A stretch of DNA of 64,000 nt from Oscillospiraceae bacterium (GTDB lineage Bacteria; Bacillota; Clostridia; Oscillospirales; JAAYOS01), in contig JAISEG010000006.1 of NCBI GenBank assembly GCA_031264245.1, forward strand, positions 1-64,000, written 5' to 3'. The notes below the pieces were generated by a model. That model made no database searches and was not told where the DNA came from. It saw only the letters and a list, made by a program, of their open reading frames with translations. Shown one piece after another: positions 1 through 64,000 of the stretch (positions are counted from its first letter, which is position 1; each line of letters opens with the position of its first letter). The translations under genes were made by a program, and so were the position numbers.

Positions 1-159
1 GCTGAGAACCTCCAGGCCGCTGAAAGCCGCATCCGCGACGTAGACATGGCTAAAGAGATGACAGCGTTCACAAAGAACAACATCCTCTTCCAGGCCTCCA
101 CCGCGATGCTCGCTCAGGCCAACGCACTTCCGCAAGGCGTTCTCCAGCTCCTCGGCTAA
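1..159 (+). CDS. hag: Flagellin, C-terminal fragment (partial, cut by window edge)
   Basis: The reading frame is open from the first base to a TAA at 157-159 and gives 52 residues. It begins [20 protein letters not shown] and ends [14 protein letters not shown], which is the classic conserved D0 C-terminal helix of flagellin (the 'AESRIRD.DMA.E' and 'QAN..PQ.VL.LL' motifs). Flagellin is exported by the flagellar type III apparatus and polymerises into the filament; its C-terminus packs in the filament core and binds FliS. The fliW-csrA pair that controls flagellin synthesis lies about 1 kb away, pointing towards it. The N-terminus and promoter are outside the window. Confidence 0.95.
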
Positions 160-195
160 GCTCCCAGGTTTCGATAGCCTTGAGGATCCGCAAAT

Positions 196-219
196 GGCGT
201 TCTCCAGCTCCTCGGCTAA
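196..219 (+). repeat. Direct duplicate of the flagellin gene 3' end
   Basis: These 24 bases are identical to 136-159, the last codons and stop of the flagellin gene. The match extends leftwards over a TCCGCAA core, interrupted by a 2-bp insertion in this copy. The copy lies 60 bp downstream, between the real stop and the terminator, and has no open frame of its own. It looks like the remnant of a tandem flagellin duplication or a recombination scar. Confidence 0.85.
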
Positions 220-231
220 AATTCAGTTTAA

Positions 232-265
232 AAATAACAGGGTCGCTTCGGCGACCCTGTTATTT
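232..265 (+). terminator. Flagellin transcription terminator
   Basis: A perfect 15-bp stem (232-246 with 251-265) closes on a TTCG tetraloop. The 3' arm ends in TTATTT. It sits just after the flagellin stop and the duplicated tail, as expected for a very strongly expressed gene. Confidence 0.85.
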
Positions 266-276
266 GTTGGGGTGGA

Positions 277-477
277 AAAACACCCGCCGACTGCATTGCC
301 GCCTTCGGCGGCATTACGGCAAACCCTCTTTTCCAAAGAGGGTAAGGACGATGGACAGGGGTACGCACTTTGTAGGGACGACCTCTGGTCGTCCGCCGTT
401 CCCCTCCCTACCCTCTGTTTTCGCAAACGTCTCCTGCGGGAGCCGTCAGAGGGTGCCCCCGCAGGGGCGGGTGTTTT
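277..477. repeat. Intergenic palindromic repeat element, about 200 bp
   Basis: This stretch has no credible gene. It is bounded by a 12-bp inverted repeat (AAAACACCCGCC at 277-288, GGCGGGTGTTTT at 466-477). Inside are further hairpins: 298-312 (GCCGCC-TTC-GGCGGC), 324-342 (CCCTCTTT...AAAGAGGG) and a GGACGACC..GGTCGTCC stem near 387-401. Such nested palindromes are typical of short mobile intergenic repeats. It abuts the 3' end of the antitoxin gene, whose last codons appear to be written in repeat sequence. Confidence 0.6.
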
Positions 478-745
478 ACCTTTCGAAAGAGGGTGGCACC
501 GCCAGTTCGTGAGCTGTCACTCGTCCGGCTTCCGCATTTTCAATTGAGCGGTTCAATCGCTCCTGATTTTTCTCGCTGTAAAAAGGGTCGTAAATCTCGA
601 ACGGGATTTTCCCCTGTCGAAGGGCTTGACGGGCAAAAACATTGAACGCTGTGGACAAATTCATACCGAAGTCGCCAAACAGCTTTTCAGCGCTTTCTTT
701 TACTTCCTTATCTAAACGGATTGTCACATTGATTGTTTCATGCAT
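476..745 (-). CDS. RelB/DinJ-family antitoxin without an adjacent toxin
   Basis: The product is 89 residues. The N-terminus (MHETINVTIRLDKEVKESAE) followed by FGDFGMNLSTAFNVFARQAL matches the ribbon-helix-helix DNA-binding domain of RelB/DinJ antitoxins, and the middle (GKIPFEIYDPFYSEKNQERL) matches the toxin-wrapping region. In a normal module this protein neutralises a YafQ/RelE mRNA endonuclease encoded just downstream and represses its own promoter. No toxin frame is present downstream; that space is filled by a palindromic repeat that also seems to supply the last codons (AVPPSFER). Upstream DNA carries inverted repeats suitable as operators. It may be a degraded module, or a solitary antitoxin acting on a toxin elsewhere. 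Confidence 0.8.
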   Translation of the reverse strand: MHETINVTIRLDKEVKESAEKLFGDFGMNLSTAFNVFARQALRQGKIPFEIYDPFYSEKNQERLNRSIENAEAGRVTAHELAVPPSFER

Positions 746-771
746 ATTAAATCGCCTCCATCTCTATTTAT

Positions 772-957
772 AGCAATTTGCATTATCATAGACTTTAAAT
801 TGCTGAAAGAAACGTTGAATATATGCGGTTATTTTAGCAATTTATATAGTCTATGTTATGTCAAATTGCTATAATCTTAGCATATCAAACGTATAATGAT
901 TGCCGCGTAATCATTATAGCATAGTATTTCGTGCATTTCAAGTAATATGCACGAAAT
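772..957 (-). promoter_or_regulatory. Inverted-repeat operator region upstream of the antitoxin gene
   Basis: Two similar inverted repeats use the same half-site, AGCAATTT/AAATTGCT: 772-779 with 797-804, and 836-843 with 863-870. Both enclose ATAGACT-like sequence. Two further palindromes follow: ATAATGAT/ATCATTAT at 893-900 and 910-917, and an 11-bp pair at 926-936 and 947-957. RelB/DinJ proteins bind palindromes in their own promoters, so the repeated AGCAATTT sites are the likely autoregulatory operators. The rest of the 297-bp gap shows no gene. Confidence 0.55.
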
Positions 958-980
958 TATAGCGACTTGATTTGCCGCAA

Positions 981-1033
981 ACAATAAACTTCTTTGGAAA
1001 CTCGTAAAGCGAGTTTCCAAAGAAGTTTATTGT
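981..1033 (-). terminator. Terminator hairpin after csrA
   Basis: A perfect 24-bp stem (981-1004 with 1010-1033) closes on a 5-nt loop, directly downstream of csrA. The sequence pattern (ACTTCTT...AAGAAGT flanking a GAAACTC/GAGTTTC stem) recurs in variant form at 42249-42296, 51724-51817 and 60680-60726, so it may belong to a repeat family used as terminators. Confidence 0.7.
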
Positions 1034-1041
1034 AATACTAA

Positions 1042-1281
1042 TTATTTCTCCTCGGGTTCTTCCTTCTTCATCCTCGAAAGGTCGAAGGTGACGATCGGCG
1101 CGTCCAGCGCCTGCTTATTTGTGCTGACAGTGGCGGAAATCAGCTCCTCGCGGAATATCCTTGTCGTTTTTGGCGCGTCAATACCTATTTTTATCTTGTC
1201 GCCGTCTATTCCCAGAAGGGTCACACGGATATCCTCGCCGATGAGGATGGTTTCATTTATCTTCCTTGACAGTACCAGCAT
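1042..1281 (-). CDS. csrA: Translational regulator CsrA
   Basis: The product is 79 residues and starts MLVLSRKINETILIGEDIRV, the invariant CsrA N-terminus. CsrA is a homodimeric RNA-binding protein that binds GGA motifs; in Gram-positive motile bacteria it blocks the ribosome binding site of flagellin mRNA until FliW sequesters it. A strong site (AAAGGAGG) precedes the ATG. The 5' end overlaps the 3' end of fliW by 29 bp, so the partners are translationally linked. The tail (MKKEEPEEK) is charged and slightly longer than in proteobacterial CsrA, as usual in Firmicutes. Confidence 0.97.
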   Translation of the reverse strand: MLVLSRKINETILIGEDIRVTLLGIDGDKIKIGIDAPKTTRIFREELISATVSTNKQALDAPIVTFDLSRMKKEEPEEK

Positions 1282-1735
1282 CCGCTCCCTCCTCCTTTAT
1301 AAGCTTTAGGATGTTGGCGAACACCGGATATCTCACATTGTACTCCCCGCCGCTCAAAATAATCTGTTTTGCCTTGTTTGTAGCCTTATTGATAACAATC
1401 GGCGCCGCTAAATTGGCAGTCATCCCCTCGATGCTCTCCGGGACAACAAGCACGCTCAGCACGTGCAGCTCCTCCGGGTTTGTAAGCTCCAGCTCGCCCA
1501 CATCCTCGTCGCCTATGTCAAACGAGTAGTCCGGCAAAACCACAAACGAGTCGATAACCGGCAGGCATATCTCCATTTCCTCCACAGATTGCAGCCACAC
1601 GATGGGATAGCTTTCATCCAGCTTTATAATCGCGAATTTGCTGTACTCCTCAAGTCCCGGCAGACCGTCGCCAAACACAAGTATTTTGCTTTCATCGATG
1701 TCAACCTGTCCAAATCTAACTGTCTCTAGTTGCAT
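1253..1735 (-). CDS. fliW: Flagellar assembly factor FliW
   Basis: The product is 160 residues. FliW binds CsrA and flagellin alternately; free flagellin displaces CsrA, which then represses hag translation. Family hallmarks are visible: RFGQVDIDESKILVFGDGLPGLEEY near the N-terminus, then YPIVWLQSVEEMEICLPVIDSF and a C-terminal NIKAPIVIN-like segment (NLAAPIVINKATNKAKQI). I place the start at the ATG at 1735 because AAGGAG lies 6 nt upstream (1742-1747); an in-frame TTG at 1750 would put that site inside the gene. The gene order yviE-fliW-csrA matches Bacillus subtilis. Confidence 0.95.
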   Translation of the reverse strand: MQLETVRFGQVDIDESKILVFGDGLPGLEEYSKFAIIKLDESYPIVWLQSVEEMEICLPVIDSFVVLPDYSFDIGDEDVGELELTNPEELHVLSVLVVPESIEGMTANLAAPIVINKATNKAKQIILSGGEYNVRYPVFANILKLIKEEGADAGTVKEDK

Positions 1736-1810
1736 AAGCGGCTCCTTCAACGTTTATCTTAATTGATCCCGTGCCAGTATTATTTGCGTCTTACCACAGG
1801 AATAATACAC

Positions 1811-1841
1811 AATTAGCTAAGGCGGTTCGCCTTAGCTAATT
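1811..1841 (-). terminator. Hairpin between yviE and fliW
   Basis: A perfect 14-bp stem (1811-1824 with 1828-1841) with a GTT loop begins 3 bp after the yviE stop. No clear T-tract follows on the minus strand, so it may attenuate rather than stop read-through into fliW-csrA. Confidence 0.55.
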
Positions 1842-1843
1842 AA

Positions 1844-2455
1844 TCACAATACCGCGTCAATCGCCCGTCCCACAGGTCCTCCGGCGCTCCCGTCCACAAC
1901 CGATATCCTGATATACGGCTTGTTTCTGAGGAAAACCTCGACCGAATACTTGGGCTCCACACTAAAATCGGGCATGTAGTTGGTCTCGCTCCAGTCGATA
2001 TTGAAGTTATTCCTCGACCATGATATATCCATAGAGCCCGTCTTCCAGGTTATTTCCGGGCTGCTCTTCGGCATCAAGCCTATATTTATCTCTTTGTTCG
2101 CGTCTCTCAGCGTTTTGTTTCTCGCAAACTGCGCCACACGGTTGCCCGGCGCTGTCACATCGCTGAGGAAATTGCCTTCGTCCACAATGTCGCTTACCGA
2201 CATGTCCGCCTTCAGCTTCCCATTGTCACGGACGCTGAGCGACAGCTCGGCGGGGCGCATCAAGCCCGACTCCGACTGTATTTTTTTGTTGTTGACCTCA
2301 AACTCAGGCTGCTCCCGGTTCACCGTCATCCGCGGCATGGAGCTTTCCACCTTCATCTGAGGACGCTTCGGATGTATATTCATCCGCGCAAACGTCGTGT
2401 TTATACCGATCGAGGCGCGCTGCTGTTCAATAATTATTCTTGGCATAGATGGCAT
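1844..2455 (-). CDS. YviE-like flagellar operon protein (DUF6470 family)
   Basis: The product is 203 residues, soluble, with no signal peptide. The opening (MPRIIIEQQRASIGINTTFA) and the Pro-spaced pattern that follows (MNIHPKRPQMKVESS) are typical of the DUF6470/YviE family, which lies between flgL and fliW in Bacillaceae and Clostridia. Its biochemical role is unknown; position implies a function with filament assembly. Start: ATG at 2455 with GAGGGG upstream. Its own sigma-A-type promoter lies at 2500-2528, so the yviE-fliW-csrA unit can be transcribed independently of the inserted genes upstream. Confidence 0.85.
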   Translation of the reverse strand: MPSMPRIIIEQQRASIGINTTFARMNIHPKRPQMKVESSMPRMTVNREQPEFEVNNKKIQSESGLMRPAELSLSVRDNGKLKADMSVSDIVDEGNFLSDVTAPGNRVAQFARNKTLRDANKEINIGLMPKSSPEITWKTGSMDISWSRNNFNIDWSETNYMPDFSVEPKYSVEVFLRNKPYIRISVVDGSAGGPVGRAIDAVL

Positions 2456-2499
2456 CTTCGCTCACCCCTCCGCAAAATTAATTATCCGTTCCCACCATG

Positions 2500-2528
2500 A
2501 TTATACAAAATCTTCCTCATCCGGTCAA
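2500..2528 (-). promoter_or_regulatory. Sigma-A-type promoter for yviE-fliW-csrA
   Basis: Read on the minus strand, TTGACC (2523-2528) and TATAAT (2500-2505) are separated by exactly 17 bp. The predicted start lies about 35-40 nt ahead of the yviE ATG. Confidence 0.75.
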
Positions 2529-2578
2529 TAGCTTATCAAAATTTTTTGATTTTAACAGATCAGCGGCAGAGATTTCTA

Positions 2579-3253
2579 TCAAATCCTCTCGCTGTAAACC
2601 TTAGTCACAACCTCCCGGCGCAGCAAGCCGTTCTCGCTCTCGCGGTCAAATACCGCGTTCATTTCGGCAATATGCGCGTTGTATCCGTCGTCTGAGGGCA
2701 GCGGGTCACTGGAGTGCGAAGACATATATTGCAGCCAGCTTTCCCGTGTATAGAGCTGCGGATTATGAAACTCCCGCATGACAGGTTTTTTGAAAAAAGC
2801 CTCAGTTGATTGCCTGCTGTGAGTAATACTGCTGCCGCCCGGAGTTTCGTTATAAATTGCAATCACCAGTACGTCAGGCTTCCCGATACGCAGACACTCT
2901 CCGCGAAAAGCGTCCGGATCAAACCAATGCAGCGCTTGGGCGCAGGTGACGGCATGGACGCTGTGGTCGGGAAGAGTTGTGGATTCAGCTGTTCCGCAGG
3001 CAATTTTCGCGTTCGGATACGGCGCAAGCGTTATGGCAAGCTGCTCCCGCATATCGCCGTTTGGTTCAACCGCGAACATCTCATGCCCATGACGGGCGAT
3101 ACCTTCGGCAAACTTCCCCGTACCCGCGCCGACGTCGGCGAACACCGCGTCCTCCGGCAGCAGGGAGCGAATATAGTCAATCGCCGCGCCGGGGTAACCG
3201 GGACGCGCGGCAGCGTACGCCTGCGATTTACCCGTGAATTTTTCTCTGTTCAT
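2579..3253 (-). CDS. Class I SAM-dependent methyltransferase
   Basis: The product is 224 residues. The N-terminal part shows glycine-rich SAM motif I (FADVGAGTGKFAEGIA, about residue 39) followed by an acidic motif II (FAVEPNGDMREQL) and a motif IV-like AVTCAQALHWFDPD, as in the UbiE/Methyltransf_11 group. The substrate cannot be told from sequence. It overlaps the upstream aminoglycoside adenylyltransferase by 4 bp, so the two are translated as a pair. The pair interrupts the usual flgL-yviE junction and has nothing to do with flagella, so I read it as acquired cargo. Confidence 0.85.
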   Translation of the reverse strand: MNREKFTGKSQAYAAARPGYPGAAIDYIRSLLPEDAVFADVGAGTGKFAEGIARHGHEMFAVEPNGDMREQLAITLAPYPNAKIACGTAESTTLPDHSVHAVTCAQALHWFDPDAFRGECLRIGKPDVLVIAIYNETPGGSSITHSRQSTEAFFKKPVMREFHNPQLYTRESWLQYMSSHSSDPLPSDDGYNAHIAEMNAVFDRESENGLLRREVVTKVYSERI

Positions 3254-4101
3254 GAGTTGTTAACCTCCTTGACCATCCGTAAGTATTCGCGTATCCCATC
3301 CTCCTCTTCCTTCCGGTAAGTAAAGCTAAAACGCGCGGCAACAGCCCTGGCCAACGTATGGAACAAATCGCACATGATATGTACTGTCTCCCAAATATTG
3401 TTGTAATCGCTGTCGGAATATGTTTCAGTATATTGTGTATAAAGCTCGTACGGCAGATAGCGTTTGAAATATTTACCGTCTTTCCCCGTGGAAAGATTAA
3501 AGCCGTGTTGTGAGCCGATATACCACTTAATCATATCGTGCAATTCTGAGCGGACAACCTCATTCAGCATATTCATGACATACGGCAGCTCATCCCGCGC
3601 AATACCTTTAGCTACATTGTTCAAGCACCACCAGAAATTATTGCAGCAAGAATAATAAAACAATTCCGACGGCGGTTTTATGTGATATACAGCATCATTC
3701 GGCGACGGTAAAGCCGGACGAAACCCGTTTCCGTTGTCTTTGTCCAAAAGCGTAATTGACGGCTCGCCATCATCAACATATCTTTTAGGTTCAAACGTCA
3801 AATCAAGGCGACTGCCGTCAGGATAAATCATCATGTAGTTGAAATGCCCGCCGCCGTCAGGGAAACGCATAGCTTCCGGCATTTGCATAATAAGCGGTTT
3901 GCCAAATTTCTGTATCACCCATTCGGGCTTGTTGTAAAAGGGCGTAATATCATCAACATAATAAGTAATGTCGTAGTCTTGATATTTATCCTTTGGGACG
4001 GAAGGATTTGCGCGTGAACCTTCAATACTGACAGCCCGGATACGACCATCAGCTTTGGCGACGCTCAAAATTAAGTCCATCATTTCTTGTTCAGGTCTCA
4101 T
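3250..4101 (-). CDS. Aminoglycoside 6-adenylyltransferase, ANT(6) family
   Basis: The product is 283 residues, the usual length of AadE/AadK. These enzymes transfer AMP from ATP to the 6-hydroxyl of streptomycin. Visible hallmarks are the nucleotidyltransferase GSRANPS motif followed by DYDITYYVDD (metal-binding Asp pair), then YPDGSRLDLTFEP and the helical C-terminal half. The start is set at the ATG at 4101 (MRPEQEMMDLILS), where family members begin; an upstream frame extends to 4158 but is not conserved in type. The gene looks more AT-rich than the flagellar genes around it, consistent with transfer. Actual resistance activity cannot be judged from sequence. Confidence 0.88.
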   Translation of the reverse strand: MRPEQEMMDLILSVAKADGRIRAVSIEGSRANPSVPKDKYQDYDITYYVDDITPFYNKPEWVIQKFGKPLIMQMPEAMRFPDGGGHFNYMMIYPDGSRLDLTFEPKRYVDDGEPSITLLDKDNGNGFRPALPSPNDAVYHIKPPSELFYYSCCNNFWWCLNNVAKGIARDELPYVMNMLNEVVRSELHDMIKWYIGSQHGFNLSTGKDGKYFKRYLPYELYTQYTETYSDSDYNNIWETVHIMCDLFHTLARAVAARFSFTYRKEEEDGIREYLRMVKEVNNS

Positions 4102-4261
4102 TTTTGAAATAACCCCCGCTCTTTTCAGTTGCCAGTAAATCCTCGAAAACCACACCAAAACGAGGGAAAATCCGTTTTCCCCCGCTCCTTCTTAAAAAGA
4201 TCAAAATATTTTAAATTTAAACTGCTGTATGAATTATATAAATTGCACAACCAAATTATCG

Positions 4262-5278
4262 CTATCTCAGAAAATCCATCAGCGTCGGCTGTATGATGAA
4301 CGCTCCCGCCGACAGCGCCGCCTTGTACACCGCCTCGGCCATTTTATAGTTCATTATTACCTCAGCCTGGTCGGCGTCCTCGGCGTCCGACTTCATCTGC
4401 GTATAGTTGATGTCGTCCTGCTCATACCTCGATATCAGTATATCCAGACGGTTGTCCCTTCCGCCCACCTCGGCCACCAGCCCCAGGATGTGCTGCTGCC
4501 CCGCTTGCAGGTCGGTGATGTTCTTCGCTATCTCATCGGCGGGTTTTCCCGCCAAAACGTCCTTATACAGCTGATCCATTATGGAAAAAATATCCTTTGT
4601 CCGGTAGGTGCCGGTGGGATTCCCGTCCGCGTCCATAATTTCCTCGGTGCCCATATATACAACGTCGATGCCGTTAAATGTCACAGGCATCTCGATGCCG
4701 ATACCAACGTCAAACGTGAGCACATCTCCGTGCAGATCCTCAAGCGCGCCGCCCGCCGCCATGCTCGCGATGTTTATCTCAATCCCGTTGTAGCAGAGCT
4801 TGTCGTCGGCGTTTATGGTAAACGGCGGAGTTGTGGCTCTGTTTTCGGTCACGCCGGTGGTGTTGTAGCCGCCGAATATAAATTTGTCCCCATATGCGGT
4901 GTTCAGGGTATGCAGCATCTGGTCACGCAGCTGCTTTATGTACTTCGCGGCGTTTTCCTTGTCAGTCGCGCTCTTCACATCCGTAGACGCGTCAACGCAC
5001 GCCTCATAAGCGGAGGTGAGAATGTCGTTGAGTTCACGAAGCCCTGATTCCGTCTGCTGGAGCCAGCCCTTCGAAACGCTGACGTTCTGGTGGTAATCAG
5101 CCAAACGGCTCAGCTTATATCTCGCCTGCTGGCTGTATATAACGCTGACCGGGTCGTCGCTCATGTGGGCGTATTTCCGGTTTGTCGCAAGCTGCGACTG
5201 AAGCTTGTCAAGCTTCGAGGCGTTGGTGTTCAGGTTGTTCATAAAGTTGCTGACAAGCATTGAGTTTGTAACCCGCAT
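4262..5278 (-). CDS. flgL: Flagellar hook-filament junction protein FlgL (HAP3)
   Basis: The product is 338 residues. FlgL forms the junction ring between hook-associated FlgK and the filament. The N-terminus (MRVTNSMLVSNFMNNLNTNA) followed by a flagellin-like coiled coil (KLDKLQSQLATNRKYAHMSDDP) and the C-terminal helix (AEVIMNYKMAEAVYKAALSAG) are the conserved D0/D1 regions shared with flagellin. A strong site (GGAGGAGG) lies 9 nt before the ATG. It is co-directional with flgK (67 bp gap), matching the flgM-flgN-flgK-flgL order of Firmicutes. Confidence 0.95.
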   Translation of the reverse strand: MRVTNSMLVSNFMNNLNTNASKLDKLQSQLATNRKYAHMSDDPVSVIYSQQARYKLSRLADYHQNVSVSKGWLQQTESGLRELNDILTSAYEACVDASTDVKSATDKENAAKYIKQLRDQMLHTLNTAYGDKFIFGGYNTTGVTENRATTPPFTINADDKLCYNGIEINIASMAAGGALEDLHGDVLTFDVGIGIEMPVTFNGIDVVYMGTEEIMDADGNPTGTYRTKDIFSIMDQLYKDVLAGKPADEIAKNITDLQAGQQHILGLVAEVGGRDNRLDILISRYEQDDINYTQMKSDAEDADQAEVIMNYKMAEAVYKAALSAGAFIIQPTLMDFLR

Positions 5279-5345
5279 TAAAAAATTCCTCCTCCGGGAA
5301 ATAATTTATGGTATCAGGGCGTGCCGAACGATAGTTTCAGCGCCC

Positions 5346-6893
5346 CTAGCTTCTTCCGACCAGACCCATCCTGTTTATCAGCAGGTCGAGCGCCTCGTCC
5401 ATCGCGGTCAAAACCCGCGCCGCGCCGGAATAAGCGTGCTGGTATTTGATAAGGCTTGTCATTTCCTCATCAAGCGATACGCCGGATATGGACATGCGCT
5501 GATTGTCGACCGAAAGCACCTGTACATTCTGGGTGTCGGTCATATCCTTGCTGTGCTCAAGCGTGATTGCGATGTCGAGCAAAAGTCCGGTGATATAGCT
5601 GTTGAAGCTTCCGATAGAAACTCCGGTACCCGGACCTCCGCCGGTGTCGATCATCAGGTCCGACCGGTTGAGCAGCTCGTACAGGGCTTTCGCGTTTTCC
5701 TGGTTGCCCTTCTGGTTTCCCGCCGCGTCAAAACCGTCCTCCTTGGTTGAGGCGGCTATGTTGTACTCACTGTCGATGATAGCCTGGGTCACCTTCATGT
5801 TGCCCGCGTTCAAATCCATAATGTCGGCGGGTTCGTCAAAGAAATTCGTCCCGGTCAGCGACGTCCCGTCCGGATTTGAGGAGTGGGTGTAGCCTTCCCT
5901 GTGTACCTCGTTTATCGACTGGACAAGTATCCTTGCCAGGTTGTTTAGCTGTTCTACAAAGTATGGTATGCCCGGCGTTTCCGCGGTACCGTTGTCGCGC
6001 AGGTCGAGATGAGCCTTCAATTCCCCGCCTGTGACCCTCACAACCTTGTCGGGGTCGGCGTCCGCCAAATGCGACCAAACCGGAACGCTTATCTTGCCGG
6101 TAAGCTCGGGGATCGGGTTGTCCTCCTCCCTGCATTCCAGCGTGTTGACCTTCAAATGGTTTACAAGCTCCACACCGCCGATTTTAACAACCATTTTGTT
6201 CTCGGCAGTCTCCTCGTATTCGATGTCCGCCAGGCTGGACAGCTGGTCAAGCAGCAGATTCCTCTTGTCACGCAGGTCGTTTGCCGGCTGCCCGTCAAGC
6301 TCGTAGGAGTAGATGCTCTTGTTCAAAACCGCTATGCTCTGGGCAATCGTGTTTATCTGGTGTACATTGGTCTGAACAGCGAGGTTTTGATCCGCCTGCT
6401 GCCCGACAAGCCTTTCATATATAAGCCCGAAGTTTGTCGTCAGGTTTATCGCGCTCTGCTGTATAAGCTTTCTCTGTTCCTTGTCGTTGCCCTCTGTCCC
6501 AAGCGCGTTGAACGCGCTGAACAGCTTGTTTACCGACGCGTTCAGGCTGGAGTCGTCGCTGCCTTCAAACAGGGATTCCACATAATTAAGCCCCTGTGTC
6601 CTTGTCGCCCAGTAGGAATACAGCGTGTTTTCCTCGCGGAATTGCAGATCCAAAAACTTCGACCTTATCTGGTCGAGTATAACCACCTTGGCGCCCGCGC
6701 CGACCAAGCCCCGTTCCACCGGCTTAAACTGCGTTATCGCGGAATACGGCTCATACGCGGTGGTGACAATACGCTGGCGGGTGTAGCCCGCGGTGTCCAC
6801 ATTGGCAATGTTGTGCCCGGTCACATCCAGCCCCTTCTGGCTGACTATGAGCCCCGTTCTCGCGATTTCAAGCCCGAAAAAAGTGGATCTCAT
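5346..6893 (-). CDS. flgK: Flagellar hook-associated protein FlgK (HAP1)
   Basis: The product is 515 residues. FlgK is the first junction protein on the hook. The N-terminus MRSTFFGLEIARTGLIVSQK with GHNIANVDTAGYTRQR is the basal-body-rod/hook signature, and the C-terminus carries the paired conserved helix (SGVSLDEEMTSLIKYQHAYS ... LDLLINRMG). The start is the ATG at 6893, 7 nt after GGAGGG; a TTG at 6908 is in frame but lies upstream of that site. A 102-bp MITE-like repeat separates it from flgN. Confidence 0.96.
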   Translation of the reverse strand: MRSTFFGLEIARTGLIVSQKGLDVTGHNIANVDTAGYTRQRIVTTAYEPYSAITQFKPVERGLVGAGAKVVILDQIRSKFLDLQFREENTLYSYWATRTQGLNYVESLFEGSDDSSLNASVNKLFSAFNALGTEGNDKEQRKLIQQSAINLTTNFGLIYERLVGQQADQNLAVQTNVHQINTIAQSIAVLNKSIYSYELDGQPANDLRDKRNLLLDQLSSLADIEYEETAENKMVVKIGGVELVNHLKVNTLECREEDNPIPELTGKISVPVWSHLADADPDKVVRVTGGELKAHLDLRDNGTAETPGIPYFVEQLNNLARILVQSINEVHREGYTHSSNPDGTSLTGTNFFDEPADIMDLNAGNMKVTQAIIDSEYNIAASTKEDGFDAAGNQKGNQENAKALYELLNRSDLMIDTGGGPGTGVSIGSFNSYITGLLLDIAITLEHSKDMTDTQNVQVLSVDNQRMSISGVSLDEEMTSLIKYQHAYSGAARVLTAMDEALDLLINRMGLVGRS

Positions 6894-6911
6894 AGTTTTT
6901 CCCTCCAATTA

Positions 6912-7013
6912 ATACCAATCCAGGTAAAAAACATAGACAAGCCCTTCGGGGCGTAAAAGCATATATCCAACTTTTTCGCCCCGAAGGGCTATGTTTATAA
7001 CCTGGATTGGTAT
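6912..7013 (-). mobile_element. 102-bp MITE-like palindromic element, copy 1
   Basis: The element starts ATACCAATCC and ends GGATTGGTAT, and the two arms pair through AAACATAG and CCCTTCGGGGCG blocks. Its 22-bp centre is asymmetric, and relative to copies at 23883-23984 and 43010-43111 this copy is inverted. All three are exactly 102 bp. It carries no gene; any transposase would act in trans. Confidence 0.85.
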
Positions 7014-7084
7014 AAGCTTTGCCGTTTTTTACTGAAAGTCGGCGGCAAGCGGCGATTCAAAGAGAACCCGAAACGCGAAAGACC

Positions 7085-7618
7085 CTATATCTGCCGGTCA
7101 AAAAGCCCCGCCGTCTGTTTGCGCTCCGAATCTGTACTTCCGTTGTCCCTGTATATGTTGTTGAGCGGATCCTCGTCCCCGACAAATATATTCAGCATCA
7201 CGTCCGTATGGTCGATTTGAGTCTGTAGAAGCTCCCTGTTCAACGTGTTGATTTCAAGCTGCGCCTTCAGCACGCCGTTCAGCTCCTTTTGTAAAATCTG
7301 CAATTTCCCCCTGTGCGGCTCCTGTGAAAGCTCTGCCAGCTTGCTCAGGGTAAGCCCGCCCATGTCCGTATCCATCGATACCGCGACAGCCTCGACCTTT
7401 TTCAGCCGCTCCTTTTCAAGGGAGTTTATCGCGGAGAGAAAAGCTACCTCCGCCTGAACGATTTCATTTAAACGCTCGGTGTCCCCCTTGCAGATAACCT
7501 GCCTTTTTTCATGGGAAAGCTTGAGCAGGTCGTCATACAGCTTCCTTTGCCTTTCCAAAACATCTATAACCTCACCGATACAGCTGTCCGCCGCACGGTT
7601 ATTTCCATCATTTAACAC
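7085..7618 (-). CDS. flgN: FlgN-type export chaperone
   Basis: The product is 177 residues, nearly all helical. FlgN binds the C-termini of FlgK and FlgL and escorts them to the export gate. The pattern is typical of the FlgN family: a long amphipathic helix (VIDVLERQRKLYDDLLKLSH), a short break, then LNEIVQAEVAFLSAINSLEK. The start is a GTG at 7618 preceded by GGGGGAG with 6-nt spacing; a TTG further up at 7633 overlaps that site. Lying between flgM and flgK supports the assignment. Confidence 0.88.
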   Translation of the reverse strand: MLNDGNNRAADSCIGEVIDVLERQRKLYDDLLKLSHEKRQVICKGDTERLNEIVQAEVAFLSAINSLEKERLKKVEAVAVSMDTDMGGLTLSKLAELSQEPHRGKLQILQKELNGVLKAQLEINTLNRELLQTQIDHTDVMLNIFVGDEDPLNNIYRDNGSTDSERKQTAGLFDRQI

Positions 7619-7676
7619 AGTATGCTCCCCCAAAAAACTCCATGCCCGAGGGCAAGGTACGCGCCATGAAATATAA

Positions 7677-7964
7677 CTACTCTGAAATAATGCTGTTAAT
7701 TATTTTCTCCGCCACAGCGCTGCCCGAGATGCTGTACTGCCCCGAACGCACCCTTGCGGCTACGTCGTCAAAATGCGCGGTCTCGGCGGGAGTTCTGACC
7801 TCGACCTGCTCCCTGACCTCCGCGAGCGTCCTCGAAAAGCTCAGCGCCTCCGCCGAAAAGGATACCTCGTCAAGCTTTCCCGCCGTGCCTGCCTTGCCGG
7901 GCGCCGTCACCCTGCCAACCTTGTAGCTCTGTATGGCGTTGTTTTGTATCGGATTAATTTTCAT
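7677..7964 (-). CDS. flgM: Anti-sigma-28 factor FlgM
   Basis: The product is 95 residues. FlgM holds SigD inactive until it is exported through the finished hook. The disordered N-terminal half starts MKINPIQNNAIQSYK, and the SigD-binding C-terminal half carries VSFSAEALSFSRTLAEVREQ and RVRSGQYSISGSAVAEKIIN, the conserved FlgM C-terminal motif. sigD lies about 5 kb upstream on the same strand, so regulator and target share the island. Confidence 0.93.
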   Translation of the reverse strand: MKINPIQNNAIQSYKVGRVTAPGKAGTAGKLDEVSFSAEALSFSRTLAEVREQVEVRTPAETAHFDDVAARVRSGQYSISGSAVAEKIINSIISE

Positions 7965-8070
7965 ATCTGTCTCTCACTTTCTCTGGCTTCGCCCGTATAT
8001 GGTCTTGCCGTATATGACTGCGTCATATTAACGCCGCGCCCTGCGCAGGAGCAATGTTCTCCTGTTATAA

Positions 8071-8514
8071 TTATCTGTTCTGGTCGGACCTAATATGCAT
8101 TTTAGCTCCGCCGCGCTCCTTCTTTTCCTCTTTAACGGCGGTCTGAGGCGGCGGCTGTGTCTTTGGAAGCACGCTGATGATACTCTTTTTCAGCTCCGCG
8201 TCGCACTGCCCGCACATTGTTCCGCTGGATATCGGCTTTTTGCATACCTGGCAGAATAAGCCGGTATTGCCGGTCACGCTTTTCAGCTCCAGCCGTTTTT
8301 CCTTCATCAAATGCAGCACTATTTTTTCCGAGACCTCGATATTTTCCAATATATCCTCTACGCTGATATTTTTATCCCTGTTGTCGTACATGTAGTCCCT
8401 GATATGACCAAACGCTATTTCGATGTCGTCAAGGCACCTGCTGCATATCTTCCCATAGCTTGATTGATACTGCCTGCCGCAAATCTGGCATTTGACAACG
8501 TTAAAATATGACAT
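8071..8514 (-). CDS. yvyF: YvyF-like flagellar operon protein
   Basis: The product is 147 residues. It has two zinc-ribbon-like cysteine pairs, CQICGRQYQ...CSRC near residues 9-27 and CQVCKKPI...CGQC near residues 88-103, framing a helical middle (ISVEDILENIEVSEKIVLHL) that resembles a helix-turn-helix. This matches the YvyF family found just upstream of flgM in Bacillus and many Clostridia; its role is undefined, though metal binding and regulation are plausible. The C-terminal 40 residues are Pro/Lys-rich and probably disordered. GGGGAG precedes the ATG. Confidence 0.8.
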   Translation of the reverse strand: MSYFNVVKCQICGRQYQSSYGKICSRCLDDIEIAFGHIRDYMYDNRDKNISVEDILENIEVSEKIVLHLMKEKRLELKSVTGNTGLFCQVCKKPISSGTMCGQCDAELKKSIISVLPKTQPPPQTAVKEEKKERGGAKMHIRSDQNR

Positions 8515-8546
8515 CTATCTCTCCCCTTCAGCTTAGGAACTGTCTG

Positions 8547-9317
8547 CTATCTGCGTAGATTATTCGCGATGCCTTCCATCTCGTCCGCGGTGCTGAGCGC
8601 CCTGCTTGCCAGCGAAAACGCTCTCTGTGAGCGAACAAGCATCGTCATCTCGACCGACAGGTCAACGTTGGAGTTTTCAAGCGCGCCCTGCATTATTTTC
8701 GTGTCCGCGGAAAGCTGCTTTCCTCCCGAGGCGGCTGACGGCTCAAAGTTGCTTTTGCCTACAGACAGCAAGCCCGTCTTGTTTGTAAATGTGTAAATCC
8801 CAAATTTATCGAATACTGGACCGCCCGCTGTTGTAAATTCAATTGTTCCGTCCTCGGCGACGCTTATGTCCTGTGTGTCCTCGGGAATCTCAATCCTAGC
8901 CCCCTCTTCGTTCAAGACGTAGAAGCCCTGTGAGTTGCACAGGTATGTCCTCCCGTCCGCCCGGACTGTCGAGTACAGGTTTCCCGCTCTGGTGTAGACC
9001 AGGTTCCCCCGGTTGTCCTCCAGCTCCAGCAAGCCGTCCCCCTCCAGCGCGAAATCCAGCTTGTTGTTCGTGACCTGAATGCTGCCGTCCGCCGTCCGCT
9101 TTCTTACCGACATGGTCATGACCCCGTGACCCTTCTGCTGGTTTCCCTCCGGGGTGGCGGTGGGACCAAAGCCCGCGGTGAACAGGGCGTCCTTAAATTC
9201 CAGCCGTGCGCCCTTAAACCCGGCGGTGTTGACGTTTGCGATATTGTCCGCGACGGTGTCCAGCCGTTTCTGCTGGCTCTGAATACCTGTCGCCGCAATC
9301 ATTACTCCTTCGTACAT
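8547..9317 (-). CDS. flgG: Flagellar distal rod protein FlgG (FlhP-like)
   Basis: The product is 256 residues. FlgG-family proteins build the distal rod through the periplasm-like space. The N-terminus (MYEGVMIAATGIQSQQKRLD then VADNIANVNTAGFKGARLEF) is the rod-hook signature, the middle has FALEGDGLLELEDNRGNLVYTRAGN, and the C-terminus (QGALENSNVDLSVEMTMLVRSQRAF) is the partner helix. It is the second of two tandem rod genes. In B. subtilis the corresponding pair is flhO-flhP, so FlhP is an equally good name. Confidence 0.9.
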   Translation of the reverse strand: MYEGVMIAATGIQSQQKRLDTVADNIANVNTAGFKGARLEFKDALFTAGFGPTATPEGNQQKGHGVMTMSVRKRTADGSIQVTNNKLDFALEGDGLLELEDNRGNLVYTRAGNLYSTVRADGRTYLCNSQGFYVLNEEGARIEIPEDTQDISVAEDGTIEFTTAGGPVFDKFGIYTFTNKTGLLSVGKSNFEPSAASGGKQLSADTKIMQGALENSNVDLSVEMTMLVRSQRAFSLASRALSTADEMEGIANNLRR

Positions 9318-9366
9318 AGGGAGGCACTCCTTCTCATCCTGGCGTAATACCTGTCATCGAACAGCA

Positions 9367-10149
9367 CTAACGGACTCTGCCAATCTCGTTTACGGCTTTC
9401 CCCACCGTCTCGTCTATCATGGTCAGCATTTTCTGATTGGTTTCATAAGCCCGGAACACAGTTATCATATCCACCATTTCCCTGGCTATTTCCACATTGG
9501 AGTTTTCCACAAAGCCCTGCATCACGGAATAGTTCTGCGCCGCCCGCGCCTGCCCGCCGTCCGTGTAGTACAGGTTGTGCCCCTGGCGCCTCAGGGTTCC
9601 CAGGTCGTCAAATTCCACTATGCGTATCCTGTCAATGATTTGCGAGCCGCGCAGCACATTTCCCTCAGCGTCCACCGCAAAATCGTTGTCCCCCACATAT
9701 ATCCCGCCGTTCTCCCCCATAAGAAAATTTCCGTCGCCGTCTGTGAGGTAACCCAGCTGGTTTACAACAAAGGACCCGGCCTTTGTGTACCGCTCACCTG
9801 CCGGAGTGCCCACAACAAAGAACGCGCCTTCCCCGGCGATTGCCATATCGGTGTTCTCCCCGGTCTCCTCGAAGCTTCCGGTCGTGTAGTTTATATATAC
9901 CTGGTCCGCCCTGACGCCGAAGTTCAGCGGACCGGTCGCAGCCGCTCTCGCGCGCCAGTTTGGGTCGGCGGCGACAGTGTTGTTCTTATCGTTTATTCTG
10001 TTTATCATAACGTCGTCAAAGGTCTGGGACACAAGATAGGTCTTTTTATACCCCGTTGTGTCCGCGTTTGTAATGTTGCTTATAACGTTTTCCATCTGAC
10101 GGCGCTGATGCATCATGCCCGTCCCGGCGATGTATTGACCACGAACCAT
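9367..10149 (-). CDS. flgF: Flagellar rod protein FlgF (FlhO-like)
   Basis: The product is 260 residues. It shares the rod/hook architecture with its neighbour: MVRGQYIAGTGMMHQRRQME and ISNITNADTTGYKKTYLVSQ at the N-terminus, MAIAGEGAFFVVGTPAGERY in the middle, and GFVENSNVEIAREMVDMITV at the C-terminus. FlgF/FlhO forms the proximal rod segment. The site GAGGAAATGTA-ATG is good. The 92-bp AT-rich gap upstream (10150-10241) separates it from swrB. Confidence 0.85.
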   Translation of the reverse strand: MVRGQYIAGTGMMHQRRQMENVISNITNADTTGYKKTYLVSQTFDDVMINRINDKNNTVAADPNWRARAAATGPLNFGVRADQVYINYTTGSFEETGENTDMAIAGEGAFFVVGTPAGERYTKAGSFVVNQLGYLTDGDGNFLMGENGGIYVGDNDFAVDAEGNVLRGSQIIDRIRIVEFDDLGTLRRQGHNLYYTDGGQARAAQNYSVMQGFVENSNVEIAREMVDMITVFRAYETNQKMLTMIDETVGKAVNEIGRVR

Positions 10150-10241
10150 TACATTTCCTCACTGACTAAAAATAATCTCACCTAAATTCGTAAGGTACTA
10201 ATAAGTATAACGTAATTTTTCGTTAAAACTTTAAGGTTTTT

Positions 10242-10805
10242 TTAATTTTTATTAATTCCGATCACAAGGTCAACTTCGCTCTGGGTTATATTCAGTTCCT
10301 TTGCGATTTGCGACCGGGCTTTTCCCTGCTCCGCCAGCTCAAGTATGCTGTTGTGCGTATTTTTTGACTCGGCGGCCGACTTCCCTGTCTCCTCCTCCGC
10401 GCCCGAAAGTATTCCTTTAAAATCGATCACGGGCGGGGCGTCCGCCGTCTCCCTGAAAGGGGCTGTCCGCCTCTCGGGCGGCGCGGTCTGCCTTCTCCTC
10501 GTACCGGCCGCGGTGTCCCGCGCGGCGTCGGGGGAGGACAAAATCTGTTCCTTTTTTCGCACTTCCTTTAGCGATTCAATCTCCAGCATGGTTTTTTTCA
10601 TCTCGTTTTTTGATTCCTCCACCGAATCATAAAACTCGTCCAGCACATCTTCAATAGTCTGGTACAGCCTGAGCAGCTTTGTCTCCTTTTCGTCAAGAAG
10701 CTTGTGCTGCCTTTTGACGTCGGAAAAAAGATAGTTGCACAGCAAAACAACGGCGCATATCAAAACGAAGATAAAAAACGCGAATCCATAATACTCAAGA
10801 CCCAT
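10242..10805 (-). CDS. SwrB-like motility regulator (DUF6115-type)
   Basis: The product is 187 residues. One N-terminal transmembrane helix (YGFAFFIFVLICAVVLLCNY) is followed by a coiled coil (KETKLLRLYQTIEDVLDEFY), a charged Pro-rich linker and a C-terminal helix-turn-helix-like unit (ILELAEQGKARSQIAKELNI). This is the architecture of B. subtilis SwrB, which promotes flagellar export-apparatus assembly and SigD activation and is also encoded downstream of sigD. The ATG at 10805 follows GGGGAG by 6 nt; a TTG at 10811 is less likely. Assignment rests on architecture and position. Confidence 0.7.
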   Translation of the reverse strand: MGLEYYGFAFFIFVLICAVVLLCNYLFSDVKRQHKLLDEKETKLLRLYQTIEDVLDEFYDSVEESKNEMKKTMLEIESLKEVRKKEQILSSPDAARDTAAGTRRRQTAPPERRTAPFRETADAPPVIDFKGILSGAEEETGKSAAESKNTHNSILELAEQGKARSQIAKELNITQSEVDLVIGINKN

Positions 10806-10861
10806 ATTCAACTCCCCGCACGGACCCCTCCGCGCTTCTTTATTTTATAGCTTTATACCTC

Positions 10862-11185
10862 TTATACTTTTATGTCCAGCTTATGCTCCACTCCCGGAAC
10901 CCATCCTCCGGCGGCTTCGGTTTCCTCGGCGGGTTTTCCTTTTTTGCCCTTTTCCCGGCCTGTATATTCTCCCCCGCCTTTTCCGTCCTTGTTCAGCTTC
11001 ATGTCCGCCTGCTCCAAATGTGTTTTTCTCGTCACCATATTGCTTTCGTGCTCGCTCTCAAGCTTCGCCTGAACGGCGAGATAGTCCTGCATGAGTTCAT
11101 TTTTCTTGAGCTGGTTACTGGATTCTTTAACAAAATCTGTAGCCCGCGCTATCATCATCTGAGAATCTATTCCCTTTATTGACAT
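10862..11185 (-). CDS. Small conserved-looking protein of the sigD operon, function unknown
   Basis: The product is 107 residues. The N-terminal two thirds is a predicted helical segment (MSIKGIDSQMMIARATDFVK, then LMQDYLAVQAKLESEHESNM); the last third is Gly/Lys-rich and ends with VEHKLDIKV. There is no signal peptide or membrane helix. I cannot name a function. Similar short helical proteins beginning with an I-D-x-Q pattern occur in clostridial sigD-region operons as far as I recall. It lies 40 bp from the fapA-like gene and 57 bp from swrB, with AAGGGTGG before the ATG, so it is expressed with them. Confidence 0.7.
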   Translation of the reverse strand: MSIKGIDSQMMIARATDFVKESSNQLKKNELMQDYLAVQAKLESEHESNMVTRKTHLEQADMKLNKDGKGGGEYTGREKGKKGKPAEETEAAGGWVPGVEHKLDIKV

Positions 11186-11224
11186 TCATAACCACCCTTT
11201 CAAAGGGCATACGCCCCGTGGAGC

Positions 11225-12994
11225 CTATACCTCACACGCGCCGAAAACAATTTCCCCGTCGCCGTACTTTATGGTCGAATATTGCAGCTCCGTTTCAAAG
11301 CTTCTTACAAGCCCGCCGATAATGATTCTGACCCCCGGATACAGCGTGTTCGACACATGAATCTTCCCGCTGTTCAGCTTCGCCGCCTCATTTTCCAGCT
11401 CATATAGTTCTTCGGAATATTCTTCCATAATTTTAGCGTTTTGCTCAATACTCATTATTACAGACGCCTTTTTTTCCGCGTTTTGGCTGTCCGCCTTGCC
11501 CTTGTCCGAGTTGAAATACGCGATTATCGAGCCCAGCTTTGCCGTTTCCTCGTTGGCTTTTTTAATCGACCCCTGCAAAAAGCTTATACGGTCGCGTTTT
11601 TGCTGCGGAATTCCTATTTCAACATTCGTCTGGGTGTGCGACGCAGCCCCTATGTACTGCGCCCGTATTTCACCGCACGCGCGCACAGTCCCGCCGATTA
11701 TGCTGCCCCGCTTTCCCAGCGCCGAAACCGTTCCGCCCGCTTCAACGTTGCTGTGTACGATGGTGTCAGAGCGGACGCTTATCCCCGCCCGTACAGCCGC
11801 GCGTTCAATAAACTGGGCTATGACCGAGCCTTCCGCCGATATCAGCCCCCTGTCCATTCCCAGAATACCCCGCTTCAGCTCCACATCTCCCCCGGCAATT
11901 ATCTTTGCACCCTCAACAACTCCGCCGATCACAATGTTGTTTTTCGCCCTTATCGTCATGCCGCCCATAACAGCGCCGTTGATAATTATGCTGCCGTCGA
12001 AGTCAATATTTCCTACCCCCATGTCGCAGTCGCCCTTAACGACGTAGACGTCGGATACCGTAACCACCCTGTTTTCGAAGTTCACCATCCCGTCCTTCGC
12101 GGAATACATCTGGGTTTTTTCCTCGTTTGTCACAACGTTCTTGCCTCGGGGAATGGCCTCCGCCCTGCCGCGCTTTGGCGGCTTCATCTCATTTTTGACG
12201 GTAAAGCCGGGCTCCCCCAGCGTCGGCGGATGCCTGGTTACAAGCAGCTGCCCCTTGCTGACCCGCTCAAATAAATCAAGCTCGCGCAAATCCACCCGCC
12301 CTTTTCCGATGTCCTTCGGCGCGCCTGTGGTGATAAGGCGAAAATGATATTCTATATAGCCGTCCTTGCCGTCCTCCGGCTCGGTCCCGCTTGCTATATC
12401 ATATTCCACGCCGTACTCTTTGTTTTCAAGCAACCTCGCTATAGCCTCATAGTCGGCGCCGAACAGCACCCCCGCCGCCGCAAGCTTCTCCTTGACCGCC
12501 CCCAGGGTCAGCATATTTCCGCCTTCTTCAGCGGGCAGAAAGCGGATGGAAGCCGACATCGCGTTTCTTGTGATGTATACCGCGATATCCTCGTCAAGTA
12601 TCACTTCCTTTTGCGCGGGCGCGATCCTCGCTCTGCCGGATCCCACGCCGAGAAGCCCCCGAAGCGCCGGGGAGTCAAGCCCGCTCAAGCTCTTTCTCCT
12701 GCAATATTCCCCGGTCTCCTCCGTGTTCAGCTTTTTCCCCTCCCCCCGGTGCGGATACAGCTCCAGATAAACGCCGTCCTCCTCATAGTATAGCGAATAC
12801 CCGCCCGGCATAAAGCTCCGGCCTATTTTCCCGTCCTTGTCGCAGACGGCAAGTATCAGGCAGGGCGAAGCCGTGTCCCCGCCGCCCGGAGCCTCCGCGA
12901 TAATGTCGTTTTCCCCGCAGCCGAAATATTCCGCCGCGGCTTTCACCGCGGCGGAATAGTCCTCGCCGCTGATAAATTTTCTAAAACCTCTCAT
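11225..12994 (-). CDS. FapA/DUF342-family polymer-forming protein
   Basis: The product is 589 residues. After an N-terminal alpha/beta region, residues of about 240-500 show the DUF342/FapA core: YSAKDGMVNFENRVVTVSDV followed by repeats with alternating valine/isoleucine and glycine (GSIIINGAVMGGMTIRAKNN, GVVEGAKIIAGGDVELKRG), which form a right-handed beta-helix. A coiled coil (SFLQGSIKKANEETAKLGSI) follows, then a final beta segment. FapA-type proteins self-assemble into scaffolds; in Clostridia they occur in motility operons, but their flagellar role is unclear. It lies 23 bp downstream of sigD in the same operon. Confidence 0.87.
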   Translation of the reverse strand: MRGFRKFISGEDYSAAVKAAAEYFGCGENDIIAEAPGGGDTASPCLILAVCDKDGKIGRSFMPGGYSLYYEEDGVYLELYPHRGEGKKLNTEETGEYCRRKSLSGLDSPALRGLLGVGSGRARIAPAQKEVILDEDIAVYITRNAMSASIRFLPAEEGGNMLTLGAVKEKLAAAGVLFGADYEAIARLLENKEYGVEYDIASGTEPEDGKDGYIEYHFRLITTGAPKDIGKGRVDLRELDLFERVSKGQLLVTRHPPTLGEPGFTVKNEMKPPKRGRAEAIPRGKNVVTNEEKTQMYSAKDGMVNFENRVVTVSDVYVVKGDCDMGVGNIDFDGSIIINGAVMGGMTIRAKNNIVIGGVVEGAKIIAGGDVELKRGILGMDRGLISAEGSVIAQFIERAAVRAGISVRSDTIVHSNVEAGGTVSALGKRGSIIGGTVRACGEIRAQYIGAASHTQTNVEIGIPQQKRDRISFLQGSIKKANEETAKLGSIIAYFNSDKGKADSQNAEKKASVIMSIEQNAKIMEEYSEELYELENEAAKLNSGKIHVSNTLYPGVRIIIGGLVRSFETELQYSTIKYGDGEIVFGACEV

Positions 12995-13017
12995 CCGGTC
13001 AGCCTCTTTTCCCCTTT

Positions 13018-13788
13018 TTATTGCCCGCCGTCCGCAAGCCGCATACGCATCTTCGCCAGAACCTTCGAATGTATCTGGGACACCCTCGACTCCGAAACAT
13101 TCAGGATTTCCGCAATTTCCTTCAGCATCAGCTCTTCATAATAGTAGAGGGTTATTACAAGCCGCTCCTTTTCAGGCAGCTTTTCAATCAAATCAGTTAA
13201 AATTTCCTTCATTTCCTTGCCGAGCAGGATGCTTTCAGGCGTCTCCTCCTCCGGCACCGGAATTTCCTTCGCGGTAAAGCCCGCGCTCAGGGTATCCTCA
13301 AAGTTGACAAGATTGAATATATGGGTCTGCGCCAGAACCTTCTGTACCTGAGCCACAGGCATATTCAGCTCGCTTGCCACCGACTGCTCCGACGGCTGGA
13401 GCCCGGTTTCCCTTTCCAGGGAATCATACGCTCCGGTTATGGCGTTTATTTTCTTCCTCAGGCTGGACGGCGCCCAATCCTGGGCGCGCATATAGTCGAG
13501 TATTTCGCCGCGGATACGGGTTATCGCATAGGTTTCAAATTTAACGCCGTGCTTCAGATCGAACTTTTCAACCGCGTCGATAAGCCCGATTATACCGCAG
13601 TTGACAAGGTCGTCATATTCGTTGTAGCTGTTATATTTGGGCATCATCCTTCTGACAAGCTTCTTTACAAGGTGCACATAGTGCAGTAAAAGCTCGTTTT
13701 TCGCCTCAATATCGTTGTTTTTTTTATACAGCAGCCACAGCTTATCCACTTCTGTGTTTTCCGCCGCACCGACTTCGACCCTGTTCAT
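13018..13788 (-). CDS. sigD: RNA polymerase sigma factor SigD/FliA (sigma-28)
   Basis: The product is 256 residues. Sigma-28 directs transcription of late flagellar and chemotaxis genes. Region 2 is clear (YDDLVNCGIIGLIDAVEKFD, then GVKFETYAITRIRGEILDYM with RAQDWAPSSLRKK, a FliA/WhiG signature); region 3 is around residue 110-170; region 4 carries LPEKERLVITLYYYEELMLK and IAEILNVSESRVSQIHSKVL. FlgM, its inhibitor, is encoded in the same gene block. Candidate SigD promoters (GCCGATAT/GCCGATAA -10 elements) occur before ylqG and fliD. Confidence 0.96.
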   Translation of the reverse strand: MNRVEVGAAENTEVDKLWLLYKKNNDIEAKNELLLHYVHLVKKLVRRMMPKYNSYNEYDDLVNCGIIGLIDAVEKFDLKHGVKFETYAITRIRGEILDYMRAQDWAPSSLRKKINAITGAYDSLERETGLQPSEQSVASELNMPVAQVQKVLAQTHIFNLVNFEDTLSAGFTAKEIPVPEEETPESILLGKEMKEILTDLIEKLPEKERLVITLYYYEELMLKEIAEILNVSESRVSQIHSKVLAKMRMRLADGGQ

Positions 13789-13862
13789 TCAACCTCACCA
13801 CCAATCGTCCGCCAGAGACCGCAACCCACAAACCGCGTCTTAAGTATCTATGTTAGTATTGT

Positions 13863-14564
13863 CTATTTGTCCTCTACTAAACGCTGCTGCTTAATTATTT
13901 TCTGCTGTTCAAGCATTACGTACTTTCTCAGCATCGTCCTCGTCTCGGGGGAATGGTCAATAAATCTGACCCCGACCTTGAAATAGGAGCTTGTCACCGT
14001 CTCGACCTTGGTGCACTGCATGACCTCGCTGAGAAATACCAGCGGGGTTGAATCCTCGGAGGGGAAGTTCAAAAACAGCTTTACAAATACCCTGATACCT
14101 TCGTCAAAACGCCTGTTGATCCTTATTCCCGCCCCCGTCTCGCTTATGTCCTCTGTCGTTCCGTTGAACTCAACCTTCTCATCCCCCGGCTGAGGCCTGA
14201 ATTGGAAGGGACCCTCAACGTATTCCCTGAGTGTGACGTCAAGCGACTTTTTCAGTCTGAACGACTCTCTGCGCTGCTGTTTTTGCGGCTTTGACAAAAT
14301 TTCAAGCGAGATCATTCTCACATTTCCGCTCATGCTGAGACCTTTTACCGACACCTCGATCATATACCGCCCGCTCTCGCGGTAAAAGTACAGCTCAAGC
14401 TTCTGATCCCTGAGCAAAATAACAGGAATCCCCCTGTACAATGGCGTCGAGACCATGATATTCCCCGCTTCGTCATAGTCCTCGATTTTTGTCCTGTAGG
14501 GCGAACCTTTCCCCGTGTACAGATCGATATTCTCCCCAATGTTCAATTTGTCTATATCGACCAT
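13863..14564 (-). CDS. YcgR-type PilZ-domain protein (c-di-GMP receptor)
   Basis: The product is 233 residues. An N-terminal YcgR-like beta-domain (residues 1-95) precedes a PilZ domain starting at QQRRESFRLKK, which supplies the RxxxR motif, and DISETGAGIRI, which supplies the D/NxSxxG motif. Together they bind cyclic di-GMP. YcgR-family proteins slow or stop the flagellar motor when c-di-GMP rises. Its position between flhG and sigD fits clostridial operons. A degenerate GGDEF protein is encoded about 15 kb away in the same island, but no intact diguanylate cyclase is in the window. Confidence 0.88.
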   Translation of the reverse strand: MVDIDKLNIGENIDLYTGKGSPYRTKIEDYDEAGNIMVSTPLYRGIPVILLRDQKLELYFYRESGRYMIEVSVKGLSMSGNVRMISLEILSKPQKQQRRESFRLKKSLDVTLREYVEGPFQFRPQPGDEKVEFNGTTEDISETGAGIRINRRFDEGIRVFVKLFLNFPSEDSTPLVFLSEVMQCTKVETVTSSYFKVGVRFIDHSPETRTMLRKYVMLEQQKIIKQQRLVEDK

Positions 14565-14591
14565 TACCCATGTCCCCCTTTTATTTTTTTA

Positions 14592-15446
14592 TCAAAACCA
14601 CCTGCTGAACAGCCTTGAAAACCTGCCCGCCGCCGGCTGCCCCGTGGGAAGGTTTACAAGCTTCTCCGCTATGGAGTGGATACTTTTGGCTGCGGCTCCG
14701 TCCGGCTTGCTGACAAGCAGGGGAGTCTGCTGCTTTATGGACTTTATCACATCGTTATCATACAACACATAGCCCAGAAGTTCAACCTCCGCGCCGAGAT
14801 ATCTCTTTATAACCTTTTGAAAGCCGTTCATCGCCGTCTCGGCTTCCTTCTTTGTTTCTCCCTTATTCATTATAATACGTATCTTATGAGAACCCTGTCT
14901 CTTTATAATCGTTTTTATAAGGGCGTACGCGTCAAGTATCGCGGTAGGCTCCGGTGTGGTGACCACTATGGTTTCGGAGGACGCCAGCACCAGCTGGATA
15001 ACATTTTCGTTTATCCCCGCGCCGGAATCAAACAAAATCACATCCGCCGGATTTTTCAGGTTCATCAGATCCTTCATCACCTCCGCGACCTGAGCCTCGT
15101 CCATTTTAAGCAGCTCATACACCCCCGAGCCCCCCGAAATAAACCGCACACCGTTATGCCCCTCCTGAATAATTTCAGAAAGGGTCTTTTCCCCCCTGAG
15201 CAGATGGCTCAGGTTATATTTGCTGTTCACGCCCAGCATGACGTCCACGTTTGCAAGCCCGAAGTCGGCGTCCACCACAAGCACGCGAAGCCCCATCGCG
15301 CTCAGCGCGATCGCGAGGTTGACCGATATGCTTGATTTGCCCACTCCGCCCTTGCCGCTTGTCACCGCTATGACCTTCGTCTCGTTCGACCGCCTGTCCA
15401 TCATTTCCCTGAGCGTCTGCGCCTGATCCCTAAATGTGTTGTTCAT
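14592..15446 (-). CDS. flhG: Flagellar number regulator FlhG (YlxH, MinD-like ATPase)
   Basis: The product is 284 residues. The deviant Walker A (AVTSGKGGVGKSSISVNLAI) and VLVVDADFGLANVDVMLGV motifs identify a ParA/MinD ATPase; the N-terminal MNNTFRDQAQTLREMMDRRS matches the FlhG segment that stimulates FlhF GTPase. Lack of a clear C-terminal MinE-responsive pattern and close linkage to flhF (the genes abut at 15446-15448) support FlhG rather than MinD. It sets the number and placement of flagella. Confidence 0.93.
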   Translation of the reverse strand: MNNTFRDQAQTLREMMDRRSNETKVIAVTSGKGGVGKSSISVNLAIALSAMGLRVLVVDADFGLANVDVMLGVNSKYNLSHLLRGEKTLSEIIQEGHNGVRFISGGSGVYELLKMDEAQVAEVMKDLMNLKNPADVILFDSGAGINENVIQLVLASSETIVVTTPEPTAILDAYALIKTIIKRQGSHKIRIIMNKGETKKEAETAMNGFQKVIKRYLGAEVELLGYVLYDNDVIKSIKQQTPLLVSKPDGAAAKSIHSIAEKLVNLPTGQPAAGRFSRLFSRWF

Positions 15447-15447
15447 C

Positions 15448-16689
15448 TCAGTTCCTCAGCATCTGATCGGTGACAGTTTCCCTGTCCGCGATTTGTATAT
15501 CGTCCGGCACATTCTGCCCGATGGTATAATAAGCAAGCTTCTTCTGCGAGTACCAGACCAAATTCAGTATCATCCCCCTGTGCCTGGTCTCGTCCAGCTT
15601 CGTTACAATAAACTTGTAATCGCCCACAAAATCGTATGTGTCAATAATTTCCTTTAAGGAAGCAAAGCTTGTGGGGGCGGACACGCAGAGCAAAATATCC
15701 TCCGGCCGGGCAAGCTCGATTATCTTCAAAATATCCTCCCTGTGCTGCTCGTCCCCCGGTCTTTTGCCCGCCGTGTCAATAAATATAACCTCCCTGTCCG
15801 ACATGCTCTGTATCGCCTCGGTTAGCTCGGCGTCCTGATACACGATACTCAGCGGGATGCTGAGGATATCCGCGTAGGTTTTCAGCTGCTGCTGGGCGGC
15901 TATCCTGTAGGTATCGGTGTTTATAAGACCGACCCGCTTTTTCTGCTTAATTGCAAAGTCCGCGGCAAGCTTGACAAGGGAGGTCGTTTTCCCCACCCCG
16001 GTGGGACCTATCATCAAAATTATTTTTTGCTGGAACTTCTTGGGACGTATCGGCTCGGGAACCCCTATCTGCTCAAAGATGAGGTGCTCCATCACCTCCA
16101 CAGCGTTCGTGCCGGGCTGCTTTTTGAGTATGCTTTCAGTCTCCTTTGCTATCTTGTGGGCAAGCTCCTCCCTCACCTGGTTTTCTATGAGCCTGCAAAA
16201 CAGGTCCTCGACCTCCTTCGAGTAGTCGTAGGTGATATCCCGTTTTACAAAGGAAAATTTGTTAATAAAGTTGTTCAGAATACTGTCCAGCGAGCTTATC
16301 CTGCTGTCAAGATTTATCAGCTGCTCGTTATTTATCTGGACGGCTCTGTCCTGATGCGGCTTCGCGGGACCCGCGTCCTCAAATTTGTGCTCGGAAAATG
16401 AGAGCTGACCCTTGTCCGCTTCCTTTTCCCTGTCCGCTTTTACCTCCGCGCCGCCGCGGCCTACCCCCTGATAGCCGCCGTAACCGTACCCTCCCGCTTT
16501 TTTGGACGGAGGCACCTTCGCCGGGTCATACGCAACCATAACCTCAAGCACCGGCTTGCGGAAGAGGTTTTGTATCCCTTTTTTGCGCACCTTTTTGCTG
16601 TTCAGTATAACGGCGTCGGAGCCCAGCTCCCTTATTACGGTATCCATCGCCTGCTGCATATTTTGGGCATGGTAACGTTTCACAATCAT
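15448..16689 (-). CDS. flhF: Flagellar placement GTPase FlhF
   Basis: The product is 413 residues. The N-terminal B-domain starts MIVKRYHAQNMQQAMDTVIR, as in FlhF, and is followed by a Gly/Lys-rich linker, an N domain and an SRP-type G domain with GPTGVGKTTSLVKLAADFA (G1), NTDTYRIAAQQQLKTYADIL and FIDTAGKRPGDEQHREDI (G3), TKLDETRHRG (G4). FlhF recruits early basal-body proteins to the assembly site. It starts one base into the flhA stop codon (TGATG overlap), showing translational coupling. Confidence 0.95.
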   Translation of the reverse strand: MIVKRYHAQNMQQAMDTVIRELGSDAVILNSKKVRKKGIQNLFRKPVLEVMVAYDPAKVPPSKKAGGYGYGGYQGVGRGGAEVKADREKEADKGQLSFSEHKFEDAGPAKPHQDRAVQINNEQLINLDSRISSLDSILNNFINKFSFVKRDITYDYSKEVEDLFCRLIENQVREELAHKIAKETESILKKQPGTNAVEVMEHLIFEQIGVPEPIRPKKFQQKIILMIGPTGVGKTTSLVKLAADFAIKQKKRVGLINTDTYRIAAQQQLKTYADILSIPLSIVYQDAELTEAIQSMSDREVIFIDTAGKRPGDEQHREDILKIIELARPEDILLCVSAPTSFASLKEIIDTYDFVGDYKFIVTKLDETRHRGMILNLVWYSQKKLAYYTIGQNVPDDIQIADRETVTDQMLRN

Positions 16690-18725
16690 CAGAGCTTCAC
16701 TACTCCTTCCGAATAGACTTCAATGTTCTGTTCCAGCTCATTGAACGACAGAACCGTCAACTCCGGGGAAACCTGCTCCGCGATCTTCCGAAACTGCCTG
16801 CGCACCAGCGGAGAGGTAAGCACGACAGGCGTCTTGCCCAGGTTGCTCACCTTTTCGATTATTTCCCTCAGCCTGTCAAATATGGTGTGTATCTGGGCAG
16901 GCTCAAGCGAGAGGTACGCCCCGTGCTCCGACTGTCTCGTGTTCTCGGCTATCAGCTGCTCGAGCATCGGGTCAAGGGTTATGACATGCGCGACGTCGTC
17001 CGGAATGAACCGCTTTGAAATCGAGCGCTTCATCGCCTGCCGCACATATTCGGTCAGCAGGTCGGTGTCCCTCGTCACGTTTCCGTAGTCGCCCAGCGTC
17101 TCGATAATTGTCGCCATATCCCGTATAGGCACGTTTTCCCGCAGTAAATTTCCAAGCACCTTCTGAATTTCTCCCAGCGAGAACAGCTTCGGCACAACCT
17201 CCTCCACAAGCGCGGGCTGCTGCTTGTTGAGGTTATCCATAAGCGTCTGCACCTGCTGGCGGTTGAGAAGCTCGTGACCGTATCTCTTGATCACCTCCGC
17301 GAGATGGGTGGCGATCACCGACGGCGGGTCGACCGTGGAATAGCCCAGCACCTCGGCGTTTTCCCGCTGTCCCTTGGGTATCCACAGCGCGGGCAGCCCG
17401 AAGGTCGGCTCAACAGTGGGTATGCCGTATATCTCCTCCTCCACCTCGCCCGTGCTCAGCGCCAGCAGATGGTCGGCCATCACCTCGCCGCGGGCGACCT
17501 CAACCCCCTTGATTTTTATAAGATAGGTATTGGGGCTTAGCTGAATGTTGTCCCTGAGGCGTATTGTAGGCACAATTATGCCCAAATCAAGCGCGCACTG
17601 CCGCCGTATCATCACAACGCGGTCCAAAAGGTCGCCCCCCTGGGAGACGTCCGCCATCGGAAGTATTCCGTAGCCGAATTCCAGCTCGATCGGATCGACC
17701 TGCAAAAGCGACGTGACGCTCTCCGGCTTTCTCTTCTCCTGCGCCTCCTGCTCGGCAAGCTCCGCCTCCTCCGGAACAGGCGGAAGCGCCTTCGACCTCT
17801 GGTAGCCCGAAAAGCCCGCCACAGCTAAAATAACGGCAATTGTCCACATGGGCAATTTGGGCAAGCCGGGAATAAAGCTCAGACCAAACAAAAGCAGCCC
17901 CGTCGTCATAAGGACGGAGGGGTTTCCGATAAGCTGCCCAAACGCCTCCTGCCCAAAGGTCGTATCGTTGCCCGAACGGGTGACGATAATACCCGACGCG
18001 GTGGAAATGAGCAGCGCGGGTATCTGGCTTACCAGCCCGTCGCCTATGGTCGCCAGGGTAAATATGGAGACGACCTCGCCTATGGGCTTATTCATGCTCG
18101 TCATCCCTATGATAAGTCCGCCGACTATGTTTATAACGGTTATGATAACCCCCGCAATCGCGTCGCCCTTTATAAATTTACTTGCGCCGTCCATAGAGCC
18201 GTGAAAGTCCGCCTCGTGCTGTATGGCCAGCCTTCGCTGCCTCGCGGCAAGCTCGTCTATAGCTCCGCTGTTGAGGTCGGCGTCTATGGCCATCTGCTTG
18301 CCCGGCATCGCGTCCAGGGTAAAGCGCGCCGAAACCTCCGCGACACGCTCGGCGCCCTTTGTTATAACGATAAACTGAATGACAAGGATGATAAGAAATA
18401 CGATGGCGCCGACCACAATATTGTCTCCGATAATTATACTGCCAAACGTCCTTATCACGTTTCCCGCGTCCCCCTGGTTGCCGAGGATCAGGGTGGTGGA
18501 CCTGAGGTTCAGCGCCAAACGAAACAAGGTAATAATCAAGAGCAGCGTCGGAAACACCGAAAACTCCAGCGGGTCCTTGACGTAGAGCGCCAGCAGCAAA
18601 ACCAAAAGCGCGATAGTTATGTTGATAATTATCAAAACGTCCATCAAAAACGTCGGAAGAGGTATAATCAGAAGCACCACTATCAGCAGCACCACCACGG
18701 CAAAAGCAATATCGGTAAATTTCAT
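16689..18725 (-). CDS. flhA: Flagellar export gate protein FlhA
   Basis: The product is 678 residues. FlhA forms the nonameric export gate ring and docks substrates and chaperones. The first 320 residues hold about eight hydrophobic segments, the FHIPEP-type motif region (PGKQMAIDADLNSGAIDELA) follows, and the cytoplasmic domain contains LEFGYGILPMADVSQGGDLL. The start is the ATG at 18725 (MKFTDIAFAVVV): AAGGGAGGGG sits just upstream and would lie inside the gene if the ATG at 18743 were used. Confidence 0.96.
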   Translation of the reverse strand: MKFTDIAFAVVVLLIVVLLIIPLPTFLMDVLIIINITIALLVLLLALYVKDPLEFSVFPTLLLIITLFRLALNLRSTTLILGNQGDAGNVIRTFGSIIIGDNIVVGAIVFLIILVIQFIVITKGAERVAEVSARFTLDAMPGKQMAIDADLNSGAIDELAARQRRLAIQHEADFHGSMDGASKFIKGDAIAGVIITVINIVGGLIIGMTSMNKPIGEVVSIFTLATIGDGLVSQIPALLISTASGIIVTRSGNDTTFGQEAFGQLIGNPSVLMTTGLLLFGLSFIPGLPKLPMWTIAVILAVAGFSGYQRSKALPPVPEEAELAEQEAQEKRKPESVTSLLQVDPIELEFGYGILPMADVSQGGDLLDRVVMIRRQCALDLGIIVPTIRLRDNIQLSPNTYLIKIKGVEVARGEVMADHLLALSTGEVEEEIYGIPTVEPTFGLPALWIPKGQRENAEVLGYSTVDPPSVIATHLAEVIKRYGHELLNRQQVQTLMDNLNKQQPALVEEVVPKLFSLGEIQKVLGNLLRENVPIRDMATIIETLGDYGNVTRDTDLLTEYVRQAMKRSISKRFIPDDVAHVITLDPMLEQLIAENTRQSEHGAYLSLEPAQIHTIFDRLREIIEKVSNLGKTPVVLTSPLVRRQFRKIAEQVSPELTVLSFNELEQNIEVYSEGVVKL

Positions 18726-18772
18726 CCATACCCCTCCCTTCATTTGAAATGTGACCCGTGTCAGCTTTTCAT

Positions 18773-19861
18773 TCAGCTGCTGATTCTGTAACGGCTTTTC
18801 TTGCGCTTATAGACATATACCAGGATATCCGCCACCGCCTGGTAGAAGTCCGGCGGTATCTCGTCGTCTATATCGCACATTTTATACAGCGACTGGGCAA
18901 GCGGCTTATTTTCAACGATCTCTATTCCGTGCTCCCTTGCCTTCTCCTTGATCTTTCTCGCGATAAAGTCCTGCCCCTTCGCGACCACCACCGGAGCGCC
19001 GCTCCTGCCGTCCTCATACCGGAGCGCTACGGCGAAGTGGGTCGGGTTTGTGATAACGACGTCCGCGTCCGGAACCCTCGACATCATCCGCATCGCGCTC
19101 ATCTGCCGCTGCTTCTGCCTGATACGGCTTTTGATCTGCGGGTCTCCCTCGGTCAGCTTATACTCGTCCCTGACCTCCTGCTTTGTCATCATAAGGTCCT
19201 TTTCATACTTCCACCACTGGAAGATGAAATCCCCCGCCGCGATAGCCGACATGGCAAGGCACATCTTGAGCGCTATGGTAAACGCGACCCTCATCATCTC
19301 AAGAAACGACGTGTATATATTCGTGCCGACAAGGGAAGGAAATTTGGGGAACAGCTTTTGGTACTCACTTACCAAAATATATCCCAGCACCACAACCTTA
19401 AGTATCGACTTGACAAGCTGCATAACGGTTTGAGCGGAGAATATGCGCTTAAATCCCTTGAGCGGGCTTATCCTCTCCAGCTTCGGGGAGAGAGTCTTTG
19501 TGGTAAATATAAAGCCGGTCTGGAGAACATTCGAAACTATCCCGGACAAAAACGCGCAGAGCAGCACCGGCATAAGTATTGTTCCCATTTTCATCAAAAC
19601 ATTTATAAACAGCTGGCTCAGCGACTGCGCGTCCAGCTCCTCACTCATGCCGGACACGTAGGACGGCTCCAGAAAATCCGTGAAAATTCCGGCGAACTGC
19701 TCGGTCATCCGCGGCCACATCACCAGAAGCACGGCAAAGATAACGGTGGTGCAAACCGCGATATTGACCTCCGAGCTTTTCAGCACCTGCCCCTTTTCCT
19801 TGGCGTCTTTTCGCTTTTTCGCAGAGGCCTTCTCTGTCTTTTCTCCGCCTGACTGGCTCAT
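18773..19861 (-). CDS. flhB: Flagellar export switch protein FlhB
   Basis: The product is 362 residues. The N-terminus (GGEKTEKASAKKRKDAKEKG) and four membrane helices are typical, and the cytoplasmic domain contains VVITNPTHFAVALRYEDG, the autocleavage NPTH site that switches export from rod/hook to filament substrates. It ends with IDDEIPPDFYQAVADILVYV. The ATG overlaps the fliR stop by 4 bp. A second, truncated FlhB-C-like gene lies at 32071-32370. Confidence 0.96.
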   Translation of the reverse strand: MSQSGGEKTEKASAKKRKDAKEKGQVLKSSEVNIAVCTTVIFAVLLVMWPRMTEQFAGIFTDFLEPSYVSGMSEELDAQSLSQLFINVLMKMGTILMPVLLCAFLSGIVSNVLQTGFIFTTKTLSPKLERISPLKGFKRIFSAQTVMQLVKSILKVVVLGYILVSEYQKLFPKFPSLVGTNIYTSFLEMMRVAFTIALKMCLAMSAIAAGDFIFQWWKYEKDLMMTKQEVRDEYKLTEGDPQIKSRIRQKQRQMSAMRMMSRVPDADVVITNPTHFAVALRYEDGRSGAPVVVAKGQDFIARKIKEKAREHGIEIVENKPLAQSLYKMCDIDDEIPPDFYQAVADILVYVYKRKKSRYRISS

Positions 19862-20649
19862 GGGCTAACCAGAAAAGTATTGAACATCTTTTCAACTCCA
19901 TTAAACATCTCGGTAAAAATAGTATCGCTGAAATTTACAAACACAGGGATGAGCATGAACACCATCAAAAATCCCAGCAGCATCTTTATCGGTATGCCCA
20001 CAACGAACATATTCAGCTGCGGCACCGTCCTCATAAGCATCCCGAACGCGAACTCCAAAACTATCCCCGACGCTATGATAGGCAGCGCCACCATAACCCC
20101 CAGCATGAACGACATCGCGAATATCTCAACCACCGTGATCCCTATATTCGGGTCGAACCCAAGATTTCCCACCGGCAGCCTGTCAAAGGTCAGATACAGG
20201 ATTTCGATAAGCCGGTGATGCCCGTTTACCCCGAAAAACACCATCAGCAAAATGATATTCAGCAGGTTTCCCATCATGGGGATCTGTGTGTTGTTCTGCG
20301 CGTCATAGACGTTTACTATACCGAAGCCTATCTGCATATCTATCATCTGACCCGCCGTAAAGGTGAGGGCAAAGAACATGTTTGTTATAAACGCCAGAGT
20401 GATTCCGATGAGCGCCTCGCCCATGCATATCAGCGCAAACCCGAAAAGCGACGTATAGCTGATTTCGCTGACAGGCGGGTAATAGAAAAAGAACATGTAT
20501 GTAAGTGTCGCCACAAGCCCGATTTTGGCTATATTGGGGATGTTTACCCTGCCAAATATTGGAGAAGCTATTACCAGCGCGGAAACCCTGATAAGCAGCA
20601 GCACGAAATAATCCGCGTTTGATAAAATTGAATCTACAACGTTACTCAT
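19858..20649 (-). CDS. fliR: Flagellar export protein FliR
   Basis: The product is 263 residues, almost entirely membrane helices (about six), e.g. YFVLLLIRVSALVIASPIFG and FALICMGEALIGITLAFITN. FliR joins FliP and FliQ in the export-gate core. The motif GQMIDMQIGFGIVNVYDAQN is conserved in FliR (…GxxIdxqmGfs…). It starts 2 bp after the fliQ stop and overlaps flhB by 4 bp. Confidence 0.93.
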   Translation of the reverse strand: MSNVVDSILSNADYFVLLLIRVSALVIASPIFGRVNIPNIAKIGLVATLTYMFFFYYPPVSEISYTSLFGFALICMGEALIGITLAFITNMFFALTFTAGQMIDMQIGFGIVNVYDAQNNTQIPMMGNLLNIILLMVFFGVNGHHRLIEILYLTFDRLPVGNLGFDPNIGITVVEIFAMSFMLGVMVALPIIASGIVLEFAFGMLMRTVPQLNMFVVGIPIKMLLGFLMVFMLIPVFVNFSDTIFTEMFNGVEKMFNTFLVSP

Positions 20650-20651
20650 AG

Positions 20652-20921
20652 TCAGCGAAGCATTACATTTATGGACTCAAACAGCCGGATGGTAAAGTCC
20701 TGTAAATTACCCATCATAAAATTGCCGAACAGCAGCAGGGCAAGAAATATACCGATGATTTTGGGGACAAACGCGAGCGTCTGCTCGTTTATCTGGGTGG
20801 TCGCCTGAAATATGGACACTACAAGCCCAATAACTATCGCCACCAGCAGCACGGGAAGCGACGTCATTATCGTCGTATATATCGCGTCCTGCATTATTGT
20901 TATTACTTCACCCTGTGACAT
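20652..20921 (-). CDS. fliQ: Flagellar export protein FliQ
   Basis: The product is 89 residues, the standard FliQ size, with two membrane hairpin helices. It begins MSQGEVITIMQDAIYTTIMT and contains ATTQINEQTLAFVPKIIGIF, the hallmark QExTLxFxPK-like motif. The start is the internal ATG at 20921; upstream in-frame codons (MPRRRRKGGFC) look like non-coding leader containing the purine-rich ribosome site. Confidence 0.95.
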   Translation of the reverse strand: MSQGEVITIMQDAIYTTIMTSLPVLLVAIVIGLVVSIFQATTQINEQTLAFVPKIIGIFLALLLFGNFMMGNLQDFTIRLFESINVMLR

Positions 20922-20972
20922 ACAAAAACCACCCTTTCTCCGGCGGCGCGGCAATATTGCACTGGACCGGGC

Positions 20973-21719
20973 CTAGAAGCTTCGGAAGATAGTCCCCACA
21001 ACAAGCTGCCAGCCATCCACCAGCACAAAGATCAAAATTTTGAACGGCAGCGATATCATCGCGGGCGGCAGCATCATCATACCCATCGCCATAAGGGTGC
21101 TGGAAACCACCATATCTATTACAATAAACGGTATATATATCAAAAATCCTATCGTAAACGCATGCTTTATTTCACTCAGCAGAAACGCGGGTATCAATAT
21201 CCGCATCGGGGTATCTTCAGGCGTCTCCACAGTCTCCCCCGTCAGCCCCAGCATAAAGTCCAGGTCCTTCGTCGTCGTCTGCCCCAGCATAAAATCCTTC
21301 AGCGGCACAATCGCCCTGTCGATAAATTCATCCTGGGATATCGGGTTTTCCTCCCGCGTATACGGCACATAGGCGTTGTCGTATATGTCGGTCAGCACGG
21401 GACCCATAACCGCCAACGTCAAAAACAGCGCAAGCCCGATGAGCACCTGGTTCGGCGGGGTCTGCTGCATACCTGTGGCGTTTCTGAGAAAGGACAGCAC
21501 AATTATGGTGCGTGTGAAGCTGGTGAGCATTATCAGTATTGAGGGAAGCAGGGTCAGTATCGTCAGCAGAATTACGATATCCACCGTCGCCGTATCCTCC
21601 CCGAAAAGGGTGGTTACCACATCATTTAGGCTGCCCGCGGCGTGTGCGCCCGCCGCCGCCGCGCCCATCACCGCCAACGTCACAGGAACGGCGAAAAGCA
21701 TTTTCTTTAATAGCTTCAT
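20973..21719 (-). CDS. fliP: Flagellar export protein FliP
   Basis: The product is 248 residues with a cleavable-type signal sequence (MKLLKKMLFAVPVTLAVMGA) and four membrane segments. Core motifs are ILIMLTSFTRTIIVLSFLRN and ATGMQQTPPNQVLIGLALFL, both diagnostic of FliP; the C-terminus holds MGMMMLPPAMISLPFKILIF. FliP pentamers form the export pore. The chosen ATG (21719) comes one base after the fliO stop, with AAGGGG upstream inside the fliO end; TTG/ATG codons further up overlap fliO. Confidence 0.96.
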   Translation of the reverse strand: MKLLKKMLFAVPVTLAVMGAAAAGAHAAGSLNDVVTTLFGEDTATVDIVILLTILTLLPSILIMLTSFTRTIIVLSFLRNATGMQQTPPNQVLIGLALFLTLAVMGPVLTDIYDNAYVPYTREENPISQDEFIDRAIVPLKDFMLGQTTTKDLDFMLGLTGETVETPEDTPMRILIPAFLLSEIKHAFTIGFLIYIPFIVIDMVVSSTLMAMGMMMLPPAMISLPFKILIFVLVDGWQLVVGTIFRSF

Positions 21720-21720
21720 C

Positions 21721-22233
21721 CTACTCATCCCCTTCTTCAAAGGGATTCTCCCCGTCGCTGCCGTTCCTTCTTCTTGTCCGCAGCTTGCGGTACACCTCGT
21801 CCAGACCGTCCTCTTCCCCGGCGATTTTAACGCGGTCGTCTGTTTCGTCCTTCGCCGGAGCGCTCCCGGTTTTTTTAAGCAGACCTGTAAGCGGCTCTAA
21901 AAGCCGGCTTCCCAGCTTTCCCGCGGTCATATCGCTCTTAAACGCGCCGAGAACCCGGCTTCCCTCATCCGCGGCTTCGGCGTCGGTCTCACCCTCATAC
22001 GAATCGAGAAGCGCTACACCGCCCGACGTCATCCCGACCAGATACCTTTTCCCGTTTGCCTCGATAAGGAAAATGGCTTTGTCCTTTGATATCGGCAGCC
22101 TGTCCACAACCCGCATATTTCTGCCGCTCTGTATGCCGTTTGCTTTTCTGGCATAGAAGTAAGTGACGTAGTAGGCGGCTATAATGATCAGGGAAATACC
22201 GATTACCGAAAATAAAACCTGCAACGGAGTCAT
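21721..22233 (-). CDS. fliO: Flagellar biosynthetic protein FliO (FliZ)
   Basis: The product is 170 residues. A short N-terminus and one membrane helix (FSVIGISLIIIAAYYVTYFY) are followed by the FliO signature (RNMRVVDRLPISKDKAIFLI) and a charged, probably disordered tail. FliO helps assemble the FliP-FliR complex. The tail (TRRRNGSDGENPFEEGDE) overlaps the fliP ribosome site. In most Firmicutes fliO follows fliY/cheY; here the upstream neighbour is fliE. Confidence 0.85.
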   Translation of the reverse strand: MTPLQVLFSVIGISLIIIAAYYVTYFYARKANGIQSGRNMRVVDRLPISKDKAIFLIEANGKRYLVGMTSGGVALLDSYEGETDAEAADEGSRVLGAFKSDMTAGKLGSRLLEPLTGLLKKTGSAPAKDETDDRVKIAGEEDGLDEVYRKLRTRRRNGSDGENPFEEGDE

Positions 22234-22495
22234 CTTTAATCCTGTCCATGATTTACTTACAGCCCGCTGGCGACCGCGTCCGGGTATAAGAAATCAAATC
22301 CTTTCTCACAGAAGAAACCGCGTCCGCGCGGCTTGGTACTGGGCTTATCCATATTTTAACCCAAATAATGAATAATAAATTTAACAGGTGCGAATAAACA
22401 AATCCCCGAGTGTTTTCGTACCTGTTAATAATTCAGAGCCTGTTCTTATTGAGAGAACCTTGCTCACGCAGCAAGTGCAAAGCGCCGCGGCGCAG
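22234..22495. other. Junction where fliF-fliY genes are normally found
   Basis: I see no gene or recognisable fragment of fliF, fliG or flgE in this 262-bp gap between fliE and fliO. It contains an imperfect AACAGGT/ACCTGTT inverted repeat (about 22382-22429), a GC-rich stretch with two CCGCGTCCG copies, and no strong promoter that I can identify. Confidence 0.6.
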
Positions 22496-22804
22496 CTACA
22501 CCGACATGCGCATTATTTCGTTGTACGCGTCTATTGCCTTGGAGCGAAGCTGCAACGCAAGGTTCAGCGCAATCTCCGCCTTTTGCGCGTCCAGCAGCAA
22601 TCCGGACATGTCGTCGGATTGCCCCGTCAGAAGCTCCACCGCCGACGCCTTGTCCGCCATGTCCGTCTCGGAAACCGTTTTCATCGCTTCGGTGAATATG
22701 TCGGAAAAATTTCCGGCGAGCCCGTCCCCGGAGCTGCTTTTGTTTATAACAGGCTCCTTGGACAGCAGGTTTACTATGTTCGAGGATATCGGGTTAACGC
22801 TCAT
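22496..22804 (-). CDS. fliE: Flagellar MS ring-rod junction protein FliE
   Basis: The product is 102 residues. The C-terminal half (LLDAQKAEIALNLALQLRSK AIDAYNEIMRMSV, split here) is the strongly conserved FliE motif. FliE is the first exported rod component and links the MS ring to FlgB. The upstream order flgB-flgC-fliE is canonical. The ribosome site is weak (AAAGGA about 20 nt upstream), so expression may depend on coupling. Confidence 0.92.
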   Translation of the reverse strand: MSVNPISSNIVNLLSKEPVINKSSSGDGLAGNFSDIFTEAMKTVSETDMADKASAVELLTGQSDDMSGLLLDAQKAEIALNLALQLRSKAIDAYNEIMRMSV

Positions 22805-22943
22805 TGTGGTAAATCGCGCGGAGCCGTCCTTTTCACCGGACGATCCGGCACTCCTTTCAAATCATCAGACCAAAATCAAAGCATCGGGCTGAAAACGTTG
22901 CTTAAATCAGGCGCTGTCCGGCGGTCCGGAGCGTAAACGCTCC

Positions 22944-23381
22944 CTATACCTTGCCGATCTCCAGCGTCTTGATCGCCATATCCTTAAAGGTGTTGACCGC
23001 GGTGATATTCGCCTCATACGCCCTGTATGCCGACATCATATCCACCATTTCCTGCACAACGTCGACGTTGGGCATCCTCACATACCCGTCCTCGTCCGCG
23101 TCGGGATGGGTCGGGTTGTAGTCAAGCTTAAATTCGCTCTGATCCTCCCCGATCATCTTCACGCGCACACCCCCCGCCGAGGACCGCGCCCTGTTGAAGA
23201 AGGCGGAAAAGCTGTTGTCCGGCTTGATTTGTTCAAAAACCACATATCTTCTGCGGTAGGTCTCGCCGTTTTCGTCCCGCGTAGTGTTTACGTTAGCCAT
23301 ATTCTCGGCGACAACGTCCATACGCATCCTGGTCGCGGTGAGGGCGGACGCGCTGATGTTCATAGAATCCAAAAAAGCCAT
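22944..23381 (-). CDS. flgC: Flagellar proximal rod protein FlgC
   Basis: The product is 145 residues. The N-terminal rod signature (MAFLDSMNISASALTATRMR, then VVAENMANVNTTRDENGETY) and the C-terminus (MPNVDVVQEMVDMMSAYRAY EANI) match FlgC. Length is the family norm. GGGAGG precedes the ATG, and flgB ends 19 bp upstream. Confidence 0.95.
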   Translation of the reverse strand: MAFLDSMNISASALTATRMRMDVVAENMANVNTTRDENGETYRRRYVVFEQIKPDNSFSAFFNRARSSAGGVRVKMIGEDQSEFKLDYNPTHPDADEDGYVRMPNVDVVQEMVDMMSAYRAYEANITAVNTFKDMAIKTLEIGKV

Positions 23382-23400
23382 TTATCGTACCTCCCAAAGG

Positions 23401-23808
23401 CTATCTTCCTTCATTTATGGCAAGCTTTATTCTTCTCAGTTCGCTGTTCATCTTCTCCAGCATTGTGTTGTATAAAATCGTGTTCTGTGCAAGCTTCACG
23501 TTCTCGGCTTCAATGTCGACGTTGTTTCCGTCCATCCGCATCGAAAGCCCGTTACTTTTCGTAACCGCGTGCCGCACGGAAAACGCGTCGTCCGCGCCTA
23601 TCGCGATGTGCTTATCACGCGTCTTTTTCCCCTGAAAGCCGCCGTTTTCCAGCGATCTGGCCAGGATGGATTCAAACTCAACGTTCGAGGCTTTAAACCC
23701 CGGCGTCTCAACGTTTGCGATGTTGTTGCGTATGACGGCGTTTCTCTCCCACGCCGCAGACAGACCGTTCTGCAACAGATCCACAGACCCAAACATTTTG
23801 TCCCACAT
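23401..23808 (-). CDS. flgB: Flagellar proximal rod protein FlgB
   Basis: The product is 135 residues. The start is the ATG at 23808 (MWDKMFGSVDLLQNGLSAAW), with GGAGG 9 nt upstream; an upstream frame to 23865 adds residues unlike FlgB. RNNIANVETPGFKASNVEFE is the rod signature and DIEAENVKLAQNTILYNTML the C-terminal helix. It is the first gene of the long export/rod operon; a MITE-like repeat sits 75 bp upstream, where a promoter would be expected. Confidence 0.94.
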   Translation of the reverse strand: MWDKMFGSVDLLQNGLSAAWERNAVIRNNIANVETPGFKASNVEFESILARSLENGGFQGKKTRDKHIAIGADDAFSVRHAVTKSNGLSMRMDGNNVDIEAENVKLAQNTILYNTMLEKMNSELRRIKLAINEGR

Positions 23809-23882
23809 TGTCAGTTGCCTCCAATCGCTCCAATTTCCGGATCCGTCCAAAAAACCGTGCTGCATCCTAAAAATACTCTTTT

Positions 23883-23984
23883 ATACCAATCCGGATTAAA
23901 AACATAGCCTTTCGGGGCGAAAAAGTTGGATATATGCTTTTGCGCCCCGAAGGGCTTGTAAATGTTTTTTATTCAGATTGGTAT
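23883..23984 (+). mobile_element. 102-bp MITE-like palindromic element, copy 2
   Basis: Same length and termini (ATACCAATCC ... ATTGGTAT) as copies 1 and 3. The centre reads AAAAAGTTGGATATATGCTTTT between GGGGCG and CGCCCC arms, split here by orientation; it is in the same orientation as copy 3. It lies in the 288-bp gap between flgB and cheB. The rest of the gap (23985-24096) is AT-rich with no gene visible. Confidence 0.85.
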
Positions 23985-24096
23985 TAGAATTATAACACGG
24001 TTCTTTGGATAAGTCTACTTTTTTTCTGTATAAATAAGTAATAATTGTTGGAATTGTGACATTAAATGTGAAAATAGCTATAATATTGCAATATTA

Positions 24097-24750
24097 TTAA
24101 ATTTTATGCGCCAAATGGGCGACCAGGTGCTTTGGGATATCCTCAAGGCTCGCCTGTTTTACAACAGCTCCGCACTCAAAGGCCTTTTTCGGCATCCCAT
24201 ACACCACGCAGCTCCCCTCGTCCTGTCCCAGGGTATACGCTCCGTTTCTTCTCATCGCAAGCAGACCCATCGCCCCGTCCGCGCCCATCCCGGTCAGGAT
24301 TATCCCGCACGCCAGCCTGCCCGCTTCCTTCGCGACCGATTCAAAGAGCGCGTCCACCGAAGGGCAGTGCCCGCTGACCTTTTCCGTGCCTCCCAGCGCC
24401 GTAACAAAGCCGTTTCCCCGCCGCTTCACGTACATCTGCCTGTCCCCCGGAGCAATATGGATGCTGCCCGGCCGCACAACCGCGTTGTCCTCCGCCTCCA
24501 CAACGTCAAACTCAAGCTCATTGTTAAGCCTGTCGGCGTACATTTTTGTAAACACCGGCGGCATGTGCTGAACCACAACGATCCCCGGCATGTGCGGCGG
24601 CAAGCCTCGAAACAGCTTTGCCAGCGCCTCGGTTCCGCCGGTTGACGCGCCGACGGCGACGATGCAGCCCTCAAGCACGGCGGGGGGTATTAGCCCGTCA
24701 GACCACGGCAGTTGTATTCCTGTGTGATTTGAAGATAATTCATTTTTCAC
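24097..24750 (-). CDS. cheB: Chemotaxis methylesterase CheB, catalytic domain only
   Basis: The product is 217 residues, whereas usual CheB is about 350. The catalytic triad is present: Ser36 in AVGASTGGTEAL, His62 in VVVQHMPPVFTKMY, Asp158 in LTGMGADGAMGLL. It should demethylate glutamyl methyl esters on chemoreceptors. The N-terminal receiver domain, normally phosphorylated by CheA to switch the enzyme on, is missing: only about 27 residues precede the esterase fold. The GTG start overlaps the cheR stop (GTGA), so there is no room for a lost domain upstream. Activity may be constitutive or controlled by partners. Confidence 0.92.
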   Translation of the reverse strand: MKNELSSNHTGIQLPWSDGLIPPAVLEGCIVAVGASTGGTEALAKLFRGLPPHMPGIVVVQHMPPVFTKMYADRLNNELEFDVVEAEDNAVVRPGSIHIAPGDRQMYVKRRGNGFVTALGGTEKVSGHCPSVDALFESVAKEAGRLACGIILTGMGADGAMGLLAMRRNGAYTLGQDEGSCVVYGMPKKAFECGAVVKQASLEDIPKHLVAHLAHKI

Positions 24751-25562
24751 GCTAATACCTTCTTATATATGGCGGGCGAAATTTGCTTGAAATCGTCGTT
24801 TATTCCTGAAAGGGTTTCACTCATGCCTATAAACAAATAGCCGTCCGGTTCAAGAATATCAAAGAACTTCTTTGTCAGCGCCGCCTTTGTCGGCGCGTCA
24901 AAATAAATCATAACATTTCTGCAAAATATTATGTGGAACTTTCTTTTAAACTGGGCAAAGCTGCCCATCAGGTTGAACTGTCCGAACACAACCTCGCGGG
25001 CGAGCGCGTCGCTTACCTTGTACTGGTCGGGCGATATCTTTTTAAAATACTTCGTCTTCCATTTCTCATCGAGCTGATCCAGCGACTGGGCGGAATACAT
25101 CCCCCCCTTGCCTATGTTCAAAACCCTCGTTGAAATATCTGTGGCCAGAATTGTGGTGTCCCATTCGTTCTTGTGCCCGCCGAAATATTCGCTCATCACC
25201 ATCGCCGCCGTATACGCCTCCTCGCCGGAGGAGCACCCCGCGCTCCACACCCTGAGGTCATGATTCTTTATCTTGGAGACCCATTCGGGAAGGGCGGTGG
25301 CGGTCATAAACTGGTAATGCGCCGCCTCACGCATAAAGTATGTGTAGTTTGTGGTAAGCTTGGTAACAAGCTCATCTATTTTTTGTCCGCTTTTGTCACC
25401 CAGCACATCGCCTATATAATCGTGAAAATTCGTAAAGCCCTTTTGCTGAAGGGTGTTGCTCAGCCGCCCTTCAATCAGAGTGCGCTTTTTTTCAAGATTT
25501 ATGCCAAATTGCTCCTGCATATATTTTGTAAGCTGCAAAAAATCGCGGTCGTCTATATTCAT
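24747..25562 (-). CDS. cheR: Chemotaxis receptor methyltransferase CheR
   Basis: The product is 271 residues. The N-terminal helical domain (DFLQLTKYMQEQFGINLEKK) is followed by the SAM-binding domain with VWSAGCSSGEEAYTAAMVMS, ATDISTRVLNIGKGGMYSAQ and IIFCRNVMIYFDAPTKAALT, all typical of CheR. It methylates receptor glutamates for adaptation. GAGGATAATTT precedes the ATG. It is coupled to cheB downstream. Confidence 0.97.
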   Translation of the reverse strand: MNIDDRDFLQLTKYMQEQFGINLEKKRTLIEGRLSNTLQQKGFTNFHDYIGDVLGDKSGQKIDELVTKLTTNYTYFMREAAHYQFMTATALPEWVSKIKNHDLRVWSAGCSSGEEAYTAAMVMSEYFGGHKNEWDTTILATDISTRVLNIGKGGMYSAQSLDQLDEKWKTKYFKKISPDQYKVSDALAREVVFGQFNLMGSFAQFKRKFHIIFCRNVMIYFDAPTKAALTKKFFDILEPDGYLFIGMSETLSGINDDFKQISPAIYKKVLA

Positions 25563-25628
25563 AAATTATCCTCATAAGCATTAAAAGTACATACTCAAAA
25601 CCGTCGGCATACCCTAAGCCCTGCGGGA

Positions 25629-25670
25629 CGCCGCCTCTGCTCCGGGGCTTGCCCCGGAGCAGAGGCGGCG
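25629..25670. repeat. GC-rich 19-bp stem palindrome between cheR and cheW
   Basis: Arms 25629-25647 and 25652-25670 are perfectly complementary with a CTTG loop. There is no T-tract on either side, so it is not a classical terminator; it may limit read-through or act as a processing or stability element. Confidence 0.6.
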
Positions 25671-25723
25671 AAAGGGTGTATTGAACGGGAATCAAACCCA
25701 TCCGATTCATTAAACAAGCCGCT

Positions 25724-26212
25724 TCACGCGGTGACTTCCTCGACCTCAAAGACCTTGTTGATATCCAGGAGCTGGTTTATCCTATCCTCATACATCCCTA
25801 TGGCCTTGACAAATTCATTTTTCGCGCCGCCCTTGCCCGCCGGCGGCATTTGCAGGTTTTCATCGTCGATGGTAAGCACCTCACGAACCTCGTCGACTAT
25901 GAGCCCGATATTCAGATCCTTCATGCTTAGAACGATTATACATGTCCTGTCGGTGCATTCTATTTCATTCATGGAGAAACGAAGCCCCATATCAATAACC
26001 GGCACAATGGTGTTTCTCAGGTTGATAATGCCCTTTACGTAGCCGGGGGTATGCGGGACATTAGTGATATTTTGCACCTCAATGATCTCTGTAATATATC
26101 TGATTTCGATTCCGTAGTCCCCGTCCTTAACACGAAAGGTCAGATACTGCCCGCGCATTACATCTTCAGAATTTATTGCGTCAGATGCGTCCGAAGTCAT
26201 CAATTCCTGCAT
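25724..26212 (-). CDS. cheW: Chemotaxis coupling protein CheW
   Basis: The product is 162 residues. CheW links receptors to CheA. Motifs include QYLTFRVKDGDYGIEIRYIT, VPHTPGYVKGIINLRNTIVP and VDEVREVLTIDDENLQMPP, characteristic of the CheW SH3-like fold. The first about 18 residues are not conserved; an in-frame ATG five codons in (26200) with AGGA nearby could be the true start. Confidence 0.95.
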   Translation of the reverse strand: MQELMTSDASDAINSEDVMRGQYLTFRVKDGDYGIEIRYITEIIEVQNITNVPHTPGYVKGIINLRNTIVPVIDMGLRFSMNEIECTDRTCIIVLSMKDLNIGLIVDEVREVLTIDDENLQMPPAGKGGAKNEFVKAIGMYEDRINQLLDINKVFEVEEVTA

Positions 26213-26299
26213 AAATCATTTCCGTGATTCTTTTCTTAAAAAGAACCACATCTCCTTCCACCAAACAAAATATCCGCAATTATAATAGTATCACATCTA

Positions 26300-26752
26300 T
26301 TATAGCATCATATCAACGAGAAGTCCACGAATATCGTCAATTTTATCCAAAAGATTTATATTTTCAGATTGGCTTTCAAGCACTTCCTTTGCCATGGCGT
26401 CAAGCTTTTCGTTCACAGTGTTCACCGTGGCAAAGAAGCGGTGCCGGCCGCGCGCCTCAAAGGAATTTTCTTTTGAAAACTCGTAGCCGTTGCTTATGAC
26501 CTCATCCATAAAGTCCCGTATCAGCTTGCGGTACTTGACAAATTCGTTTATGTCCGCTCTTTTTCCAAGCTTCGCCGCCTGCTTGTCGATGTCGCCGATC
26601 AGCTCCTGCAATCTGCCAACATGCTTATCGTCGGACAGCGTGGTGAGCGTCCTGCGAAATTCCACAGCTTTATCCTGCGCTCCGTCGTGATTTTCGATGC
26701 CGTGCGGGCTTGTAATGCTTCTGTCAAGGTTGTTAATGTTTTGGATCTTCAT
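26300..26752 (-). CDS. yaaR: YaaR-like protein (DUF327)
   Basis: The product is 150 residues. The C-terminal part carries the DUF327 pattern: FVKYRKLIRDFMDEVISNGY, RGRHRFFATVNTVNEKLDAM and LLDKIDDIRGLLVDMML. Function is unknown; in Clostridia such genes often sit among flagellar and chemotaxis genes, as here between a FlgN-like gene and cheW. All-helical and soluble. Confidence 0.85.
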   Translation of the reverse strand: MKIQNINNLDRSITSPHGIENHDGAQDKAVEFRRTLTTLSDDKHVGRLQELIGDIDKQAAKLGKRADINEFVKYRKLIRDFMDEVISNGYEFSKENSFEARGRHRFFATVNTVNEKLDAMAKEVLESQSENINLLDKIDDIRGLLVDMML

Positions 26753-26788
26753 GTCTGCATCCCTTCAATGACTTTGCCGGAAAACGTA

Positions 26789-27241
26789 TCACTGCTTTTT
26801 GTCAAAATAATCGGGACCCGCAATATATCCGGCGGCGCCGTACGCTCCGATACCCCTTCTGTTTTGGTTGAGCCGTTTCGCCTCGGAGAGCGAAGCGTCC
26901 ATACTGTCCCTTATGCTTTTTTCGCTCTGCACGTCCAGCTCGCGTATCTGCGTAATCACACCGTCTATCCGGCTTTGAAGCGCGTCTATCTCACTGTCCC
27001 CGATCTCATTTGTCCCGTTTGCGAGATAAGATTGCATCAGAACGTTAATTTCGTGATGCAATCCCTCTATTTTATCAATATTCACTCTGCGCTCATTCAG
27101 GCTTGAGGTCAGCAGACCGGCGTCTATGTCTTCGGCGCTCACTATCTCTCTCTGCTTTTTTGTAATTTCGAGGCACTCTTTTACGTACCGCTCCTTACTT
27201 TCCAGCAGTTTAATAAGCCTGTCGCGGTCAAAATCGCTCAT
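26789..27241 (-). CDS. FlgN/FliT-like export chaperone (second FlgN-type protein)
   Basis: The product is 150 residues, almost entirely helical (FDRDRLIKLLESKERYVKEC and KIEGLHHEINVLMQSYLANG), ending in a Gly-rich tail (IGAYGAAGYIAGPDYFDKKQ). Size, helix pattern and position between fliS and yaaR suggest a FliT/FlgN-like chaperone for a late export substrate such as FliD. The ATG at 27241 has AAAGGAAAG upstream; the frame extends to 27307 but overlaps fliS without a conserved pattern. Name by position, not by clear homology. Confidence 0.65.
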   Translation of the reverse strand: MSDFDRDRLIKLLESKERYVKECLEITKKQREIVSAEDIDAGLLTSSLNERRVNIDKIEGLHHEINVLMQSYLANGTNEIGDSEIDALQSRIDGVITQIRELDVQSEKSIRDSMDASLSEAKRLNQNRRGIGAYGAAGYIAGPDYFDKKQ

Positions 27242-27281
27242 ATTACGGTCTTTCCTTTCTCCTGTGCGCGGCGGCGGGAAA

Positions 27282-27683
27282 TCACTCGCACAGCTCCGCC
27301 CGACCACCCGCGGACAAGCTCACTTCTCTCCAGGTATCCCTGAACGTATCCACAATTTCGAAGAGCGGGGTTATCCTCTCCGCGTCCTTGGAAATGTTTA
27401 TCTGTGCAAGCTCACCCAGAAGAAATTCATAGATATCCAGAAGCTGCTGGGATATTTCATAGCTCATGTCAAGGCTGTTTATAAGCTCGGCAATAATTTC
27501 CTGCGCGCGTATCAATTTGGCGTGAGCGGTCGCCATATCGCTCTTCACTATCGCCCGCTGTCCCATAAGAAGGTTCTTTTTAAGCCCCTCAAACAGCATA
27601 ACTATCAGCTCCGCAGGGCTCGCCGTAAGAATACCCTGTTTTTTGTAAGCGTCCTGCGGATTTGTTATCATTAATGGTTGCAT
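27282..27683 (-). CDS. fliS: Flagellin chaperone FliS
   Basis: The product is 133 residues. The opening ITNPQDAYKKQGILTASPAE followed by LIVMLFEGLKKNLLMGQRAI is the FliS signature, with LINSLDMSYEISQQLLDIYE in the second half. FliS caps the flagellin C-terminus before export and, in Firmicutes, cooperates with FliW. GGAG precedes the ATG by 6 nt. It lies 118 bp downstream of fliD. Confidence 0.94.
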   Translation of the reverse strand: MQPLMITNPQDAYKKQGILTASPAELIVMLFEGLKKNLLMGQRAIVKSDMATAHAKLIRAQEIIAELINSLDMSYEISQQLLDIYEFLLGELAQINISKDAERITPLFEIVDTFRDTWREVSLSAGGRAELCE

Positions 27684-27801
27684 GTTACTCTCCGTTTCCG
27701 CCGCCGCGCGGCGCGAAAATTCGTTTTCACGATGTGAATACCTGCCTTCACGTTGTCCTCATATTCAAAAATATGCAGGCAAGATAATGCTGCTTCGGAT
27801 A

Positions 27802-29391
27802 TTATTTGTTGTTCATCCCCAACATATTTACAAGCGAGGTGGACTGGTTTTGCAGGTCGGCAAGCGCTTTTTCCATCGCGGCGTATTTCAGGTAATATTT
27901 CTCCTCGAGATCTATCATCTTTTCCTGCATGGAGGATATCTTCGTGTTCAGCTCCCTCATGCTTCTGTCTATGGACTCGAAGGTACTTACCTGAGACTCC
28001 TTGGTGTAATTGTCAAAGATAGTGTTTATGCGGTTCATAAGCCCGCTTTGCTTATACGCCGTCGTCTTGTCCTCCGAGCTGGAGGTCGCGATAAACACAT
28101 TCATTACCTTGTCCGCGTCCTTTTCCAGAGCGGCTCTCAGCGCGTCCTCGTCGAGCGATATCTGACCCTTTTTCCCTTCGAAATAGTTGCCTGTCCTCAG
28201 CCCTATGTCCGCCGGGGTGAGCCCGGCGCTTTCCACCGTCTGGTATAACGCGGACCTCAAGCTCTCGGTAACGGCGCGTATCCCCGCGTCATTGTAGAGG
28301 ATGCCCTTTTTCGCGATTTTTTCCCAGTCCTCTATCTGCTTTTCGGTCATGCTCGCTTTTTCTTCGTCGGTGAGCGGGATATACGACTTTTCGTCAATTG
28401 TCTTTCTGTCCGAAATCATGCTTTCCAGCTTTGCTATCATGGTGTTGTAGCCTTCGACAAATTCCTTTACCTTGTCTATGACCGATTGATAGTTGGCTGT
28501 AATATCAATGCGCATCTCCCCGTCGTCAGCATAGCTTGTGGTTTTGTTGAGGGTGTATATCACGCCGTCAATTTTAAAATTGTTCGACGCGCGCTTCACC
28601 TCTATGGCGTTTGCGTAGCCCGGGTTGAACTTGTCCTCAAACAGGACTATGGCGTCCTGACCGTTTTCGTAATTGCCCGCCGATATTCCGAATGCGCCGG
28701 CAGCTCCAAAGGCGTTGCCCTTAAGGTTCACGATATTCAGCGAGGTTTCCTCGCCCATCTCCTTAGTGGCGAAGGATATCTTGTCGCTCAGCCTGCTGTA
28801 CGACATAGTGACCCCAAGCTCCGGGTCGCCGTTTATAGTATTCATCATAGACTGCAAAGTATCGGTGTCTTTAAATGTAAATTCCTTCCCGTTTATGCTG
28901 AAGGAAATAACATTTGAACCGTCCACGGTCTCAAATTGCAGCTCGTTTGCAAATTCCAGGTCCTTAAGCATGGCAAAGTTGCCGCTTGCAAGCTCTCCGT
29001 TCTTTGACACGGCGGCGGAGCTGGAGGCGCTCGCGGCTTTAGCAAGCTGCTTTACCTCGTAGATGTTCAGCGTCCCGGCCGACGCCTCGTAGTTCGCGGA
29101 TACCGTGACGGCGCCGCTTTTCCCGCCGGTCACGTTCACATCAAACGCCTTGTAGGTGTTTGAACCCATCATCGACTTGGAGCCTAGCAGCCTCAAGTAA
29201 GTATCTTTAAAATCGGTTATGTCGCTTTTCACAGTCTTGAGGGCGTCCTGCCGCCATTGCAGCGTCGTGCGCGAACGAAGGCTTCGGTTCACCTTGAGCT
29301 GCTCTATCTGCATCAAGCTTTTAATTATGGAATCAGTGTCCATCCCGGAGGACAGCCCGGTGAGTCTGGTCGGCGTTAAATTTATAGCCAT
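27802..29391 (-). CDS. fliD: Flagellar filament cap FliD (HAP2)
   Basis: The product is 529 residues. The N-terminal region (LTPTRLTGLSSGMDTDSIIK) and C-terminal coiled coil (SIDRSMRELNTKISSMQEKM, then YYLKYAAMEKALADLQNQST) are the conserved FliD ends that form the cap legs; the centre is the variable D2/D3 region. FliD pentamers fold flagellin at the tip. The ATG at 29391 follows GAGAGG; the frame is open to 29445 but the extra residues are not FliD-like. A SigD-like -10 element (GCCGATAA) lies just upstream at 29426-29433. Confidence 0.95.
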   Translation of the reverse strand: MAINLTPTRLTGLSSGMDTDSIIKSLMQIEQLKVNRSLRSRTTLQWRQDALKTVKSDITDFKDTYLRLLGSKSMMGSNTYKAFDVNVTGGKSGAVTVSANYEASAGTLNIYEVKQLAKAASASSSAAVSKNGELASGNFAMLKDLEFANELQFETVDGSNVISFSINGKEFTFKDTDTLQSMMNTINGDPELGVTMSYSRLSDKISFATKEMGEETSLNIVNLKGNAFGAAGAFGISAGNYENGQDAIVLFEDKFNPGYANAIEVKRASNNFKIDGVIYTLNKTTSYADDGEMRIDITANYQSVIDKVKEFVEGYNTMIAKLESMISDRKTIDEKSYIPLTDEEKASMTEKQIEDWEKIAKKGILYNDAGIRAVTESLRSALYQTVESAGLTPADIGLRTGNYFEGKKGQISLDEDALRAALEKDADKVMNVFIATSSSEDKTTAYKQSGLMNRINTIFDNYTKESQVSTFESIDRSMRELNTKISSMQEKMIDLEEKYYLKYAAMEKALADLQNQSTSLVNMLGMNNK

Positions 29392-29425
29392 TTTGCACCT
29401 CTCATTCAAGCGGAAACATGTATTG

Positions 29426-29433
29426 TTATCGGC
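29426..29433 (-). promoter_or_regulatory. Candidate SigD (sigma-28) -10 element upstream of fliD
   Basis: On the minus strand the octamer GCCGATAA matches the SigD -10 consensus and lies 35 nt before the fliD ATG. The -35 (expected TAAA) is poor at 14-15 nt spacing, so the promoter is tentative. Confidence 0.45.
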
Positions 29434-29562
29434 TGATTTTTCCATGATAAATTCTTATATTAGACTTTTCGTGCTTTTCGCGAAAAACTTTAGGGATTGT
29501 TCAAAAAATAGCAATATAACTAAAGTTGTTTTTTTAATAACCGCTGTTAAGGCTGTCTAAAA

Positions 29563-29660
29563 AACCATTTTTCACGGACGCGCGATGCGCTCCCCTACAC
29601 GAACCCTTGGAAACATGGTGTGTTTTTGTAGGGGCGCGCACCTGCGCGTCCGCAATTTTT
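29563..29660. repeat. Pair of TGTAGGGGCG-type hairpin repeats in inverted orientation
   Basis: Two related units lie here: 29563-29599 (minus orientation) and 29627-29660 (plus). Each reads TGTAGGGG, a GCGC-rich stem, then CGTCCG and AAAAATGG- or ATTTTT-like ends. The same unit recurs at 41147-41183 and in part at 44500-44533. The remainder of the 300-bp gap between fliD and the J-domain gene is AT-rich, with no gene seen. Confidence 0.65.
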
Positions 29661-29691
29661 CGGCTGTTTTGAAACGCTGCACAGCGTATAC

Positions 29692-30825
29692 TCAAAACGC
29701 TTTCTTTGAAAGCTTGTCGATATACGGCTTAAGCTCGCCGCCGGAATACGGGGCGAAGTCACATGTGACCCTTATATTCGTTTTGTTCCTCAGCGACGCG
29801 TCCCTCGCGATTTTCCCGCACAGCCTGTCGGTAATGACCCCGGCGTGCCTCTTCTTAAGCTCGATGTACAGCACCGCAAACCTTCCCTTCCCCAGGTACG
29901 CGGGGATATCCGTCTCCCTCAGGGAGGAGGTTATGGACCCGGCGGCCGACTCGAGGATGTCGACCATCGCTTCCTCCGAATAGAAGCCCAAAGCGGGCTC
30001 CACCCTGAAAAGCGCTATCACAAGCGACTGGTTGTACCTTTTGCACCTGTAAAGCTCCCTCTCGGCGTTCTTTAACAGACCCGTCAGGCTGAACATGTCC
30101 AGCTCCCTGCACATGTCCGCGCAGTATTCCTCCCACCGCTTCGCCATTTCCCCCTTTTCCTGCCTGGCGGAAAGGTTCTCGAACATCTTGGCTATCTCGT
30201 TCAAATCCCGGTAGCCCAGAAATACTCTCCACACACCGTTTTCACATATTGTAAACTTTGCCGCCTGGTAGCTTTCGGTGGCCTGTGTGGTCAGATTTTT
30301 TTCGGTGATAAAAATATGATGCCGCTTCGCGGGTACCGTCCTGCCATCCTCAAGGGTGAGCTTGGTCTGCTCGATTTCCCTTTTGTGGGAGCACTCGCGT
30401 ATGGAAAACAGCCTTTGCACGGATTTTCTCCACTTGCAAAAGCTTTGCAGCGTGACATATTGCCTGTCATAGATGCTGAGACGGGTGTACGCCTTTTCGT
30501 ACGCACCGTTTAAAAGCGCGTCAAAATAGTCGCGGATAGCGGAAAAAGCCCGTTCATTCTCCAGCTCCCGCTGCCTCGCCTCCCACTGGACGCCCGGACC
30601 GCGCGCCCTTCCCGAAAACGAGTTGTCGTACGCCGCCCTGCTTGAATCGTCGCACAGTATCGAATACGCGACGTTGATTTGCTTCATCGCGTCCTCGGCC
30701 GACGGGTCGCGGTTGACGTCCGGATGATAAAGCTTGCACAATCGCCGGTATGACGAGATTATTGCCGCCTTATCCGCTCCAAACCGGACCTGTAATATTT
30801 TATAGTAGTCCGCAGGTTGATTCAT
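29692..30825 (-). CDS. J-domain protein with C-terminal degenerate GGDEF-like domain
   Basis: The product is 377 residues. Residues 6-70 are a J domain with an intact HPD (34-36, KLYHPDVNRD), which would stimulate an Hsp70 such as DnaK. Residues of about 85-235 may be an NTF2-like fold (FSAIRDYFDALLNGAYEKAY, ending CENGVWRVFLGY). From about 245 the pattern resembles GGDEF domains: LTGLLKNAERELYRCKRYNQ, a helix, then DIPAYLGKGRFAVLYIELKK, where GKGRF replaces GGDEF, so cyclase activity is unlikely. No membrane segment. It lies between the CHAP-like gene and fliD. The role is unknown; chaperone recruitment tied to nucleotide sensing during flagellar assembly is speculation. Confidence 0.75.
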   Translation of the reverse strand: MNQPADYYKILQVRFGADKAAIISSYRRLCKLYHPDVNRDPSAEDAMKQINVAYSILCDDSSRAAYDNSFSGRARGPGVQWEARQRELENERAFSAIRDYFDALLNGAYEKAYTRLSIYDRQYVTLQSFCKWRKSVQRLFSIRECSHKREIEQTKLTLEDGRTVPAKRHHIFITEKNLTTQATESYQAAKFTICENGVWRVFLGYRDLNEIAKMFENLSARQEKGEMAKRWEEYCADMCRELDMFSLTGLLKNAERELYRCKRYNQSLVIALFRVEPALGFYSEEAMVDILESAAGSITSSLRETDIPAYLGKGRFAVLYIELKKRHAGVITDRLCGKIARDASLRNKTNIRVTCDFAPYSGGELKPYIDKLSKKAF

Positions 30826-30877
30826 TGGGGAAATACCTCTACAACTTTATATATCCGGTTTACAGATAAAAACCGCG

Positions 30878-31924
30878 TTATTCGTGCACATAATATTTTA
30901 CCGCGCCCCTCTGGCTTTGACTGAAGGCGGAGGACAAATATGTATACCTGTAGTTCTCCCGTCCCGCCTGCGAAACCGTAACTCCCCTGAGCTTATCGTA
31001 GCTCATATCGTTTGAAGGGCAGACTATCTGGACATGCCCGGCTTTTCCGCTCGGGTTCTTCCACGCCGTCACGGCGGGCTTGCCCGAGTTCGCGTAAGCC
31101 TGGGCTTCCCCGGCGCTTACCTCCCGCCATCCGTTTTCCCTCCCCCGGCTCGCAAGCCAGTCGCAGACTCCGTTTGCGTCCAGCTCGTACGCGCCCTTCG
31201 TGTCCGGGTAGGTCCTCGCCCCGCCGGTGCCTTTGTCCGCGTAGTGCGGTATCTCGCAGCCAAGCGCGCTTGTCACGTCCCAGACATATATGTTGCAGTA
31301 GGTGTCGTTTCCCCTGCGGTAAGGCAGGTACCTTTCCGCCGTCTCCACCTCGAACTGCGATATTACCTGATTCAGCCTGCCGGGGCTTCTGTCCCCCTCG
31401 TCGGAGGTGACCGCCGCCGCGGTCGGACGCCACGCCTCTGCCGGCAGCACCGTTCCCTTTGACAGGTCGGGGTCATACGTGTTCCCAAACACCCCGCTGT
31501 CGATCGTATCCAGTATATAAGGGTCGTAGCCCGACCCCATCACCTCATCGCGAAGCGGCTTAACGTCGCCCTTCAGCTGGGTGAGCATGGAGGACATCAT
31601 GCTCATAAGCATGGACATCTCCTTGCTTTCGCCGTTTTGCATCATCAGGCAGAGCATAAATATAGCTGTCTCGGCGTCTGACGCCTCGCCTGTCGCCGCC
31701 GCGCCCAGAATCATGCTCTGTATGCTCGCCGCGCTTGAAATGGGCGGCTCCGCCGTTCCGCCCTCAGACGGGTTAGACATCGCGATACTGCCCTCGACAA
31801 GGCTTTGCTCAAGGGTCTCGGAAAGCAGCTCGGAAAAATTTATCTCCCCGCCGCTGTCAGCCGCGTTTTTTACCGCCTGGATATCCCGTGTATATGAAGC
31901 CGTATTAATTTTCGCCACATCCAT
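30878..31924 (-). CDS. Putative CHAP-like cell-wall hydrolase of the flagellar island
   Basis: The product is 348 residues with no signal peptide. The N-terminal half is low-complexity and Met/Ser-rich (KEMSMLMSMMSSMLTQLKGD). The C-terminal half has a likely catalytic Cys in NDTYCNIYVWDVTSALG and a His in SGKAGHVQIVCPS, with GREVSAGEAQAYANSGKPAV-like spacing, resembling CHAP/NlpC-type amidase domains. Lack of a Sec signal fits export through the flagellar apparatus, and its position suggests a FlgJ-like role in opening peptidoglycan for the rod. The family call is by motif only. Confidence 0.7.
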   Translation of the reverse strand: MDVAKINTASYTRDIQAVKNAADSGGEINFSELLSETLEQSLVEGSIAMSNPSEGGTAEPPISSAASIQSMILGAAATGEASDAETAIFMLCLMMQNGESKEMSMLMSMMSSMLTQLKGDVKPLRDEVMGSGYDPYILDTIDSGVFGNTYDPDLSKGTVLPAEAWRPTAAAVTSDEGDRSPGRLNQVISQFEVETAERYLPYRRGNDTYCNIYVWDVTSALGCEIPHYADKGTGGARTYPDTKGAYELDANGVCDWLASRGRENGWREVSAGEAQAYANSGKPAVTAWKNPSGKAGHVQIVCPSNDMSYDKLRGVTVSQAGRENYRYTYLSSAFSQSQRGAVKYYVHE

Positions 31925-32070
31925 TTATTGCACAACCTGTCCTTTCGCGGTATTTGTCGCTCCGCCTGGCAAATGCAGTAATATCTATAAGCAATATTAT
32001 GCTGCTATTATGACACACATTTCTCCCGATTTCAATTACACAACCGCTAAATTTTTTATAACAAAAAAAT

Positions 32071-32370
32071 TTATTTCACCGATTTTCTCAGTTTGTCGCC
32101 GTAGTCCCTGTCCAGCTCGCTTACAAACAGGAGAACCTTCGCCACCACCTCGTACAGTGACGGCGGTATTTCGTCCCCAATGCTGAGCCTCGCGAGCATC
32201 GAAGCGAGGTCCGGGTCGGGCATAACCGGCACACCGGCTTCCTCGGCGGCTTCAATTATTTTCTCGGCGACGAAGCCTTCCCCGAACGCCGCCAGAACAG
32301 GCGCGGAATGGTCGGCCGGATCATACTTTATTGCCGCGGCCCGCTTCCCCCGCTTATCGCTTTTTCCCAT
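32071..32370 (-). CDS. FlhB C-terminal-like protein (YlqH type)
   Basis: The product is 99 residues. It aligns by eye to the cytoplasmic part of FlhB just after the autocleavage loop: AAIKYDPADHSAPVLAAFGE matches FlhB ALRYEDGRSGAPVVVAKGQD, and LSIGDEIPPSLYEVVAKVLL matches IDDEIPPDFYQAVADILVYV. The NPTH site is absent. In B. subtilis the ylqG-ylqH pair has the same arrangement next to a FliK-like gene, as here. It may replace the cleaved FlhB fragment in export control. Confidence 0.85.
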   Translation of the reverse strand: MGKSDKRGKRAAAIKYDPADHSAPVLAAFGEGFVAEKIIEAAEEAGVPVMPDPDLASMLARLSIGDEIPPSLYEVVAKVLLFVSELDRDYGDKLRKSVK

Positions 32371-32411
32371 TTATTCTCCCCCCCGTGAGTTGCCGCTTTA
32401 ATCAACTTTTG

Positions 32412-34094
32412 CTATATGCTCAGGTCAAAGCCCCGCTTCAGCCGCTTCTCATATTCGAAGAGGGACAGAAGCGCCTTGTCCGCCGTAGTGCGCTCGCCAC
32501 CCTGCCGCACCTTCAGCCCCGCAAGCTTAAACCCCGACTCGGAGAGCAGGCGGTGCAGCCCGGCTGTGTTCTGCCCTATAAACTCCCCCGCGGCGGGGCT
32601 GTCTACGGTCACGTTCAACGAAACGTCCTTCCCTCTGACCCCTATGAACGATTCTATATGTCCCATAAACGTCATGTCCAGCGCGAGAAGTATGTTGACG
32701 TTTTCCGGGTCGATTTTTTTCTGCCCTTTATTTTGCTTGAATACGTACAGCTCCGCCGTCCTCTGCTCGTTGTTGAGTATCACGGGTATCTGCGCGTATA
32801 CAAATTGATCTATGCTGTTCGTCAGCCTCACATGGTCGATCAGCCGCTGTGTCTGACCGGCGAGCGCCGTCTTTGACGCAAGCCCCGAGCCCTCCACCGC
32901 ATCCTTAAACAGACTGAGCCTGATTTCAAGCTCCTCCCGCGCTTTTTTCAGCTGACCGCTCCGGTCTTTGCCCCCCTCATCCAGCTTCGCAAACAAATTA
33001 TCAACAAATTCAGCCATTTTTTCCTGATAATCCGGGTTCTCCTCAATGTTTATGTTGCCAATATCCCGCAGAGTGTTTATAATGATATCCAACGTGCCGT
33101 TCACATTCTTCTCCGGCAGATTCGCAAAGGCGGGCATTTTTGTGAGCATCGACAAAATGCTGTCCCTGTCCGCGGGGGAGAAGACCGTACTCTCCGGAGC
33201 TTCCGCTCCGGTCACCGCTGCTTGTTCCCCCGAGGCGTGAAGCGCGGCGTTCCCCCGAAGCGGGACAACCTCTCCCGTCCCGGCCCCTTTGATACTTACA
33301 TCAGCCTCCGCATAGTCCCCGGCTCCGGCTCCCACAACGGCGGGTTCGGTTTGAGCCGCCGGTTTTCCGGTCGCCTTCGCCGCCACATCCTGTACCTCGG
33401 CATCTCCGGGCGCTTCGCCCGGAAGGACAGCCGCCCCGGCGGTCTCCGGATTCCCCTCCGGCTTCGTCAGGTTCCCGGTTCCCGGAATACTCATCTCCTC
33501 CGGCACGACCCGCGCGGAGCCTTCGGAAAGAACCGCCTTGGATATGTCCGCAAGCATATCCGCGCTTTTCACCTTCCCTTCGGTCAGCGCTTCGAACGCG
33601 TCTATAAGCGCCGGAGTGATTTCGGCGTCCAGATTCGCCGCGATAAACGCCGCCTTATCGAGTGAAATGCCCGGGCTGAGGTCAATTATCTCCTGCATCA
33701 TGTATATATTGCGCTCGGTTACCGGAAGCCGCAGATACTCAAGCCTCGCCGCGAGCAGCGCCGCCTGTCCGTCCGCCGCCGGAACGCTTATCTCCCCCGA
33801 AATATTCGGGTCGGCCGGGTATCCCGCCTCTCTTCCGACGCTGAGGACTATGGAGCCTCCGTTGTTTTCAAGCACGGTAAGCAAAACCCTCGCGCCCTCC
33901 TCAAGGACGATATTCCCCTCTATTCTCGCCTTTATCAGGCTGCCGTCGCCGGTTTTTAAATGCACGGCGCCGTCTCTGCTGAACAGCACCTTCGCCTCAA
34001 CCTGCTCTCCCTGATTCAGCTCCGCCTGCTTCGCTGCCTGCACGCCCTCGCCCGTCCCCTTGACCGCAGGCGTTAAAGCCTGGTCTATCCTCAT
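32412..34094 (-). CDS. FliK-like hook-length protein (YlqG type)
   Basis: The product is 560 residues. The N-terminus (MRIDQALTPAVKGTGEGVQA and a beta-rich QVEAKVLFSRDGAVHLKTGD segment) is followed by a long Ala/Gly/Pro-rich linker and a folded C-terminus (YAQIPVILNNEQRTAELYVF, ESFIGVRGKDVSLNVTVDSP, LLSESGFKLAGLKVRQGG) that fits the FliK C-terminal (Flg_hook) domain. Such proteins act as rulers or specificity switches with FlhB. It pairs with the FlhB-C-like gene 41 bp downstream. A SigD-like promoter lies upstream at 34279-34304. Whether it is the main FliK is unclear. Confidence 0.75.
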   Translation of the reverse strand: MRIDQALTPAVKGTGEGVQAAKQAELNQGEQVEAKVLFSRDGAVHLKTGDGSLIKARIEGNIVLEEGARVLLTVLENNGGSIVLSVGREAGYPADPNISGEISVPAADGQAALLAARLEYLRLPVTERNIYMMQEIIDLSPGISLDKAAFIAANLDAEITPALIDAFEALTEGKVKSADMLADISKAVLSEGSARVVPEEMSIPGTGNLTKPEGNPETAGAAVLPGEAPGDAEVQDVAAKATGKPAAQTEPAVVGAGAGDYAEADVSIKGAGTGEVVPLRGNAALHASGEQAAVTGAEAPESTVFSPADRDSILSMLTKMPAFANLPEKNVNGTLDIIINTLRDIGNINIEENPDYQEKMAEFVDNLFAKLDEGGKDRSGQLKKAREELEIRLSLFKDAVEGSGLASKTALAGQTQRLIDHVRLTNSIDQFVYAQIPVILNNEQRTAELYVFKQNKGQKKIDPENVNILLALDMTFMGHIESFIGVRGKDVSLNVTVDSPAAGEFIGQNTAGLHRLLSESGFKLAGLKVRQGGERTTADKALLSLFEYEKRLKRGFDLSI

Positions 34095-34209
34095 TTTTTT
34101 ATCAACCCTTTCTGCGAAACCCGAATTTAAAAAATAATTAATATTTTTTAAAATTTTTACTTGTGCTAAACGGCATGTATATAGTAATATCTATATTAGT
34201 TAAATCCTT

Positions 34210-34259
34210 ATTGGCTATAGCTTTATTGATCCGCATTGGCTATAGCTTTATTGATCCGC
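34210..34259. repeat. Perfect 25-bp tandem duplication
   Basis: The 25-bp unit at 34210-34234 is repeated exactly at 34235-34259, in the divergent promoter region between ylqG and cheD. It starts ATTGGCTATAG and ends TTGATCCGC. Exact identity implies a recent slippage event or a selected doubled binding site. Confidence 0.85.
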
Positions 34260-34278
34260 GTTTCCCTCTATAAAACAT

Positions 34279-34304
34279 ATATCGGCTTAAACCATTGTCA
34301 CTTA
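34279..34304 (-). promoter_or_regulatory. SigD (sigma-28) promoter for the ylqG operon
   Basis: On the minus strand TAAG (34301-34304) and GCCGATAT (34279-34286) are separated by 14 bp, close to the SigD consensus TAAA-N15-GCCGATAT. The leader to the ylqG ATG is about 185 nt and includes the 25-bp tandem repeat. Confidence 0.65.
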
Positions 34305-34352
34305 AGCCAAAAGCCTTCATATTTATTTCCGGAGGATTAAGGAAGCGCTCCC

Positions 34353-34886
34353 ATGCCGGGCTTTGGTTCTTGTAAAATACTAATGAAATCGTTGGGATAC
34401 AGATATCTGATGGCTGTAATAATTGTTGGAATGGCGGATCTGAGGGTGGCGCGGGATCCGGATGTGCTCACGACGCTGGGACTGGGCTCCTGTGTCGGGA
34501 TATGCTTATATGACAAGGCGAAAAAAATCGGCGGGCTTGCCCATATAATGCTCCCCTTGTCGGTCAATTATCCCGGACAGAACCGCGCGAAGTTCGCGGA
34601 CACCGGAATCAGCGACCTTATAAACGAAATGGTAAAGCTGGGCGCCGGACGAACCGGGCTTGTGGCGAAAATTGCCGGCGGAGCGCATATGTTCGCCACC
34701 GCCGGAAACGACATGCTAAAGGTCGGCGAGCGCAATTCCGCGGCTACCCTAGAAATACTCAGAAGGCTTAACATCCCCATTCTTTCAAACGAAACGGGCG
34801 GCTCCCACGGACGCACCATCGAGCTGTATACCGAAACCGGCGCCTTAAAAATCAGGACTGTCGGCTTCGGGGAAAAGATAGTTTAA
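34353..34886 (+). CDS. cheD: Chemoreceptor glutamine deamidase CheD
   Basis: The product is 177 residues from the ATG at 34353 (AAGGA 9 nt upstream). The catalytic Cys lies in TTLGLGSCVGICLYD and the His in GLAHIMLPLS, followed by AKIAGGAHMFATAGNDMLKV and LNIPILSNETGGSHGRTIEL, all CheD hallmarks. It deamidates receptor glutamines and, with CheC, tunes CheY-P. Family members usually begin near VIIVGMADLRV, so ATGs at 34410 or 34431 are possible, but they lack good ribosome sites. No cheC is in the window. Confidence 0.93.
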   Translation: MPGFGSCKILMKSLGYRYLMAVIIVGMADLRVARDPDVLTTLGLGSCVGICLYDKAKKIGGLAHIMLPLSVNYPGQNRAKFADTGISDLINEMVKLGAGRTGLVAKIAGGAHMFATAGNDMLKVGERNSAATLEILRRLNIPILSNETGGSHGRTIELYTETGALKIRTVGFGEKIV

Positions 34887-34889
34887 TAT

Positions 34890-35082
34890 GTATACCACTG
34901 CGGCGCTCCGCGCCTATGGTATAATAATTTTACAGTTTTAAAAAAATAGTGTCGCTTTTCTGTATACATCTGTGGTATAATATCCGCGGAGCGGACATTA
35001 TACGTCGATTTAAATATATATACCATTACGGCGTAAACGCCTATGGTATAATATCCGCGGAGCGGACATTATACGCCGATAT
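34890..35082. repeat. Cluster of short palindromic repeats between cheD and cheY, with a candidate SigD -10
   Basis: Two 32-bp units are identical (34973-35004 and 35044-35075), each carrying a TATAATATCCGC...GCGGACATTATA palindrome. Two further related units bounded by TATACCA and TGGTATA lie at 34890-34922 and 35019-35050. The last unit runs into GCCGATAT (35075-35082, plus strand), a perfect SigD -10, 66 nt before the cheY ATG, though no TAAA is seen at the right distance. No coding potential. Confidence 0.7.
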
Positions 35083-35147
35083 GTCACTGCGTGCCTTTAA
35101 ATATGTACCAAATAATATTAATACATGATTATCAGGAGGATACCAAA

Positions 35148-35504
35148 ATGGCGAAGGTTCTTATTGTTGACGATGCCGCGTTTATGCGAATATCGATCAA
35201 GAATATGCTCTCAAAAAACGGTTATGACGTCGTCGGCGAGGCTGAGAACGGCAGAGTGGGTGTGGAAAAGTACAAGGAGCTCTCCCCCGATATCGTTACG
35301 ATGGATATCACCATGCCTGAAATGAGCGGTCTCGACGCGTTAAAGGAGATAATGAAAATCAATCCCGCCGCGCAGGTGATTATGGTCTCCGCCATGGGGC
35401 AGGAAGCCATGGTTCGCGACGCCATCATATCGGGAGCAAAGGGCTTTATCGTGAAGCCTTTTAAAGAGGATGGCATCGTTCAGGCTCTCAAAAAGCTTGG
35501 CTGA
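35148..35504 (+). CDS. cheY: Chemotaxis response regulator CheY
   Basis: The product is 118 residues, one receiver domain. MAKVLIVDDAAFMRISIKNM supplies the acidic pair; DIVTMDITMPEMSG holds the phospho-acceptor Asp; VSAMGQEAMV the Ser/Thr region; GAKGFIVKPFKED the Lys. CheY-P binds the flagellar switch. The ATG at 35148 has AGGAGG upstream (35135-35140); residues added by the frame from 35091 are non-conserved. cheA follows 66 bp later. Confidence 0.96.
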   Translation: MAKVLIVDDAAFMRISIKNMLSKNGYDVVGEAENGRVGVEKYKELSPDIVTMDITMPEMSGLDALKEIMKINPAAQVIMVSAMGQEAMVRDAIISGAKGFIVKPFKEDGIVQALKKLG

Positions 35505-35570
35505 TTTTTCCTGCTGTCGCCGGTTCCGCCTATGAGAACAGGTTCTATATTATTTTGAGCAGGTAGGTGA

Positions 35571-37571
35571 ATGAAATTGAATGAACAGGATTCAATGATT
35601 GAAATATTTATATACGAAAATCAACAGCTTTTGGAAACCCTTGAGGACCTTCTTCTCCAGGGTGAAAAGGATCACACCCTGAATGACGGACAAATAAACG
35701 AAATATTCAGAATAATGCACACCATCAAGGGCTCCTCGTCGATGATGTCCTTCGACAGCCTTGCGACCCTTTCCCACGCCGTCGAGGACCTTTTCTCCCA
35801 GATCAGAGAGAAAAGGCCGAGAAGCAGCGACTGGGATGAAATTTTTGACATTGTCCTCACCGCTACCGACCTCATCAAGGAGGATATAACAAAAATTTCA
35901 AACGGCGAGGCTCTTGTGGACAACAACAGGAGCATTGTCGACAAGATACATACTTACCTGGGCAACCTGGGCAAGCGAAAGGAGCTTCCCCCGGACTCCC
36001 AGGACGCCGAGGATTATTCCGACGACGAATATAACCCGGAGGTTCCCTTCTACAAAATAAAGATAACCTTTGAGCCGGGCTGTCAGATGGAAAACATGCG
36101 CGCCTTCGGAGTTGTTACCGCCTTAAACGGTCATTTCCTCCGCGCGGGTCACCTGCCCTCCGACTTGATGCTCGAAGGCTCGGGCGACGAAATAGCAAAG
36201 AACGGCTTTATACTTTACCTCCAGTCAGGCGACAATCCCGACACCCTGAAGGACATGATAAACGGGATGATGTATATCCAGTCGGTCTCGCTCATACTCA
36301 TGCCGGACGACAGCGATGAGCTCCCGGAAAATATGCGCCCGAAACGGCCCCGGGAGAGCGCGGACAGCGCGGCGGGCGGGGCAAGGCAGACCGAAACGGC
36401 AAAGCAGAACTTTATCAGCGTCAACGTCAACAAGCTGGACAAGCTGATGGACCTTGTCGGTGAGATAGTGACCTCGGAATCTATGGTAACCAAGAACCCC
36501 GAGGTGATAAAGCTTCAGTTGGAAAGCTTTGAACGCGAAGGGCAGCAGCTTCGCAAGCTTATAAACGAGCTTCAAGAGGTCGTTATGTCCATACGTATGC
36601 TCCCCCTCTCCACAACCTTCCACAAAATGCAGCGCATCGTGCGGGATATGAGCAAGAAGGTGCAAAAGGAGGTCGAGCTTGTCATAATAGGCGAAGAGAC
36701 CGAGGTGGACAAGAATATTATCGACAACCTGTCAGACCCGCTTATGCATTTGATCAGAAACGCGGTTGATCACGGTCTCGAGAATCCGGAGGACCGGGTC
36801 AAAAAGAATAAGCCCGCGGCCGGAAGGGTCACGCTTGAGGCGCGCAATACCGGCGGCGACGTCTTTATACTGGTCACCGACGACGGCAAGGGGCTTAACA
36901 GAAGCAAAATTATCAAAAAAGCGACGGCTCAGGGGCTTACAACAAAGCCTGAGAGCGAAATTTCGGATAAAGAGGCGTTTTCCTTCATCTTCCTTCCCGG
37001 CTTTTCGACAAACGAAACCGTCACGGAGTTTTCCGGCAGAGGGGTTGGAATGGACGTCGTCCGTCAAAACATCGATAAGGTCGGCGGCACAATTTCAGTC
37101 GAAAGCGCAAAGGACGAAGGCTCGACCTTTATGATCAAGATACCTCTTACCCTCGCCATCATGGAGGGGATGAAGCTGCGTGTCGGCGACCTTGTGTTCA
37201 TTGTCCCGATGCTCTCCATCCAGGAGTCGTTCAAGCCGGACATGAAGAATGTTTTCCTCGACCCGGACGGCAACGAAATGATAATGATACGCGAAAAGGT
37301 GTATCCCATCGTCCGGCTTCACAGGATATTTGATATACCCTCCCAGTATGAAAATTTAGCCGACGGAATACTTGTCATGATGAACACGGAAAACAGCACG
37401 TACTGTCTGTTCATCGACGAGCTGATAGGCGAGCAGCAGGCTGTAATCAAGCCGCTGCCAAGCTACATCCAGAAAAACAACAACGGTATGCACGGCATCG
37501 GCGGCTGCGCGATACTGGGCGACGGCTCCATAAGCCTGATTATTGATATAAACAACCTTGTCATTGACTGA
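35571..37571 (+). CDS. cheA: Chemotaxis histidine kinase CheA
   Basis: The product is 666 residues with the full P1-P5 layout. P1 carries the phospho-histidine His50 (IMHTIKGSSSMMSFDSLA). A P2-like CheY-binding region lies about 155-245. P3 dimerises (NKLDKLMDLVGEIVTSESMV). P4 is the ATPase with HLIRNAVDHGLENPEDR (N box), LVTDDGKGLNRSKI and FSTNETVTEFSGRGVGMDVV. P5 is CheW-like, ending GDGSISLIIDINNLVID. It phosphorylates CheY; the CheB in this window has no receiver, so that branch is missing. Confidence 0.97.
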   Translation: MKLNEQDSMIEIFIYENQQLLETLEDLLLQGEKDHTLNDGQINEIFRIMHTIKGSSSMMSFDSLATLSHAVEDLFSQIREKRPRSSDWDEIFDIVLTATDLIKEDITKISNGEALVDNNRSIVDKIHTYLGNLGKRKELPPDSQDAEDYSDDEYNPEVPFYKIKITFEPGCQMENMRAFGVVTALNGHFLRAGHLPSDLMLEGSGDEIAKNGFILYLQSGDNPDTLKDMINGMMYIQSVSLILMPDDSDELPENMRPKRPRESADSAAGGARQTETAKQNFISVNVNKLDKLMDLVGEIVTSESMVTKNPEVIKLQLESFEREGQQLRKLINELQEVVMSIRMLPLSTTFHKMQRIVRDMSKKVQKEVELVIIGEETEVDKNIIDNLSDPLMHLIRNAVDHGLENPEDRVKKNKPAAGRVTLEARNTGGDVFILVTDDGKGLNRSKIIKKATAQGLTTKPESEISDKEAFSFIFLPGFSTNETVTEFSGRGVGMDVVRQNIDKVGGTISVESAKDEGSTFMIKIPLTLAIMEGMKLRVGDLVFIVPMLSIQESFKPDMKNVFLDPDGNEMIMIREKVYPIVRLHRIFDIPSQYENLADGILVMMNTENSTYCLFIDELIGEQQAVIKPLPSYIQKNNNGMHGIGGCAILGDGSISLIIDINNLVID

Positions 37572-37578
37572 CAGGATA

Positions 37579-38388
37579 ATGAAAAAGAGATTAATTTCAG
37601 CTGTTATTTTAATACTTTTTATATTCTCCGCAGTGTACGCGGGAAATGTCCCGGACGAGAGCGTCCGGGACATTGAAGACAGTATCCCTGAAATGATACG
37701 CACATTGAATGGGTTAGGGCGCGATTTGAACGGGTACAACATAAAGCCTGATTTTTCAAACGTAACAATTGGGGCAGGATATCCATTTTTTACGCTCAAT
37801 GAGGAATATGCTTTGTCAGACAAAAAAATCGGCGATATTTATAATGACGTTCTGGATTTTTCCGAAGGGGATTTGCGTGTATTTATACTATATGTTGATG
37901 ATAAGCCGGTCTTTCGAATTCTTGCCGGCATACATAATGGGAAATGGACTCCGCGAAGCTTCGGGGAGGACGCAAATGACCTGGACGTCGCGATAAAGCT
38001 TTTAGAGCGTAAAAACTCCGATCTATATATCTCCGGGGAATTGGCGCTGGATCTTTCCGGTCCTGTTCCCCGCGTTGCCTATGAAAGCACGATATATAAG
38101 GCGGAGGAATATTTCGAATATATGCAAAAGTATTTCAGCGCCAGTCGCGCCGCCTTTGAAGCTTACCTAAAAGAGGAGACGGACTACCAAGAGGGGGACA
38201 ATATTAACGACTATATACAAATCGGCGGCGACGGGTTTTATGGCAGGGAGGCGCCTCCGTTTACGCTGGAGCCGTACATAGAGCCGCAGAGCGTAAGCTA
38301 TGTGCCGATAATCTTCGGGTTTAGTATTGTTGTTGCGTTTGTAATTTTCATAATTTTACGCAGGCGTTACAATGCCAAACGCTCATAA
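37579..38388 (+). CDS. Unknown extracytoplasmic protein with signal sequence and C-terminal anchor, cheA operon
   Basis: The product is 269 residues. The N-terminus (MKKRLISAVILILFIFSAVY) is a signal peptide, and the C-terminus (VPIIFGFSIVVAFVIFIILR followed by RRYNAKRS) is a transmembrane anchor with a positive stop-transfer. The roughly 210-residue ectodomain is acidic and Tyr/Asp-rich (ETDYQEGDNINDYIQIGGDG). I recognise no family. The ATG lies 8 bp after the cheA stop with AGGA close by, so it is co-transcribed with cheA. Base composition is more AT-rich than cheA, hinting at a different history. Confidence 0.65.
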   Translation: MKKRLISAVILILFIFSAVYAGNVPDESVRDIEDSIPEMIRTLNGLGRDLNGYNIKPDFSNVTIGAGYPFFTLNEEYALSDKKIGDIYNDVLDFSEGDLRVFILYVDDKPVFRILAGIHNGKWTPRSFGEDANDLDVAIKLLERKNSDLYISGELALDLSGPVPRVAYESTIYKAEEYFEYMQKYFSASRAAFEAYLKEETDYQEGDNINDYIQIGGDGFYGREAPPFTLEPYIEPQSVSYVPIIFGFSIVVAFVIFIILRRRYNAKRS

Positions 38389-38440
38389 TTTGCATATAAC
38401 AAAGCATTTATTCAGACAATTACAATTTAAATTATAACTT

Positions 38441-38470
38441 TAGGACGGCAACAAAATTGTTGCCGTCCTA
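38441..38470. terminator. Bidirectional terminator after the cheYA unit and reverse rubrerythrin
   Basis: A perfect 14-bp stem (38441-38454 with 38457-38470) lies between convergent genes. AT-rich flanks on the left fit termination of the minus-strand gene; the plus-strand unit ends here too. Confidence 0.75.
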
Positions 38471-38482
38471 AACGCACCTGTA

Positions 38483-39028
38483 TTACTTCCCAAAATACCT
38501 TTTAAGCAGCCCCTCAAACGCCTTGCCGTGCCGCGCCTCGTCCCGCGCCATCTCGTGCACAGTGTCGTGAATGGCGTCGAGGTTTGCCGCCTTCGCGCGC
38601 TTTGCGAGATCGAATTTGCCCGCCGTCGCGCCGTTTTCCGCGTCAACTCTCAGCTCAAGGTTTTTCTTGGTGCTCTCGGTCACGACCTCCCCAAGCAGCT
38701 CCGCGAATTTCGCGGCGTGCTCCGCCTCCTCCCAGGCGGCTTTTTCCCAGTAGAGTCCGATCTCGGGATAACCCTCACGGTGGGCGACCCGCGCCATGGC
38801 CAGATACATTCCGACCTCTGTGCACTCGCCATTGAAATTCGCGCGCAAATCCTCCAATATGTCCTCGCCCACACCCTTCGCGACTCCGACGACATGCTCC
38901 GCCGCCCATGTCATATCGCCCAGCTGCTCCTTAAACTTTTCTTTCGGAGCCTTACACTGCGGGCAGAACTCCGGAGCTGAATCACCTTCATGTACGTAGC
39001 CGCAAACCGAACAAACAAACTTTTTCAC
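38483..39028 (-). CDS. Reverse rubrerythrin (peroxide reductase)
   Basis: The product is 181 residues. A rubredoxin-type Fe(Cys)4 domain comes first ([20 protein letters not shown] then PQCKAP), followed by a ferritin-like di-iron domain with [36 protein letters not shown] and [20 protein letters not shown]. This N-terminal rubredoxin order defines reverse rubrerythrins, which reduce H2O2 and O2 with NADH-linked electron donors in Clostridia. A near-palindrome at 39058-39082 may be a peroxide-responsive operator. Confidence 0.93.
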
Positions 39029-39057
39029 TTGGTACCTCCATAATAAATCAATTATTC

Positions 39058-39082
39058 AATAATAGTAATCATTACTGTTATT
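39058..39082 (-). promoter_or_regulatory. Near-perfect 25-bp palindrome upstream of reverse rubrerythrin
   Basis: The half-sites AATAATAGTAA and TTACTGTTATT flank a short centre with a single mismatch. Length and AT-rich composition resemble PerR/Fur-family boxes, which often control rubrerythrin genes. It lies 30 bp upstream of the start codon. Confidence 0.45.
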
Positions 39083-39148
39083 TTGATAATAACACATAAA
39101 TCAACATAAGTAAATACTTTTTTGTAAATTTTTTTGTTTCCTTGAAAC

Positions 39149-39177
39149 TTGACAGGAACCGGTGAATGACATAATAT
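39149..39177 (+). promoter_or_regulatory. Sigma-A promoter of nadE
   Basis: TTGACA (39149-39154) and TAATAT (39172-39177) are separated by 17 bp. The start site would be about 30 nt upstream of the nadE ATG. Confidence 0.8.
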
Positions 39178-39212
39178 AAACTCAAGAAATTTATCAGGTT
39201 TGGAGTTGTCCT

Positions 39213-41123
39213 ATGTTAAACGGTTTTATAAAGGTTTGCGCCGCTACCCCAAAAATCAAAGTGGCGGACTGCGAATATAACGCCTCACAGATACTCGAAC
39301 AAATTGAGAAGGCCGCGGCGGCGGGCGCCAAGCTCGCTGTTTTTCCCGAGCTTTGTATAACGGGTTACACCTGCGGCGACCTGTTTTTTCAGGACACCCT
39401 TTTAAACGCCGCCGCGGCTTCTTTAAATGCTATCAGGCGGAGCGCCTCCAGCGCCGACATTGTTATCGTCGTCGGTCTCCCCCTGCGCCACATGGGCAAG
39501 ACGTTCAACTGCGCCGCTGTGCTGCACAGGGGAAGGATACTTGGCTTTGTTCCAAAGAAGAACGTCCCCAACTACAACGAGTTTTACGAAATACGCCACT
39601 TTACCCCCGCGCCTGAGGAAAACAGCCTGGCTCTCTTCGATTCGGAGTATATCCCGTTTGGCTCAAGGCTCATCTTCCGCTGCTCGGACCTTCCGGAATT
39701 TTCCCTCGCGTGCGAGATTTGCGAGGACCTATGGGTCTCCTCCTCCCCTTCCGCCGAGCACACAAAAAACGGCGCGGCGATAATCGCGAATATTTCAGCA
39801 AGCGATGAGACCATCGGGAAGGAGGACTACCGCCGCCTGCTGGTCAAAAGCCAGTCCGCAAAGCTCATCTGCGGATATGTCTACGCGGACGCCGGCGAGG
39901 GCGAGTCCTCCGGCGACATGGTCTTTTCCGGGCACAACATGATTGCGGAAAACGGAAACCTCCTCAGCGAAAGCCCGCTGTTTTCCACCGGTCTTACAGT
40001 GAGTGAAATAGATTTGCACCGGCTTGGAATCGACAGGCGGCGTATGAATACCTTTAAAACCGAAATCTCCGACGGGTACACGGAAATTCCCTTTTCCCTC
40101 GACCTCTGTGAAACCGCGCTTACCCGAAAGATCGAGACCCACCCCTTTGTCCCCGCGTCCTCCTCCGACAGGGACAGGCGAAGCGAAACCATACTGTCCA
40201 TACAGTCGCTCGGACTGAAAAAGCGCCTCGAACACACAGGGGTCGACAAGGCGGTGATCGCTGTCTCCGGCGGTCTCGATTCAACCCTCGCGCTGATTGT
40301 CGCCTGCAACGCCATGGACATGCTTTCGCGCCCGAGAACCGACGTTATCGCGGTCACAATGCCGTGCTTCGGCACAACAAGGCGCACGCGGTCAAACGCG
40401 GAAGCCCTCGCCCTCGCCCTCGGGGTCTCGTTCAGGGAAATTGACATCACTGCCGCGGTCGAGCAGCATTTTTCCGACATAGCGCAGGACAGGGACAACA
40501 CTGACGTCACCTACGAAAATTCACAGGCGCGGGAGCGTACACAGGTCGTAATGGATATCGCGAACAGCTGTAACGGTCTTGTCATCGGGACCGGCGACCT
40601 GTCCGAGCTTGCGCTTGGGTGGGCGACCTACAACGGCGACCACATGTCGATGTATGGGGTAAACGCCTCCGTCCCCAAGACCCTGATACGGCATATCATC
40701 AAATACACCGCCGACAAAACGGACAACCGCGCGCTTTGCGGCGTGCTGCTGGATATATTGGACACCCCGGTAAGCCCCGAGCTTCTGCCCGCGTTAAACG
40801 GCGACATATCGCAGAAAACCGAGATGATAGTCGGTCCCTATGAGCTGCACGATTTCTTTTTGTACTATGTAATGCGCTGGGGCTGCACGCCGGGCAAGCT
40901 TCTCCGCCTCGCCGAATACGCCTTTAAAGGCAGCTACTCGAGGGAAGTCATCCTCAGCTGGCTTAAGGTCTTTTACCGCCGCTTCTTTTCACAGCAGTTC
41001 AAGCGCTCCTGCCTGCCCGACGGACCCAAGGTCGGCTCGGTCACCCTCTCCCCGCGCAGCGACTGGAGGATGCCCAGCGACGCCTCGGCTGAGCTTTGGC
41101 TAAAGGAGCTGGAAGCCCTGTAA
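39213..41123 (+). CDS. nadE: Glutamine-dependent NAD+ synthetase
   Basis: The product is 636 residues. The N-terminal nitrilase-type glutaminase has Glu in LAVFPELCITGYTCGDLFFQ, Lys in GFVPKKNVPNYNEFYEIRHF and Cys in SLACEICEDLWVSS. The C-terminal synthetase has the SGGLDSTLALIVACN P-loop and GTGDLSELALGWATYNGDHM. It amidates nicotinic acid adenine dinucleotide to NAD+ using glutamine nitrogen. GGAG precedes the ATG. Single-gene unit with its own promoter and terminator. Confidence 0.97.
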   Translation: MLNGFIKVCAATPKIKVADCEYNASQILEQIEKAAAAGAKLAVFPELCITGYTCGDLFFQDTLLNAAAASLNAIRRSASSADIVIVVGLPLRHMGKTFNCAAVLHRGRILGFVPKKNVPNYNEFYEIRHFTPAPEENSLALFDSEYIPFGSRLIFRCSDLPEFSLACEICEDLWVSSSPSAEHTKNGAAIIANISASDETIGKEDYRRLLVKSQSAKLICGYVYADAGEGESSGDMVFSGHNMIAENGNLLSESPLFSTGLTVSEIDLHRLGIDRRRMNTFKTEISDGYTEIPFSLDLCETALTRKIETHPFVPASSSDRDRRSETILSIQSLGLKKRLEHTGVDKAVIAVSGGLDSTLALIVACNAMDMLSRPRTDVIAVTMPCFGTTRRTRSNAEALALALGVSFREIDITAAVEQHFSDIAQDRDNTDVTYENSQARERTQVVMDIANSCNGLVIGTGDLSELALGWATYNGDHMSMYGVNASVPKTLIRHIIKYTADKTDNRALCGVLLDILDTPVSPELLPALNGDISQKTEMIVGPYELHDFFLYYVMRWGCTPGKLLRLAEYAFKGSYSREVILSWLKVFYRRFFSQQFKRSCLPDGPKVGSVTLSPRSDWRMPSDASAELWLKELEAL

Positions 41124-41146
41124 CAAATATCCCCCAATTGGGGGCG

Positions 41147-41183
41147 TGTAGGGGCGCGCATCGCGCGTCCGCGAAAAATGGTT
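41147..41183 (+). repeat. TGTAGGGGCG-type hairpin repeat
   Basis: This 37-bp unit reads TGTAGGGGCGCGC, a short loop, GCGCGTCCGCG, then AAAAATGGTT. It matches the two units at 29563-29660 and, in part, 44500-44533. It is flanked on the left by CCCCCAATTGGGGG (41131-41144). Confidence 0.7.
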
Positions 41184-41201
41184 CTTTTTTGGCAACCTGA
41201 T

Positions 41202-41244
41202 TATCCCCCAATTGCACCCGCATGGCGGGCGCAATTGGGGGATA
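41202..41244. terminator. Long hairpin between convergent nadE and udp
   Basis: Arms TATCCCCCAATTGC and GCAATTGGGGGATA enclose a second CCGC/GCGG stem, and a T-rich tract (ATATTTTAATT) follows on the plus side. It suits termination of nadE and, on the opposite strand, of the nucleoside phosphorylase. Confidence 0.65.
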
Positions 41245-41264
41245 TTTTAATTATGCAATTTTAA

Positions 41265-42038
41265 TTAAATTTTTCCCTTATCCGACTTAATAAGCAGCTT
41301 TATCGCTTCCACCGCGCAGCTTATGCTCTTCCCCGAGTCCATGCAGTCCTCCTCCATGTGTCCCAGCGCCTTTCTCTCCTGATTCCAGAGTATCGTAAAT
41401 ACCGCCCCGCAGCGCACCGACAGGGACGCCGCAACCACAAAAAGCGCCGCGGCTTCCATTTCGCTTGCGAGCACTCCGAGCCGTTTCCACGCCTCCCACC
41501 TTTCACTCAGCTGGGCATACACCGGCATTCTCTGCGGGGAGTGCTGCCCGTAAAAGGAATCCTTGCTTTGAATAACCCCGCAATGCTTCCTTCCCCCCAT
41601 CGCGCCTGCGGCTTCGTTCAGCGCGGAAACCACCTCAAAGTCCGCCGCCGCCGGGTATTCGACCGGCGCGTAATGCAGTCCCGTGCCCTCCTGCCTGACC
41701 GACGCGGTGGCAACCACAATATCTCCGCTTTTTACCTTCAGGTTTATCCCGCCTGCGGTCCCAACCCTGATAAAGGTGTGTGCGCCGGACAAAACAAGCT
41801 CCTCCATAGCAATAGCCGCAGAGGGTCCGCCGATTCCTGTGGAGCAGACCGAAACCTTTTCCCCGTCCAAAAAGCCGGTGTACGTCACATACTCGCGGTT
41901 TTCGGCCACCTTCACGGCGCTGTCAAGGCGCTTTGCTATTTCCTTCACACGCCCCGGGTCGCCGGGGAGAATGCAATAGCCGCCCACGTCCCCCTTGCCG
42001 CAAAGGATATGGAAGTTTTTTTCAAGACAAGTTTTCAT
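41265..42038 (-). CDS. udp: Uridine phosphorylase-type nucleoside phosphorylase
   Basis: The product is 257 residues. [20 protein letters not shown] (phosphate-binding), [40 protein letters not shown] and [20 protein letters not shown] are signatures of the PNP/UDP family; the spacing and [16 protein letters not shown] favour uridine phosphorylase. It cleaves uridine to uracil and ribose-1-phosphate for salvage. GGAGGG precedes the ATG. DeoD-like specificity cannot be fully excluded. Confidence 0.88.
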
Positions 42039-42206
42039 GAAAGCCCTCCATTTTGTAACTCTTATTTAACTTTTTTGTAACTTTTAAGCTTTACTTTATC
42101 TCATCTCCAAATTAATATATATTCGTGATATTGCCTCCATAGCTCAGACCCGGCATAGCTATAGCTTAGGTATCCTAACCTATCCCAAAATGATTGGAGA
42201 TTTAGC

Positions 42207-42350
42207 GTGAAAGAATTAAAAAAAACCGAAAGGGAAATCGCGAAGCCAATATACTTCTCGCAAAACCCGCTCTGTGGGTTTTGCGGGAAAGTATATCGCA
42301 TGTATTCATGTCCGATTTGTGCATTGCTTCGTGCATGGGCTTTTTTATGA
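42207..42350 (+). CDS. Possible 47-residue Cys-rich leader peptide coupled to the next gene
   Basis: A GTG at 42207 with TTGGAG 7 nt upstream opens a 47-codon frame that ends in TGA overlapping the ATG of the next gene (ATGA at 42347-42350). The product starts with a charged stretch (KELKKTEREIAKPIYFSQN) and holds two CxxC pairs (LCGFCG, SCPICA), as in tiny zinc ribbons. A palindrome (42249-42296) lies inside the frame, so coding may be fortuitous. The rest of the 42039-42206 gap has an ATAGCTTAGG-type hairpin (42161-42183) and no other gene. Confidence 0.4.
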   Translation: MKELKKTEREIAKPIYFSQNPLCGFCGKVYRMYSCPICALLRAWAFL

Positions 42351-42982
42351 AGAAAATTTTGCTGACCGCGGCGGTTTTTCTCTTTGGCGCGGTTGTTGGC
42401 TGCGGCTTAACCTTTCTTGCGTATATTTACGAGCTCGATATCCCTCTGCTGCCGTCAAGCTATCCCAATGCCGACGAAACGGCGCAGACCCATATACTTG
42501 ACGACTCGGTGGAAGTCCTTTCGCTTCTCAAGGAGCGCAACTTTAAAGAGCTCGCGAAGTACATACACCCTGAAAAAGGGGTCATTTTCACCCCTTATTC
42601 AACCGTTCTTCCCGACAGTGACCAGGTCTTTACCGCAGATTTGATTAAAGGCTTTCAGGACGACACCAATCTGTATATCTGGGGAACCGCCGACGGCTCA
42701 GGCGACCCGATAAGCATGACCCCAACGCAATACTTTGACCGGTATGTCTTTGACCGGAATTACGTTAACGCGCCTGTCGTAGGGATAAACACCGTTATGC
42801 GGCAAGGAAATTCGCTGGAAAACGTTATCGAAGCGTTCCCCGGCGCCGAGTTTGTGGAGTTCCACTATCCCGGAAGCGATGAAAACAGCCAGTTCGACTG
42901 GTCAAGCCTAAAGATAGTCTTTGAAAATTACAATGGCAGCAGGAAAATAATCGCGCTTATTCACAGCGAATGGACAATATAG
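42347..42982 (+). CDS. Secreted or membrane-anchored protein of unknown function
   Basis: The product is 211 residues from the ATG at 42347. The N-terminus (MKKILLTAAVFLFGAVVGCG) is a signal/anchor helix; the Cys is in a lipobox-like position (VVGC), so a lipoprotein is possible. The body (LKERNFKELAKYIHPEKGVI, FTPYSTV, YIWGTADGSGDPISMTPTQY, then RKIIALIHSEWTI) resembles conserved secreted proteins of unknown function in Bacilli and Clostridia, by recollection only. An alternative frame start at 42281 adds an unlikely N-terminus. Alone in its unit. Confidence 0.7.
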   Translation: MKKILLTAAVFLFGAVVGCGLTFLAYIYELDIPLLPSSYPNADETAQTHILDDSVEVLSLLKERNFKELAKYIHPEKGVIFTPYSTVLPDSDQVFTADLIKGFQDDTNLYIWGTADGSGDPISMTPTQYFDRYVFDRNYVNAPVVGINTVMRQGNSLENVIEAFPGAEFVEFHYPGSDENSQFDWSSLKIVFENYNGSRKIIALIHSEWTI

Positions 42983-43009
42983 CCGCTCTGTGACCTCCCC
43001 CGCCGCCTT

Positions 43010-43111
43010 ATACCAATCCGGGTTATAAACATAGCCCTTCGGGGCGAAAAAGTTGGATATATGCTTTTACGCCCCGAAGGGCTTGTCTATGTTTTTTATT
43101 GAAATTGGTAT
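43010..43111 (+). mobile_element. 102-bp MITE-like palindromic element, copy 3
   Basis: Begins ATACCAATCC and ends ATTGGTAT; same length, arms and orientation as copy 2 (23883-23984), with only scattered differences in the arms. It lies downstream of the secreted-protein gene and could also serve as its terminator, since the RNA would fold into a long hairpin. Confidence 0.85.
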
Positions 43112-43174
43112 TGCTATGCCGGGCGTGATGCTGACGTCCCGCCCGGCACAGCTTTTGCCCGGAGCGGCCGCCAC

Positions 43175-43711
43175 TCAATAATTGTCGCAGCGAAGCTCGA
43201 AATATGCCTGCGGATGAGCGCAAACAGGGCACACCACAGGCGCTTCCTCGGCCATATGAATGTGTCCGCAGTTGCGGCACACCCAATATACCTTCCCGTC
43301 TTTTTTGAAAACCGTGTCCCCCTGCACGTTTGCGAGCAGCTTGTTGTATCTTGCCTCGTGCGATGCTTCCACCGCCGCGACCCCATCGAAAAGCTTTGCG
43401 ATATTGTCGAAGCCCTCGCTTCTGGCGTCGGCGGCGAAATTTTTATACATTGTCGTCCATTCGTAATTTTCACCCGCGGCGGCGCTTGCCAGGTTCTGCT
43501 CCGTGTTTCCGATGCCGCCCAACAGCTTGAACCACATCTTGGCGTGTTCCTTTTCATTCTCCGCCGTTTCAAGGAAAATAGCGGCTATCTGCTCCAAGCC
43601 TTCCTTTTTTGCCGCGCTTGCAAAATATGTGTATTTATTTCTAGCCTCCGATTCTCCCGAGAAACCGTCCTTCAAATTCTGTTCTGTCTTTGTACCCTTT
43701 AGTTCCGGCAT
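43175..43711 (-). CDS. rbr: Rubrerythrin
   Basis: The product is 178 residues. The ferritin-like domain comes first ([56 protein letters not shown], giving the Glu/His iron ligands), followed by a C-terminal rubredoxin ([20 protein letters not shown] then CPVCAHPQ). It reduces hydrogen peroxide in anaerobes. The ATG at 43711 follows AAAGGAGA; the frame is open to 43765 but runs through the promoter leader. A good sigma-A promoter sits upstream. Confidence 0.95.
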
Positions 43712-43767
43712 TTTTATGTCTCCTTTCAAAATTACAGTGATCATGCAAATGATTAGGATATGCATTA

Positions 43768-43795
43768 ATTGTACTATTTTTATATATTATGTCAA
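43768..43795 (-). promoter_or_regulatory. Sigma-A promoter of rubrerythrin
   Basis: Read on the minus strand, TTGACA (43790-43795) and TACAAT (43768-43773) have 16-bp spacing. A TGATCATGCAAATGATTA-like segment lies between promoter and gene. Confidence 0.7.
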
Positions 43796-43839
43796 TACCT
43801 CAAATAATATATGACAGATTAAATTATCTGTAGACAGAA

Positions 43840-43870
43840 AAAGGATGAACAGCTGATGTGTTCATCCTTT
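43840..43870 (-). terminator. Terminator after the small lipoprotein gene
   Basis: A perfect 12-bp stem (43840-43851 with 43859-43870) with a 7-nt loop sits just downstream of the lipoprotein stop. Confidence 0.7.
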
Positions 43871-43886
43871 CCTTATTTAGCCAAAT

Positions 43887-44171
43887 CTAACTGACCGCCG
43901 GCGATGGGTTTGGTGAAGCCATCGGCGAAGGCTGAATCGTAGCCGCGGGCGTCACATCCTTCCCGTTGTCTATGTCACCGGCTATACCGGGTGATACTGT
44001 CGGCATCACGGTTGGCGTTATTGTAGGTTTAACTGTTGCCGCGTGCGTCGGGGTAACAGCCGGGGTAGGCGACGGAGATAATCCGACAGAACCGTTCATA
44101 GTACAACCGGCAAACAACGCGGTTATAGCTAATACCGAGATTATAACAATTGCTTTTCTCTTCATTTTCAA
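43887..44171 (-). CDS. Small Pro/Thr-rich lipoprotein
   Basis: The product is 94 residues. A signal peptide with a clear lipobox (MKMKRKAIVIISVLAITALF then AGC at residue 22) is followed by an entirely low-complexity mature part of PTP/VTP repeats (SPSPTPAVTPTHAATVKPTI). It should be diacylated and anchored outside the cytoplasmic membrane as a flexible spacer; no folded domain is visible. AAGGATGG lies 7 nt before the ATG. Confidence 0.75.
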   Translation of the reverse strand: MKMKRKAIVIISVLAITALFAGCTMNGSVGLSPSPTPAVTPTHAATVKPTITPTVMPTVSPGIAGDIDNGKDVTPAATIQPSPMASPNPSPAVS

Positions 44172-44561
44172 ACCATCCTTGTTTTTTGTTGGTGGGTGTA
44201 AACACGACAGCGAAGCTTAATTGCTTAAACAATTCGCTCTTTACACAATAGACCTCTTGCGCAACCGCAGGTTTCATTATTTTACGCGCTGAAAATAATT
44301 GAAATTTAACACTTGTAAGACAAAGTTTAAAACTTGTAAAACAAGGTTTGGGAAGAAGCCTATTGCATATTATTAACACTGCGCATTATTTTAAACATAT
44401 AAATTTATCCAAATAATGCACAAAAAATTATATCGGTCTTAATTACAATAATCCTCCATTGAAGCCTTCGGCTTCAATAGAGACAGCGTGTCGAAAAAGA
44501 ACCATTTTTCGCGGGCGGGTTGACCCCGCCCGCAATTTTGCGGATTATTGTATTGCAAAAT
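44172..44561. other. 390-bp intergenic region between lipoprotein and ygiQ
   Basis: No gene seen. It holds two near-identical 18-bp direct repeats 21 bp apart (44311-44328 and 44332-44349, ACTTGTAA-ACAA-GTTT), possibly operator half-sites for the lipoprotein gene. It also holds an ATTGAAGC hairpin (44458-44478) and a GCGGGCGGG/CCCGCCCGC hairpin within a partial TGTAGGGG-family repeat (44500-44533) that may terminate ygiQ. Confidence 0.6.
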
Positions 44562-46400
44562 TTATTTTTTATCTTTTTTATACGGCTTCATATGCGGCCG
44601 CGGAGGTATAAGGCAGCCCTTCGCATAGCCTATAAGGTCCTCTCTGCCCGCCTCGGTCAGGGCGCTTTTCACCAGATTGTAGTTTTTAGGATTCTTCCAC
44701 TGCAAAAGCGCCCTCTGCATGGCTTTTTCCCTCTCCCCCCTTGCCACATACACCGGCTTCATGTCCCTCGGGTCTATGCCTGTGTAGTACATCGCGGTGG
44801 CAAGCGTTCCGGGTGTGGGGTAAAAGTCCTGAACCTGCTCGGGATGCCTCCCGGTCAGGTTCAAATATTCGGCGACCTTGATGGCGTCGTTCAGCGTCGC
44901 GCCGGGATGGGAGGATATCAGATACGGCACCAAATACTGCTTTAGCCCGTACCTTTCGTTGAGCTCCTTATATTTCTTCTCAAAGCTTCTGTAAATATTA
45001 AAATGCGGCTTTCCCATATAGTCCAGCACGCTGTCGGAGCAGTGCTCCGGCGCAACCTTGAGCTGACCGCTGATGTGATACTTCACAAGCTCGGCGAAAA
45101 ATTCACCGTTCTTGTCGTTTACAAGGTAGTCGAAGCGTATTCCCGAACGTATGAAAACCTTTTTAACCCCGTCTATAGCCCTGATTTTTCGCAGCAGCTT
45201 TAAATAATCGCTGTGGTCAACAATCAGCTGCTCACACGCCACAGGCGCAAGGCAGCGTTTGTCCTTGCAAAGCCCAAGCTTCTTCTGCTTTTTACAGGAG
45301 GCGTTTCGGAAATTTGCCGTAGGTCCGCCGACGTCGTGTATATATCCCTTAAACTCGGGGTGCTTTGTCAGCCGCTCCGCCTCTCTCAGTATGGACTCAT
45401 GGCTTCTCACCGACATTGCGCGCCCCTGGTGAAACGCAAGCGAGCAGAAATTGCACCCGCCGAAGCAGCCCCTGTTGTGCACTATGGAAAAGCGAACCTC
45501 CTCTATGCTCTTCACCCCTCCCATAGCCTCATACATCGGATGCGGTTCCCTCGTATACGGCAGCTCATACACCCTGTCAAACTCCGCCGTGTCTATGGGC
45601 AGCGACGGGCGGGTCTGGACAAGCGCCCTGCCCCCGTGCCTCTGGCATATCGCCCTGCCGCGGATGTGATCCTGCTCGTCATACTGTATTTTGGAGGCGG
45701 CGGCGTATTTCACCTTGTCCTCCCTGACCTCCTCAAGGGAGGGGCATTCCGTATATTCTATTGTCAAATCCTCTTCTTTCTCCGCGAAGAAGCATATCCC
45801 CCTTATCTCCTGTAAGCCGCCGGCGCCCTCCCCGTTTTTCAGATGCCGCGCGACCTCAAGCATCGAGCGCTCCCCCATCCCGTAGGAGAGGATATCCGCG
45901 CCGGAATCTGCGAGGATGGAGGGCATGACCCTGTCCTCCCAGTAGTCGTAGTGCGCAAAGCGGCGAAGCGAGGCTTCAAGCCCGCCGATGACCACAGGTA
46001 TGCCTTCAAACGCCCGCTTCGCAAGCTGGGTGTACACCGTGACAGCCCGGTCCGGCCGTCTGCCCGGTCTGCCCGCCGGAGAATAAAAGTCGTTCTTCCT
46101 TCTGTTCTTTGCGCTGCTGTAGTTGGACACCATGGAGTCCACGTTCCCCGAGGTCACCAGCACACCGTATCTGGGCCGCCCCATCGCCTCAAAATCGGCC
46201 GGGCTGTCAAACCTTGGCTGCGCCAAAACCGCCGCCCGGTAGCCCGCCGCCTCCAAAAGGCGGGAAATTATGGCGACCCCAAAGGAGGGATGGTCCACGT
46301 AGGCATCCCCTGTGCATATCAAAAAATCGTAGTAATACCAGTCTCTTAAAAGCATATCCTCTTTAGATACCGGCAAAAAATCCATGCTGTCCCTCTTCAT
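44562..46400 (-). CDS. YgiQ-family radical SAM protein
   Basis: The product is 612 residues. The radical SAM cluster motif is CFGGCNFCSLAFHQGR (CxxxCxxC). Other YgiQ traits are DWYYYDFLICTGDAYVDHPS at the N-terminus, GGLEASLRRFAHYDYWEDRV, and the C-terminal QVQDFYPTPGTLATAMYYTG. The substrate is unknown for the family. An ATG at 46385 with GAGG upstream may be the actual start. It is the last gene of the pyr unit, separated by a 46-bp palindrome from the preceding gene. Confidence 0.92.
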   Translation of the reverse strand: MKRDSMDFLPVSKEDMLLRDWYYYDFLICTGDAYVDHPSFGVAIISRLLEAAGYRAAVLAQPRFDSPADFEAMGRPRYGVLVTSGNVDSMVSNYSSAKNRRKNDFYSPAGRPGRRPDRAVTVYTQLAKRAFEGIPVVIGGLEASLRRFAHYDYWEDRVMPSILADSGADILSYGMGERSMLEVARHLKNGEGAGGLQEIRGICFFAEKEEDLTIEYTECPSLEEVREDKVKYAAASKIQYDEQDHIRGRAICQRHGGRALVQTRPSLPIDTAEFDRVYELPYTREPHPMYEAMGGVKSIEEVRFSIVHNRGCFGGCNFCSLAFHQGRAMSVRSHESILREAERLTKHPEFKGYIHDVGGPTANFRNASCKKQKKLGLCKDKRCLAPVACEQLIVDHSDYLKLLRKIRAIDGVKKVFIRSGIRFDYLVNDKNGEFFAELVKYHISGQLKVAPEHCSDSVLDYMGKPHFNIYRSFEKKYKELNERYGLKQYLVPYLISSHPGATLNDAIKVAEYLNLTGRHPEQVQDFYPTPGTLATAMYYTGIDPRDMKPVYVARGEREKAMQRALLQWKNPKNYNLVKSALTEAGREDLIGYAKGCLIPPRPHMKPYKKDKK

Positions 46401-46414
46401 CTGTACTTCTTTCC

Positions 46415-46460
46415 TTTTAGAATTTCCCGCATAACCATGGTTATGCGGGAAATTCTAAAA
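46415..46460. repeat. 46-bp perfect palindrome
   Basis: Positions 46415-46436 and 46439-46460 are exact reverse complements around a central AT, giving CCATGG at the middle. It starts 1 bp after the preceding gene's stop and may terminate transcription between it and ygiQ. Confidence 0.75.
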
Positions 46461-46461
46461 C

Positions 46462-47592
46462 TCAGCCTCTTCCGATGCTTTTTTTCATAATGTACTGCTC
46501 GCCGTCGCTGTCATACTCCAGGGACGCTTCCTTAAAGCCGTTTCTCTTGTAAAATTTAATTGCCCGCTCGTTTGCCGCCGACACCCTCAGGCGCAGCCGG
46601 CTCCTGCCGCGATTCCGGTAGAAGGATATAGCCTCCCCCACCATCTGCACCGAAAGACCGCAGCCGCGAAACCCCTCCTTCACCGCAAACAGGGATATGT
46701 GCCCGCAGTCGTCCTCGTACAGGTTCTTCGAGTCCATTATCAGTATGCCTATCTCCATATCCTCAAGCATCGCAAAGCGCACGCTGTCCTTGTCTCCGCG
46801 AAGGATCCGCCTTATCTCGCTTTCCGCCGCCAGCCTGTCAAACCCGCTGCTTCTCCCGTTGACAAGAAACCATGTGTTTTCCCAGTACAGCGTCGCGGCT
46901 TCTATATCGGCGGCGTTTTCGGCGGAGCGAAACCAAAGCTGAGGGTTTTCTATCCCATATTCCTCGGGACAGCCCGCCTTAAAATTTTCCAGCCCCTTCA
47001 GATGCCCCACATCGTTTATATACTCGTCCCTATAGCCCCCGCCGTCCCGGACGAACAGGGATACCGACGCGTTGCCGACCATCGGGCTGTCATTTATCCC
47101 CTCGGCAGGTTTTCCCCACAGTGCGCACATGACGGCGCGAAGCGCGAAGGAGTGGGACACTATGGCGACCGCCTCCGCGCCTCCTTTCGTTATCCCGCCC
47201 AGGGAGGGGGAAACCCGGTTATACACGTCCCTCATGCTCTCTCCGCCTTCGATCCGATAGTCCATATCCGCGGCGTACCTCCCGGCTATTCCCCTGTCCC
47301 GCCGCAAAAGCTCTCCCCATGTCGAGTCCTCATACGCTCCCATGTACATTTCGCGAAAGGCGGGTATCTCGATTATCTTGCTCCGTGTCCTCACAGCGCC
47401 CGCCGTTTTCACCGCCCGCATCAAATCGCTTGAGAAAACCCGGCCGACGCTTTCGCCCTTCATCCGCTCCCTCAGCGCCTCGACCTGCAATATGCCATTT
47501 TCGGTCAGAAGCGAGTCGTACGTGCCGTGAACCCTGCGGTATATATTGCCCTCCGCCTCGGCGTGGCGGATCAGATATACTCTCTCTACCAT
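46462..47592 (-). CDS. Histidine phosphatase fused to GNAT acetyltransferase
   Basis: The product is 376 residues. Residues 1-200 form a phosphoglycerate-mutase-like phosphatase: YLIRHAEAEGNIYRRVHGTY (RHG motif as RHA), VFSSDLMRAVKTAGAVRT, and IVSHSFALRAVMCAL. Residues of about 230-376 form a GNAT domain with HISLFAVKEGFRGCGLSVQM (acetyl-CoA loop) and VSAANERAIKFYKRNGFKEA. Substrates are unknown. The gene overlaps pyrD by 7 bp, so it belongs to the pyrimidine operon and may act on a nucleotide-related phosphate. RHA in place of RHG is common. Confidence 0.85.
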   Translation of the reverse strand: MVERVYLIRHAEAEGNIYRRVHGTYDSLLTENGILQVEALRERMKGESVGRVFSSDLMRAVKTAGAVRTRSKIIEIPAFREMYMGAYEDSTWGELLRRDRGIAGRYAADMDYRIEGGESMRDVYNRVSPSLGGITKGGAEAVAIVSHSFALRAVMCALWGKPAEGINDSPMVGNASVSLFVRDGGGYRDEYINDVGHLKGLENFKAGCPEEYGIENPQLWFRSAENAADIEAATLYWENTWFLVNGRSSGFDRLAAESEIRRILRGDKDSVRFAMLEDMEIGILIMDSKNLYEDDCGHISLFAVKEGFRGCGLSVQMVGEAISFYRNRGRSRLRLRVSAANERAIKFYKRNGFKEASLEYDSDGEQYIMKKSIGRG

Positions 47593-48500
47593 GGCAGAAG
47601 CCCGCCGGTCAGCCCGGACACTGAGCTTAACCCCTGCCCCGCCGCGATGTCCCGCAGTCCATCCCGCACCTTAACCGGCGCGTACGGGTCGGAGAAGCAG
47701 GCGGTTCCCACAGCGACCGCGGACGCGCCCGCAAGCATCATTTCAGCCGCGTTCTCCCCGGTCGATATTCCCCCCATGCCCAAAACCGGCAGCTTTACCG
47801 CCGCGGCGACCTGCCAGACCATCCTCACCGCGACAGGGAACACGGCGGGACCGGAAAGCCCCCCCATGTTGTTCCTTATAACCGGGCGGCGGGTGCGTAT
47901 ATCTATCCTCATACCGAGAAGCGTGTTGATAAGCGATACCGCGTCCGCTCCCTTTTCCTCCACAGCCCTTGCGATTTCCGTGATATCCGTCACGTTTGGC
48001 GACAGCTTGACCATGACCGGCACTGTCGAATGTCTTTTCACCGCTTCGGTCACACCGGCGGCGGAAGCCGGAGAGGTGCCGAACGCCATCCCCCCCGCCC
48101 TCACGTTCGGGCAGGAGATGTTTACCTCAAGCATGTCCACCCCCGCGTGAGAAAGCTTTTCGGCCAGCTCGCAGTATTCCTCCGCCGTGTTTCCCGATAT
48201 GTTCGCAATCACCGCAGTGTCAAATTTTCTCAGGTAGGGCAGCTCGTCCCTTATAAAGGCGTCAACCCCCGGATTTTGCAGACCTACGCTGTTGAGAATG
48301 CCGCCTGGGGTCTCAGCTATCCTCGGCGGAGGGTTGCCCTCCCGCCGCGCGGCGGTAAGCCCCTTCACGCATATCCCGCCCAGCTCACTTAGCTTATAAA
48401 ACTCCCCGTACTCGTGCCCGAACCCGTAGGTTCCGGAGGCGGCGACCACAGGATTTTTCAGCCTCACACCGGCGAAGGTCACACTCATATCAACACTCAT
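47586..48500 (-). CDS. pyrD: Dihydroorotate dehydrogenase B, catalytic subunit PyrD
   Basis: The product is 304 residues. FMN and substrate motifs are KNPVVAASGTYGFGHEYGEF, NSVGLQNPGVDAFI, EVNISCPNVRAGGMAFGT (the active-site Cys lies in this segment), and VLGMGGISTGENAAEMMLAG. Class 1B enzymes oxidise dihydroorotate with PyrK passing electrons to NAD+. The ATG at 48500 overlaps the pyrK stop (ATGA); longer frames upstream are inside pyrK. Confidence 0.96.
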   Translation of the reverse strand: MSVDMSVTFAGVRLKNPVVAASGTYGFGHEYGEFYKLSELGGICVKGLTAARREGNPPPRIAETPGGILNSVGLQNPGVDAFIRDELPYLRKFDTAVIANISGNTAEEYCELAEKLSHAGVDMLEVNISCPNVRAGGMAFGTSPASAAGVTEAVKRHSTVPVMVKLSPNVTDITEIARAVEEKGADAVSLINTLLGMRIDIRTRRPVIRNNMGGLSGPAVFPVAVRMVWQVAAAVKLPVLGMGGISTGENAAEMMLAGASAVAVGTACFSDPYAPVKVRDGLRDIAAGQGLSSVSGLTGGLLPW

Positions 48501-49255
48501 TGCCACACAACCTCCCCGGCGTCGAATACGGGTCCGTCCTTGCAGACGTGGCTGTACCGCTCCTCCCCCGTGCGGGAGGCGGTTTTGCACGCGCACACCA
48601 GGCACGCGCCAACGCCGCAGCCCATCCGCTCCTCAAGCGAGACCTGCAACGGCGCCCCGTACTCCCTGCATACCTCCCACACGCTTTTAAGCATCGCCGT
48701 GGGTCCGCACGCCAGCACCCTGTCAAAGCTCCCCTTTTCAAGCCGCAATTTTACCAGCCCCGAAACGTAGCCCTTGTATCCCAGGCTGCCGTCGTCGGTG
48801 GCGATTCCGACCTCGCCGCATACCCCGCCGAAGTCCTTTAAAAGTATCACATTTTCAGCGGAACGGAAGCCCAGGACGCAGTCCGCGCTTTTCGCCCTTT
48901 TAGCGGCGTAAAGCATCGGCGGGGCTCCGATCCCTCCCCCGACCGCAAGCAGCCTCCCGCCGCTGAGGTCAAAGCCTCTGCCCAGAGGCCCCAGTATGTC
49001 GATGACGTCAAATTTCTTCCGTTCGGTCAGCCACTTCGTTCCGTCCCCGCGCCTGTCGATCACAAGCCTCAGGCAGTCCCCGTCCGCGTCGCATATGCTT
49101 ATCGGCCTTCTCAGCAAAAGCTCCCCGCACTTCACATGCACAAACATGCCGGGGCGGCTTTCCCCGCATATTTCAGGCGCAAGCACCCGCATATCGTATG
49201 TTGTATTGCTTATCTGTTCCACCGACAGCACGGTACAGTTAAATACGTCCGGCAC
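48497..49255 (-). CDS. pyrK: Dihydroorotate dehydrogenase B, electron transfer subunit PyrK
   Basis: The product is 252 residues. An FAD-binding barrel (LLRRPISICDADGD) is followed by an NAD-binding domain (LLAVGGGIGAPPMLYAAKRA) and a C-terminal [2Fe-2S] cluster with CGVGACLVCACK and a later Cys. It channels electrons from PyrD-FMN to NAD+. The start is a GTG at 49255 with GGAGAAGAGA upstream. It is coupled to pyrD by a 4-bp overlap. Confidence 0.95.
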   Translation of the reverse strand: MPDVFNCTVLSVEQISNTTYDMRVLAPEICGESRPGMFVHVKCGELLLRRPISICDADGDCLRLVIDRRGDGTKWLTERKKFDVIDILGPLGRGFDLSGGRLLAVGGGIGAPPMLYAAKRAKSADCVLGFRSAENVILLKDFGGVCGEVGIATDDGSLGYKGYVSGLVKLRLEKGSFDRVLACGPTAMLKSVWEVCREYGAPLQVSLEERMGCGVGACLVCACKTASRTGEERYSHVCKDGPVFDAGEVVWQ

Positions 49256-49291
49256 TCTCTCTTCTCCTCAATATGATTTTCAGCGACCTGC

Positions 49292-50212
49292 TTAAGCGAC
49301 CACGACGTACGCCTGAAGGTCGCGCTTCATCTTCACCGCGGCGTCATAGGCGGCTTCCTTAAAGTTTTTGCCGCCGCCGTCCGTCTTTTGCCACGCGCAC
49401 ATTATCCCCCTGGAGGAATTTATCACCGCGCCGCCGCCGCCGCCGTCAAAGGCGTGCTCCACATCAGCCGCCCCGCCGCCCTGCGCGCCGTAGCCCGGCA
49501 CAAGGAAGAATATCCGGGGGTGCGCCTGACGAAGCTCCTTAAGCTGGCGGGGATGGGTGGCGCCGACCACCGCGGCGACGTTTGAGTATCCGCACTGCCC
49601 GACACAGTCCGCGCCCCAGCGGTTTATGTACTCCGCCATCACACGGTACAGCGGACGGTCGCCCGCTATCATCTCCTGCACCTCAAAGGAGGATTTGTTC
49701 GAGGTCTTGACAAGCACAAATATGCTCTTCCCGTCCTCACAGTATTTGACAAACGGCTTTATCCCGTCCGACCCCAGATAGGCGTTGACTGTAAGCCCGT
49801 CGCTGGAGTACGGCTCGAAGCTCTCCCCCATAAAGCTGACGCCGCCGAAGTATGCGTCCGCGTATGCGCTCGCCGTCTCGCCTATGTCGTTGCGCTTCCC
49901 GTCGGTGATTACATACAAGCCCTTCTCCCGGGCATAGGCTATCGTCCTTTTAAGGGTCATCGCCCCGTCCGGACCCAACAGCTCGTAGTAGGCGCTCTGC
50001 GGCTTCACCGCCGGAACCACCTCGCACAGCGCGTCTATCAGCCCCGCGTTGAACTCATACACCGACTCCGCCGCCGCCTTCAAGGTTTTGCCGTACAGCT
50101 CCGCGTTTTTCCGCTGTATGAACTCCGGAACATATTCGATCCTCGCGTCCAGCCCCGCGACCGTCGGGTTCTTTTTCTCCCTGATTTTCTCCGTCAGCCT
50201 GTCTATCGACAT
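49292..50212 (-). CDS. pyrF: Orotidine-5'-phosphate decarboxylase (long type)
   Basis: The product is 306 residues, the longer bacterial PyrF form. PTVAGLDARIEYVPEFIQRK opens the barrel; VITDGKRNDIGETASAYADA carries the catalytic Lys-Asp array; FFLVPGYGAQGGGAADVEHA and VINSSRGIMCAWQ form the phosphate site. It makes UMP. GGGGAGGG precedes the ATG; pyrK follows 36 bp on. Confidence 0.95.
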   Translation of the reverse strand: MSIDRLTEKIREKKNPTVAGLDARIEYVPEFIQRKNAELYGKTLKAAAESVYEFNAGLIDALCEVVPAVKPQSAYYELLGPDGAMTLKRTIAYAREKGLYVITDGKRNDIGETASAYADAYFGGVSFMGESFEPYSSDGLTVNAYLGSDGIKPFVKYCEDGKSIFVLVKTSNKSSFEVQEMIAGDRPLYRVMAEYINRWGADCVGQCGYSNVAAVVGATHPRQLKELRQAHPRIFFLVPGYGAQGGGAADVEHAFDGGGGGAVINSSRGIMCAWQKTDGGGKNFKEAAYDAAVKMKRDLQAYVVVA

Positions 50213-50231
50213 TTCGCGCCCTCCCCTTATA

Positions 50232-51515
50232 TTATTGATTTGGCAATATTACCCCGTCGCTCCGCGAATACACGACCTTGCCGCCGAGGACGGTGTACTT
50301 CACCCTGCAATCAAACTCATACCCGTCAAACGGGGTGTTCCTGCTCTTTGAAAAGGATTTCTCCGCCTCATATACCCACTTTTCCGCAGGGTCAAATACG
50401 GTTATATCCGCCGCTCCGCCCACCTTCAGCGCTCCCGCGTCTATGCCGAGTATCCCCGCGGGCGCGGCGGTCAGCTTATAGATTATCTCTTCCATGCCCA
50501 TTTCGTTTCTCAGCGCCTTTACCGAAGCGGCAAACAGCGTCTCAAGCCCGATAATACCGTTCGGCGCCTTGCCGTACCCGACCGACTTTTCCCCGGCCGA
50601 ATGGGGCGCGTGATCGGTTATTATCGCGTCTATGGTTCCGTCCTTCACTCCCTCTATCACGGCAAGCCTGTCCTTTTCCTCCCTCAGCGGGGGATTCATC
50701 TTCGCGTTCGTCCCCTTTTCCGCCGCTGTGTCCTTTGTGAAAAGCATGTAGTGCGGCGCTGTCTCGCAGGTCACCCGCACCCCCCTCGACTTCGCCCAGC
50801 GGATTATCGCGACGGTATTTTCCGTGCTCACATGGGCTATATGCACCGCCGCGCCGCTTCTCTTCGCCAGAGCCGCGTCCCGCGCCGCCATGCCCTCCTC
50901 GTCCGACTGAACCGGTACCTCACAGCCCTCAAGCCCGTAATCGGCGGCGGTTCTCCCCGGAACGAAATTGAAGTCCTCGCAGTGGGATATGACCTTGACC
51001 CCAAGCCTGTCAGCCAGGACCATTGCCTCCTCCATAAGCCGGTCATTCATTACCGGCATACCGTCGTCGCTGAACGCAACCGCTCCCGCGCTTTTCAGCA
51101 CGTTAAAATCGGTGAGCCTCTCCCCTTTTTCCCGAACCGTCACCGCCGCTATGGGGTACACCCTGACAGGCGCTTCCCTTCTCGATTTTTCTACTATATA
51201 TCTGACCGTTTCGGCGTTGTCGCACACAGGCGAGGTGTTCGGCATACACGCGATGTGGCACACCCCGCCCGCCGCCGCGGCCGACCCGCCGGAGCGAATG
51301 TCCTCCTTGTGTAAAAAGCCCGGATCCCGGAGATGGGTGTGCATATCCACCAGCCCCGCGCAACAGGAAAGCCCGCCGCAATCGATGACCGCGCAGCCGT
51401 CGGCGCTTATTCCCCGGGAAATACCGGCGATAAGCCCGTCCTCGCACAAAATGTCCGATATTCCGGGCTCTTTAAAATAACCGATTATATTCACGTTTTT
51501 CAACAGCAGCTTCAT
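50232..51515 (-). CDS. pyrC: Dihydroorotase
   Basis: The product is 427 residues. The metal-binding DMHTHLRDPGFLHKEDIRSG, CMPNTSPVCDNAETV, SHCEDF and IITDHAPHSAGEKSVGYGK motifs define a class I dihydroorotase. It forms dihydroorotate from carbamoyl aspartate. It is first in the pyrC-F-K-D unit, with a sigma-A promoter upstream. The start at 51515 (MKLLLKNVNIIGYF) fits the family; ATGs at 51527 and 51539 are in frame but lack good ribosome sites. No aspartate transcarbamylase gene (pyrB) is in the window. Confidence 0.96.
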   Translation of the reverse strand: MKLLLKNVNIIGYFKEPGISDILCEDGLIAGISRGISADGCAVIDCGGLSCCAGLVDMHTHLRDPGFLHKEDIRSGGSAAAAGGVCHIACMPNTSPVCDNAETVRYIVEKSRREAPVRVYPIAAVTVREKGERLTDFNVLKSAGAVAFSDDGMPVMNDRLMEEAMVLADRLGVKVISHCEDFNFVPGRTAADYGLEGCEVPVQSDEEGMAARDAALAKRSGAAVHIAHVSTENTVAIIRWAKSRGVRVTCETAPHYMLFTKDTAAEKGTNAKMNPPLREEKDRLAVIEGVKDGTIDAIITDHAPHSAGEKSVGYGKAPNGIIGLETLFAASVKALRNEMGMEEIIYKLTAAPAGILGIDAGALKVGGAADITVFDPAEKWVYEAEKSFSKSRNTPFDGYEFDCRVKYTVLGGKVVYSRSDGVILPNQ

Positions 51516-51548
51516 TGTTATGACCATTCCTTGCCCCATAATAATACT

Positions 51549-51577
51549 ATATTACCACACATTGTGTTCCCTCTCAA
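51549..51577 (-). promoter_or_regulatory. Sigma-A promoter of the pyrCFKD operon
   Basis: Minus strand: TTGAGA (51572-51577), 17 bp, TAATAT (51549-51554). The leader would be only about 25 nt, leaving no space for a PyrR-type attenuator, so any regulation would act at the promoter. Confidence 0.7.
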
Positions 51578-51723
51578 GCGATAAAGCCGGTTTTTGTAAA
51601 AACTTATAAAAAACAACTGGCAATTTTTTCAACGGGGACCGCTTCGCTTTTCGGGAATACTAAGCTGTGTCGGTTTGCGCGGCTTTGTAACTCGGTTTTT
51701 TTGCAAACCGGCAAAGGCTGGAA

Positions 51724-51817
51724 ATAGACTTCTTGCAAAACTCACAAAGTGAGTTTTGCGGCGGAAGCATTTTAAGTGCTTCCGCGAACAAAACCGGAGG
51801 TTTTGCAAGAAGTCTAT
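51724..51817. repeat. 94-bp three-stem palindromic element
   Basis: Outer 18-bp arms (51724-51741 and 51800-51817) enclose two hairpins, one at 51737-51757 (AAAACTCAC-AAA-GTGAGTTTT) and one at 51761-51785 (GCGGAAGCA...TGCTTCCGC), which would fold like a cloverleaf. It shares the ACTTCTT/AAGAAGT outer pattern with hairpins at 981-1033 and others. It fills the 51516-51842 gap together with AT-rich sequence; no gene is seen there. Confidence 0.65.
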
Positions 51818-51842
51818 CGTAAATGAAAGGAAAATGACAATT

Positions 51843-51998
51843 ATGGTATCATTTATAAAAGGCGCGGTTATCGGGATGGTCGCCGGCGCGACCGTCGGCT
51901 TGATGGTAAGCCCGAAAACAAAGAGGAAAATTATGAGAACCCCGAACCGGGTTCTTCGCAATGTGGGAAGCGCGATAGAGCACGTAATGCCCTACTAA
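51843..51998 (+). CDS. Small YtxH-like membrane protein
   Basis: The product is 51 residues. VSFIKGAVIGMVAGATVGLM VSPKTKRKIM (split here) is a glycine-rich membrane helix followed by a basic stop, the YtxH-like pattern. The ATG at 51843 has AAGG about 11-12 nt upstream; the ATG at 51834 is also possible. Function unknown, often stress-linked in Firmicutes. Confidence 0.6.
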   Translation: MVSFIKGAVIGMVAGATVGLMVSPKTKRKIMRTPNRVLRNVGSAIEHVMPY

Positions 51999-52147
51999 GC
52001 CCTGCTCGGCTCATCTCCGCTCTGTGCGTAACAGACTCCTTTTGGACCCGTCAAACGGCGGAAACATAACGCACTTAGGTTCATAAGCTGTTGTATGGGG
52101 CGGAGAAGATATTTTGTATATGGTTTAGTATAAACGGAGGTGATACT

Positions 52148-52630
52148 TTGTATAACAGGGAGGCCGCCATAAGCTACGCGCACAAATTCGCGTTTTCAAG
52201 GAATCCTGATTTTCTCGACTTTCACGGTATCGGCGGGGATTGCACAAACTTTATTTCCCAGTGTATCCACGCGGGCGGGGCACAGATGAACTATACACCC
52301 GACCTTGGCTGGTACTACAGAAACGGGTACGACAAGGCGCCCGGGTGGACGGGAGTGCAATATCTGTATAATTTCCTCGTCTCCAACCGGTCCGAAGGAC
52401 CGTACGCAACCGAGACCGACGTCACCCAGATACTGCCCGGGGACGTCGTCCAGCTGTCCTTTGACGGGCAGACGTTCGGGCACAGCCTTTTCGTCGTCGC
52501 GGCGGGCAAGGCTCCGAGACCCGGAAACATACTTGTCGCCACCCACAGCCAGGACTCGGATAACCGCCGTCTGACTACATACACCGCCGCGGTTGGGGTG
52601 AGATACATCCACATACTCGGAGCCAGATAA
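52148..52630 (+). CDS. Amidase-domain protein (Amidase_6 type)
   Basis: The product is 160 residues. YNREAAISYAHKFAFSRNPD and FHGIGGDCTNFISQCIHAGG (nucleophile Cys) with PGDVVQLSFDGQTFGHSLFV (His) and ILVATHSQDSDNRRL match the putative amidase domain found in sporulation and cell-wall proteins of Firmicutes. There is no signal peptide. The start is TTG at 52148, 7 nt after GGAGG (52136-52140); the frame continues to 52091 but that region includes the ribosome site. Substrate unknown; it may act on peptidoglycan peptides in the forespore or mother cell. Confidence 0.8.
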   Translation: MYNREAAISYAHKFAFSRNPDFLDFHGIGGDCTNFISQCIHAGGAQMNYTPDLGWYYRNGYDKAPGWTGVQYLYNFLVSNRSEGPYATETDVTQILPGDVVQLSFDGQTFGHSLFVVAAGKAPRPGNILVATHSQDSDNRRLTTYTAAVGVRYIHILGAR

Positions 52631-52638
52631 CTTCAAGA

Positions 52639-52674
52639 CATTTCCCTCGGCGACCCGGGTCGCCGAGGGAAATG
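52639..52674. terminator. Bidirectional terminator between amidase and carB-dapF
   Basis: A perfect 16-bp stem (52639-52654 with 52659-52674) and CCGG loop lie 9 bp after the amidase stop and 21 bp from the carB-dapF stop. Confidence 0.75.
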
Positions 52675-52694
52675 CATATCCCGGTGTGTTGACC

Positions 52695-55600
52695 CTACAG
52701 TATTACCTCGCCCTTAAACACGCTTATCGCGTCGCCGGTCATAAGTATCCCGGAGTCGCTGTAGACCACCTTCAAATCTCCTCCTAAAAGCTTGACCGTG
52801 ATTTCGGCGTCCTTGTCGCAGCGTCCGTTTTCCACAGCCGCCACCACAGCCGCGCACGCGCCGGTGCCGCACGCCCAGGTCTCCCCGGTGCCGCGCTCCC
52901 ACACCCGCATCTGGATAGTGCGCCTGTCGATCACCTTGACAAACTCGGTGTTGATCCTCTCGGGAAACAGCCTGCTCCGTTCAAACACGGGACCGATATT
53001 CTCCACATCAAGGCTGTCCACATCCTCCCTGAACACGACGCAGTGCGGATTGCCGACCGACAGGCAGGTTATATTGTATACCTTCCCCCCGATTTCAGCC
53101 TCGCGGTCGATTATTCTCTCCCCGCCGAGCGTGCACGGTACAAGCTTCGGATCGAAAATCGCTTTTCCCATTTCCACCCCGACCTGGGTAACAATCCCGT
53201 TCTGCATGTACAGGTGTATCGTCTTGATCCCGCTGAGCGTCTCTATCGTCATTGTCCTCTTCGGAACTATATTTTCGTCAAACAGGTACTTTCCTACGCA
53301 TCTGATGCCGTTTCCGCCTATCTGACCCTCGCTGCCGTCCAGGTTGAAGGTCCGCATTTTCGCGTCCGCGACCTCCGACCCGCATATGATAACCACCCCG
53401 TCGCCGCCGATGCCGTACCGCCTGTTGCACAGACGCACGCTCAAGCCCTCCGGATTGGTTATCTCCTCCTCCATGCAGTTGAAATACAGATAGTCGTTTC
53501 CGCAGCTCTGCATCTTGACAAATTTAGTATTTATCCGCTCCTTACGCATGTTGTTTATGTCGACAAGCTCGGTGTTAAATACGGAGTACCTGCTTTTCAA
53601 GCTCTTTGCCAGGCTGTTTGCCGTATCTATCGACGTGAGGCAGGGTATGTTCCTCTCGACGGTCTTGCGCCGGATCTTCACGCTGTCCCTCGAGGGTATG
53701 CGCCCCTTGGAGGAGGTGGATATCACATAGTTGACCTTGCCGCTTTCGATAAGGGTGATGGTGTTCTCCCCGCCTTTTTCCGACTCGTGAATCTTCTTGA
53801 CCGCGGTCACCGGTATCCCCGCGCCGGACAGCACCTTAGCCGTCCCGGCTGTGGCGTATATTGAAAACCCAAGCTCATGATACAGCTTCGCCGTACCCGC
53901 TATTTCATTTTTATCGCTGTCCCGCACGGTGATGAACACTCCGCCGCTGCGCTCCATCCTGTACCCCGCCGCTACAAGCCCCTTATAGAGCGCTTCGTCC
54001 AGGGTTCCCGCGATTCCCAGCACCTCTCCCGTGGACTTCATTTCAGGTCCCAGATGGGTGTCCACATCTATAAGCTTTTCAAAGGAGAACACAGGAACCT
54101 TGACCGCCACATACGGGGGAATCCTGTAAAGCCCCGTGCCGTAGCCCATGTCCTTTATCCTCTCCCCGAGTATCGCGCGGGTGGCCAGATCAACCATCGG
54201 CACCCCCGTCACCTTGCTTATATAGGGTATCGTCCTTGAGGAGCGGGGATTTACCTCTATGACGTACAGCTCCCCCCCGTAGATCAGGTACTGTATGTTT
54301 ACAAGCCCCTTCGTTTCCAGCGAGATCGCGAGCCGCTTCGTGCAGTCGACGATTTTTTCAACCATGTCGTCGTTTACGTTCCACGCGGGATACACCGCTA
54401 TGGAGTCGCCGGAATGAACCCCGGCGCGCTCGATGTGCTCCATTATACCCGGAATGATGATGTCCTCGCCGTCGCTGATCGCGTCCACCTCAAGCTCGGT
54501 CCCCATGAGGTATTTGTCTATGAGCACCGGGTTTTGTATGTTCTGGGTCAGAATTATCCCCATATACTCGGTGATGTCGTCGTCGTTGAACGCTATTATC
54601 ATGTTCTGCCCGCCCAGCACATAGCTGGGACGCATCAAAACCGGGTAGCCGATTTTGTTCGCCATTTCAAGCGCCTCGCCGCATGTCATGACGGTGTAGC
54701 CCTGCGGACGCTTGATGTCCAGCTTTTCAAGCAGCGCGTCAAAGCGCTCCCTGTCCTCCGCCATATCGATGCTGTCCGCCGAGGTGCCCAGGATGTTTAT
54801 CCCCTGGCTGTCGAGAAACCTTGTCAGCTTTATCGCCGTCTGCCCGCCGAACGCGACCACCACCCCGTACGGCTTTTCGGTTTCGATGACGCTCATCACA
54901 TCCTCCGGCGTGAGCGGCTCAAAATACAGCCTGTCGGCGGTGTCAAAGTCGGTCGAGACGGTCTCCGGGTTGTTGTTTACAATGACGACCTCGTACCCCG
55001 CCTCCTTGAGCGCCCAGACACAGTGAACCGACGCGTAGTCAAACTCTATTCCCTGCCCGATACGGATAGGACCGGAGCCAAAGACAATGACCGTCTTTTT
55101 GCGCTGCTTCATCGTTTTCAGGAATTCCGCCGCCTCGTTTTCATCGTCGTAGGTCGAATAGAAATACGGCGTGTCCGCCGAAAATTCCGCGGCGCAGGTG
55201 TCCACCATCTTAAATACAGCCTTACGCGGATTTTTGATCTCCTTGCCGGAAATTTCCCTTATCACCTTGTCCGGATATCCGAACCTCTTCGCCCTGAGAT
55301 AAAGCTCCCCGGTAAGCTCGCCCGCCTCAAGCTCCCGCTCAAGCTTTACAAGGTTGTTAAGCTTGCCGAGAAACCATCTGTCTATTTTCGTCGCCTCGAA
55401 TATCACATCGTAGGAGACGTTTCTCTTCAGCGCCTGAAACACGACAAATATGCGGTCGTCGTTGCAGTCGTTCAGCTTTTCCACGATTTCCCCGGTCGAA
55501 AGCCCCGCCAGCGTCCTGTCGTTGAGGCTGTCATGCGATATCTCCGCGCCCCTGACCGCCTTCATTATCGCGTGCTCGAAGGTGTCGCCGATTGCCATGA

Positions 55601-56744
55601 CCTCCCCCGTCGCCTTCATCTGGGTGCCAAGCGTGCGCTTAGCGTATACAAATTTGTCAAACGGCCACTTCGGCAGCTTGACCACTATGTAGTCTATCGC
55701 AGGCTCGAAGCACGCCTTTGTCTTGCCTGTGACCGCGTTTGTTATCTCGTCCAGTGTGTAGCCGATCGCTATCTTTGTCGCCACCTTCGCGATAGGGTAG
55801 CCCGTAGCCTTGGACGCGAGGGCGGAGGAGCGGGAAACGCGCGGATTTACCTCGATCACGGCGTATTCAAAGCTGTCGGTCGCAAGGGCAAGCTGCACGT
55901 TGCAGCCCCCCTCCACCTTCAGCGCCTCAACTATGTTCAGGGAGGCGGAGCGCAGCAGCTGGTACTCCTTGTCCGAAAGGGTGACCGCGGGGGCTACGAC
56001 GATGCTGTCCCCGGTGTGAACCCCGACCGGGTCCAGATTCTCCATAGAGCATATGGTGATGACGTTGCCCTTGCTGTCCCGCATGACCTCGAACTCTATC
56101 TCCTTCCAGCCGGACACGCACTTCTCAACCAGCACCTGATGTATCGGGGAAAGCTGGAGCCCGCCCGACGCGATGACCTCCATCTCTTCTTCGTTGTTTA
56201 CTATTCCGCCGCCCGTTCCCCCCAGGGTGAAGGCGGGTCTTATTATCATAGGATAGCCCAGCTCCCGCGCGTATTCCTTCGCGCTTTCAAGGTCGGTCAC
56301 CACCTTGGACGGTATGCAGGGCTGCCCGATTTCAAGCATCGTGTCCTTGAACCGCTGCCTGTCCTCCGCACGGTCGATTGTCTCCGGGTTTGCTCCAAGC
56401 AGCTTTACCCCGTGCGCCTCAAGGAAGCCCTCCTTTGCCAGCTGCATGGAGAGGGTAAGCCCGGTCTGCCCGCCCAGTGTGGACAGCAGGCTGTCCGGCT
56501 TCTCTTTTTCTATGATCCTCTTTACCGTGTCCAGGGTCAGCGGCTCTATGTATATCCTGTCCGCCATCGCTCCGTCGGTCATTATTGTCGCGGGGTTGGA
56601 GTTGACCAGAACCACCTCAAGCCCGTCCTCCTTCAACGCCCGGCACGCCTGCGTCCCCGCGTAGTCGAACTCCGCGGCCTGCCCGATGACAATCGGACCT
56701 GACCCGATAACCATCACCTTCCTGATATCACTTTTCAACGGCAT
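52695..56744 (-). CDS. carB: CarB-DapF fusion: carbamoyl-phosphate synthase large subunit + diaminopimelate epimerase
   Basis: The product is 1349 residues in one frame. Residues 1 to about 1066 are a full CarB: two ATP-grasp halves (VMVIGSGPIVIGQAAEFDYA; TVIVFGSGPIRIGQGIEFDY) and an MGS-like domain ending near YSVFNTELVDINNM. From about 1071, NTKFVKMQSCGNDYLYFNCM begins a complete DapF with both catalytic cysteines (GGNGIRCVGKYLFDENIV; ETWACGTGACAAVV). CarB makes carbamoyl phosphate; DapF converts LL- to meso-diaminopimelate. At the junction (53532-53549) AAGGAG precedes ATA where DapF proteins usually have ATG, suggesting a former separate start. carA lies 72 bp upstream. Confidence 0.93.
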   Translation of the reverse strand: MPLKSDIRKVMVIGSGPIVIGQAAEFDYAGTQACRALKEDGLEVVLVNSNPATIMTDGAMADRIYIEPLTLDTVKRIIEKEKPDSLLSTLGGQTGLTLSMQLAKEGFLEAHGVKLLGANPETIDRAEDRQRFKDTMLEIGQPCIPSKVVTDLESAKEYARELGYPMIIRPAFTLGGTGGGIVNNEEEMEVIASGGLQLSPIHQVLVEKCVSGWKEIEFEVMRDSKGNVITICSMENLDPVGVHTGDSIVVAPAVTLSDKEYQLLRSASLNIVEALKVEGGCNVQLALATDSFEYAVIEVNPRVSRSSALASKATGYPIAKVATKIAIGYTLDEITNAVTGKTKACFEPAIDYIVVKLPKWPFDKFVYAKRTLGTQMKATGEVMAIGDTFEHAIMKAVRGAEISHDSLNDRTLAGLSTGEIVEKLNDCNDDRIFVVFQALKRNVSYDVIFEATKIDRWFLGKLNNLVKLERELEAGELTGELYLRAKRFGYPDKVIREISGKEIKNPRKAVFKMVDTCAAEFSADTPYFYSTYDDENEAAEFLKTMKQRKKTVIVFGSGPIRIGQGIEFDYASVHCVWALKEAGYEVVIVNNNPETVSTDFDTADRLYFEPLTPEDVMSVIETEKPYGVVVAFGGQTAIKLTRFLDSQGINILGTSADSIDMAEDRERFDALLEKLDIKRPQGYTVMTCGEALEMANKIGYPVLMRPSYVLGGQNMIIAFNDDDITEYMGIILTQNIQNPVLIDKYLMGTELEVDAISDGEDIIIPGIMEHIERAGVHSGDSIAVYPAWNVNDDMVEKIVDCTKRLAISLETKGLVNIQYLIYGGELYVIEVNPRSSRTIPYISKVTGVPMVDLATRAILGERIKDMGYGTGLYRIPPYVAVKVPVFSFEKLIDVDTHLGPEMKSTGEVLGIAGTLDEALYKGLVAAGYRMERSGGVFITVRDSDKNEIAGTAKLYHELGFSIYATAGTAKVLSGAGIPVTAVKKIHESEKGGENTITLIESGKVNYVISTSSKGRIPSRDSVKIRRKTVERNIPCLTSIDTANSLAKSLKSRYSVFNTELVDINNMRKERINTKFVKMQSCGNDYLYFNCMEEEITNPEGLSVRLCNRRYGIGGDGVVIICGSEVADAKMRTFNLDGSEGQIGGNGIRCVGKYLFDENIVPKRTMTIETLSGIKTIHLYMQNGIVTQVGVEMGKAIFDPKLVPCTLGGERIIDREAEIGGKVYNITCLSVGNPHCVVFREDVDSLDVENIGPVFERSRLFPERINTEFVKVIDRRTIQMRVWERGTGETWACGTGACAAVVAAVENGRCDKDAEITVKLLGGDLKVVYSDSGILMTGDAISVFKGEVIL

Positions 56745-56816
56745 CAGCTTTTCACCATAGCTTTTCTATCCTCTCCGGATGAAAAATCTCCCTTTCTTTT
56801 TCAGTAATTTATTTTA

Positions 56817-57902
56817 TCAGTTATGCCTGTTCTTCTCCATCATATCGGTAAACCTTTCAAACAGGAAGCCGGTGTCCAGCGGACCCGCGGCCGCTTCCGG
56901 GTGGAACTGCACCGTAAACGCCGGCATGTAGTCATATTCGACCCCCTCGTTTGTCCCGTCGTTCGCGTTTGTGAAGCTTGCCCTCGCCCCCTGAGGCAGC
57001 GAATCGTTGATTACCGCGTAGCCGTGATTCTGACTTGTGATATAGACCCTTCCCGTCGCGGTCTCGGTGCAGGGCTGGTTTGCTCCCCTGTGCCCGTATT
57101 TCAGCTTCTCTCTCTTCGCCCCCTGCGAGAGAGCCAGCAGCTGATGCCCCAGGCATATGCCGAAAATCGGGTATTTGTACCCGCACAGCGCGGCAAGCTC
57201 CTTAATTACCCCGGGGTTGTCCAACGGGTCGCCGGGACCGTTGGAGAGCATGACCCCGTCCGGTCTGAGCGAATGTATATACTCCGCCGTCGTGTCCGCG
57301 GGAACGCGGATTACCTCGCAGCCCCGCTTCAAAAGCTCGCGGCTTATATTCTCCTTTGAACCGAAGTCCCAGAGCGCCACCCTGTATTTCGCGTCCTTCG
57401 AACCGGTCCTCGTTACCTCCCCGCAGGTCACATGGGGAACAGCCGCCCCAATACTAAAGGCCTTAAGCTCGGCGAGGATTTCGGGGAGCCTGTCTATGTC
57501 GGTCGTGATTTTGGCGTTCATGACCCCGTGCTCCCTGACTATCCGGGTAACGGCGCGTGTGTCCAGACCGCACAACGCCACAATACCGTTTGACTTTAAA
57601 AAAGCGTCAAGAGCACCCTCGCTTCTAAAATTAGAGGGCTCTTGACACCACTGTCGGACAACATATGCTTTAAGCGCCGGTTTCCCGCTTTCCAAATCGG
57701 AGGGAATAACTCCATAATTTCCAATCAAAGGAAATGTCTGGCAAACTATCTGACCGTAAAAGCTGGGGTCTGTCAACGTTTCGAGATAACCGGTCATTGC
57801 CGTTGTAAAAACCAATTCCCCGGTCGCCTCCCCTTCCGCTCCAAAGGATGTGCCTTCAAATACCTTGCCGTTTTCCAAAATCAAGTATGCTTTTTTATGC
57901 AT
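56817..57902 (-). CDS. carA: Carbamoyl-phosphate synthase small subunit (glutaminase)
   Basis: The product is 361 residues. KKAYLILENGKVFEGTSFGA opens it, and the class I amidotransferase domain has the nucleophile Cys in PIFGICLGHQLLALSQGAKR and the His/Glu pair in FTVQFHPEAAAGP. It supplies ammonia from glutamine to CarB. The start at 57902 (MHKKAYLILENG) fits the family; a GTG at 57917 is in frame. Downstream carB is 72 bp on. Confidence 0.96.
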   Translation of the reverse strand: MHKKAYLILENGKVFEGTSFGAEGEATGELVFTTAMTGYLETLTDPSFYGQIVCQTFPLIGNYGVIPSDLESGKPALKAYVVRQWCQEPSNFRSEGALDAFLKSNGIVALCGLDTRAVTRIVREHGVMNAKITTDIDRLPEILAELKAFSIGAAVPHVTCGEVTRTGSKDAKYRVALWDFGSKENISRELLKRGCEVIRVPADTTAEYIHSLRPDGVMLSNGPGDPLDNPGVIKELAALCGYKYPIFGICLGHQLLALSQGAKREKLKYGHRGANQPCTETATGRVYITSQNHGYAVINDSLPQGARASFTNANDGTNEGVEYDYMPAFTVQFHPEAAAGPLDTGFLFERFTDMMEKNRHN

Positions 57903-57955
57903 TGCTGTAAACCGCACCTTTCCGGCTTCCCGCCAAGTATATATAATCGGCTTTG

Positions 57956-58522
57956 CTAGGCTTCATAGGTCTTGAGTATTTTCTCCGCCACTTCCCGCCT
58001 TGTTATCCTCTGATCCATGGCCTGCTTTTCGATAAATCTGTGCGCGCTCTGTTCAGACATGCTAAGATATTCTATCAAAGTATACTTAGCTCTGTCAATA
58101 AGGCGTATTTCATCAATTTTGCTCTGAAGCTTGACGTTTTCTCGTTGAAGAAGCTGAATCCGCCGCTTTGTGGTGGTGATCAGCCTGAGCGTCTGAAAAA
58201 AAAGTAATTTGCCCAGCGGCTTTGAAAGAACCATCACACCGCTTGCCTCCACCCTTGCGGACACCTCGTCCGCTATTTCGTCCTTCACAAGCAGTATGAC
58301 CCCCGCGCCGCTCTCTGAGGCGGCCATAAGGCTGAGCTCATGCCCAAACTCGTCGGGCAGCGGAGTATTTATGACGATGACGTCATAGTCGTTTTCCACT
58401 ATAAGCCTTCTTGCCTCAGCGCAGCTTGACGCCGTGTCGGACACATGACAGTCTGTGTGCTCAAGGAGACTGCGGAGAAATCCGGCGCCTTTTTCGGTAC
58501 TGACTATAAGTACGCTTTCCAA
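57956..58522 (-). CDS. ANTAR-domain regulator with pseudo-receiver
   Basis: The product is 188 residues. The N-terminal receiver-like domain has Asn52 (DVIVINTPLPDEFG) where the phosphorylated Asp should be, so conventional phosphorylation is unlikely. A coiled coil (LLQRENVKLQSKIDEIRLID) leads into an ANTAR domain (RAKYTLIEYLSMSEQSAHRF, then ITRREVAEKILKTYEA), which binds paired hexaloop RNA hairpins and prevents termination. Clostridial glutamine synthetase genes commonly have such a neighbour. TTG start at 58522. Its target may be leaders of nitrogen genes here; I could not identify the RNA sites. Confidence 0.85.
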   Translation of the reverse strand: MESVLIVSTEKGAGFLRSLLEHTDCHVSDTASSCAEARRLIVENDYDVIVINTPLPDEFGHELSLMAASESGAGVILLVKDEIADEVSARVEASGVMVLSKPLGKLLFFQTLRLITTTKRRIQLLQRENVKLQSKIDEIRLIDRAKYTLIEYLSMSEQSAHRFIEKQAMDQRITRREVAEKILKTYEA

Positions 58523-58560
58523 TCTCCATCCACTCCCGTTATCGTTTCGTGAGGCAACAA

Positions 58561-58605
58561 TAGCAACTTAACAAAATGATATAGCCTTATTTTGTTAAAC
58601 TGCTA
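58561..58605 (-). promoter_or_regulatory. Imperfect hairpin between glnA and the ANTAR gene
   Basis: Arms 58561-58577 and 58589-58605 pair over 17 bp with two mismatches. It lies between the glnA stop and the regulator start. A strong T-tract is lacking, so it could be an antitermination target or a processing stem. Confidence 0.4.
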
Positions 58606-58618
58606 TAAATACCTTATA

Positions 58619-59848
58619 TCATATATAGGTCGAAAGGCCGTCCTCTTTCCCGTCCAGATATTTCCTCTGCCCGCTTAAAAATTTCTCCGCCGTCTTTTCC
58701 ATAACCTTAACCGCAAAGCCGTTCCCCGCAAGCGCTATCGCTTCTCCAAGCCCCGCCGGCAGGCTTGACGCCGCCGCACCCTCCCCCGGCGCCTTCAGTG
58801 ACTTTTCGACGCCGTCCGCGCCCGCCTCGATAAGCAGCGCAAACGCCAGATACGGGTTGCACGCCGAGTCGGGGGAACGAAGCTCAAATTTCCCCGGAGC
58901 GTCAAACGTCTTGAACAGGTGGGAGCCGTTCCGCCTCGACCAGGAAACCGAGTTCGGGGCGGTAAATTTCCCCAGCCGGTCATAGGAGGACTCGAGCGGA
59001 TTTAAAAACGCTGTGATGGAGGCGATATTCTCCATTATCCCCGCCATAAAGCACATGCCGGCCGCTCTGCCGGATTCGCCCGCTATCTCGCCGTTTTTTT
59101 CGCACAGGGTAAAGGTTATGTGCAGTCCGCTGCCGTTCTTGTCCTCAAGCGGTCTTGGCAGAAAGGTGGCGTAAAGCCCGCTTCTCTGGGCGATCGTTTT
59201 TACCACGCTGCGAAAGGTCACCAGCTCGTCCGCGGCTTCAAGCGGGAAATTGTCCTTAAACTCGATCTCGTTTTGCCCCGGTCCCTGCTCATGGTGCGAG
59301 CGTGTAGGCTGGGTTCCCATCTCCTCAAGGGTCAGGCAAATTTCCCGCCTGACGTTTTCCCCCTTGTCGGCAGGCGCTATATCCATGAAGCCCGCGTTGT
59401 CGTTCGGCGTCGCGGTGGGCTTGCCGTCCTCGTCGAGCTTGAACAGGTAAAATTCGCTCTTCGTCCCGATACGGACGGAGTAGCCCGTGTCCTTCAGCTT
59501 TTTTACCGCCTTTTTGAGCAGGTATCTGCCGTCGCTGTAGTAGGCGCTGCCGTCCCGGTTCTTCACATCGCAGAAAAATCTGACCACCCGCCCCTGTGAC
59601 GGTCTCCACGGCAGGGTCGTCATGGTGGCGGGGTCGGGAAACAGGAAAAGCTCGCCGTTTTCCCCGTCGTCAAAGCCCCTGACGAGGGAGGCGTTCACCA
59701 TCGCCCCGTGTCTGAACGTGTTTTCCAGCTCGTCAGTCATAATAGAGATGTTTTTTTGAATTCCGAAAAGATCGCAGAAGGCAAGACGTATGAATTTAAC
59801 GTCGTTTTCCCTTATGAACTGTGTGACCTCAGACCTTGTGTAATTCAT
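58619..59848 (-). CDS. glnA: Glutamine synthetase, short clostridial type
   Basis: The product is 409 residues. GS motifs are SHHEQGPGQNEIEFKDNFPL, GSGLHITFTLCEKNGEIAG, SWSRRNGSHLFKTF and FELRSPDSACNPYLAFALLI. The segment IGTKSEFYLF has Lys130 in place of the first Glu of the usual GPExEF metal-binding motif; Glu132 remains. I recall this GTK pattern from other short clostridial GS-like proteins, so it is probably a subfamily trait. It condenses glutamate and ammonia; activity of this form is assumed, not shown. Neighbours are the ANTAR regulator and glutamate synthase subunits. Confidence 0.87.
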   Translation of the reverse strand: MNYTRSEVTQFIRENDVKFIRLAFCDLFGIQKNISIMTDELENTFRHGAMVNASLVRGFDDGENGELFLFPDPATMTTLPWRPSQGRVVRFFCDVKNRDGSAYYSDGRYLLKKAVKKLKDTGYSVRIGTKSEFYLFKLDEDGKPTATPNDNAGFMDIAPADKGENVRREICLTLEEMGTQPTRSHHEQGPGQNEIEFKDNFPLEAADELVTFRSVVKTIAQRSGLYATFLPRPLEDKNGSGLHITFTLCEKNGEIAGESGRAAGMCFMAGIMENIASITAFLNPLESSYDRLGKFTAPNSVSWSRRNGSHLFKTFDAPGKFELRSPDSACNPYLAFALLIEAGADGVEKSLKAPGEGAAASSLPAGLGEAIALAGNGFAVKVMEKTAEKFLSGQRKYLDGKEDGLSTYI

Positions 59849-59935
59849 TTTCCTCTTTTCCTTTCAGAACCCTGTAGGATCGTTTATTTAATTATACTAC
59901 ATCTCCGGGAAAACATAAAGATATTTTTTCACGGG

Positions 59936-60661
59936 TCAGTTGTGGGAATACATCTGCTTGTACGGATTTTTCGTGTCCGGAGTCAAAACCAAAAAGCCCG
60001 AGCTCATTATCCCGTCCATATCCGCCCCAAAGCTTTCGCAAAAGCGCCTGATATACGGGCTTATCTCCTCAAGGTCCTTCTTCTCCGCCCTGTTTGCCAG
60101 CACCTGCGGCGAGATATCCTCCGGCAAACTTTCCCCCCTGACGAATATCTTTCCCCCGTGCATCCCGGTGGCGCAGAAATCTCCGACAGGCGCTTCATTT
60201 TCATGCCCCAGTCCCAGCACGATTATTATGCCGCCCGCCTGGTATTCACCCAAAAAGCAGCCCGCGGTCCCGCCGATAACCAGCACGGGCAGCTTCTCCT
60301 TATACGCCTTCATGTGTATTCCCGCGCGGTAGCCCACACTTCCGCTGACATATATTTCGCCGCCGCGCATCGCGTACCCCGTCGCGTCTCCGCTGCTGCC
60401 GTGTATGGTTATCACCCCGTCGTTCATCGTATCGCCGGTGGCGTCCTGGGCGTTGCCGTGTACCGTGATGCTTGTGCCGTTGAGGTAAGAGCCCAGCGCG
60501 TTTCCCGGCGTCCCCTCTATTAAGACCTCACGGCCGGAAAGCCCGCCGCAAATATATCTCTGCCCCAGACAGTTTGTTATCTTTATCTCGCGCTCCTCCG
60601 CGCTGCGTATACAGTTGTTTATCTCCTTGAAGTGCATTTTCGCGGCGTCAATATGTAACAT
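59936..60661 (-). CDS. Glutamate synthase GXGXG-domain subunit
   Basis: The product is 241 residues. It consists of a right-handed beta-helix with repeated G-x-x-x-G turns: GGLSGREVLIEGTPGNALGS, GNAQDATGDTMNDGVITIHG, SSGDATGYAMRGGEIYVSGS, and GGTAGCFLGEYQAGGIIIVL. This is the C-terminal domain of glutamate synthase alpha, here as a separate protein as in archaea and Clostridia. GGAG lies 8 nt before the ATG at 60661. The amidotransferase subunit is not in the window; the FMN subunit may be at the right edge. Confidence 0.92.
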   Translation of the reverse strand: MLHIDAAKMHFKEINNCIRSAEEREIKITNCLGQRYICGGLSGREVLIEGTPGNALGSYLNGTSITVHGNAQDATGDTMNDGVITIHGSSGDATGYAMRGGEIYVSGSVGYRAGIHMKAYKEKLPVLVIGGTAGCFLGEYQAGGIIIVLGLGHENEAPVGDFCATGMHGGKIFVRGESLPEDISPQVLANRAEKKDLEEISPYIRRFCESFGADMDGIMSSGFLVLTPDTKNPYKQMYSHN

Positions 60662-60749
60662 AATCTTAGCTCCATCTGATAGACCTTTCACAAAGCCCAC
60701 TCCCGTGAGCTTTGCGGGGAAGTCTAATGTTATTTACTTGTTTGTGTTT

Positions 60750-61985
60750 TTACGCGGTATGAACCCCCAGCTTTGCCGCCCGTTCTTTCTTTGAAAACGC
60801 CATCAGCTGCGGACTGTCCTTAATAAGCTCAAAGTCGATTGTATCCAGCGGAGTCCTTTCACGTATCAGCGACGTATATATCCCGGCTCTCCTCACATCG
60901 CCTATCAGGATGTACCCCTTCAGCAGCCCGTCCTTTGTTATCAGCCGCTTGTATTCCTTGCCGTCCTTTATCCGCTCATAGCTTTCCCCGGCGTAGCTCC
61001 CTGCGGTTATCATGTGCAGCCCGAAGAAGCCTATCGCGTTCATGGGAATGGCGTTGTCGAATCGCGCCTCCCCGCCCGCCATGTTCACCCCCGCCGTATA
61101 GCCCTGGATGTACGCGTTGGGAAGGAGAGCGAGCACCCGCCTCTCCTCCGCCGAGATATCGTAGCATTCGGTGCAGTCGCCCGCGGCGTACACGTTTTCA
61201 AGGTCGGTGCGGCTCATGCTGTCCACCGCTATTCCCCTGCCCACTGCGCCGCCCGCGTCCTTCACAAGCGAGACGTTCGGTCTGACCCCGACCGCGGTGA
61301 CAAGGATGTCAAACGCGAGCTCCCTTCCGCTCTTCAAAACGGCGGTGTTCCCCTTAAACTCAGCCGCGCTGTCCCCGAGGATAAAGCTGACCCCCTTTTC
61401 CTCTATGTGCCTTTTTACTATCTCGGAGCCCGTGCTGTCAAGTATGCTGGGCAGTATCCTGTCCGCGAGGTCCACCACCGTTATGCTCCCGACCTTTTCA
61501 TGGATACCCTCGGCGCACTTCAAACCTATCAGCCCCGCCCCGACTATGAGCACCCTGCTTTCCGGCGTGACGGCGGCGGCAAGCGCCTCCGCGTCGTCCA
61601 GCGACATAAATGTAAATTTGCTTTCCACCCCGTCGTAGCCCGGCGCCGGGGGGATGAACGGCGCCGAGCCTGTCGCCACAAGCAGCTTGCCGTATGCTAT
61701 CCTGCTCCCGTCCGCCAGCAGAACCTCTCTGTTTTCCGCGTCTATTTTGACCACGGTTTCACCCGTTATCAGGGAGCACCCGTTGTCCTCGCAGAAGCTG
61801 TCCGGACGGTACTTCATCCTCTCCCTGTCCGTCTTTCCCGATATGAGGTAGGAGATGAGGGGCCTCGAGTAGGTGTGGTGGACCTCGTTTGAAATCATCA
61901 CTATTTCCCCGGTCTTATCCGCCGAACGTATGCCCTCGACACAGCCCACCGCCGCCGTCGAATTTCCTATTATTACGTATTTCAT
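60750..61985 (-). CDS. FAD-dependent pyridine nucleotide oxidoreductase (glutamate synthase-linked)
   Basis: The product is 411 residues. YVIIGNSTAAVGCVEGIRSA binds FAD, LLVATGSAPFIPPAPGYDGV is the family mid-motif, RVLIVGAGLIGLKCAEGI binds NAD(P)H, and ENVYAAGDCTECYDISAEER closes the FAD site. This is the nitrite reductase/rubredoxin reductase-like group. Placement between a ferredoxin and GXGXG suggests it feeds electrons to the split glutamate synthase. Electron donor specificity is not readable. Confidence 0.87.
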   Translation of the reverse strand: MKYVIIGNSTAAVGCVEGIRSADKTGEIVMISNEVHHTYSRPLISYLISGKTDRERMKYRPDSFCEDNGCSLITGETVVKIDAENREVLLADGSRIAYGKLLVATGSAPFIPPAPGYDGVESKFTFMSLDDAEALAAAVTPESRVLIVGAGLIGLKCAEGIHEKVGSITVVDLADRILPSILDSTGSEIVKRHIEEKGVSFILGDSAAEFKGNTAVLKSGRELAFDILVTAVGVRPNVSLVKDAGGAVGRGIAVDSMSRTDLENVYAAGDCTECYDISAEERRVLALLPNAYIQGYTAGVNMAGGEARFDNAIPMNAIGFFGLHMITAGSYAGESYERIKDGKEYKRLITKDGLLKGYILIGDVRRAGIYTSLIRERTPLDTIDFELIKDSPQLMAFSKKERAAKLGVHTA

Positions 61986-62029
61986 AATATCGTCTAAACC
62001 TTTCCCGGCAAAAAATTAATGCTAAGCGC

Positions 62030-62455
62030 TTATTCGTAGATGATCGCCCTGTTCGGGCAGCCCTGTACGCACTGCGGCTCCCCCGACGAATTTTTTGTGC
62101 ACAGCTCGCATTTCTGCATCGCGTGACCGTCGTCAGCAGGCATAACCGCGCCGTACGGACATACAAGGACGCAGGTAAAGCAGCCCACGCATTTCTCCTG
62201 GTCGATGCTTATAACCCCGTTGTCTATCTTCAGCGCGCCGCTGATGCAGCTCTTTACGCAGAGTGGGTCGTCGCAGTGGCGGCAGGATACGGCAAAGCTT
62301 ATGCCGTCCCGCTCCTCCACCTTTATTCTGGGGTTTATCTTCACGTTTTTCAGCGCCTTGGCCATGTTGTCCCCGCCGGAGTTGGCAAAGGCGCAGTAAT
62401 ATTCACACAGGTGGCAGCCCAGGCACCACTTTTCGTTTACATATACTCGTTTCAT
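62030..62455 (-). CDS. 4Fe-4S ferredoxin, HycB-like four-cluster type
   Basis: The product is 141 residues. Cysteine motifs occur as CLGCHLCEYYC, CRHCDDPLCVKSC, CVGCFTCVLVC and CELCTKNSSGEPQCVQGC, supporting four [4Fe-4S] clusters. It resembles electron-transfer subunits of anaerobic oxidoreductases. It is 45 bp upstream of the FAD oxidoreductase and the two probably form one electron-transfer unit with the glutamate synthase. Confidence 0.9.
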   Translation of the reverse strand: MKRVYVNEKWCLGCHLCEYYCAFANSGGDNMAKALKNVKINPRIKVEERDGISFAVSCRHCDDPLCVKSCISGALKIDNGVISIDQEKCVGCFTCVLVCPYGAVMPADDGHAMQKCELCTKNSSGEPQCVQGCPNRAIIYE

Positions 62456-62487
62456 TTCAGGTGACCCTTTCGAAAAGAAAATTCATA

Positions 62488-62504
62488 GCCCCTCGTATCG
62501 GGGC
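62488..62504 (-). terminator. Weak terminator after purA
   Basis: A GCCCC/GGGGC stem with a 7-nt loop lies 24 bp beyond the purA stop. On the minus strand it is followed by ATTTTCTTTT. Confidence 0.5.
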
Positions 62505-62527
62505 GTTTCCGCGCTAAACAGCACGTA

Positions 62528-63802
62528 TCAGTACATTTCTATATACGCTTCCCTCTCGGGACCCACCGACACATATTTCACCGGGCAGGAGACCAGCCGT
62601 TCTATCAGCCTTATATACTCCGCCGCTTCCGCCGGCAGCTCCCCCAATGTCCTGCACCGGCTTATGTCGCAGCTCCAGCCGTTTACGTATTCGATCACCG
62701 GCTTGGCGTTTATGAGGTCGTCCCCGACCGGAAAGCTTTCGGTTTTTTTGCCGTTCACCTCATACCCGGTGCATACCGCGATTTTTTCAAAGCCGGACAG
62801 GATATCGAGCTTTGTCAGCGCCAGGCAGTCCGCTCCCTGCAACCTCACCCCGTACCTTGACGCCACCGCGTCAAACGGTCCGACCCGGCGGGGACGCCCG
62901 GTAGCCGCGCCGTATTCTCCGCCCGCTTCCCGCAGCCGCTCCGCCTCCTCTCCGAATATCTCGGCTGTGAACGGACCCTCTCCGACACACGTCGAATACG
63001 CTTTGATCACCCCCACGGTCATATCCAGCACACACCCGGGGATACCCGCCCCGATCGTGCTGTACGCCGCTATGGTCGAGGAGGAGGAGGTGTACGGATA
63101 TATCCCGAAATCTATGTCCCTGAGCGCTCCGAGCTGAGCCTCAAACATGATGTTTTTGCCCGACCCGGCCGCTTCGCTCAGGTATTCGCCGGTGTCGCAG
63201 ATGAACTCCCTTATCCTGCCGCCGTATTTCTCCAGCCATTCCAGCATCTCGGAAACCTCGATTTTCCCCGCGCCGTATGCCTTTTCATATGTCAGGTTTT
63301 TCCACCCGACTATGGCGGACAGCTTTTTTTCAAGGGATTCCGGGTGCAGGAGGTCGCCAATCCTGAGCCCCTTTTTCATGTATTTGTCGCCGTATACCGG
63401 CGCGATCCCTCGGTTTGTCGAGCCGTACCTCGCGTCTCCCAGGCGGCTCTCCTCCAGCTTATCCAGCTCCACATGGTACGGCATACAGATGACCGCCCTG
63501 TCGCTTATCTTCAGGTTTTCCGGGGATATTTTTACCCCCGCGGCCTCAAGCCCATCCAGCTCGCCGCACAGGTGCTTGAGGTCGATCGCCATGCCGTTTC
63601 CCATCACATTTACAACATTCCCTCTGAGTATCCCCGACGGGAGCAGGTTCAATATAAATTTCCCCTGCGGATTGATCACCGTATGCCCCGCGTTGTTCCC
63701 CCCCTGATACCTGCAAACGATATCCTGCTTATCCGCAAGCAGGTCCACCATCCTGCCCTTGCCCTCGTCTCCCCAGTTTATCCCAACGACTGCTGTTAAC
63801 AT
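62528..63802 (-). CDS. purA: Adenylosuccinate synthetase
   Basis: The product is 424 residues. VVGINWGDEGKGRMVDLLAD (GTP loop), CRYQGGNNAGHTVINPQGKF (IMP/Asp site), GSTNRGIAPVYGDKYMKKGL and ATGRPRRVGPFDAVASRYGV are diagnostic. It converts IMP and aspartate to adenylosuccinate in AMP synthesis. AAAGGAACG precedes the ATG. It lies between the ferredoxin and the possible glutamate synthase fragment. Confidence 0.97.
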   Translation of the reverse strand: MLTAVVGINWGDEGKGRMVDLLADKQDIVCRYQGGNNAGHTVINPQGKFILNLLPSGILRGNVVNVMGNGMAIDLKHLCGELDGLEAAGVKISPENLKISDRAVICMPYHVELDKLEESRLGDARYGSTNRGIAPVYGDKYMKKGLRIGDLLHPESLEKKLSAIVGWKNLTYEKAYGAGKIEVSEMLEWLEKYGGRIREFICDTGEYLSEAAGSGKNIMFEAQLGALRDIDFGIYPYTSSSSTIAAYSTIGAGIPGCVLDMTVGVIKAYSTCVGEGPFTAEIFGEEAERLREAGGEYGAATGRPRRVGPFDAVASRYGVRLQGADCLALTKLDILSGFEKIAVCTGYEVNGKKTESFPVGDDLINAKPVIEYVNGWSCDISRCRTLGELPAEAAEYIRLIERLVSCPVKYVSVGPEREAYIEMY

Positions 63803-63868
63803 ATAATCGTTCCTTTCATCAGCGCATATTGTAAAAGCTTTACATCAAACTTCTTGTAACATCCGGCT

Positions 63869-64000
63869 TTATACGCTTCCCGCGTGCTTTATTCCCAGTA
63901 TCCCAAGCTCGGTCTCGTTTAAGCCGACCCCCCTGAGCATAAGGCGGTTGCCTCTGAGCGCCTCGATCGAGTTTATGCCCATGCCGCCTATCATCTCCTT
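63869..64000 (-). CDS. C-terminal fragment, possibly FMN-binding glutamate synthase subunit (partial)
   Basis: The frame from the window edge ends in TAA at 63869-63871 and gives 43 residues: GGMGINSIEALRGNRLMLRG in the middle and NETELGILGIKHAGSV at the end. The ALRGNR..LRGVGL pattern resembles, by recollection, the C-terminus of clostridial FMN-type glutamate synthase subunits, which would complete the split enzyme encoded downstream. The fragment is too short for certainty. Confidence 0.5.
   Translation of the reverse strand, partial: KEMIGGMGINSIEALRGNRLMLRGVGLNETELGILGIKHAGSV

Follow-up and report, generated by a model that had tools for sequence, protein, structure and literature searches.

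What is a J-domain protein that ends in a degenerate GGDEF domain doing among flagellar genes? The question is raised by an open reading frame at 29692 to 30825 (minus strand) of the window, a 64,000-nucleotide stretch of an Oscillospiraceae bacterium genome. The frame starts at an ATG and encodes a soluble protein of 377 amino acids and about 43 kDa, in which no hydrophobic segment was detected (highest 19-residue hydropathy, 0.85). The J domain (residues about 1 to 68; 30622 to 30825, minus strand) matched Pfam DnaJ over residues 6 to 67 past the cutoff (E value of 5.8e-20), and its HPD motif at residues 34 to 36 was present in 33/33 aligned relatives and in all 35 full-length members of the family. 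The C-terminal domain (residues about 236 to 377; 29695 to 30120, minus strand), which carries GKGRF at residues 312 to 316 in place of the GGDEF signature, gave a mere hint of GGDEF ancestry when the protein was searched by itself (E values of 0.09 for Pfam GGDEF and 0.003 for TIGR00254). A profile of this domain from 16 relatives, however, matched diguanylate cyclases among PDB sequences at an E value of 2e-19, with an RxxD motif and the signature region in register. Moreover, relatives passed the Pfam GGDEF cutoff (E value of 2e-12), and two of them, G241 (L066) and L148, passed the cutoffs for both DnaJ and GGDEF, with MecA_N falling slightly under. Consistent with the profile, a structure model built from four relatives placed residues 236 to 377 in an alpha/beta domain that aligned to GGDEF structures over 140 residues with a Z score of 17.4.

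The middle domain (residues 86 to 232; 30130 to 30570, minus strand) returned chance matches only when its sequence was compared with PDB sequences. When modeled separately with 17 relatives as input, it adopted an NTF2-like fold, with a cone of helices packed on a curved sheet (pLDDT of 89), and the best Foldseek/VIA matches, with Z scores of 10 to 13, came from penicillin-binding proteins (MecA_N of PBP5 and PBP2a) and from SnoaL-like proteins. A first-pass annotation made from the DNA letters had described an intact HPD J domain, a possible NTF2-like region, and a C terminus of GGDEF pattern. All three were borne out, the second now by fold, and structure prediction over residues 240 to 377, where an unrelated fold would have spoken against the third, returned the GGDEF fold. 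Because the modeled folds, the profile, and relatives that pass both the DnaJ and the GGDEF cutoffs agree, we conclude that the J/NTF2-like/GGDEF architecture is secure.

Proteins of this architecture were found in 17 of the 394 genomes of the order, of which 14 belong to one family, f2, and one each to the window's own family (f1), f13, and f17. Class and phylum samples added carriers G449, G476, and G575 and later G991 and G1070, such that the full architecture occurs in 14 genomes of f2 and in several other Bacillota lineages, with 35 distinct full-length members. A single-sequence scan of named genomes returned zero relatives, and an alignment query recovered them: metagenome-assembled genomes (MAGs) of Oscillospiraceae from termite guts, one Clostridiales MAG (L070), and Pseudobacteroides cellulosolvens, the sole isolate among the full-length members found. 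The bins coded Nt, Th, Co, and Mx are those from termites. Class-level matches of about 680 amino acids were rejected as J proteins, as the two examined were penicillin-binding proteins with an NTF2-like N-terminal domain, and G698 and G682 were rejected as lipoproteins. A contig titled Acidobacteriota (L096) encodes an f2-like J protein beside fliD-fliS and was left out of the counts as a probable misbinning. We conclude that the family is conserved within Bacillota and that its distribution is rare and patchy.

The degenerate domain was compared with intact GGDEF domains in an alignment of 33 J family members and 26 intact domains that the carrier genomes encode. At 40 positions conserved in the intact domains, the J family had a median retention of 14%. 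The GG[DE]EF signature was present in 0/33 members, the metal-binding aspartates were kept in 1 to 2 of the 33, and the two residues of the ND motif were kept in 4/33 and 0/33. Taken together, the metal and guanine-contact positions (DxD, FK, ND, the second G, and both acids of GGEEF) were kept in 0 to 5 members. As the active site is lost in every relative, diguanylate cyclase activity or GTP sensing at the old site is unlikely.

The exception to this decay is an I-site-like RxxD motif (R303-E-T-D306; 29908 to 29919, minus strand), which sits five residues ahead of the lost signature, the spacing of known I-sites. R303 and D306 were kept in 33/33 aligned members and in two later ones, for a total of 35/35, and they were the sole fully retained positions among the canonical 40 in a domain that has otherwise diverged to about 20% identity. 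Moreover, a basic residue (R or K) lies 28 residues past D306 in 31/33 members (rows L052 and L069 being read by eye), a position that we take to correspond to R390 of PleD. We note that RxxD is not in itself unusual, as it was found in 22 of the 26 intact domains, and what matters is that nothing else was fully retained. The four intact domains that lack RxxD indicate that the motif is dispensable for the GGDEF fold, and RxxD is the usual ancestral state and was in part inherited by the J family. Sole full retention of RxxD is the main support for c-di-GMP sensing but carries limited weight, both because the motif is ancestral and because its enrichment over the intact set is modest (Fisher's test, P = 0.03). 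If the J protein senses a nucleotide, the retained I-site points to c-di-GMP.

Among the 17 carriers of the order, other GGDEF proteins were found in 16/17 and PilZ proteins in 14/17. In one flagellated genome that is 99% complete (G010; locus L053), searches found 0 other GGDEF, 0 EAL, and 0 PilZ proteins, an apparent loss of c-di-GMP signaling, and the J protein was nonetheless retained, with its motif reading RIID. This genome argues against obligatory c-di-GMP sensing: either c-di-GMP is made there by a route that was not searched, or the GGDEF domain works there without it. It also fits the strongest of the alternatives, namely that the protein is a flagellar J protein whose dead GGDEF domain serves as a nucleotide-free scaffold for interaction or dimerization, with RxxD maintained because it forms a salt bridge or part of an interface. 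Loss of the active site across the family is likewise what such a scaffold would predict. Complete retention of RxxD at exact I-site spacing, together with the basic residue at +28, in a domain of about 20% identity is harder to reconcile with a purely structural role, as is the absence of the motif from 4/26 domains that fold without it, and we consider the alternative somewhat unlikely.

The case for a flagellar role begins with the neighbors of the gene (coordinates in this paragraph are for the minus strand). The unit is headed by a FliK-like gene, ylqG (32412 to 34094; Pfam Flg_hook, E value of 1e-9), followed by a ylqH-like gene for an FlhB C-terminal domain protein (32071 to 32370; Bac_export_2, E value of 9e-19) and by a gene for a conserved cysteine-containing protein without a Pfam match (TYCNI...GHVQIV; 30878 to 31924). 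The J open reading frame starts about 50 bp past the end of the latter and leaves a gap of about 250 bp to fliD, which encodes the filament cap (27802 to 29445; FliD_N and FliD_C), and a fliS-like export chaperone gene lies beyond (27282 to 27683; assigned by sequence and syntenic in relatives). FliK, FlhB C-terminal-like, FliD, FlgN-like (at 26789), and PilZ/YcgR proteins mark the neighbors in the window as flagellar and chemotactic. A SigD-like motif, TAAG-N14-GCCGATAT (34272 to 34304, minus strand), was predicted from sequence about 210 bp upstream of ylqG and is one of just two in the entire window. The unit headed by ylqG with a putative SigD-like promoter, which the first-pass annotation had proposed, was recovered, as was a PilZ protein in the island: it is of the YcgR type (13863 to 14564, minus strand; PilZ, E value of 1.5e-14; PilZNR, E value of 1.2e-11) and is the island's candidate c-di-GMP receptor.

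Two further features of the neighborhood deserve comment. The gene for the cysteine-containing protein is conserved ahead of J in seven flagellar clusters, and its product has an invariant cysteine (TYCNI/TFCNI) and histidine (HVQIV/HVQMV), residues suggestive of a cysteine hydrolase, perhaps one that acts on the cell wall. Between the J gene and fliD lies a palindromic element (29575 to 29660) with arms of GTAGGGG[CA]GCGC, and another arm occurs at 41148, for three matches in the window against 0.03 expected. The element looks like a small repeated element of the MITE type. An inverted-repeat search of the J-fliD gap at default settings reported none, though an imperfect palindrome is visible in the sequence.

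Absence of linkage to flagellar genes in relatives would also have spoken against the first-pass annotation, and linkage was in fact seen, although not universally. The window's clade comprises 8 loci with tree support of 100/100, and the J gene was located in a flagellar/chemotaxis cluster in 8/8, usually flanked by the cysteine-containing protein and fliD-fliS. The order was fliK-ylqH-Cys protein-J-fliD-fliS in L065, L071, and L073 and fliD-fliS-..-Cys protein-J-flgK-flgL in L067. Two other lineages were also linked. A locus distant in the tree (L094) reads flagellin-flaG-fliD-fliS-small ORF-J, an independent linkage, and the same protein occurs in G575 (L150); in a third lineage (L075, L085, and L087), the order J-ORF-ylqH places a ylqH homologue close downstream. 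By contrast, except for fapA in three loci, no flagellar genes were found near the J gene in 13 f2 loci, G241, L090 to L092, or G991. In seven f2 loci (L051, L052, L054, L056, L057, L059, and L060), the gene after J encodes a conserved metallophosphoesterase (about 197 amino acids), and in three f2 loci fapA comes next; outside f2, unlinked J genes also occur in unrelated surroundings. At L093 (9032 to 9964) and L095 (8781 to 9704), the gene preceding J encodes a response regulator whose GGDEF-type domain has the signature GGDDF.

Flagellin co-occurrence was also striking but is weaker evidence than synteny. Flagellin was encoded by 68/394 genomes of the order (17%) and by 17/17 carriers, and it was also found in G449, G476, and G575, for 20/20 carriers tested. 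A naive hypergeometric test in the order gave 2e-14, a value inflated by shared ancestry, and the counts are phylogenetically nonindependent, as most carriers belong to one family. In f2, 14/17 flagellated genomes carry the J protein, and restriction to flagellated genomes is common to all four families, f1, f2, f13, and f17. The unlinked loci would be explained if the protein were a general J protein whose location in flagellar clusters is incidental to one clade. Such a view is distinctly unlikely given linkage in three parts of the tree, with 8/8 loci in the window's clade, and given flagellin in every carrier tested. We conclude that a flagellar role is well supported in the window's clade and plausible elsewhere. 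Finally, binding of GTP or another mononucleotide at the old active site has in its favor that the GGDEF fold was kept and is highly improbable with so few metal and guanine contacts surviving.

We tentatively favor, at somewhat less than even confidence, the explanation that the protein is a class C co-chaperone through which DnaK would reach flagellar clients and whose activity c-di-GMP would tune at the I-site, both the ligand and the client being presumptive. The J domain, to judge from its HPD motif and the presence of dnaK, would recruit the cell's DnaK and stimulate its ATPase. The NTF2-like domain would hold a client or a partner from the flagellum; a late export substrate or an export chaperone near FliD/FliS is the most plausible candidate, as suggested by synteny with these genes. 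The dead GGDEF domain would be a regulatory module in which c-di-GMP at the retained I-site may shift conformation or dimerization and thereby turn chaperone delivery up or down. Within the window's clade, the protein would be dedicated to flagellar assembly. A dedicated flagellar co-chaperone is reasonable because HPD is intact, because dnaK and canonical dnaJ are both present in the window's own genome, because DnaK, DnaJ, and GrpE are required for flagella in Escherichia coli (Shi 1992, as cited in PMC10055731), and because DnaK binds FliC in Pseudomonas aeruginosa (PMC11816700). That the protein is a c-di-GMP-gated Hsp40 for flagellar assembly, in which the second messenger directly controls DnaK delivery to clients, is a possibility that we hold with greater reserve.

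Parts of this proposal have precedents. PssE (Lmo0531) of Listeria, PelD, and YdaK of Bacillus resemble the J protein in having a destroyed signature with RxxD five residues upstream, and PssE was predicted to be a receptor from that pattern and then confirmed, with a Kd for c-di-GMP of 0.8 uM (PMC4125290). PssE and PelD differ from the J protein, whose I-site is predicted from sequence, in being regulators of exopolysaccharide synthesis and in lacking a J domain. CsdK1 and CsdK2 of Myxococcus xanthus likewise fuse a c-di-GMP-type domain to the Hsp70 machinery, but the domain is PilZ rather than GGDEF, the fusion is to DnaK itself, and the client is the chromosome-acting CdbS (PMC10313047). 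SflA of Vibrio is a J-domain protein that affects flagellation, as an inhibitor (PMC7226244), but it is a Vibrio-specific membrane protein with a periplasmic TPR/Sel1-like domain encoded outside flagellar clusters, whereas the present protein has different domains and no hydrophobic segment. Canonical DnaJ and CbpA share the J domain with HPD; the present protein instead has NTF2-like and GGDEF domains, and its Pfam matches included neither DnaJ_C nor zinc repeats, which sets it apart from class A and B DnaJ proteins. Titles and abstracts of the open-license papers searched described no fusion of a J domain or DnaJ to GGDEF.

That flagellum synthesis requires DnaK and DnaJ has been recognized since 1992, and no J protein that is both dedicated and signal-bearing is known to us from among genes for the flagellum. 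With its J domain and GGDEF domain of the receptor type, the present family raises the questions of whether c-di-GMP acts on Hsp70 co-chaperones and of which flagellar parts need Hsp70, and one soluble protein makes both testable. If the proposal is true, protein folding and motility signaling would be wired together in a single protein, and motility would be controlled by a further route, additional to the PilZ brakes and transcription factors already known.
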